From Spirogloea muscicola (lineage: Eukaryota; Streptophyta; Zygnematophyceae; Spirogloeales; Spirogloeaceae), in NCBI GenBank assembly GCA_009602725.1, contig WELB01000143.1, positions 282,314 through 317,829 of the forward strand: a stretch of DNA of 35,516 nt. Direction: 5' to 3'. Position 1 is the stretch's first letter; every line of letters begins with the position of its first letter. The translations under genes were made by a program, and so were the position numbers. The notes under the pieces were generated by a model that saw only the letters and a list, made by a program, of their open reading frames with translations, ran no database searches and was not told where the DNA came from. Shown in pieces: positions 1 through 35,516 of this stretch.

Positions 1-395
1 GGCCAGGCTTGCAGGGCGCGCTGTGTCCCGCAGGCGCGGTGAGCCGGCTGACTTCAACGCCGCTGGCTCGTGGGCTCAGGTGTATCGTATGCGCTTGTCC
101 GTCTCCCTCCAGCGGTCCATGGCCCACGCCTTGCATCTGCGTGCTGGCCGTGCTCTCGCTGCGGCCTCCAGCTTTCGTCAGGGGGATAGTTTACCGGCAG
201 CTAGTCTGTCGGATGTGAGGCTCCTCACTCGTAACTACTAAGTGGTCCATCCTCCCCCGTTCTGCCATAGCCTCTTCAGGCCCCGCAGTCGCTGCTTAGC
301 TCGTAGTTTGGCCCCTTCGAACCTTGTCAGTTCTTTTCGGGCTGGCTTCTCACAGCCCTTGCCCCCATTGGGAGAGCCACTTCTTCTCGAGAGGC
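1..395 (+). mobile_element. LINE-type retrotransposon 3' end, copy A (ORF tail plus 3' UTR)
   Basis: An open frame entering from the left edge ends at a TAA at 239-241 and encodes the tail YRMRLSVSLQRS...LHLRAGRALAAAS...RLLTRNY. The same tail recurs at 466-620 (-), 697-870 (+) and 17040-17206 (+), so it belongs to a dispersed repeat and not to a single-copy gene. The following 150 bases (242-395) are the element's 3' UTR, including one hairpin monomer with GGCTGGCTTCTCACAGCCC at about 341-361. The related copy at 16620-17206 shows that this tail is the very C-terminus of a non-LTR retrotransposon protein. The upstream part lies outside the window. Confidence 0.75.
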
Positions 396-665
396 CAGCC
401 CAAAGGAATGGACAAGGTCTGAAGGAGCCGGAGTGCTAAGGACTGAGACAGCAGCAAGCGGACTCTCAGTAACCTCTAGTCAGTAGATGCAAGTCTGAAT
501 AGCTAGCAGGCGGAAAGACGTCGCCCTGACGGAAGCCGGAGGCCGCCGCCAAAGCGCGGCCTGCGCGCAAGTGGACCGCGAAGGCAACGGACCGCTGCAA
601 AGAGATGGCCAAGCGCATCCGGAAGAAGTGATGCGGTGGTGCAAGAGGCCAGCCCAGAAAGAACG
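396..665 (-). mobile_element. LINE-type retrotransposon 3' end, copy B, tail-to-tail with copy A
   Basis: On the minus strand, bases from about 620 down to 466 encode FRMRLAISLQRS...FRQGDVFPPAS...LLTRGY followed by a stop. The 3' UTR then runs to about 396 and closely matches the sequence after the stop of the copy at 17206. Copy A's 3' UTR begins immediately beyond, so the two elements meet at their 3' ends. Upstream of the coding tail (about 640-662 on the minus strand) lies another hairpin-monomer fragment, TTTCTGGGCTGGCCTCTTGC. The copy is therefore a short monomer piece, a coding tail and a 3' UTR. It is 5'-truncated and not functional. Confidence 0.72.
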
Positions 666-694
666 AGCGAGCGTCCCGCAAGCCATCGTTGCAA

Positions 695-965
695 GCAATA
701 GATGCGGCTATCATTGAGTCTACAGCGTTCCCAGGCACTCGCGATACACCAGCGTGCTGGTCGTGCATTGGCCCAGGCGAGTGGCTTCCGTGGTGGTGGT
801 TTGGCGCCTCAGTACAGCTTGTCAGATATGCATGTGCGCACTCGGGGAGATTATAGTGTCCCCCTAAGCCAGCTCATTACCCAGTTAACAGGACATTTGG
901 AAGGCATCAAAATTGGCCGCCCTTTCAATTTCATGCGCACCTCGCGCGCCTTCTCTCTCTAACGA
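695..965 (+). mobile_element. Degenerate LINE ORF tail, copy C
   Basis: From about 700 the plus strand encodes MRLSLSLQRSQALAIHQRAG and then GRALAQASGF...SDMHVRTRGDY. This is the same C-terminal tail as the other copies but more diverged. The usual terminal stop is lost, so the frame runs on to 962. The stretch near 930-957 (TTTCATGCGCACC...CTTCTCTCTCT) matches, inverted, the sequence near 17331-17365 after the long copy. It starts right after the inverted copy B. I regard it as an old decayed insertion. Confidence 0.55.
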
Positions 966-1111
966 GGCACATCTGTCGAAGAGCTTGCCTTCGTACTTGG
1001 CCGCTCAGGCCCCTCCATCGCCCAAGACACACTTCATTCCTTTGGGACGGCCACTCCCTTCCCCTCCACCGTTTTTGACCGTTTGCGGGCCGACGGCGCT
1101 TGCCGCGCGTC
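966..1111 (+). promoter_or_regulatory. Short upstream/5' leader region of the fumarase gene
   Basis: About 150 bases lie between the end of retrotransposon debris and the fumarase ATG. They become strongly GC-rich towards the start codon. I see no TATA-like box. The ATG at 1112 is in the context GCGTCATGG, with a G at +4. The assignment rests only on position. Confidence 0.3.
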
Positions 1112-4100
1112 ATGGCGGCCCTCGGCGGCAGGCGCGGCGCGCTGTGCAGGCTCGGCGCCGCAGCTGCGACTGCCGCCAGGACCGCGACCCCGCCGCCCGT
1201 GCGGCCTCTGGCGACCGCCGCCTCCGGCTGGACCGACGGCGCTGCGGCTGTCCGCGAGGAGAGGGACACCATGGGCGTTGTCAAAGTCCCAGCAGATAGG
1301 TGGGATGCGACGAGCCTCAGACAGGCTGGAACCAGCTTTGTACGAGTCACGATCTCAGTCGTAATGTAGGCATGACGATTGTCTCAGAAGTGCACAGAGC
1401 GGTGCAGCAACCCTGATATCATCGGCACAGGAACAGGTGCTGGGACATAACAGGTACAGGTGGCCACAGTAGCCTTAGCTTTTCATTCTGACTCCGAGCT
1501 CAGACTGGAAATAATCGCGTACTCTTGAGCTTCACTAATCCGAGCTGCATTGTCTCAAAGGACATCACAGCAGCACATTTTAAAGTGCTTATGTAAGTCC
1601 CTCTGCAGCTACTGGGGAGCTCAGACTCAGCGGTCGCTGCAGAACTTCAAAATTGGTGGAGAGAGGGAGAGGATGCCTGAACCTCTCATACGCGCGTTGG
1701 GCCTGCTGAAGAAGGCAGCTGCACAGGTCAGCTGCACAGAGTGACACTCTTTCTCAAACTTCTGTGTCCACCTTTCGTGTTGGCAGAATGTTGGGCTTTC
1801 AGTGTAGGTTTCCTTGCTATGTTGTTACAGTACTTGGTAAGAAGAGTCAAGTGGCAGTGACTCGCTTCAAGCATTTCGCAGGTCAACCGTGAGTACGGCC
1901 TTGATGAGGCAAAGGCAGACGCGATTATGAGTGCAGCTCAGGAAGTTGCCGATGGGAAGTTGATGGACCACTTCCCTCTCGTCATCTGGCAGACTGGAAG
2001 TGGTACACAGACCAATATGAATGCAAATGAGGTAAGCTTTCTAACCTCGAGTTCTTCAAGCTTCATCTCACGTTGGCATCTTCTTACTTGTACACAGTTC
2101 ATGAGCAGAACATACTTAACTATCTTAGAGTGAGTTTCTAATGTTGTTCAAGAATGTTTGTAATGTTGTTCAAGAACCTCCACTTGTATGTGGCATACTA
2201 GGTCATAGCAAATCGTGCTGCTGAGCTTCTTGGAGGGAAGAGGGGAGACAAGTCGGTTGTGCACCCCAACGATGATGTCAACAGGAGCCAGTCCTCTAAT
2301 GATACATTCCCAACGGTATGCTGGTTAGACTTAGATAGTACCCTAAGGGGCCTGCCAGCAAAGACTTCTTGGAGGCAGCTTTTCATCAGAAATATCTGAT
2401 ACATGCAGGTAGCTCACAAAGCATCCACACACAGATCAAAAAGTGGCACTGTAGCTGGTTTCTCTACTGCTCCTGCTGTGTGCAGGCGATGCACATTGCA
2501 GCTGTTGTGGAAGCCAAAACCAGGTTGATCCCCAAGCTGGAAGCTCTTCATAGTGCACTTGCTGCCAAGGTAGGCATTCTACCCACTTAGGCTGGACTGG
2601 ACTGAAGTGTGAGTTACCATGACTGCCCTTCCTTGTGTACAACTGCTCAGGCGGCGGGGCACATGACTTTCGGATCAATTTGTGCCAGACTTGTCCTAAG
2701 CCATAAATTGACCACGCTCATGACAGGTTGAAGGGTTTATCATGACAGGTTGAAGAGTTTAGCAACATTGTCAAGATTGGCCGCACTCATCTGCAAGATG
2801 CTGTGCCCCTGACTCTTGGGCAAGAGTTCAGTGGTTATGCAACTCAGGTGGTTCCATGTAGCAGGACTCAGAGATGAATCATGTATTGACTAGAGTCGTT
2901 GAAAGCATCACCCCAGCACAATTTCTTCATGCCATGCACTGTGTATGCAATACGGTGTGCTTTCTTGAAGCTGTGATGTCTAATCGATTTCCCAAATGGT
3001 TATAGGTGAAGTACGGGATCGAAAGAATAGAGGATACTATACCACGGTTGAGTCAGGTATGCTTAGATGCACGCTGATCAGGACTACCTGTTTTGCATAT
3101 GCTGCTTTTCTGTAAAAGCTTTGTAGGTTTCACCACATAGAGCCTTTGTGCGTTCATCAAAGTAGCTGCCCTTATGGCTGGTCCTTGACTGGACCAGCCA
3201 TACAGGGCATCATGCACGTGTGATCAAGAGCACAGCTCTGCAGATGCCATCCACACTGCTGACTGAGGAAAATAGCAATGTAACATGTTGCTGCAATTGT
3301 TCTGTAGAGCAGTTGGCTCAAGGTGGCACAGCTGTAGGAACAGGCCTTAACACCAGGGTGGGGTAAGAACAGCTTTTCACAACACCTGAGTGTGTCGAAG
3401 TTGGCCATCGGATGCAATCTGACTCTGGAGTACTTCTAGCAATCTTCTGGACAAGCCCTACTTATTCCTAAGGTCTCGCAACTTCATCCCCAATTTTTAG
3501 AAATACAAGTTCTTACCAGCCATTGCTTAACCATGTCATAATGGTACTCTGCTTGTTCTGTATGCCCAGGTTTGCTGAAAAAGTTGCTGCAGCTGTTGCA
3601 GAGGATACAGGGTTGCCTTTCATCACAGCAGACAATAAGTTTGAAGCTCTAGTGAGTTGCAGATATGCACATGTGCAGTTGCAGCAATTTCTTAGTGATT
3701 TGTATAAGAAACCCTTGGCTTTTCAGTATGGCAAACGCCCTCTACTCCTCACATTGGCTGGCAGCTCAGAAGTGTCGATATGCAAAAGTGCTCAGTGCTG
3801 CCAAGTCGAATGCAGGCTGCTCATGATGCTTTTGTGGAGGCGAGTGGGGCACTCAACACCGTGGCAGTGTCACTCTTCAAGATTGCCAACGACATCCGAC
3901 TTCTTGCTAGGTTGTTTCTTCTCAGGAGTTAGGTGGCTCTTGCAAGCAAAGATTGGTACCACTTGCAGAACGTCGAGGCTTCATAGCTGACAACCTGCTC
4001 CTCTCTCAGTGGCCCAAGGTGTGGGCTTGGTGAACTACTGCTGCCGGAGAATGAACCTGGAAGCAGTATCATGCCTGGAAAGGTCAATCCTACACAATGT

Positions 4101-5353
4101 GAAGCGCTGACTATGGTCTGCTCTCAGGTCAGTCTTGTGGACCATGCTTCTTCAGGCATTTTAGTGCGTGAGTTCGCCAATAGCTTTAGCTTGCTACAGT
4201 CAGGCTCTACTTTGCGTGCTTAGAGAGAAGCCATCAAAGTGTCTGCAGGGAACGCCATTCTACAAAATAATTTGCTGAGTTGTGACCCATAGAGGTCCTT
4301 CAAGCCACTGATTGCTACGTCCAGTCATTTGATTTTGTAGGTCGTCGGCAATAACGTGGCAGCCACTGTTGGAGGGCTTAATGGTCACTTTGAGTTGAAC
4401 GTGTTCAAGCCCTTGCTTGCTCACAACCTTCTCAGGGTGTGTCGCAAAGGAGCCATGACTTGCAATGAGAGCCGCCTCGTTTAAATAGATCAGTAGTCAG
4501 TTTGTGAAGCCTGGTAAGGACTTGGTCTGCTGTACTATGTACCTCTGCATAATGCTTGGTCTGCCTTCATGTTCTGTCTTACCAATGCAGCGAATGTAAC
4601 ATGTGCAGTCCATGAGGCTTCTTGGGGATGCTGCTGAATCCTTCACTGAGCATTGTGTAACTGGCATTGTAGCTAATGAGAAAAGAATATCACAACTCCT
4701 TCATGAGGTAAGGCTTGGCCACTGCTATACGAATTATCATTCACAGGTCTGTGTGCCAGTCATCCTGTTTTGGGGAACGCCTTGCTTTGGCAATTGACTT
4801 CTCCTTTCACTTGTTGAATCGAAGTATGACGTCTAATCTTCGTGCTTTTGCCAGTCGCTCATGCTCGTCACTGCACTCAATACGGTACGTATGGTTCCAT
4901 GCTGGAGCTCATCAAGCAACCACAGTCTTGAGCATCATATACCACTGTCTGATGTCTTGCAATTGTGATACTTTGTGACTGTAGTTTGTCCAATATAAGG
5001 AGAAGCAGTAATGGCTGTACTGTTGTAGCCTCTGCCGTTGGACCTTCGCAGAAAATTGGGTATGACAAAGCAGCAGCAGCTGCAAAGAAGGCATACAAAG
5101 AGAATATCACGCTGCAGGTATGTGTTCTTCTCTTGAATCACCGTTGACTTTTGCTGAGTCACACTGAGTGAGACCAATACTAGTCTGCTGCCTGTAAGGT
5201 AGTCTCATAATCACCTGTTTGCTTGTTGCTATGCACCTGACCTGTCGTATCCACTATCGTCTGCAGGAAGCAGCTGTATCTCTGGGAGCGTGCACACCTG
5301 AGCAATTCAAAGAGTGGGTCATTCCTGAGAAGATGATTGGCCCAACTCCATAG
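1112..5353 (+). CDS. FUM: Mitochondrial class II fumarate hydratase, 16 exons
   Basis: Fumarase converts fumarate to malate in the TCA cycle and is a homotetramer of the aspartase/fumarase superfamily. Exons: 1112-1299, 1609-1726, 1882-2031, 2202-2315, 2486-2569, 2749-2847, 3006-3056, 3313-3362, 3570-3651, 3816-3910, 4010-4127, 4341-4436, 4609-4707, 4855-4884, 5052-5117, 5267-5353. All introns are GT-AG, phases agree throughout, and the product is 508 aa, slightly longer than bacterial FumC because of its presequence. The first ~50 residues are rich in Arg and Ala with almost no acidic residues, as expected for a mitochondrial presequence. Visible motifs are [38 protein letters not shown] (His about 232, equivalent to the catalytic His) and the signature [11 protein letters not shown] at about 361-371. 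The codon across intron 1 gives Ser where relatives usually have Lys or Arg before YWGAQT. The ATG at 1112 is the first in frame. Confidence 0.95.
2718..2761 (+). repeat. 22-bp tandem duplication of a 3' splice site (fumarase intron 5)
   Basis: The sequence TCATGACAGGTTGAAG followed by GGTTTA or AGTTTA occurs twice in a row, at 2718-2739 and 2740-2761. Each copy holds a CAG acceptor plus the first codons of exon 6 (VEEF or VEGF). Only the second acceptor keeps the reading frame, because 22 is not a multiple of three. Confidence 0.85.
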
Positions 5354-6179
5354 AGGGTGCAGAGTTCAGTGTGTGTTGCGTGTGATTGGCTGGCTGTGAT
5401 CTCCACTACTTGTCGTGGCGCATACACGAGGGCAGTGCAGGATGTGCTGAAAGCATGTCATGCAAGCGGGGTTCTGTCTCCAAGATTTCCAACAGCTTGA
5501 TGCGCTTTTCAACTTCCATTGCCGCTGGTCATGTGTGTATGTGCTGGTATTACCAGTCATTGAAATTTGCAATGTCCATCGAGCAGTGTTGCTACTCATG
5601 TATCAGATGGGGCCTGCTATACTGCCCCCTTACAGCCAAGCGGGGTCAGGCTCACTTTCCTTCTTGTCGCAGCTGTCTGCATCAGTCCTCTTCATTTGTG
5701 TCCAGGCGTCCGCCGCAGTTATTGTTTGTCACAGGAGCTAGTTCATCACCAGGTTCTCTTCTCGCAAGGACAACACCGTTGCCGTCGGCTCTGTTTGGCC
5801 TCGTCCTTGCGCACGGCGACTCCAGCATCTGCCGTTATCTCGAGGGGCGTCCTCAGGCTCCACAATGAAGCCTGAGGTCCTCCGAGGAGCACAAGGGTGC
5901 AATGCGATATTTAAGGCTGCGTCCCACGTGGGCACCTCCTTAAAGTCCTTTCGCTGGGCAGTCTAGTCAGTGCCTTATTAAGGAGGCATTCACAGACTAT
6001 AACCAGTGGGCCCACCCTGCCAAATCCTGTGAAACTACTTGTCGGGCCAAGGATCGAACCTTCTCCTTGGCCAGGGGACCCGCTTCCAGGAGCCAAGTTT
6101 CTCCGACCTGAGGCTGCTTAGCAGGGGTTACTGAGTGCTTCGTAGCTGCTTAGTTTCTTGTTGCGCTTGTTTTTGTTAG
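5354..6179. other. Intergenic stretch, no gene recognised
   Basis: This is the 3' flank of fumarase. Short open frames exist on both strands but show no family motif, no codon-usage contrast and no plausible splice structure. Bases 5880-6120 are mixed-composition sequence with a B-box-like GGTTCGATCC on the minus strand near 6053-6062, but no tRNA cloverleaf can be folded around it. Confidence 0.4.
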
Positions 6180-6330
6180 TGCTTCCCCTGGCCCCTTCTG
6201 GTACTTGCTTCATCCTTTTTGGGCTGGCTTTTCCCAGCCCCTATCCTGTAAGGGCGAGCCCTTCTCTCTTCTCATTTCTGCTTGCATCCCCTTGGCCCGT
6301 TTCTGCAGGGCGGATAGGGTGACCCAAAGG
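6180..6330 (+). repeat. LINE 3' UTR hairpin-monomer fragment
   Basis: The block from GCTTCCCCTGGCCCCTTCTG to about 6330 contains GGGCTGGCTTTTCCCAGCCCC and CCTATCCTGTAAGGGCGAGC. It closely resembles 7559-7690 and, inverted, 20580-20660. It is a stray copy of the monomers that make up the element's 3' UTR, with no coding tail attached. Confidence 0.6.
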
Positions 6331-7466
6331 AAATCTTCTCACAATCTCTCACAGTTGCTTGACTATTGCATCTCTGTCAAAGCATTTTCTACTAGCAGTT
6401 GGTTAGCAGGGGCCCCGGTGCACTGCCACCCGTGCTAGTCAGTAAGGTTGGGCTCTCCTTCTCCCTTGCTCGCTATAGCATCCTTTGTCATTGTCACATC
6501 CTCATTTTGTGTGTCATTATTGCAAGTGTCCATGTAGTCACACTCATCACATGGCCACTGCAATAATCTTTACTGGTTGGTGGCCAGCCCCGCTGCAATC
6601 GGCAACACTTACACCAAGTAAGAACCTCTCTCAAGAGATGGTTTCACTTATTCAATCATTCACTCGAGGACAACTGCAAGCATACAACTCAGCACTTGCT
6701 AGCATGACCATCGAAAGCCGTCACTCAGACTCGTAAACTGTGCGCTGTACTTCTGCTATAGCCCCCCGCAGTGTCAATTTCATCTTGTGCTCCTCAAACG
6801 TTCAAGAGGTGTGCCACCACAAGCTTCTCCCCCTCCTTCTGCAGGTATGCTTCTGCAGACTGCTCATCATCAGCCGCACCAGCAGCATAGGATGCAAGCC
6901 TGCCTCGTGTGTAGACCTGGGTGAAGCTGATGTTCTCCGGACCAGCTAAGGCTAAGGGGAAGCTCACACATCGCGAGCATGCGCCCGAGATTGATAAAAC
7001 ACACAAGTTTCACACTCAAGTGTCCTTTGCATTCTTCAATGTAAGCGTCTGGCGGTGAAGGGGTGCGGTGTTGGGGTTTAGATGGGCACGAGTGCGCGAT
7101 AGCATCCTCTGCTACTAAGAGTGCCACTGGGCGAGCTTCTGCCATGCAAGGCGCGGCTCGACAGCAGCGAGTGTGAGCCCACTTCTCCGCAGCTGCTGCA
7201 GCAGCAGAAAGGCAGCGAGCGTGACGCGGAGCAGCCGGCGCAGCCCCGCCGCCGTGCGAGTCGCTGCGCCTGGCGGTCGCGACCCCGCCGAGAGCTCAGC
7301 TCAGCTTAGCTTAGCTTGCCGGCCAGCAGGGAGGGTCTATGCCGCGGCCCAGCGACCGGCTGCAGCGGCCTATGGAGGCGCCGCCCGGCCAGCGACGGAG
7401 CGGCCGACGCCGCGACGGCCGCCGGGTCTGCGCCGACGGCGCAGCCCGCCATCGGCGCCGCCGCAG
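6331..7466. other. Intergenic stretch upstream of the SPY-like gene
   Basis: I recognise no gene in 6331-7140. From about 7140 to 7466 the sequence becomes very GC-rich with long open frames in several phases, as in the first exons of other genes here. It ends at a single N (7467). It could hold the 5' UTR or a first coding exon of the SPY-like gene (ATGs at 7339 and 7373), but no clear donor follows because repeat sequence starts right after the N. Confidence 0.3.
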
Positions 7467-7830
7467 NGCTCGTAGTTTGGCCCCTTCGAACCTTGTCAAT
7501 TCTTTTCGGGCTGGCTTCTCACAGCCCTTGCCCCCTTTGGGAGAGCCACTTCTTCGTGCTTCCCCTGGCCCCTTCTCGTCCTTTGTTCATTCTTTTTTGG
7601 GCTGGCTTTGGCAGCCCCTCTTCTCTATGGGCGCGCACTTCTCTTTTTCCAGCCCCTATCCTCAATGGGCGAGGCCTTCTCTCTTCTCTTTTGGCCCCTT
7701 CTGACCTGGTCAATTCCTTTCGGGCCTGGCTGTTCACAGCGCATTGCCCCCTTTGGGAGAGCGACTTTCCTCTCACAGCCATTTCCTTACTTTGGAAGAG
7801 CTTCTCTTCTCATTAACCTCTCCCCCCCCA
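7467..7830 (+). repeat. Tandem array of LINE 3' UTR hairpin monomers
   Basis: Starting directly after an N, about four related units follow, near 7475-7555, 7560-7640, 7645-7690 (partial) and 7690-7775. Each has the pattern CCCCTTC, then a TTGTCAATTC-like segment, TTTTCGGGCTGGCTTCTCACAGCCC (partly varied), then a TTGGGAGAGC-like end. The first unit is nearly identical to copy A's 3' UTR at 300-385. The array ends in a C-rich run (7818-7836). No coding tail is present. Confidence 0.7.
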
Positions 7831-7959
7831 CCCCCCAAGTGCCCAACATTTGCAGCATTTGTCGCAGAGACTAGCGCGCCGACACGTGGCACGTTGCTGG
7901 GTGGCGTCCTCGTCGGATGGGCCTCGACGCCGCCGCTGGCGCACCGCGGCTGCCGCTGC

Positions 7960-7960
7960 A

Positions 7961-7998
<38 letters not shown>

Positions 7999-8003
7999 TG
8001 CCG
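7960..8003 (+). repeat. (GCC)n trinucleotide tract near the SPY start
   Basis: A run of GCC triplets lies just upstream of the first recognisable SPY exon. In one frame it reads as poly-Ala running into VATGKALMADARAAAAG, with an ATG at 8027, while the TPR-coding frame is shifted by one and is blocked by TGA at 8032-8034. A length error in this tract would change which ATG is in frame with the gene. Confidence 0.8.
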
Positions 8004-8054
8004 CCGTTGCGACTGGAAAAGCCCTGATGGCTGACGCTCGAGCGGCGGCCGCAG

Positions 8055-11000
8055 GCTGGCGGGGAAGGACGCGGTGGCATACGCGGCGCTGCTGCAGGCG
8101 CGCAACAAGCTTGGCGAGGCGATCGCGCTGTACCAGGCGGCGTTGGCTGGCGACGAGCGCAACGTGGCGGCGTGGGTGGGGCAGGGCACCTGCCACCAGC
8201 TCCGCGGCGAGCCCGGCCTCGCCTTCCAGTGCTTCGCCGCCGCGCTCCGTGCCGACCCCAACGACCCCGCCGCGCTCACGCGCTGCGGCATCCTCTACAA
8301 GGAGGAGGGCCTGCTCCTCGAGGCCGCCGAGGTGACGGCCATGGCACGCCCGACACCTCCTTCGCCGTCTGACAGCTGACCCATGTGCTTGACCATACTC
8401 TATATCAAATTGCCTGTGTTATTGCTCAAGGTATTGCTGTTATAGTCAGAATTCCGTCAGATTTGTCGACTCCTTCGTTCGCAATTGCAACAAGAAGCGA
8501 GGTAGAAGCGAAGGGGCTGGCAGTAGCGTGAGGGAGGGCTTGTGAAGCTCGCGCATTTCCTCCGGGCATGCAGAGAGCGGAAGTAGCTCAATGATAGAGT
8601 CTAGCCTTGTCAAGGCTGAGGTCGAGGATGGAAGTCCCTCTGTCGATGCCAAGTGGCATGTCTCCCCTCTGCGTCTGTATATCGCGGTTGCATGCAAGCC
8701 GCAGCAGCACAGACGCTGGCCACTGCGAGTCCTGCAGCCTTCTGATCGGCATCTCTTTCTGATCGACCGTGAGGTGCACGCTGGGCAGCTCTTTGGAGGG
8801 TCCCTCTGCATGAGTCCAGGAGAGCAGTCGCATCTCAAGCCTGGCCGGATTAGAAGACCCGAACATCATACAGGCTTATGATCTCAGTCTGACTTAAGAA
8901 GGATTTCTTTGAAGAAGCTCGTACCAGATAAGGTGCAGCAGCACTGGGCCTTGCTTATGATGGGAAGCCAGCGCACCATCTGCTACTGGCTTCTCTGGTG
9001 CTTTGACTTGGTGCCCTGTGACTTGCTGCCCTGCAGGCTTACCAGAAAGCGCTCGCTCTGTGCCCTGGCTACAAGGAGGCGGCGGCCAATCTGGCGGTGG
9101 TGCTCACGGACCTCGGCACGCGCCTGAAACTGAGTGGCAGCATCCAGGACGGTATAGCTAAGTACTACGAGGCCGTGACAGTGGATGCCACCTATGCAGT
9201 AAGCTCATCGCTACACGACTCCTCAGCAAGCAGCTACGTGTCACCGCAGCCTGGTCAAGAATAGCCTGCCAGATGAGCGCTTGGCCTGATTCGAGTCATA
9301 AGTTGGAGTTCGTGAGCGCAGTGGTGAAGAACTTTAGTAGTTTTTGGCATTGGGCTTCTCCTGAAGCCTAAGGCTCTTGCTTTGAAGTCCCATTCTTTTG
9401 ACTTCCTTGTCGTGTTAATGTGGTGTATTGGCTCAGCTTGGCCTTATGCCATTGCAAGCGCACCGCACGCCTTATCTCCTGAAGCGTGCATTGTTGTGGC
9501 CTCTGCCAGCCGGCGTACTACAATCTGGGCGTTGTGTACTCTGAGATGGGCCAGTTCGACGTGGCGCTTACATTCTATGAGAAGGCGGCCACGCTGCGGC
9601 CCATGTACGCTGAAGCGCACTGCAACATGGGTGTTATATTCAAGAACAAAGAGAACCTTCCGGCCGCCATCGCGTGCTATGAGAGGTGCAGGAGCCTTAT
9701 GGTCATGATTCGCATTGCTCGTCGTAAAAGTGGACGAACGAAGTGCAGGGACCATGTGGCCTGCTTTGGCAGTTTTGTGGTCAATTGTCTGCTTTGCAAA
9801 TGTGGACAGAGCCTGTTGTTAGCATGACAATAATGGTGCAAACAAGTGCACCTTTGGATCTACTGACAAGCACTTGGTGTGTCCTTCTTGCAAGGTGTTT
9901 GGCTGTCGCTCCAAACTTTGCCATAGCCAAGAACAACATGGCCATTGCGCTCACCGACCTGGGCACAAAGGTGAGAGTGCTGGTTACGCATTACCACATA
10001 CTGTGTGCCGCAGATCTTCACGTGGTGCTGCTGTTGCAGGTCACCTTGTATCAAACACACGTCAGTCAACATGGTAGCTGCCTTACTTTCTTCTCCCTTA
10101 CCTTTTGGCACAGGTAAAGCTTGAGGGCAGCATCCAGGAGGGCATAGCTTACTATAAGAAGGCTTTGCTCTACAATTCTCATTACGCGGACGCCATGTAC
10201 AATCTTGGAGTGGCATATGGCGAGCTACTCAATTTCGACATGGTCCACCATCTACTCATTCACACCTAGATAATGGTCCTGGTTTTCATGACTTTGCAAA
10301 GTTATAGGCCTTGGACTACTTAGACATTGCCGGCGTACAGAAATGACACGCAAAAGCACCATCCCTGCAGCCTTTCAGCTCGTCATGACAACCCTGTGTC
10401 TTACTTTCTTCGTCAGATATAGTGCCTGTGTAGTCCTTTGTCGTCTGTGAGAAATTTCTAGTGCGTAAGCAGGGTATAGACATTTGCAGCTCAGAATCAG
10501 GTCCTCAGTCCAAGTGCATTGTGTGTAATCAGGCTGTTGTTATGTACGAGCTGGCTTTGCACTTCAACCCGCAGTGCGCAGAGGCATGCAACAATCTCGG
10601 TGTGATATACAAGGACCGGGACAATTTGGAACGTGCCGTTGAGTGCTATCAGGTATGCAAGTTGTGTACCTCCAGCTGTTGTTTGGACCATAGGTGGTCA
10701 TGTGGTTATTCATGCTGCTATCTACGAACAAGCTTCTTCTGTAGTTGGAGTCTCCTAGTTTTCAATCTGAACTATCAAGAATAATCTGATGCTCTGAGAA
10801 TGGCAGATGGCGCTTCGCATCAAGCCCAAGTTCTCACAGTCTCTCAACAACCTCGGAGTAGTGTTTACCGTACAGGTAAACTGCGTCCTTTACATTTGGC
10901 ATTTCCAATGTATGACAGGACTGTGTTTCAAGTACAAGGCATGTTAGGCTGGGGCCTGCTGTCCTGATGCCAGAAAAGTTCTTATGTCACAGGGTAAAAT

Positions 11001-14000
11001 GGACTTGGCTCTTAGCATGATACAGTCGGCCATCCTCGCCAATCCCAATTATGCCGAAGCTTACAACAACTTAGGTTTTGAGCTCCCCCTTCTTGGTCAG
11101 ATGTGCTCCAGAAATGTGCAGATTATCTAGGCAACCTCCTACGGGCCTGTTGACCTGCAATGTGATTGGGGGCCAAGTCGCTTCTTCTGATGCTTTTGCA
11201 ATTGATGTTAAATAGAGGACCTCATTTCGTCCTGTTGGATTGTCAGGTTGAGTTCCTTTAGATAGGAAGCATAAGACTGAACTACTCTTGGCTGGTATGT
11301 TTCAGGAGTCCTACATAGAGATGCTGGTAACATACCTGCAGCCGTTGAGGCATACGAGCATTGTCTCAGGATTGACAATGACTCGCGGAATGCTGGCCAG
11401 GTGAGATATTTGCGATTATTGTCTCTTTGACCTCGACGTTGACATATGGTAGCCTGGATGAATGCATGTACATAGGCACCTGAAAGCTACACGTAGGCAG
11501 GGCCCAGCCTATGAATAGTTACTACGACCTGAGTCCTTGTTGGAGTAGGGAACAGCATATGTAGCTCTTGTTGCCACTGGAGCTGTATCCCTGCAGAATC
11601 GTCTTTTGGCAATGAACTACATATGTGAAGGTGATGATGATGCACTGTTCAGAGCACACAGGCGAGTGTCGATCAAAGAGCTTGTTACCCATTCTCATAC
11701 TGACGCTTCCATATTGGTAAACGGATGATGCATGTTCTACATGTCAAATTACTGTATAGCCAATGGTGCTAGGCTATATATGAGTTCAACGGGGTATTTT
11801 TACTTTGCTGTCAAGCGCTGTAAGCTTGCAGATCAAGCTTGCAGGTGCTCAGCATACATGCAGAGTTCTGCCCGTTGCTCCAGTCTCATGTTGCTCTACC
11901 ACTACACTAGCATAGGTGCAAACAGTAGCTAATACTGTAACTTAGGATGTTGCTGACAGGGATTGGGGCGTACGATTTTCGCGCCTTTACCCTGAATGCA
12001 CAAGCTGGAAGAACAGCAAGAGGCCAGACAAGAAGCTGACTATAGGCTACATCTCACCAGACTTCTTCACACATTCCGTCTCCTACTTTGTGGAGGCCCC
12101 CCTTCAGCATCATGATTACCCTTCCTGTCGCATAATCGTCTACTCTGCAGTGGTCAAGGTAAGGCCACAACCTTGCAATTTCCACAGGGTCTTACACACC
12201 TTCTTTAGCGCAGAGTGGACGTATATCCTTCCCTTCGAGGTCAAGTAATCAATTATCAGGAGGGAGGTCCAGCTTTGAGATTTGCAAGTGTGCATGTTGA
12301 TGTGCAGCTTCATTAAGAAGATATCCTGCAAGTAATCCATTCTGTGCAGGCTGATGGAAAGACCGCCAGACTGAAGGACACGGTAGTGAGAAGGGGGGGT
12401 GAATGGCGGGATGTATATGGATGGGAAGAGCGCCAGGTGGCCCAGAAGGTCATGACCGACGAAGTCGACATCCTTGTGGAGTTGACGGGACATACTGCAA
12501 ACAACCGCCTTGGTGTTCTGGCATGCCGCCCTGCGCCAATACAGGTAATACCCAATGCTTGTGACGTGGGCCTGTGGGTGTCTCTGCCTTCCCCTTGAGC
12601 AGGGAGTAGCGCTGTCAATCTTGCACAACATAGCAGAGTGGTGAGGCTAATGGAGGCTTCATTGTTGTAGGTGACTTGGATCGGTTATCCCAACACGACT
12701 GGATTGAAAACGATTGATTACCGCTTCACAGATGCCCTCGCTGATCCTGTAGATACGTGCCAGAGGTACCTCTTGCATCAAACCTTAACATGCTTGCACC
12801 ATGTGACATAGCAATGAATTTGCTGCTCCCTAGTGCTTGTGAATGCTGCTTCAATCCTGTGAGGCCCCGCAAGCATGCAAGCTTGTCTTGTTGTCATTGG
12901 TACACACGGGCACGCCCTGTACTGTCATTGCAGTCACGCACTGGGTTACTGCTTCTTATATTGCAGAATGCTTCTCGTGGCGCTTGTGCATTCAGGCATG
13001 TCGAAGAGCTCGTGCGGCTTCCTGGCTGCTTCCTCTGCTACACGCCCTCCCCTGAAGCAGGCGCCGTGACCCCATCGCCGGCTGTCCTCCATGGCTTTGT
13101 TACATTTGGCACCTTCAATAACCTTGCCAAGGTCCCCTCCTTGCCCTTGCCTTCGCCTGACTTGGAGCTTGCGACTCCACGTTTCGACGAAGTCGGCTGC
13201 TGCTTCCTGCAGTCGCTAATTCCAACCCTTATGCTTCAGCACATGTGTCTGAACTTTTACAAGTCACATAGCAGCGTGTATTGTATTCAGAGGAGAGGTA
13301 GCCCACTCGCCGTACTGAGTACCTCTTGCTCTTTTCAGATCACTCCTAAAGTGCTGAAGGTCTGGGCTAGGATCCTGAAGCTGATGCCCACATCACGGCT
13401 GGTGGTCAAGTGCAAGCCTTTCTCCTGCACTTCCATTAGGGACAGATTTATGGCCCAGATGGAGCAGGAAGGCGTGGACTCACTGCGCATAGACCTCTTG
13501 CCTTTGGTCCTCCTAAACCATGACCACATGCAGGCATACTCGCTCATAGATATCAGGTGGTCAATAAGTACCTCAACGCAAAGCAAGAACCTGCCAGCTT
13601 ATACCAAGCCTGGCTTTCCGTCATGCAGTTGCTTGCATGAGGCAACACGTTTAGTAGCCGTCAACTGTCATGATTTTTCCAATGACCTGATTATACATGA
13701 GCTTGGGTCAATGTTTCAATAGCACTAGGTTCATGCCCTGCTCTTGCTGTGCTTGTTGGCCTCAGCTTGGATACTTTTCCGTACGCTGGGACAACGACGA
13801 CCTGCGAGTCTCTCTACATGGGCGTGCCATGTGTCACAATGGCAGGAAAAGTGCACGCCAACAATGTGGGAGTGACGTTGCTCAGTTCATTAGGTAGAAT
13901 TTCCATCAGCACTGAGCTACCAATGGTTCTTGTCAGCTAAGGTTTGTGCTTGTTGTGGCAGTTTACATTTACATTGAGGGTGCATCTACTCCTAGCAGCG

Positions 14001-14666
14001 GTTGCAAGAGAAGGGCGTATTGACAGTGAGCTTTCCTGGCGAGCAGGACTAGACGAACTGATTGCGGCCACGGAGGATGAGTACGTGCAGCTCGCCTACG
14101 ACCTGGCCCTCAATACCCCAAAGCTGGCCAGCTTGCGGGCCGGCATGAGGGAGAGGATGCTGAGCTCCCGCCTCTGTGACGGTCCAACATTCACCCGGAA
14201 TCTTGAGAATACATACCGCCACCTTTGGAGCAAGTACTGTTCGAAAGGAGCCAAAGAGGTCCCTTTCACAGCGCCAGTCAGTCACTTCGCCAATGGCCAT
14301 GAACGAGGTACCGCCAAGGCTGGGGTCAATGAGAAGTATGCTGACCTTCTAGTTGCCCCCCACAGTAGAAGGCTTGTCAACAAGCCAAAAGGCAGTGTCG
14401 TGGAAGGGAGCGATCAAACCAGGGTTGGCAGTGGCGCAGGGCTTGAGTCCAGTAACCACCATGTTGGAAAGGTGGAGGAGGTGGATGGGGAGCTCCATTT
14501 TGCTCCCACTAGGCCTGCTCGCGGAGCCCACGAGCCTCTCCTTAGCTTCGGCAAGCGGCGGGCCGAGAACGAGGACGCGACGTCCTTGAACGGCGAGTAC
14601 CGCCTCACCCAGGATGTGGGTGACCATTGGCGTGGACGGACGGTTGCGCTGCCGCCTGCTTCCTGA
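8055..14666 (+). CDS. SPY: SPINDLY-like GT41 O-glycosyltransferase with TPR repeats, 17 exons, start unresolved
   Basis: SPY-type proteins are nucleocytoplasmic glycosyltransferases (O-fucosyltransferase in Arabidopsis). An N-terminal superhelix of TPRs binds targets and a C-terminal GT41 domain transfers the sugar. Exons: about 8055-8331, 9037-9198, 9510-9685, 9895-9970, 10114-10242, 10533-10652, 10807-10875, 10993-11074, 11306-11400, 11597-11661, 11960-12158, 12350-12544, 12671-12765, 12996-13131, 13339-13556, 13766-13893, 14047-14666. This gives about 946 aa against 914 in Arabidopsis. About ten TPRs are visible (for example AYYNLGVVYSEMGQF, ACNNLGVIYKDRDNL). The catalytic part has IGYISPDFFTHSVSYF, VELTGHTANN, PAPIQVTWIGYPNTTGL, FNNLAK (equivalent to the key Lys of GT41), LLNHDHMQAYSL and FPYAGTTTTCESLYMGVPC. 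Intron 10 uses a GC donor. About 145 C-terminal residues after KYCSKGAKEV are unconserved. No ATG lies in frame between the TGA at 8032 and the TPRs, so the start is in an upstream exon or hidden by an indel. Confidence 0.93.
8577..8648 (+). pseudogene. Decayed organelle-type tRNA-Gly-like relic in SPY intron 1
   Basis: GCGGAAGTAGCTCAATGATAG at the 5' end is close to a bacterial or organellar tRNA-Gly start. The D arm is GCTC/GAGT, and the anticodon stem TAGCC/GGCTG encloses the 7-base loop TTGTCAA (8607-8613). A 5-base variable region and a T stem GAGGA/CCCTC with four of five pairs follow. The anticodon reads GTC where Gly would have GCC, the T loop TGGAAGT lacks TTC, and the 3' acceptor strand no longer pairs. 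The geometry is kept but the molecule would not be a working tRNA. A nuclear insert of organelle DNA is the simplest explanation. Confidence 0.5.
11662..11959 (+). other. GC-AG intron (intron 10 of the SPY-like gene)
   Basis: Exon 10 ends CACAG and is followed by GCGAGT. Only a GC donor at 11662 joined to the acceptor CTGACAG at 11953-11959 gives the conserved reading ...FRAHRDWG. The nearest GT (11667) would shift the frame. All other introns modelled in this window use GT. Confidence 0.75.
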
Positions 14667-14701
14667 TGACAAGCTCACATTTGGAGATCATATTCCCTCC
14701 C

Positions 14702-14706
14702 TGTAA
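14702..14706 (+). terminator. TGTAA poly(A) signal candidate after the SPY-like gene
   Basis: TGTAA lies 36 bases after the SPY stop. UGUAA is the usual polyadenylation signal in chlorophyte algae, but a single pentamer can occur by chance. A similar TGTAA lies at 24084-24088 after the ACBP gene, 124 bases past its stop. Confidence 0.35.
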
Positions 14707-16240
14707 AGACTTAGCAGCTCGGCTCTCATGTACGTGGTTGTTTTAGTGATATACATTAGGACCACAAGCCTACTTTTGTCAGGACAAAGACCTGGCGGGC
14801 TTTGCATGCACTAAGTGGTGCAGGCACACAGAGGGGCATTCTGGTGCCAGTGGCCTTTTACACTGGCTCTCGCAGTCAAGGCAGACAAGCCCCCCCCTTG
14901 CGCAGCCAGACCATCCGTACCGGGGGTCAATCCTCAAGGGTTTAGGCAGGAGTAAGTCTCCATGAGAGGATGGGTAGGTGTCGGGACCTGTTCCCTCCAG
15001 CCTGTAGTCATGTGCATGCATCATTCTTGTCACCTGCACCTGCTGGTTTGATCACCGCATTTTTGCTCTACTGTGAGCTACTGTCGACTTCATGTCAAGT
15101 GCTATAGTGCGATCTTGCTTTTCATGCTTCTTGCATTATTTCTATTGCAATGCATGCTGACAAGACTCCTGCAAGGCTGCCTTTGTTGTTGTCACGCAGT
15201 GACTTAGTGAAGGGGCGTGATGACTGACCTTGCTGATGGTAACCCAAGCTGCGGCTGTTTGTGCAAGTTCTGATGTTGGTCTACGTCACACTTGTGCGGA
15301 CGTGGATAGTGTCCACGTTGAGGCAGGTGACTGCTACGAGCATAGGCAGAGGCAGGCACCTGGCTACAACGGGTGTTAAAATTTGAGAATCTTCAAGCCC
15401 CTGTAATGCCAAGAGCTCATGTACTAGCACTTGCGCACCAACTTAGTGCGAGTTTGCGGGTAGGAGCAAGGGAGGATCACAGCCAAAGCTTGCACATCGT
15501 CTTTGCGATAGCACTCACAAGGTGACTAGACCCAGTCACTAGATTGTGCCAGCGTGGATGGAGAAAGCAATCTCGGCTTGCTAGGCTAGGATGAGGATGT
15601 CCAAGCACAAGCGCACCCAATCATAGCCCCGGCTTCTCATGCACATGTACATGCTAGGCCAGGATGAGGACAATCACGCACCAATGTACTTTACCATGGC
15701 CCCGGCTTCTCGTGCAAAATTCCAGAGCAAAAATCACAATCACGCATGCTGTCCAAATCGCTCCTCTAGCTAAAACAGAGTGTAAAAAATATGGAGAGAC
15801 CTCCTTGCATAATTTTTCAAATTTCATTGACAGCCATCTCTGATTTGCAGGTATTGGACTGCGAGTGTCTTCGCACGTTCTAAGTATCTTGAGTGAGTGC
15901 AGAAATGTCCGCGCATCACTTATTGAGGCGTTCCCTTTGTCCACCTATCTTACAGGCTGCGGCAACTCAATGAGGGACATAGATCGCTTGTTTACTGATC
16001 CTGGAAGCAAAACTACAGAACAGCGAGATGACTGTTACACTTTGTAGGAGTGTCCGAGCAACACTGGAGCTGACAAGCAAGATAAATAATGGGCACATTG
16101 TTAAATCCTAAAAAGCGACTTGTGGAAAAACCAAAATGTATCGTGCCTTCGGGACCCAAGAGAGCCATTTCAGGAAAATCCGTATTGAGGCGAATTGCCC
16201 CCAGAACGTACTAGTAAGACTAACCCTTCCACAGGAAGCA
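14707..16240. other. Intergenic stretch without a recognised gene
   Basis: This is the 3' flank of the SPY-like gene. Short open frames on both strands carry no recognisable motif. The only structure seen is a pair of diverged direct repeats at about 15580-15720. An ATG-initiated frame at 15865-16047 is short and lacks support. Confidence 0.4.
15580..15720. repeat. Diverged ~70-bp direct repeat
   Basis: Two neighbouring units share the order GCTAGG(CC)AGGATGAGGA, CAATCACGCACC-like or CACAAGCGCACCC-like sequence, an AT-containing middle and CCCCGGCTTCTCRTGCA. They span about 15580-15650 and 15652-15720. No coding or RNA role is visible. Confidence 0.5.
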
Positions 16241-16241
16241 A

Positions 16242-16262
16242 GCGCGGCCAGATTAACTGGTC
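16242..16262 (+). repeat. Stray LINE 3'-terminal core
   Basis: AGCGCGGCCAGATTAACTGG here recurs inverted at about 17289-17310, right after the long LINE copy, and with one change at 20318-20338 inside the 3' end of the minus-strand copy. The element's 3' end therefore seems to read CCAGTTAATCTGGCCGCGCT. This isolated copy, in minus orientation, is only the extreme 3' end. Confidence 0.45.
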
Positions 16263-16474
16263 CACAGGACTGTCTGCTGACCACACAGGAAGCTTTCACG
16301 GAATGGATGCAACGTCAGGAGGGGTGAAATGTCGGGCCAATTGCTACTTGGGACACGCCGCATACAGCCGGTTGGGTATTTGATGTGGGGTTCCTCACCG
16401 GCCACGAGCCAAGTCGTTGCAACCGATCGGTGCAGACACAAGCCTCCTTCGGCAATGACCTTGTCCAATGCTTT

Positions 16475-16612
16475 TTGCCCAGTTCCTTCCGGCCCTTGCA
16501 GACCTTGTAGACCTCTTCATCTTTCGGCTGGCCTCTCACAGCTATTGCCTTACACTCAAAGAGCTGTTCCTTTTTGGACCAAGTTCGTTGGGCTGGCCAC
16601 CAGCCCAGACAG
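16475..16612 (+). repeat. LINE 3' UTR monomer fragments directly before the long copy
   Basis: TTCATCTTTCGGCTGGCCTC, then TCACAGCTATTGCC, and further on TTGGGCTGGCCACCAGCCC, match the hairpin monomers of the family. The last hairpin ends at 16604, only about 15 bases before the open frame of the long copy begins, so monomer and ORF piece are in head-to-tail order. Confidence 0.6.
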
Positions 16613-17310
16613 GAAATGAACAAGGTCCTCTGCGTCGAAGCCGGTTACACTGTGGCGCTGGAGAACTCCAGCATCATGCCTCTGACTGCTGGGGCGGACG
16701 GCCGCCTCCACACCCGGCGCGCCGATCTCGTCGCTAGCGCGCTCGGCGGGGGGCCTCGGCTCATTGCCGACGTCGTCACAACGGACTCCTTAGATTCCAG
16801 GAGCGCAACACGCTCGGCGGAGGAGGCGGGCTACGCCGTCCGCCAAGCGGCCGCCGCAAAGGAGCGCAAGTACTCAGATCACCCGGTAGGCGACGAGTTT
16901 ATCCCACTCGCCGTCGACGTACACGGCGCCTTTGGCGCCAAATGGCTGGACCTCCTTCACCGCCTTGCGCGGCGAGCAGCGGCCCGCCGCGACGGGCAGC
17001 AAGGCGAGCAGCCTGGCTTCCATGTCGCCGGGTCCCTCGCCCAAGTTTACCGGATGCGCCTGGCCGTCTCTTTGCAGCGGTCCCTAGCTTTTGCGGTCCA
17101 CTTGCGCGCAGGCCGCGCTCTGGCGGCGGCCTCCGGCTTCCGTCAGGGCGACGTCTTTCCGCCTGCTAGCTACTCAGACTTGCATCTACTGACGAGAGGT
17201 TACTGAGAGTTCGCTTACTGCTGTCTCAGTCCTTAGCACTTCGACTCCTTCAGACCTTGTCCATTCTTTTGGGCTGGCCTCTCCCAGCCACCAGTTAATC
17301 TGGCCGCGCT
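16613..17310 (+). mobile_element. LINE-type retrotransposon, longest C-terminal fragment (copy D)
   Basis: An open frame from about 16618 ends at TGA 17204-17206 and encodes roughly 195 residues. It holds HTRRADLVASALGG, LIADVVTTDSL, AAAKERKY, EFIPLAVDVHGAFG, then VYRMRLAVSLQRS and the LLTRGY end. This is the domain that follows the reverse transcriptase in many non-LTR retroelements of algae, fungi and oomycetes, with the FVPLAVE...GA/GWG and LRQRLSVALQRG pattern. The spaced AD...DV...KxRKY residues are compatible with a restriction-like (PD-(D/E)XK) endonuclease, which is my inference. The reverse transcriptase itself is absent. The 3' UTR runs to about 17310 and includes GGGCTGGCCTCTCCCAGCC. 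Confidence 0.75.
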
Positions 17311-17730
17311 TGCACTCTGCGTTGAGAAAGAGAGAGAAGGTGGTCGGTGCGCATGAAATCGAAGGGTGCCCTGTCAAGTCAATACATTGGTCAGTGCAGA
17401 AGCTTAGTGCATAAGTGGGGCTACATGTAATGAAGCCCATGCTTAGGTGGCTAAGGCAAAGTGTGACGTTAGTACCCACGGGTGGGCACAGACATTCCCA
17501 CAATCTAACTTGGGGAGCCGGAGCGCCGCCACGGAAGCCCGTGAATGAACTTTCTCATTTTATCGCCATCACCCCCTTCGTAAGACTATCGCGCTGCGCA
17601 GCTGAGAGCTGAGAAAGCGGCAAGCCGTCCCCGCATCGGGAGGCAGCGGCGGCGGGGCGGGCCGCGAGCTCTCCGTCGCCCCAGCCTAGACCCCAAATTC
17701 TCGCCGGCAGCGGGCGTGCGAGGCGGGACG
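17311..17730 (+). promoter_or_regulatory. Upstream region of the METTL13-like gene
   Basis: After the LINE 3' end (about 17310-17400 still shares bits with copy C, inverted) the sequence becomes GC-rich before the ATG at 17731. I see no defined promoter element. The ATG context is GGGACGATGG, with G at +4. Confidence 0.3.
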
Positions 17731-19954
17731 ATGGAGGAGGCCGCCGCCGCCGCCGCCGCCGAGCCTTGCTCCGTTGATATTGCGGGCCTCTTCGCAGAAG
17801 AGACGACGCCGGAGGCGGAGGCCTTCCCAGCCCACCGCGTGTGCGCTGCCGCCTCTTACTTCCTGGCCCTGCACCGGCAGCGGCAGTGGCAGCAGCAGCG
17901 GCAGCGGGGATATGGTTTAGGTTCAGGGATTAGGGTTTAGGGTTAGGGGCGCTTGCCAGCAGCAGTGCTGGTTTGTGTAGGCGCCTCAGCAAGATGCACA
18001 CAGATGGCAGTAGACCTGGGGCTATGTTTGTTGGGAGAGCGCTCATTTTCATGCTCCTGCTGCTCAGTGCAGACCGGCCAGCCCTGGGGACTATGCCACA
18101 GCTGCATACTGGGCGCGGCGGTACGCCGGCGAGCCCGACGCGACGTATGACTGGTGAGCATGCTTGCGAGCAGCCTGAGGTTTTGCTGCTGTTGGATGCG
18201 TTTCCCGCTCTTAGAGCAGCAGCGGTCTTGGCCTCTCGCAGACTGACACCCTCAGCTCGACATTGCATAGCCTTAAGGCATGCATGCACGGCAGCTGCAA
18301 GGTCTTCATAAGCTCTTGTAGATGTGAGGCCTTCTCAAATATTGTGAAATTCTGCTCTTCAGAATCTCCTGCAAAAAAGTGTAGGAGTGTCCATCTTGCT
18401 GCATGATGATCTGCATAAGCTGTGTCTAGCATGTCAAAGCACACAGTCTGACTTGAGGAGAAACTGCTGTCCTCGTTTGGGGTTGATGCCTCAATGGCCC
18501 ACTGGACGTTGTGAGAGCAAGCAGGTATGATGTTCCGTATGCCAAGTTCCACACGGGCTACCTCGCTGGTGAGCTTGCTACGGGAGCTTGCACGCTCTTG
18601 GAGATTGGATGTGGGAACTCAGCGTGGAGTTCAGCCATGGCGCAGAGCGGGTTCCATGTTCTTAGTACGGACATCAGTTTGACTGTAAGCTTAAAATCAA
18701 TGTCCCTCTATGATAGACACTTAGTGCATGGCGAGGCATGGATATGCATGCCTGCGTTTGCATTGCATTGCATGAGTTTACTATAATGCTTCTGCTCTAG
18801 CGCGATAGCTAAGAAGTCTATTCGCAATCTTGCAAGCGCACGTGCATGATAGCATTGGTATCCTTGGTGCCAACCATGCTTGAGTTCTGACTATCCTTGG
18901 TGCCAACCATGCTTTAAGTATTTTCCATCAACGCAATGCACCTATTTCCATAAGGCATGATACTTCCATGCATTTTGACCAAGAAAGCTACGGGTGAATT
19001 GTCCAAATCAGTAACATCCTGCTCGTCAATTGATGGCAGGTGCTGCGATCAAGGGCATCTCAAGCACAGCACTCCTCCTTGGACCAAGCCGTTATGGACG
19101 CATCCAATCTGCAACTTCGTGGTGCATCTTCGTTCAAAATCCTCTTCATAGGTTGCAAAGCACCACTTGTAGCCGGTTATGTGCGAACATCCCTACACAT
19201 GATGCTCTTGCCAAGAGCCCTCCTCGTTCAAGAACAAATGTTTGAATGGAGCTCTGAAGTTGCACATCTGTGATGTTCAGGTTGTTGCTGTGACGTTGTC
19301 GTGGACAAAGGCACACTGGATGCGCTTTTCTGCCAAAGCAAGGCCTTGTCATCAGAGGTTCTCGACTCCAGTAATGTAGGGCCTCTTCTTCATCTCCACG
19401 CTTCAGCTTGGTCATGCAGCAATACAACAGCGCAGGACCAACCTCCTCCTCTTCCGATCACCACTTGTCAAAGTCAAAGACGGGATGCTCTTTCAGAAAC
19501 TCCGATTCGATTTTGTGCCGCCAGTCATGTTGGGAAAAAGACTGCATCTAGCTCTTCCCAGGCCAAAGAGGGCTTTAAGTTGCCTCTGCAAGGGCTGCTC
19601 TTATGCGTTGAGGGCTCTGGATCTGGTATTCTGCCGGCTGTGGCCACATCGGTCCACAGAGTCCTTGTAGTAGACGGTTGCTGGCTTATTGTTACCGCAA
19701 AGCGGCCTGCCGAGATGCTACCCAGATTGGGAGTCCTCACGCAAGTATCACATGGCCAACCAGCTTTCGTGATCTCTGATTGTCAAGTGCTTGCTGGTGC
19801 ACACGTGCTTTGCCTTCGCAAGCTTGGCACAACACTCTCATGCAGCAACCATACCCGTTCTGAGTACGACAAAAGCCCATCAAAGGCAGATTATACCATG
19901 GACCTTAGAAAAGCATCAGCAGAATCGGCATCATCCAATGTTCAGCAAAGCTGA
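17731..19954 (+). CDS. METTL13/EEF1A-lysine-methyltransferase-like SAM methyltransferase, 5 exons
   Basis: This looks like a class I (seven-beta-strand) SAM-dependent methyltransferase of the METTL13/EEF1AKMT4 group, which methylates elongation factor 1A in animals; the substrate here is unknown. Exons: 17731-17914, 18102-18153, 18525-18684, 19040-19121, 19281-19954, giving 383 aa with consistent phases. Recognition points are AAYWARRYAGEPDATYDW, motif I LLEIGCGNSAWSS (SAM binding), the acidic post-I DIS, AVMDASNLQL, DVVVDKGTLDALF (family hallmark) and VHRVLVVDGCWLIVT. Exon 1 adds a poly-Ala and Gln-rich N-terminus. The last exon has about 62 in-frame residues (19376-19561) bordered by GT and AG that relatives lack and that might be an optional intron. 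Intron 1 begins with telomere-like repeats. It is a single methyltransferase domain, not the double-domain METTL13. Confidence 0.82.
17915..17949 (+). repeat. Interstitial telomere-like repeat at the start of intron 1
   Basis: Directly from the splice donor of the METTL13-like gene the sequence reads GTTTAGGTTCAGGGATTAGG and then GTTTAGGGTTAGGGG. It contains about five degenerate copies of the plant-type telomere unit TTTAGGG, with one TTAGGG. The array is too short and degenerate to be a chromosome end. Confidence 0.75.
18857..18916 (+). repeat. Short tandem direct repeat in intron 3 of the METTL13-like gene
   Basis: TATCCTTGGTGCCAACCATG followed by CTT occurs twice about 34 bases apart within the intron. 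It has no visible function. Confidence 0.65.
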
Positions 19955-20125
19955 ATGGAGTGGGTATTGTGTGATGGAGGGCCTGATTGGCCAATTACAA
20001 AAGCAAGTACGTTGACAGATGTACATCACTTGCTGCAAGAGGTGGTGGTCACGGTCTACTGAACTTGATTCAAAGGCATGAAATAAGGTGCGCGGAACAA
20101 GCATAACCCTATTATTACTACTAGT
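19955..20125. other. 3' flank of the METTL13-like gene
   Basis: I see no gene here. No TGTAA or AATAAA signal is evident close to the stop. LINE sequence starts at about 20126. Confidence 0.35.
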
Positions 20126-20284
20126 CTTTCCGATCTGCAGCTCCTCACTGGTGGGTATTGAGTGGTTCATCCTCCCCCAGTTCTGAGACAGCGCTTTTGA
20201 CCCTTTCGAACCTTGTCACTTCTTGTCGGACTGGCTTTTCACAGCCCTTGCCCCCATTGGGAGAGCCTGCTTTCTCTTATTATG
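20126..20284 (+). mobile_element. LINE 3' end, strongly 5'-truncated copy E
   Basis: The copy begins within the last codons of the element ORF: TCCGATCTGCAGCTCCTCAC encodes SDLQLLT, followed by GGY and a TGA at about 20159-20161. The family 3' UTR follows, with the opening GTGGTTCATCCTCCCCC and a hairpin monomer ending in CCCATTGGGAGAGCC. It stops near 20284, where the inverted copy F begins. Confidence 0.7.
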
Positions 20285-20555
20285 CACACATGCATGTGTA
20301 GACTGAGAAAGAGAAGTAAGCGCGGCCAGATTGACTGGTGGCTGTGAGAGAAGTGGCACTCCCCATGGGGGCAAGGGCTGTGAAAAGCCAGCCCGAAAAG
20401 AATTGACGAAGGTTCGAAGGCCAATGACGGAGGGGCATAAAAGGCACCAAGCAGCTACGAAGGGGCCTGAAAATGCTATGACAGAACGGGGGAGGATGGA
20501 CCACTCAGTAGTTACGAGTGAGGAGCCTCAAATCCGACATGTGAGAGGCCAGCCC
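20285..20555 (-). mobile_element. LINE 3' end, copy F, tail-to-tail with copy E
   Basis: On the minus strand, the last codons MSDLRLLTRNY plus stop lie at about 20541-20508. The 3' UTR follows, with GTGGTCCATCCTCCCCCGTT and CGGGCTGGCTTTTCACAGCC, down to CAGCCACCAGTCAATCTGGC and CGCGCTTACTTCTC at about 20345-20305. Copy E meets it in the opposite direction, so a long imperfect inverted repeat spans 20160-20510. Confidence 0.7.
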
Positions 20556-20690
20556 AAAGGAATGGACAAGGACTGAGAAAGAGAGAAGGGCTCGCCCATT
20601 GAGGATAGGGGCTGGAAAAAGCCAGCCCAGAAAAGAATGTACAAAGGAGACTGAGGAGACTGAGAAAGCGCTGAAGCACACGGGGAACCG
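20538..20690 (-). repeat. LINE 3' UTR monomers upstream of copy F
   Basis: Read on the minus strand, about 20650 to 20585 is one monomer (CTGGGCTGGCTTTTTCCAGC, then CCTATCCTCAATGGGCGAGC). About 20575 to 20543 is a second (TCCATTCCTTTGGGCTGGCC), which abuts the coding tail of copy F. The order monomer, coding tail, 3' UTR is the same as for copies B and D. Confidence 0.62.
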
Positions 20691-21227
20691 AGGAGGTATG
20701 TATATTGGATACATGGATGGTGGGCGCGTGTGACGAGTACACACGCTGGGAGGAGGGCCGGGCGGGCGGTGCCACGTCGGCGCCCCCGTGGCGACCCGCG
20801 CCGCGGGGGCCGGACGTTGTCGCCGGGATGGGTGACGGGGGGCATCGATTAGGCCACGGAGTCGGGGGCTGCGATCAAGACGGCCCCCCCCAAGGTCCCG
20901 ACGACCCGCTTATTCCGACGGCGTCGCTTGGCAGGCAGAAGCAGAATGCAGCTGCTGATACGGAAAGAGCGGCCGTAAAAGCCAGCCAGGTGCATGTGAA
21001 AGGGTTTTTCATGACTATATATTTGCGGAGCCCTTGACGGGAGGGGGCTTTTTACGTAGACGCCCAATCTAAATCGACGCTGAACCGGGCCCCCCCCGCC
21101 CCGCCCAGCCCTCCTGCATGCTTGTCAGCGGCCGTGCCGCCCTTTCTCCAACCCCGGAGCAGGGCTCGCGCCGCGCGTCGCGCCGCGCGCCGCGGCGCCC
21201 GCTGCGGCGGCGGCCTGGCAGCCCGCG
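20691..21227 (+). promoter_or_regulatory. Upstream region of the ACBP gene
   Basis: This is GC-rich sequence with several G and C runs and no recognised gene. It should contain the promoter, the 5' UTR and possibly the true first codons of the downstream gene. An ATG at 21118 is out of frame with the ACBP anchor segment by one base. A TATATATT-like stretch lies at 21016-21023 (CTATATATTTG) and could be a core promoter element. Confidence 0.3.
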
Positions 21228-21512
21228 GTGGGCCACGCGCTGCTGACGCTGGCCCTGGGCTGGATGCTGTGCCGCCTCGTCGGCGTGCTCCTGGACTTCC
21301 GCCGGGCCAGCCTGCGTCTAGAGCGCGCGCCTTGCGCCGCTGGCGGCGGCGGCGGCGGCGGCGGCGAGGCCGGCGGCTGGACGCCGCTGCGGCGGCTCCT
21401 CGAGGAGGAGGGCGCAGAGGAGGGAGGCGAGGCAGAGGAAGGCGGGGAGGCGGAGGCCGAGGGCAGGCGGGCCGGGCAGGAGGGGAGAGAGGAGGCGGAG
21501 GAGGGAGCGCGG

Positions 21513-21550
<38 letters not shown>

Positions 21551-23960
21551 GCAGGTGGCGGAGAATTGCGACGCCGCAGCAGCGGCAGGGAGAGCCACAA
21601 GGCCGGCCTCGTCCGACCTTGCCAAGTCATCAGCAGAGCAGGACACGTTGGCGACAGGCGGAGCAGAGGCCCCTGGGCAGCAGGCGCCTCCATTGAGCAG
21701 CAACACTGGGCGTAGCACCGCTGCAATGCCAGCTGCGGCGCCGACAGTGCTCGGTGACCAGCTATCTCAGCTTGAAGGCAAGAGGTCTGGGAGTTCCTCT
21801 GAAGTTGGCCAGCACGGCAGCGTGGAGCAGGAGCAGGGGGCGCCATTGCAGGCGCTTCCGACTCCTCCACATCCTGTCGCAGGTGAGCAGCCCCAGGGGT
21901 ATGAATCGCGCCCTGTTCATGACTTGGCTGTAATGCTCAACCTGTCAGCAGCCCTGACGTGTTGGGGTGGTCAACGTGACCTGCATTGCTCACGTGCCGG
22001 CTGCATTGCGTTACTTTCGCCTCGGAGCACCATACACCTCCGTCGCTTGCATGAGCAATTGCTAGAGCTCTGTTCTGTGTCATGTGCTGATGATGCCAGG
22101 GAACCTTGGCATGAGCTGGCGGCCACGAGGCCCGCAGTTGCGAACGCCGAGCATTTGTGAGCATGTACTTGGCCGCTTCAAGGCCTGATTGTCCTCTGAG
22201 CCCTGCGGTTCAGCAGAGCAGGAGGCAGACAACATTGAAGAAGATGATGAGGACGACTGGGAGGGAGTTGAGTCTTCGGACCTTGACAACGCCTTTGACG
22301 CGGCGTCGAGCTATGTTGCCACTATGGCCGCCACGGGAGGCGCTCGTGCTGGTACAGGCCCGCCACCAGCTGTGCAGCTGGCCCTCTATGGCCTCTACAA
22401 GCAGGCCACATGCGGGCCATGTAGCACATCGCAGCCATCCTTGTTCAGCTTCACTGGGCGTGCCAAGTGGTATAGCCCACTACTCCCTCTTGACCTACGC
22501 TCGAGCTCTGTTGCTGACAAATGGGCCATTGATTGCTCGCTGACTTGCTGCTGAGAGGAGATTGCTAAGAGGCTGAGTGCTTGGCCTCGCTCCGTAGGGA
22601 TGCTTGGAATAAGCTTGGGGGCATGTCGTCTGAGGACGCAATGACAAGCTACATTGCTGTGCTGTCTGAGGTGCAGCCAGAATGGAACAGCAGTGGGCCG
22701 GTAAGCCGTGCCCTCTCTGCTCGTCTTCTTGCTCCCTCTGACCTCATGCCTTGCATCACCCCACTTCCATCACTGCATGACGTCTCTGCAGAACCAATGT
22801 GATGAACATGGACGTCGTGCGACTCGTGCAGACCAGCAGAGGTGTTGATGGAGCAGAGGGGCAGCCCGACGGCGGGCCCGGCAGGCCTGCGGGTGGCACC
22901 AGCGGGCCAGTGTTTAGCTCTCTGGTGGAGGAGGTTCCAGAGGGGGGTGGCAATGATGATAGGTGTGACAGCTTGCGCTGTTCTACAGATTGGCACGGGT
23001 TCTGCTTGATCACATTATCACACAGCCAGTGCTGGTGCTTGCGGCAAGTGCTGCTACTCTTCTTTGCGAGCAGGCAAGCTCTGAGTGGCAGTCAGTCTGC
23101 TGTGGCATCAATGGCTGAGGCAAGCTGCAGGAGTGGAGGCCAGGCTGCAGTTCATGCGCATGCGAGGGAGGGTGATGAAACCGGCCTGGCAAGGCTCCTC
23201 GACCAGGGCATGGAGGTGGATCTGCGAGGTTCGCCTCATCACCAGGATGCTGGCAGGATGCCCTCATGGTTCGGGGCTGCTCTCTCTGCAAGCCGGGAAT
23301 ATCTCTTGCCACAAATGGGGAAGAAATTGCTGACGCCAAAGCATGTCAACATCCTCGTGTGTCCTGGCAGACGATGAGGGCTGCACGGCGCTGCACTGGG
23401 CAGCAGACCGCGGCAACCTGGGCGCCCTTCGCCTGCTACTGCAACATGGTGCCAACCACCGTGCTAAGGTGTGCAATCCCCCCATTACTTTAATCTGCCA
23501 ACTTAGACGCGCACTTGTGGCTGCTTCCAGCAAGCTTCTTCTGGATATGGAAGTTGCTGCTCACACTAGCATCCAAGGGCCTGCTTCACAGGGTCTGGTT
23601 CACAATTCTGCGTGGTTGTGAACAGAGCCATTGAAGTGGTGCTTGCCGAAGCTTTAGATCAGATTGCAATCCGCGCCAGTCTTTGTGAATCTGGTATAGG
23701 TATGTGGGCGGCCAGCAAGTAGGCTCCTGGTCGGGCTGGTTGCGGCAGCTGCCTCAACGCAAGTGCTTGCTCTGCTGGATGCGCAGGACATTCATGGTCA
23801 AACAGCGCTGCACTACGCGGCAATTTGCTCCCATGCCGAGGCGGCAGAAGCGCTACTCCAAGAAGGTGCTGACCCAGGGGCTGCCGACGACGAAGGGGAG
23901 ACGCCAAGCAGCCTCTGCCCAGAGCACTGGCACTGGCACCACCAAGTCCAGGGCAGCTAA
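21228..23960 (+). CDS. Class II acyl-CoA-binding protein: membrane anchor, ACB domain, ankyrin repeats, 7 exons
   Basis: This matches the plant ACBP1/ACBP2 layout: proteins anchored in ER or plasma membrane that bind long-chain acyl-CoA esters. Exons: about 21228-21882 (5' end unresolved), 22214-22469, 22598-22700, 22832-22962, 23131-23228, 23371-23468, 23787-23960; about 492 aa counted from the ATG at 21264. The N-terminus [21 protein letters not shown] is a single hydrophobic anchor. A Glu/Ala-rich spacer and an acidic patch [14 protein letters not shown] follow. The ACB domain shows [23 protein letters not shown] (CoA-binding Tyr and Lys), [20 protein letters not shown] and [12 protein letters not shown], then [10 protein letters not shown]. 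Two or three ankyrin repeats end the protein ([40 protein letters not shown]). The first in-frame ATG (21264) lies inside the anchor, so the real start is probably upstream, in another exon or hidden by an indel. Confidence 0.9.
21517..21550 (+). repeat. (GCC)n tract coding poly-Ala in the ACBP spacer
   Basis: GCC triplets encode about 12 Ala between the Glu-rich spacer and AQVAENCD. A second run of GGC at 21345-21366 encodes poly-Gly. Such tracts are common in first exons across this window. Confidence 0.8.
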
Positions 23961-24471
23961 GGAAGTTTGTTCTACCGTGCTGTGTTAATTGGTGCACAGC
24001 CTAGTCTTGGCCCATCATTGCCCCTGGAAAGCTGTGCAATATAATTTAGCTGAGTGGCAGCCAGAAGCTCGTGCCTCTGGCCTTGTAATTTCAATGCGAG
24101 GAAACGAAACAGACTGTGCATACTAGGTCATCATTATTCTTTGCAGCCTGGTGGTGAAACACCGCAGCGTATCTGCGCCAGGCCTCTGCGCCGTGGATGC
24201 TTGTACAGGATAAAGTCGCACACAGAAGGCTGACTCACGACTGGCAAAATGAGCCCTAGCCCAACTGCTGCTTGTGCCAGATCCATTGCTGCAATACCTA
24301 CTCGACGCATTTTAGGCACCACCATGCTGGCGAACCATGCCAGCCAACACCAGTCAATGTCGACTAGCTCCCCTGCCGCTACTTAGCTTGTCAGGTGGCA
24401 TGTCATATGCGAGGAGCTGTGCTCAGGGAGGATCGGCTGCTGTGCCTTGCCCACGGCTTCCCAGCGGTCGC
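23961..24471. other. Intergenic space between convergent genes
   Basis: This lies between the stop of the ACBP gene (+) and the stop of the Fra a 1-associated-like gene (-). It must contain both 3' UTRs. TGTAA at 24084-24088 is a possible poly(A) signal for the plus-strand gene. No other feature is seen. Confidence 0.4.
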
Positions 24472-25126
24472 TCAGACCTCCTCAAAGTGCTTTGCATAGT
24501 CGGCGTAGCTGGGCCTTGTGCGGGAGTTACTGTTGCTGCCAGCTAGTGGAGCTGGTGGAGGTGACCGCCAGCCAGCCCCACCCTTGCTGCCGTCCCGACC
24601 TGGTAGCGGGTGCTGGCCCACGGCGCCGCCGACGTCCCGATCAGGCCCTGCAGGCACGCCGAGCTGGCTGAGGATGTCGCGCGTGGCCTCCTCCGCCGCC
24701 TGGACCAGGCCCTCAATGTCGCCCACAAAGCCCCGCAGCACCCTGGGGAAGCTGCTGCCGATGCCGAAGGCGCCATCGCCAGGAGGCCCCGGCGCCAGCG
24801 GGCGGAGGTCCCTGCTGGGCGCGGCGGAGTCGTCGGCGCCGAAGAGGCGCGGCAGGAGCTCCGGGACGGCGCCGCCCTCGGCTGCGCCGCTGCCGCCATC
24901 GCTCCAGCGGAAGCCCGGCGGCGGCAGGAGTGGGACGGCATCGAGATCCTGGCGGCCGCCGTCGTCCTCCTCCTCCTGCCTCACCGACTCGACGACCTCC
25001 GGCGGCCTGCGGCGGCCGTCAGAGCAAGGTAAGGGGTCGTCGGCTCCATCAGCCGAGCCCGGCCTGGCTTTGCCGCAGCTGATGAAAGGCCCCTGGACCC
25101 TGGTCGAGCAAGCGGCGGCGGCGGCA

Positions 25127-25161
<35 letters not shown>

Positions 25162-25362
25162 TCACCGGCCCAGGCAACGGCGCACGACCTCGCGCCGCCG
25201 CTCGCACCGGCGGTACGGCGGGCCCTGCCCGCCCTCGCCGCCGTCTGCCACCGTCCGGCACGTCCGCGTCTCCACGGTGGAGTAGGAGCACCCCGCCTCG
25301 GCCTCGCCCTTCCAGCCGCCGTCGCAGCCGCCGCCGCCGCTGCCGCCGCGGCCGCCGGCCAT
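24472..25362 (-). CDS. Small Cys-containing protein resembling plant Fra a 1/Mal d 1-associated proteins, 2 exons
   Basis: Exons on the minus strand are 25362-25166 and 25006-24472, a 243-aa product. The start is the ATG at 25362-25360 (MAGGRGG), and the 159-bp intron is GT-AG with matching phase. The first part has Cys residues spaced as in the plant Mal d 1/Fra a 1-associated family: GCSYSTVETRTCRTV, then YRRCERRREVVRRCLGRPPE, followed by VVESVRQEEED. The second half has a Pro/Gly-rich linker and FVGDIEGLVQAAEEATRDIL, which resembles the family's conserved DIEAIE...FFEAAEE segment. In strawberry and apple these proteins were named for interaction with PR-10 allergens; the biochemical role is unknown. 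The match is by motif recall and a profile search would settle it. Several longer open frames on the plus strand here are GC-rich shadows. Confidence 0.68.
25113..25161 (-). repeat. Intronic CGG/CCG tract just after a splice donor
   Basis: On the minus strand the intron of the Fra a 1-associated-like gene starts GTGAGCC and passes straight into about 15 GCC units. The run occupies almost a third of this 159-bp intron. Confidence 0.85.
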
Positions 25363-25469
25363 GGCGCCGTGTAACCCGGGCCGGGCCACCAGCCAGCTAG
25401 CTAGCTGTCTGACGAAGAAACGTGCGACGGGAAGCACTGCTTCTTAGACCCGGCAGATTCTTTGCNCGC

Positions 25470-25509
<40 letters not shown>

Positions 25510-25519
25510 AGGGCAGGTG
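25363..25519. promoter_or_regulatory. Short bidirectional promoter region
   Basis: Only 157 bases separate the start codon of the minus-strand small protein (25362) from that of the plus-strand amylase (25520). The interval holds a (GCC)n run at about 25468-25508 and an N at 25466. No TATA box is seen. A shared divergent promoter is inferred from geometry alone. Confidence 0.45.
25466..25508. repeat. (GCC)n tract with an adjoining ambiguous base
   Basis: A run of about 12 GCC units follows an N at 25466. It lies in the presumed 5' UTR of the amylase gene. Its length may be misassembled. Confidence 0.8.
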
Positions 25520-28500
25520 ATGGAGACCTTGGCCTTCGCCCGGCCCGCCGCCGGCGCCTCCGGCAGTTGGAGCGAGCAGCGGCGGCGCATGCGATCGCCG
25601 GCTCCCCACGCCAGGCACTGTCTGCCCTGCCGCTTCTGTGCCCTGCTTGCCGCGATCACTACCGCTGTCGCCCTGCCAGGGCGCAGCAGAGCCGCCAAGC
25701 CGAGTGGCAGGCCACACCTACGAACCATTGTTCGCCTAAACCATCGTTCGCCGGTTGACTCCTCATCGCGAGCTGCGCTCGAGGAGCCGCACCTCGTTTG
25801 CGCCCGCGCGCTGCTGATCAGGCGATGGCACGTGATTCCTTCCAATCGCTACCTGTCCTCAGTCCAGGATCGGAGTGTTACAGAGGTAATTACTGAAAGC
25901 GGGTGCCACATCGCCTGCAGGTTGCACCTTGGGCAGCAATCCATGGTCAACCTGCGCCCAGCTCTGCTGCAGAAGCAGCGGATTCGGACAGTCTTCAGGG
26001 TTGAGGCATCCAGCTCACTGAAGGTAATCAAAGAAAATGAGCGTCCAGCTCAGCTGCATAAGCGCTCAGCATGTCTCGCTGATCCGTGATTAGCAGGTCT
26101 GCATAGTTGAATGTAATCTGCAGGATTATTACTCAGATGGGCTTCCGGAATTTTTAGCAGAGTTTCTACAGAAGGCCAATGCAACTTGGGTTTTGCTTCT
26201 TGCAGAATGAGGGTTCAGGCAGGCAGAGCTCCGATGACCCCAATGGTTCCCCACTGGCATCCTCGAGGTCGAAGACACTGGACTCCGATTCAGTGACGGC
26301 CTTAAGGGCTGCTCTGGTCGAGGCTGAGATGCGAGCAGCTGCAGCCGAGAAGGAGAAGAGGCAAGCCCTTGAGGCTCTTGCTGTAGCTGAAACAAAGGCT
26401 AATTCATATGCTGAGAACATGATCACGACCACTGGTGAGGGAAGCCGACCACAACTCATTAGTCAATGCTAGGATTATGTAGTCTCGCTAACTGACACTA
26501 TTGCTCTGCCTGAGAATCATGTGTTTCTATTCACCTCTTTCAAAGCGCAGTTTCTTGATAACGTGTTTGACTGCTTATAGCTGCCAGCTGGTCTCGGAAG
26601 GTCACAGCCGCCATCAGTAGACACTTTGCACTTGTAAAACAGCGATACTGCTTATGTGGTCTCCAATATCAGGAATTCTCACCTCGCAAGGTTCAGCTGT
26701 TGCTCCAGAATAATCGAGAAGAGTCTTATGACAGTACCAAATTTGCAGAGGAAGCTGTTGCTGAAGTGGAGTCAGCGAAGGCATCATTTCGAGGAGAAGT
26801 TGAGAAGCTTGCAAGGGAAAAGGATGCTTTGGAGCGTGAATTAGCAGAGACGAAGGAAAGCTCAATAAGTCTAGCCATCAAAGTTGAGAGGATGGCAGAA
26901 ATTGCTATCCAAGAGTCTACTGCACACATTGCAGAGGAGGCAAAGTTCAAGATAGCAGCAGCCAGAACGTCTCAGACTGATGCTGCTGCACAGCTTGAAG
27001 CTCGGATTCAAAAAGCGGCTGAAGAGTCTGCTGCAGCAGGTGAAAGTTGCTGATCAGTGCTTGGCTGTTGACAATGACGATCCTAGTAGCTTGTGATGCA
27101 CTGCAGAGAAATAAGCAATTGCACGCCACTGATGCTTGCCTTGTGTTTGTGATCAACAGTGGTAGAGGAGACGAGATCTATTATAGATAGTGCCATGGCT
27201 TCTGCTGAGATGGCCAAGGAGAATACAAGAAAGGCCGAGGAGGCGCTGCAGAGTCGCTTGGGACTCGTTGATGATCTAGCTCGAGCCCAAGAAACTATCA
27301 TGAGAGGGCAGGACACCACAGCAAGCTTGGAGCTCAAGTTGAGGGTATGAGGGCCTCTCTCTCTGACAGCTGATGCTGAAGATGATGATTGCTACTGACA
27401 CGTGCTCCCAGTCTTGAGCTTCAAACGTATCCTACTATACTAGACAATTGCAATGCGTAATCTCTATGTCCTGTCTATACGGCTTCCTTACTTGCTGTGA
27501 GCTTATGTGTCTGCCCGCTGATCTGATGAGCCTCATGTTTGGGGCAGCAAGCTGAGGATGCAGTGGTAAGAGCTGAATTGAGCACTAAGGTCAGTTACTA
27601 TCAACGCAGTCATTGACTGCACTTGCAGTACATACTGCTGGAGAATGTTCTTGGCACAAGGTGTACTGGAAGCTAAGTCAGTCCATGTTTTACTGCACTG
27701 AAACATCTATCTTACTTTGACGCAAGCTGACAATGCTTGCAGGCAGCAGAAGCTCGGGCCGAAGCCGCAGAGGCAAGGATGTCATCGGCGGAGAGTAAGC
27801 ACCTTTGTTGCCTGGTAGTCAGATAACATTGACCTATGCTATACCTCAATTCACGCTGGTGCCCTGCAAAAGTGCCACCGATGAACCGCTCGTGATAGGT
27901 TGACTGTGTGCTACAGTCTTCCGCTTTCACATGTACCGCTGGTTGACATTGATAAATTTGATAGTAGCATGTTGCTGCAGATGCTCTGCAAGAGATTCAG
28001 GACTTGTTTGGTAAAAAGGCAATTGAAAGAGAAGAAGCCTTTCACCATGCAGTAGACTCACTGAAGGTACCTCTCTTTTGTCATTCACGTTGGTCAATAA
28101 GCTATATGGTCTTCCGTCAATCCTCAAGAGGCAGTCCTAGATAGTCTATTGGCCATGTTGTCACTGTGACTTTGCAGCTATTTCAGTCCACAGTAGATAG
28201 ACCTGGTTACACGTCATTGCTTGCAGTCATGACTGGTAATGGCTTGCAATCGGTCAAGCAGGAAGCTGCAGAAGCAAGGGAAGAGGCTGCTGTCTTCAGC
28301 TACAAGGCTGAGATGGATAGCCTGCGAGCTGCTGCAGAGGCATCTCGGAAGGCAGAGAAGGTGCATTGCCAGCATCATCTTTGATGTGATCCGTCTGATG
28401 TACACTGGCTGGTCCTGCCGTGTCTGATTCATTGAGTCCGGCATTGGAAGCTTGCAAGCAACGTACAGCGGCCATGCGCTTGAATCTCTGTGGTATACTC

Positions 28501-31500
28501 AATTCAGGTGAAGGAGCAGGCGCTGGCCAGGCGGTTTGAAGCCCTGGAGCGCTCCCTTGTGGCCGTGGAGGAAAGGGCAGCTGCATGGCAACGGCGAGCT
28601 GAGGCTGTGGAAGACCTCCTTCAACAGGTAATATCAGAGGCAAGGTCTGGGTGCAGTGATCTTTGCAGCATTGTCGTGTTACTAACTGCTTCCTTGCACA
28701 CCATGTCATGAGGTTATGAACCCAACTGGAGAGTGATGCGAAGTTGATAGCCTTTGTGCTTGTCAGGTGAAAGAGAAAGGCTTCGATGTACTACGGCAAG
28801 CTGGTGAAGTTGGTGATGTACTGAACGGTGGGCGGATGGAGACGATGCTCGGCAAGTCGAACCAGAAATGGCAGCTTCTTGCGGAGGGCCCCAGAAGAGT
28901 GAGCCCAGACTGGATGCTGCGGAAGGGCCTCCGCAGAGGCGTTCTTCCACCTAGGCGCTCAGAGCCAGCAGAGCCAGTCGAAGCTTCAGCGTCCCTGGAC
29001 TTACCAGCACCTGGGGAAGTCTGGTCTATATTTGATCACAAGGTACATTCTCCTTTCAGCAGACGTCTTGGCTGAATCTGGAAAGCATAACATGTCACAA
29101 TTAGTCTAGTAGAGGCTTGGGCTGGGAACAGCCTGTGCTTTACAAATTTGTTGCAGTAGGTGCCCAACAATATGCGATCAGATCCTGAATGCTGCACATT
29201 CATTTCTCCTACTTTCATCCTTGACTTGTCAGGTTGTTGAGGATGATGTGTACACGAAGGAGGCTGAGCAGAGAGAGAGAGAAAGAATTGAGCTGGATGA
29301 GCAGCGTCGCAATCTGGAGAAGACCTTGAAGAGGGAAGCGGTGCCTCCACCTCGCATCAAGCGCGGGAAGACTCCAGAGGATCATGAAGATAAACTAGGT
29401 TCGACCATCTCGTATGGGTTGAGGCATTAGCAAATGAGTCTAATATCAGGACTCTAGCCCTGCTTGCTGCTTCTGACCTGCCAGATGACTGCAACACACC
29501 ATACTGCCTAACTTGATCTGGGAGTTTGGACTCCTGCATTCTGCATGATTTGTGCCTTCAGTATGCTAATCACCAAGTTAACTATATGAGGTACATTTGT
29601 GGTTCTGGCCTTGCTTTAAGAGTGCGCAGCTGAACATCTGGAATTCTCCTCAGCTTGTCTCACCGTGTTCTTTTCAACCATTGCAGAACCTGGTACGGGG
29701 AGTGGTCGCGAGATTGTTGTAAGCACGATGGCACTCAGAAACCCATCATGCACTAAGTGCAGACAACAGTTCTTGCCACGACGCGTGGAATGTTCTGGGT
29801 TGCTCCTATCACGATCACGTTTTTCCTCGCACATCAGGATGTCAACCACGTTGTAAGACGTGATAAATGTCAATCACGTAGTATAAGAATTTCGTCTTGG
29901 ATACTAATGGACATTATTGGACATAATTTGTACTGCAGTTCCAGGGCTTCAATTGGGAAAGCTGGAGGAGAAAATGGTACCACGACCTGTCCCCACGTGC
30001 CGCGGATCTTGCAGCCAGTGGCGTGACCACAATCTGGCTTCCTCCGCCGACAGAGTCAGTCGCTCCTCAAGGTGGAATTGACTCTCTTCTTATGCTTTGC
30101 CTCCTTTGTGCAGAATTATTGCCATGATAGCTGGTCTGATGTCTGCGGTCAATTGATGTTTAGAAATTGGATATGTATTGCAGTGCTTGTTGCCTGATAG
30201 AATCAACTTGTGCCCTACACAACGCAGGATACATGCCTGGCGACTTGTACAATCTTAACTCTGCATACGGCACAGTTGATGAGCTGAGGAATTGCATTGA
30301 GGAATTCCACAAGCATGACATGCTGGTGAGGCTGCTGTGTAATCCATCTGACAGCAGGCACAGAATCTGTGGCTTGTGGAAGGGGACTACGTTGTTAGTG
30401 TCAAAGTCAGCACCTTTGTCTTGCAACAATGAAGACTATGTTTCATTACAATAGCTTCATACTCGGGTGTTCCCCCGAGCATCACAATTAGGAGTCTGCA
30501 AGTGGCTGGTGGCAGGCAGGCGCTTCTCAATGACTTGGGGGCAAACTTCAATATGGTGCAGGTATTAGGAGACGTTGTTCTTAACCATCGGTGCGCACAG
30601 AAGCAGGTGATATTCTAGGCTTAACATTGTGCGAGGCTCGTTGCTGGAAGCACCTCCGACCCGTTTTGGCTTAGAATGTGATCTCAGCAGGAGTGCTGTC
30701 TATCAGCCTTGGTGGTGAGCATGAAAGGCATGACAACTGTGATTCTGCTTACGACTGCAGAATGCAGAGGGTATCTGGAATGTATATGGAGGGAAGTTGG
30801 CTTGGGGCCCTGAAGCAATTGTGAGGGACGATCCAAATTTCCAGGGGCTTGGCAACCCCTCCAGCGGTTTGTATATTTCTCTGTATGCTAGACCTCATGT
30901 CTATTGTCTGCATTTGTAAGCATCTAGGTGTATTGATGTTACAATATGTACCCAATGCAATGACCGCAGGTATGGTAATGTCACAATACGCTCTAAAAGC
31001 TTCCTACCAGCAACAGACTTGATGCACCAACTGAGGCACGCTTGAGACTCACCTACTCTTACATTATGGCTGCCAGTAAGTGTGGTGTACCGGGGTCGTG
31101 AGTCTGTGAGTGGAAGCTTGAACCTGGGGTTTGCCACATACTAAACCTTCGCCAGCCTTCTGAAGCAGGAGATATCTTCCATGCGGCTCCCAACGTTGAT
31201 CACTCACAAGAATTTGTGAGGCGAGACATCAAGGGGTGGCTGAACTGGCTCCGTGCAGACATCGGTTATGATGGCTGGCGCCTTGACTTTGCTAAGTACG
31301 ATGTGTGCCTTATGCAGATCTCCCTACTTTCTAAGTTACTCCTTAATTGCAGCTTCTGTCATGCACCGTGCTCAAATCACCTTGTGTTCACGAAGTGAAA
31401 AGAGCTGGCCATGTAGTCACTGCAGTCTGGCATGCTTGAGGGTTTCACTTACAGCGCTACAGGTCGCATTGTACCATGTCATTTGTGAGCAACGTATCTG

Positions 31501-33114
31501 CGAGTTGCTAGTACTTCTGCCAAGGTTTTCACCATATGTCATATGGCCGCAAGTATGTTCAGGGGTTTCTGGGGCGGATTTGTGAAGGAGTACATTGAAG
31601 CTTCAAAGCCAGCATTCTCCATCGGAGAATACTGGGACAGCCTCGCCTATGAGGGAGGAAATGTATGCTACAATCAAGGTCAGTGCAGTCTTAACCTGGT
31701 GATGAGAATGTAGCAAGGGAATATTTTTGAGTAGTTATTAAACTGTCCCAGTCATTCTGCAACTTCAATAGTGGAGAATTCCAAGGCTGTAGTTGATACA
31801 GCTACAAAGCCCGAGCCTGGAGTGAGGTTACAGGATTTTCTGGGTATGAATGACGCATGGCATGTCATCTATAGGAAGAGCATGCAATCAAACTTCTTGC
31901 TGCAGTCATCACTTTCCACTGTTGCTAGCTTACAACACACTCAATGTGCACTTCACAGATGCACATCGGCAACGAATTATTAATTGGGTAAATGCCACGG
32001 GTGGGACTTCGTCTGCTTTTGACGTCACAACCAAGGTACTCGCTTGCCCAGGTTGGCAGCAGTTTCGCTGGGTTCTTGCCAACTCTTCTGCATGTTAGGT
32101 TAACATGGAATATCTATCTCATGTTGGCCTTTCAGATCCATCCTATTTGACTACTGGTGCTTGTTATCATGAGTTAGCTGACCGCAGGCAGGATGTGCTT
32201 CCATTTCATTGTGATCAGGACAGTAGATCCTGAAGGCCAGTCTTATGCCATTTTCATCTTTGACACATACAAATCTTTGGCAGGGCATCCTACACTCTGC
32301 ATTGCACAGCGAGTACTGGCGACTAATTGACCCCCAGGGTAAGCCCCCGGGGGTAATGGGATGGTGGCCATCGCGGGCAGTAACATTCCTCGAGAACCAC
32401 GACACAGGGTCCACGCAGGTCAATCTGACCTCCTTTGCCTCAGTGTTCACTCTAGTTTGAGTACTCGCCAAACTACCGTTCAGAGCTCTCCAGACAAAGG
32501 TGCTCACTACAACATACTCTACGCATGCCACTGCTTACAGGGTCACTGGCCATTCCCGCGCGACAAGTTGCTGCAAGGCTATGCGTACATTCTTACACAT
32601 CCCGGAACGGTAGGCCATGCACAGTTATCTAGCAGTCAGAGCAAGCACTGGGCATTGAGCATGAGCTGCAGTCCCTCTTATATGGCGTGCCTGAGGAGAT
32701 GTTGCTGGCAGACATTCACATTTGTGGCTTCCTAGACACTTGTTGGAATGGTTGTCTGGTTGTGGCAACATTGGATGCGCTTGATGTGTGGAGCTTGTGT
32801 GGTAATGCTTCAGTACCGACTCATGTTCGCCCATGATGCAGCCTGTGATCTTCTACGATCACTTTTATGACTTCGGCCTCCATGACCAAATTGCGGAGCT
32901 CGTCGCTGTGCGGAACCGGACAGGCGTCCACTGCCGCAGCTCAGTGATGATCTTCCACGCCGTTGCTGAGGGCTATGTCGCACTAGTGGGCGATTCTCTT
33001 ACAGTGAAGCTTGGACCCCTGGACTGGAATCCGTCCAAGCAGGACAACCTGATTGGCCAATGGAACCGGATTATAGATTACGGGGCTGACTACCAAGTGT
33101 GGGAGAAGGCCTAA
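25520..33114 (+). CDS. Coiled-coil/GH13 alpha-amylase fusion protein, ~23 exons
   Basis: Exons: 25520-26023, 26206-26434, 26581-26600, 26673-27039, 27160-27344, 27548-27589, 27743-27794, 27981-28066, about 28262-28360, 28508-28627, 28767-29042, 29233-29398, 29687-29718, 29939-30071, 30228-30325, 30562-30606, 30761-30866, 31169-31295, 31563-31678, 31959-32035, 32284-32418, 32541-32609, 32842-33114. All phases agree; the product is about 1118 aa. Residues 1-100 are rich in Arg, Ala and Ser with few acids, so plastid targeting is likely (inference). Residues ~170-570 are Glu/Lys/Ala-rich coiled coil. Residues ~570-660 form a distinct block ([28 protein letters not shown]). From ~716, [11 protein letters not shown] leads into FQGFNWESW and a complete GH13 domain with [15 protein letters not shown] (nucleophile Asp ~893), GEYWD (acid/base Glu ~918) and FLENHD (Asp ~1000). 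It should hydrolyse alpha-1,4 glucan (starch). The 20-bp exon 3 and the start of exon 9 are the least certain. Confidence 0.88.
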
Positions 33115-34282
33115 GACTTGAACCATCAGTACATGCTCCCCCAAAAGCTCCAGCTAAGCTGCAATGCTGTTGGCCCTGCAAATGCCTGGTTTGCCCGATC
33201 AAGCAATCAGCAGCTGCGCAGGCTGTTCCCTACAGATAGTGTACATCACGTGTTGAACAGGTGGCCCACTTGAACCAATCTACTCCCACATCTGCACATC
33301 TCAAAACCTCTGGCCTAATGAGTGGAGTCTGCTCTTGCTTGTGCTTCAGTGTGCTCCCTGCTATCTGTCCAGGGCCTGGGCTACAGGTGCACTTGAAGCC
33401 CTGCATCAAGAGAGATGGACATGTGATTGTGCTCCTGACACATGATTCGCAAGCACCAACAAACGGACGTCACTTAATGGACGTAAGGCCCAGACATAAG
33501 TAAGCTGAGCCCCTTGATACACGAGCATGCGTAGTCTCCAGTGCCAGCTTACGCAGGCAGAGGAGCACAGGTGCAACATCCCTGGAAAGCTTGTAGGAGC
33601 TAAGGAAGCCCATGTTAGCGACGAATCTCCTGCATCTCAGCCAGATGTCTAGGAGTGGCCTAGTCACACGTGATGATACAACTCCTTGAAAGGCAACTCG
33701 ATCCCAGCACCAAGGTCAGCGCAAGCAGTGGAGGTGGCCTGGCATGCATCAGCTGCAACCGCCAGGTAGTGAGTATGAAACGCCGCCGCCGCCGTCATGG
33801 TCGGCGGACATATTTGGAGCTAAGCATTGTACACGGCGCTACATGCTGGTACTTCACACAGGGCTGGAAGGCCGCCAGCACTTGGACAACACGGGAGGCG
33901 TAGGATGATCCAACTCCGGTTACCACAGGACACTCTACGCTGTGGGGCCTGCAAGAGAGTCTACTGGTCTAGGGTGGCACGGCAGGTGCTTCAGCCACCA
34001 GAAAAGGAAGAGAACGGGGAGAGAGATAGAGAGGAGAGAGGAATGCATATGGGGGAAGGAGAAGGTGCTCATCAGGGGAATGGCGAGGACAGAGGGCTAC
34101 GCATATCCTCAAGCCGCAAGCACTCTCCCTGCCAACATTGCCGCACGGCCTTGCTCGTCAAAGTGGGTGGTGTGGCAAGCAAGGGGGGTTACGCGGCCTC
34201 GAACGCCACTGTGGTGAGCGCTGTGGCGGCAGCCTTAAGATCCAAGGGACCTCAAGAGGGCGAGAGCGCCGCCAATGGTTGA
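33115..34282. other. Intergenic space between convergent genes
   Basis: This lies between the amylase stop (+) and the IDD-like stop (-). Short open frames show no family motif. A purine-rich run (GAGAGAGATAGAGAGGAGAG) lies near 34017-34040. No other structure was recognised. Confidence 0.4.
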
Positions 34283-35516
34283 CTACTGTGGCGGAGGGGG
34301 TGGCCGCGGCGGGTACTGGCCGTTGGGCCCAATGCTGCGCCGGCCGTCGCGATGCTGCAGCAGCTGGTGCTGGTGGTGGTGGTGCTGCTGCTGCTGCTGC
34401 TGCTGGTGGTGGTGCTGCTGCTGCTGGTGGTGGTGCTGCTGCTGGTGATGCTGCTGCTGCTGCTGCTGCTGCTGCTTGCTGAGGCTTTCAGCGTCGACGT
34501 GCGCGGAAAGCGCGGCAAGCGAGGTGAGGTCTTGCATGCCTGGCGACATGGTGCGAGCAAGGCCCAGGAAGTCGCGCGTCACCGTGCCCGAGAGGGCCTT
34601 GAAGTCGTCAGCGGTCGGCCCGCCGCCGCCGCTGCTGCCGGTGCCCAGGCCTGCTGCCGCCGCCGCCGCGGCCGCGGAGCTCGCCGCCATGACCTGTGAC
34701 AGAGATTGGATCTGCTCCAGCGTGGCACCCCCCATGAGGTCGGCGCCGCTGCCGCTGCCGCCGTACAGCATCTGCTGCAGCCCAGCCAGGCTGCCAGCGC
34801 TTGCGCCGCCGAATATGCCCTGTAAGCCCTGGAGGTGGAGCGGCAGCAGCGGCGGTCGCATCAGTCTCGGCATGCTGCGGGCGCTGCTGCTGCCGCCACC
34901 CCATTGCCCGGCGAGTGCGTCATGCTGGCAGGGCTGACCTGGCTGCTGGTCTCGGCGAGCCTGAAGAGCTGCTGCTGGAGCTGCGCCGCGCCCTCGCGCT
35001 GCTGCTGCTGCTGCTGCTGGTGGGCCGCCGCCGCCACCGCGGCGATGGCTGCAGCCTGCTGCTGCGTGGCAGCCGCCGCTGCCGCCGCCACCTGCTGCTG
35101 CGCCGCCGCCTGCTGCTGCTGCTGCTGCTGCTGCCAGAGGGCGGTGAGGCCGGCGAGCGAGGAGCTGGCGCCCTCAGGGCCGAGCCCGAACGCGCCGCGA
35201 AGGAGCGCGGCGTTGCCGGGGCCGCCCATCTGCGCTGCCTTGAGCAGCGTGCTCATCTGGCTCTGCCCTGCACCGCCTGCCATCAGGCTCGACAGCTGGG
35301 CCTGCATCGCCGCTCCGCTGTCGCCGCCACTGCCGCCCTCCGCCGTGGCTGTGGCGCTGCCCGGCGGCGTGGAACCCCCACCTTGGACGCCGTCGATGCC
35401 GCCCGCGCCCTCAGGTCCCCCCCCGGCGGCGGCAGCTCTGTCGCTGCTGCTGCTGCCTCCGGCCCCGCTGCCAGCGCCAACGCCGCCCCCACCCTCCAGC
35501 TTGATGCCGCCGCTGC
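34283..35516 (-). CDS. C-terminal part of an INDETERMINATE-domain (IDD)-like transcription factor, partial
   Basis: The minus strand is open from the right edge to 34939. A 110-bp GT-AG intron (34938-34829) fits in phase, and exon 34828-34283 ends the protein with PPRPPPPPQ and a stop. The two C-terminal marks of plant IDD proteins are present: MSTLLKAAQMG (plant form MSATALLQKAAQMG) near 35250, and TVTRDFLGLA (plant form LTRDFLGL) near 34585. Between them lie Gln, Ala and Ser-rich tracts typical of activation regions, and the end is a long Gln/His-mixed run coded by CAG/CAC repeats. IDD proteins bind DNA through N-terminal C2H2 zinc fingers, which would lie beyond the right edge and so cannot be checked. 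If the intron is wrong, a frameshift would be needed to join the two parts. Confidence 0.7.
34370..34475 (-). repeat. CAG/CAC triplet tract coding poly-Gln/His
   Basis: On the minus strand this run encodes about 35 residues that are almost all Gln or His near the C-terminus of the IDD-like protein. Similar CAG runs at about 35000-35020 and 35110-35132 encode poly-Gln in the upstream exon. Confidence 0.85.

Follow-up and report, generated by a model that had tools for sequence, protein, structure and literature searches.

We found in the window (the whole 35,516-nucleotide stretch of Spirogloea muscicola contig WELB01000143.1 that was analysed) a single plus-strand gene, at 25943-33114, whose 22 exons splice into one frame of 945 residues. 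From N to C terminus the predicted protein carries a short basic N-terminus, a proline-free coiled coil (approximately residues 52-410), a 132-residue middle segment (411-542), and a complete GH13 alpha-amylase part (543-945). The frame is continuous, the catalytic residues are in place, the coil has heptad periodicity, and dN/dS between genomic copies is low in the coil, the middle block, and the GH13 part. The gene is probably an algal addition to a known amylase group, with a long coil that is apparently undescribed in the literature examined.

We searched the 153-Mb assembly (471 contigs; the window gene lies on contig C143) and found the gene twice more, on contigs C27 and C112. With the start at ATG 25943 and exon 3 beginning at 26749, all three copies encode 945 residues with zero indels and zero internal stops, so that the coil exons, the middle block, and the full GH13 part are in phase in every copy, as the earlier sequence-only reading had proposed from one. 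All 21 introns have AG/GT splice sites in each of the three copies. When the DNA of the three copies was aligned, the corrected exons were gap-free and 89.5%-100% identical to those of the other two copies, and the introns are 78%-91% identical. The copies most likely reflect the triplicated zygnematophyte genome of S. muscicola; they are recent duplicates and are therefore no sign of deep conservation.

Two features of the first gene model were rejected on comparison of the copies. The start had been placed at 25520, where frame-breaking indels occur between copies within 25520-25942 and where in-frame stops lie upstream of ATG 25943 in C27 (by 57 nt) and in C112 (by 189 nt). Judging from these alignments, the coding sequence most likely starts at 25943 rather than at 25520; the copy in the window, however, has 498 nt of open frame 5' of ATG 25943, with ATG 25520 in frame, so a longer protein could still be made from that copy alone. 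A longer exon 3 that includes 26608-26748 is interrupted in both other copies, by one stop in C112 and by two stops plus a frame shift in C27. Immediately 5' of 25520, a stretch of 420 bases is 94%-95% identical between copies outside gaps of 65-68 columns, which is above the identity of the introns.

Table 1. Parts of the coiled-coil amylase gene, with positions in the window and what the three genomic copies or profile searches give for each
Feature	Position	Strand	Evidence
5' UTR or non-coding, most likely	25520..25942	+	83.5-84.2% identity, 27 gap columns vs each copy
Exon 1, ATG and basic N-terminus, aa 1-27, transit-peptide-like	25943..26023	+	gap-free, 74/81 bases identical per copy
Exon 2, Ser-rich linker; coil from about nt 26278 (aa 52)	26206..26434	+	95.6% identity to both copies, gap-free
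Exon 3, coil, corrected acceptor	26749..27039	+	93.1% and 94.5% identity, gap-free; preceding stretch with stops in both copies
Exon 4, coil	27160..27344	+	gap-free, stop-free in three copies
Exon 5, coil	27548..27589	+	gap-free, stop-free in three copies
Exon 6, coil	27743..27794	+	gap-free, stop-free in three copies
Exon 7, coil	27981..28066	+	gap-free, stop-free in three copies
Exon 8, coil	28262..28360	+	gap-free, stop-free in three copies
Exon 9, coil	28508..28627	+	98.3% identity to both copies
Exon 10, coil end (to nt 28811) and middle block aa 411-487 (nt 28812-29042)	28767..29042	+	0-1 replacements per copy pair (aa 411-487)
Exon 11, charged segment and linker, aa 488-542	29233..29398	+	0-1 replacements per copy pair
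Exon 12, GH13 start, without own start codon	29687..29718	+	open upstream frame without Met back to stop at 29617
Exon 13, GH13	29939..30071	+	rice amylase alignment; gap-free, stop-free in three copies
Exon 14, GH13	30228..30325	+	gap-free, stop-free in three copies
Exon 15, GH13, VVLNHRC region	30562..30606	+	100% identity to both copies
Exon 16, GH13	30761..30866	+	gap-free, stop-free in three copies
Exon 17, GH13, catalytic Asp720 at 31285-31287	31169..31295	+	kept in three copies
Exon 18, GH13, catalytic Glu745 at 31627-31629	31563..31678	+	kept in three copies
Exon 19, GH13	31959..32035	+	gap-free, stop-free in three copies
Exon 20, GH13, Trp814-Trp815 at 32362-32367, catalytic Asp827 at 32401-32403	32284..32418	+	kept in three copies
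Exon 21, GH13	32541..32609	+	gap-free, stop-free in three copies
Exon 22, barrel end, C-terminal beta-sheet domain, stop	32842..33114	+	Alpha-amyl_C2 PF07821, E 7.1e-14

The GH13 part is complete, as had been claimed from the window: it matches rice alpha-amylase I-1 (3wn6; E = 8.8e-132) along its whole length and combines the catalytic Asp/Glu/Asp (D720, E745, and D827) with a full catalytic and C-terminal beta-sheet domain, as in plant-type GH13 enzymes. These three residues and the Trp814-Trp815 pair are kept in all three copies, and dN/dS over the three copy pairs is 0.030-0.036. Consecutive tryptophans are reported to be conserved at surface binding site 1 of plant amylases (Ju et al. 2019; PMC6426938), and the pair corresponds to that site. 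A Pfam scan of the 1133-residue first model found no match to a carbohydrate-binding domain (CBM), which holds also for the 945-residue protein, since the corrected protein is the first model minus two stretches. The weak Pfam matches of the first model (SPT2_N, DUF4186, and AMT4_dom_C) fell under the curated cut-offs; an NCBIfam scan of the same model gave 21 families up to E = 0.01, nearly all of alpha-amylase/GH13 type and none above its cut-off.

The N-terminus is basic and Ser-containing (six basic residues and one acidic residue in positions 1-27), a composition like that of a transit peptide. Residues 1-51 are the most variable part of the protein among the three copies, with differences at six of 51 positions and a dN/dS of about 0.19 in two copy pairs (undefined in the third). 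The coil that follows (359 residues, encoded in nine exons, 2 to 10) is 23% Ala and 17% Glu and lacks proline altogether; the longest proline-free run in the protein spans 393 residues, a length reached in none of 5000 shuffles. A heptad score computed in windows, so that shifts of register are tolerated, was devised after the result of a Fourier test had been seen; it gave z = 4.58, 4.53, and 4.82 for windows of 21, 28, and 42, compared with z = 0.9-1.0 for the GH13 part. Since none of 300 shuffles is as high at any of the three window sizes, the coil signal exceeds what composition gives. The Fourier test itself, made on the whole segment, was not significant (326/2000 and 559/2000 shuffles as high); this fits a coil whose register shifts, and it weakens the support for the coil relative to the heptad score taken alone. 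The sequence-only reading had described a coil of about 400 residues in about ten exons: Its existence is borne out by the heptad score and the shuffles, and its size comes down to about 360 residues in nine exons. Among the three copies 20 of the 359 coil positions differ, with dN/dS of 0.09-0.12 over the three pairs. A search of the genome with the coil and middle block (residues 1-542) gave at least 27 exon matches, all of them in the three copies.

The middle segment differs among the copies at only two of 132 positions, against seven of 403 in the GH13 part. Over the three pairs dN/dS is 0.00-0.08 for residues 411-487 and 0.00-0.07 for residues 488-542, values that rest on small counts (the block has at most one replacement in any pair) from pairs that are not independent. 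The segment thus varies as little as the catalytic domain, a conservation that holds between recent copies only. It found no Pfam match up to E = 1 and a single, chance-level match in the PDB (E = 0.65), in keeping with the suggestion that the block is unnamed. The motifs that the sequence-only reading quoted for the block fall within residues 416-449 once the protein is corrected. Comparable proteins of land plants seem to have a similar segment. It is conceivable, though in our view unlikely, that the segment is an undescribed plant-lineage domain coupling a coil scaffold to an amylase, in a design that would predate land plants and in which protein contacts, and not a CBM, would set the place or the activity of the enzyme.

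We lean, by a little, toward the following reading taken as a whole. The gene product would be a working endo-acting alpha-amylase, probably in the chloroplast, and a member of the AMY6 group of plant amylases. Its N-terminal coil, in place of a CBM, would multimerize the enzyme or, at the starch granule, dock it on another protein with a coiled coil; the joint between coil and catalytic domain would be set by the conserved middle segment. Amylase activity, plastid location, docking, and AMY6 membership are what we infer from the features above. The coil may have taken over the role of the CBM in AMY3, by analogy with plastid coiled-coil scaffolds: PTST1 is proposed to sit on the granule as a scaffold and to contact enzymes via its coil (PMC2653042), and MFP1 fixes where starch granules start in Arabidopsis plastids (PMC10801857). 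Docking of the window protein at the granule would be a parallel to these systems.

It is also possible, though doubtful, that the coil only dimerizes or oligomerizes the amylase, or keeps it inhibited until a signal releases it, with no recruitment to the granule. The 393-residue run and the heptad periodicity suit self-association equally well as docking, no partner is known for the coil, and a middle segment that is conserved between copies like the enzyme could be a regulatory latch. Indirectly against this, the available text of the literature on plastid coiled-coil starch proteins stresses contacts with other proteins. That the protein has left starch metabolism is very improbable. There is a streptophyte precedent in MKIP1, a branching-enzyme relative now involved in plastid intron splicing that has lost two catalytic aspartates (PMC13172542); the window gene, in contrast, keeps the full set of three catalytic residues along with the Trp pair, and its GH13 part has the low dN/dS given above. 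MKIP1, a class III branching enzyme, is described as having lost its catalytic triad and as carrying a CBM48, whereas the window protein keeps its triad and has no CBM match.

The evidence for one gene is strong but indirect: The coil, the middle block, and the GH13 part appear to form a single unit, and a wrongful fusion in the model of two adjacent genes, one for a coiled-coil protein and one for an amylase, is highly improbable, since the order and frame are identical in three copies, the coil frame runs into the GH13 part without a terminating stop, and the first codon of exon 12 is split, with one base contributed by exon 11 and two by exon 12. In favor of two genes, the intron that separates the parts (29399-29686; 288 nt) ranks third in length among the 21. 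We rejected an independent amylase gene with its start in exon 12 or 13, since the frames running into these exons have no Met downstream of the nearest upstream stop. A separate amylase would need a start within the middle block, within the coil, or in an exon outside the model.

Among the relatives within the genome, a search with exons 10-22 gave at least 67 matches, nine other amylase loci among them. A GRAS search of the same genome gave 92 exon matches, several in threes by eye, and matches in none of 14 control genomes; the threes again fit the triplicated genome of S. muscicola. The closest of the nine other amylase loci, C47, shares 214 of 340 GH13 residues with the window gene (62.9%) and the remaining eight 40.2%-51.7%, identities computed over stitched, partial GH13 columns. 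Identity to rice AmyI-1 is 197/390 (50.5%) and to two bacterial sequences 43.4% and 44.9%. In a 15-sequence tree built from sequences other than AMY6, the window gene stands beside C47 with weak support (66). Further upstream of C47, on the same strand, lies a partial match to PF23166 (36-78 of 121), the sole match to this family in the genome search. We take PF23166 to be the CBM45 region of AMY3 and GWD1, and C47 is a candidate for the CBM45 type (AMY5/AMY3). In the regions upstream of six other amylase loci, inspection by eye of frames of at least 75 residues showed no obvious coil, but most coil exons of the window gene fall below that length; locus L033 gave no frame, and L034 and L035 carry long runs of N.

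Beyond this genome, no relative with a coil or middle block was found in the PDB or in contig collections that hold no plant genomes; the null in those collections therefore says nothing about rarity. One such collection gave 10 pattern matches, which led to two bacterial GH13 loci, and a viral contig collection gave zero. Within the window, a Pfam scan of ten frames (of 31 listed at ≥140 residues) named no neighbor.

The sequence-only reading had mentioned a less-studied plant group with this arrangement, and AMY6 of Ju et al. is consistent with that mention. These authors split plant amylases into AMY1-AMY6, with AMY6 adjoining AMY5, the CBM45 type; both have an N-terminal extension of 460-570 residues and predicted transit peptides (PMC6426938). 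The 542 residues before the GH13 part of the window protein fall inside that range. AMY6 is reported from four basal land plants, Amborella, two monocots, and almost all main dicot lineages except Citrus and Brassicaceae, and from 0 of 11 green algae sampled according to the Results, the Discussion being less clear; the main text has no word beginning "coil" and mentions neither the coil nor the middle block (PMC6426938). The window gene thus resembles AMY6 in an extension of similar length, and perhaps in a GH13 part next to the AMY5 type, but it comes from an alga and has a coil of which that main text makes no mention. Going by the published description of AMY6, and not by AMY6 sequences, the gene is most likely a streptophyte-algal member of this group.

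The Arabidopsis AMY3 type (AMY5) is similar in that C47, the closest GH13 locus compared in the genome, is probably of that type, but it has CBM45 modules where the window protein has a coil of about 360 residues and no CBM match. The absence of a coil from ordinary plant amylases, as stated in the sequence-only reading, needs some qualification, since a survey from 2008 gives coiled-coil predictions for Arabidopsis AMY3 that are at least moderate (PMC2653042). The secreted cereal amylases (rice AmyI-1, barley AMY1 and AMY2) align end to end in their complete catalytic and C-terminal domains, whereas their solved chains, of 403-414 residues, have no such N-terminal extension. PTST1 (At5g39790), MFP1, SS4, and other plastid coiled-coil starch proteins are alike in having a long coiled coil in a starch setting, a likeness of description and not of compared sequences. 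By their domain make-up these proteins are not alpha-amylases; PTST proteins combine a coiled coil with a CBM48 and have no hydrolase, whereas the window protein has a GH13 part and no CBM match in the Pfam scan. Among the literature matches listed, judged by titles and the beginnings of abstracts, we recognized no alpha-amylase with a long coil, and the available text of the cassava AMY3 and moss GWD literature contains nothing on a coiled-coil amylase.

Starch enzymes of plastids are generally assumed to get to the granule either by way of CBMs or with the help of separate scaffolds built on coiled coils. A long coil in the amylase itself would merge these two kinds of granule targeting, and the gene offers a defined deletion series (coil, middle segment) for asking what the coil does. 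If it represents AMY6 in a streptophyte alga, the AMY6 line would be older than land plants.

The Pfam scan of the window, which covered 10 of the 31 listed frames as unspliced translations, found no match at E 0.001 for any of the nine long open frames that it tested in positions 1 to 25161. The frame scanned on the 3′ side of the coiled-coil alpha-amylase gene is described in the table below.

Open frame on the 3′ side of the amylase gene
Feature	Position	Strand	Pfam scan (unspliced)
Gln-, His-, and Gly-rich frame, 296 aa	34283-35173	minus	Weak TFIIA match, below its cut-off

Upstream of the gene, positions 25100-25519 are 94%-95% identical across its three copies in the genome (gaps left out), which exceeds the identity of the introns; a further transcribed or regulatory element may lie within this stretch. 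Two N bases occur in the window (25466 and 7467), and the first of these adjoins a long GCC repeat that comes after it. Since the other gene copies diverge by dozens of bases in this repeat region, the assembly may be uncertain at the 5′ end near 25466.

Elsewhere in the genome, an open frame of 394 aa lies upstream of the amylase on contig C131 (locus L032); it contains a YADD motif and looks by eye like a non-LTR reverse transcriptase.

The same genome also carries an additional amylase-like gene in three copies: L037 (contig C10), L038 (C64), and L039 (C1). All three have the motif NHSTGS, in contrast to NHDTGS in both the window gene and rice alpha-amylase, and the third catalytic Asp is thus replaced by Ser in every copy. 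Judged from this motif, the gene is a candidate non-catalytic amylase that has possibly been retained.
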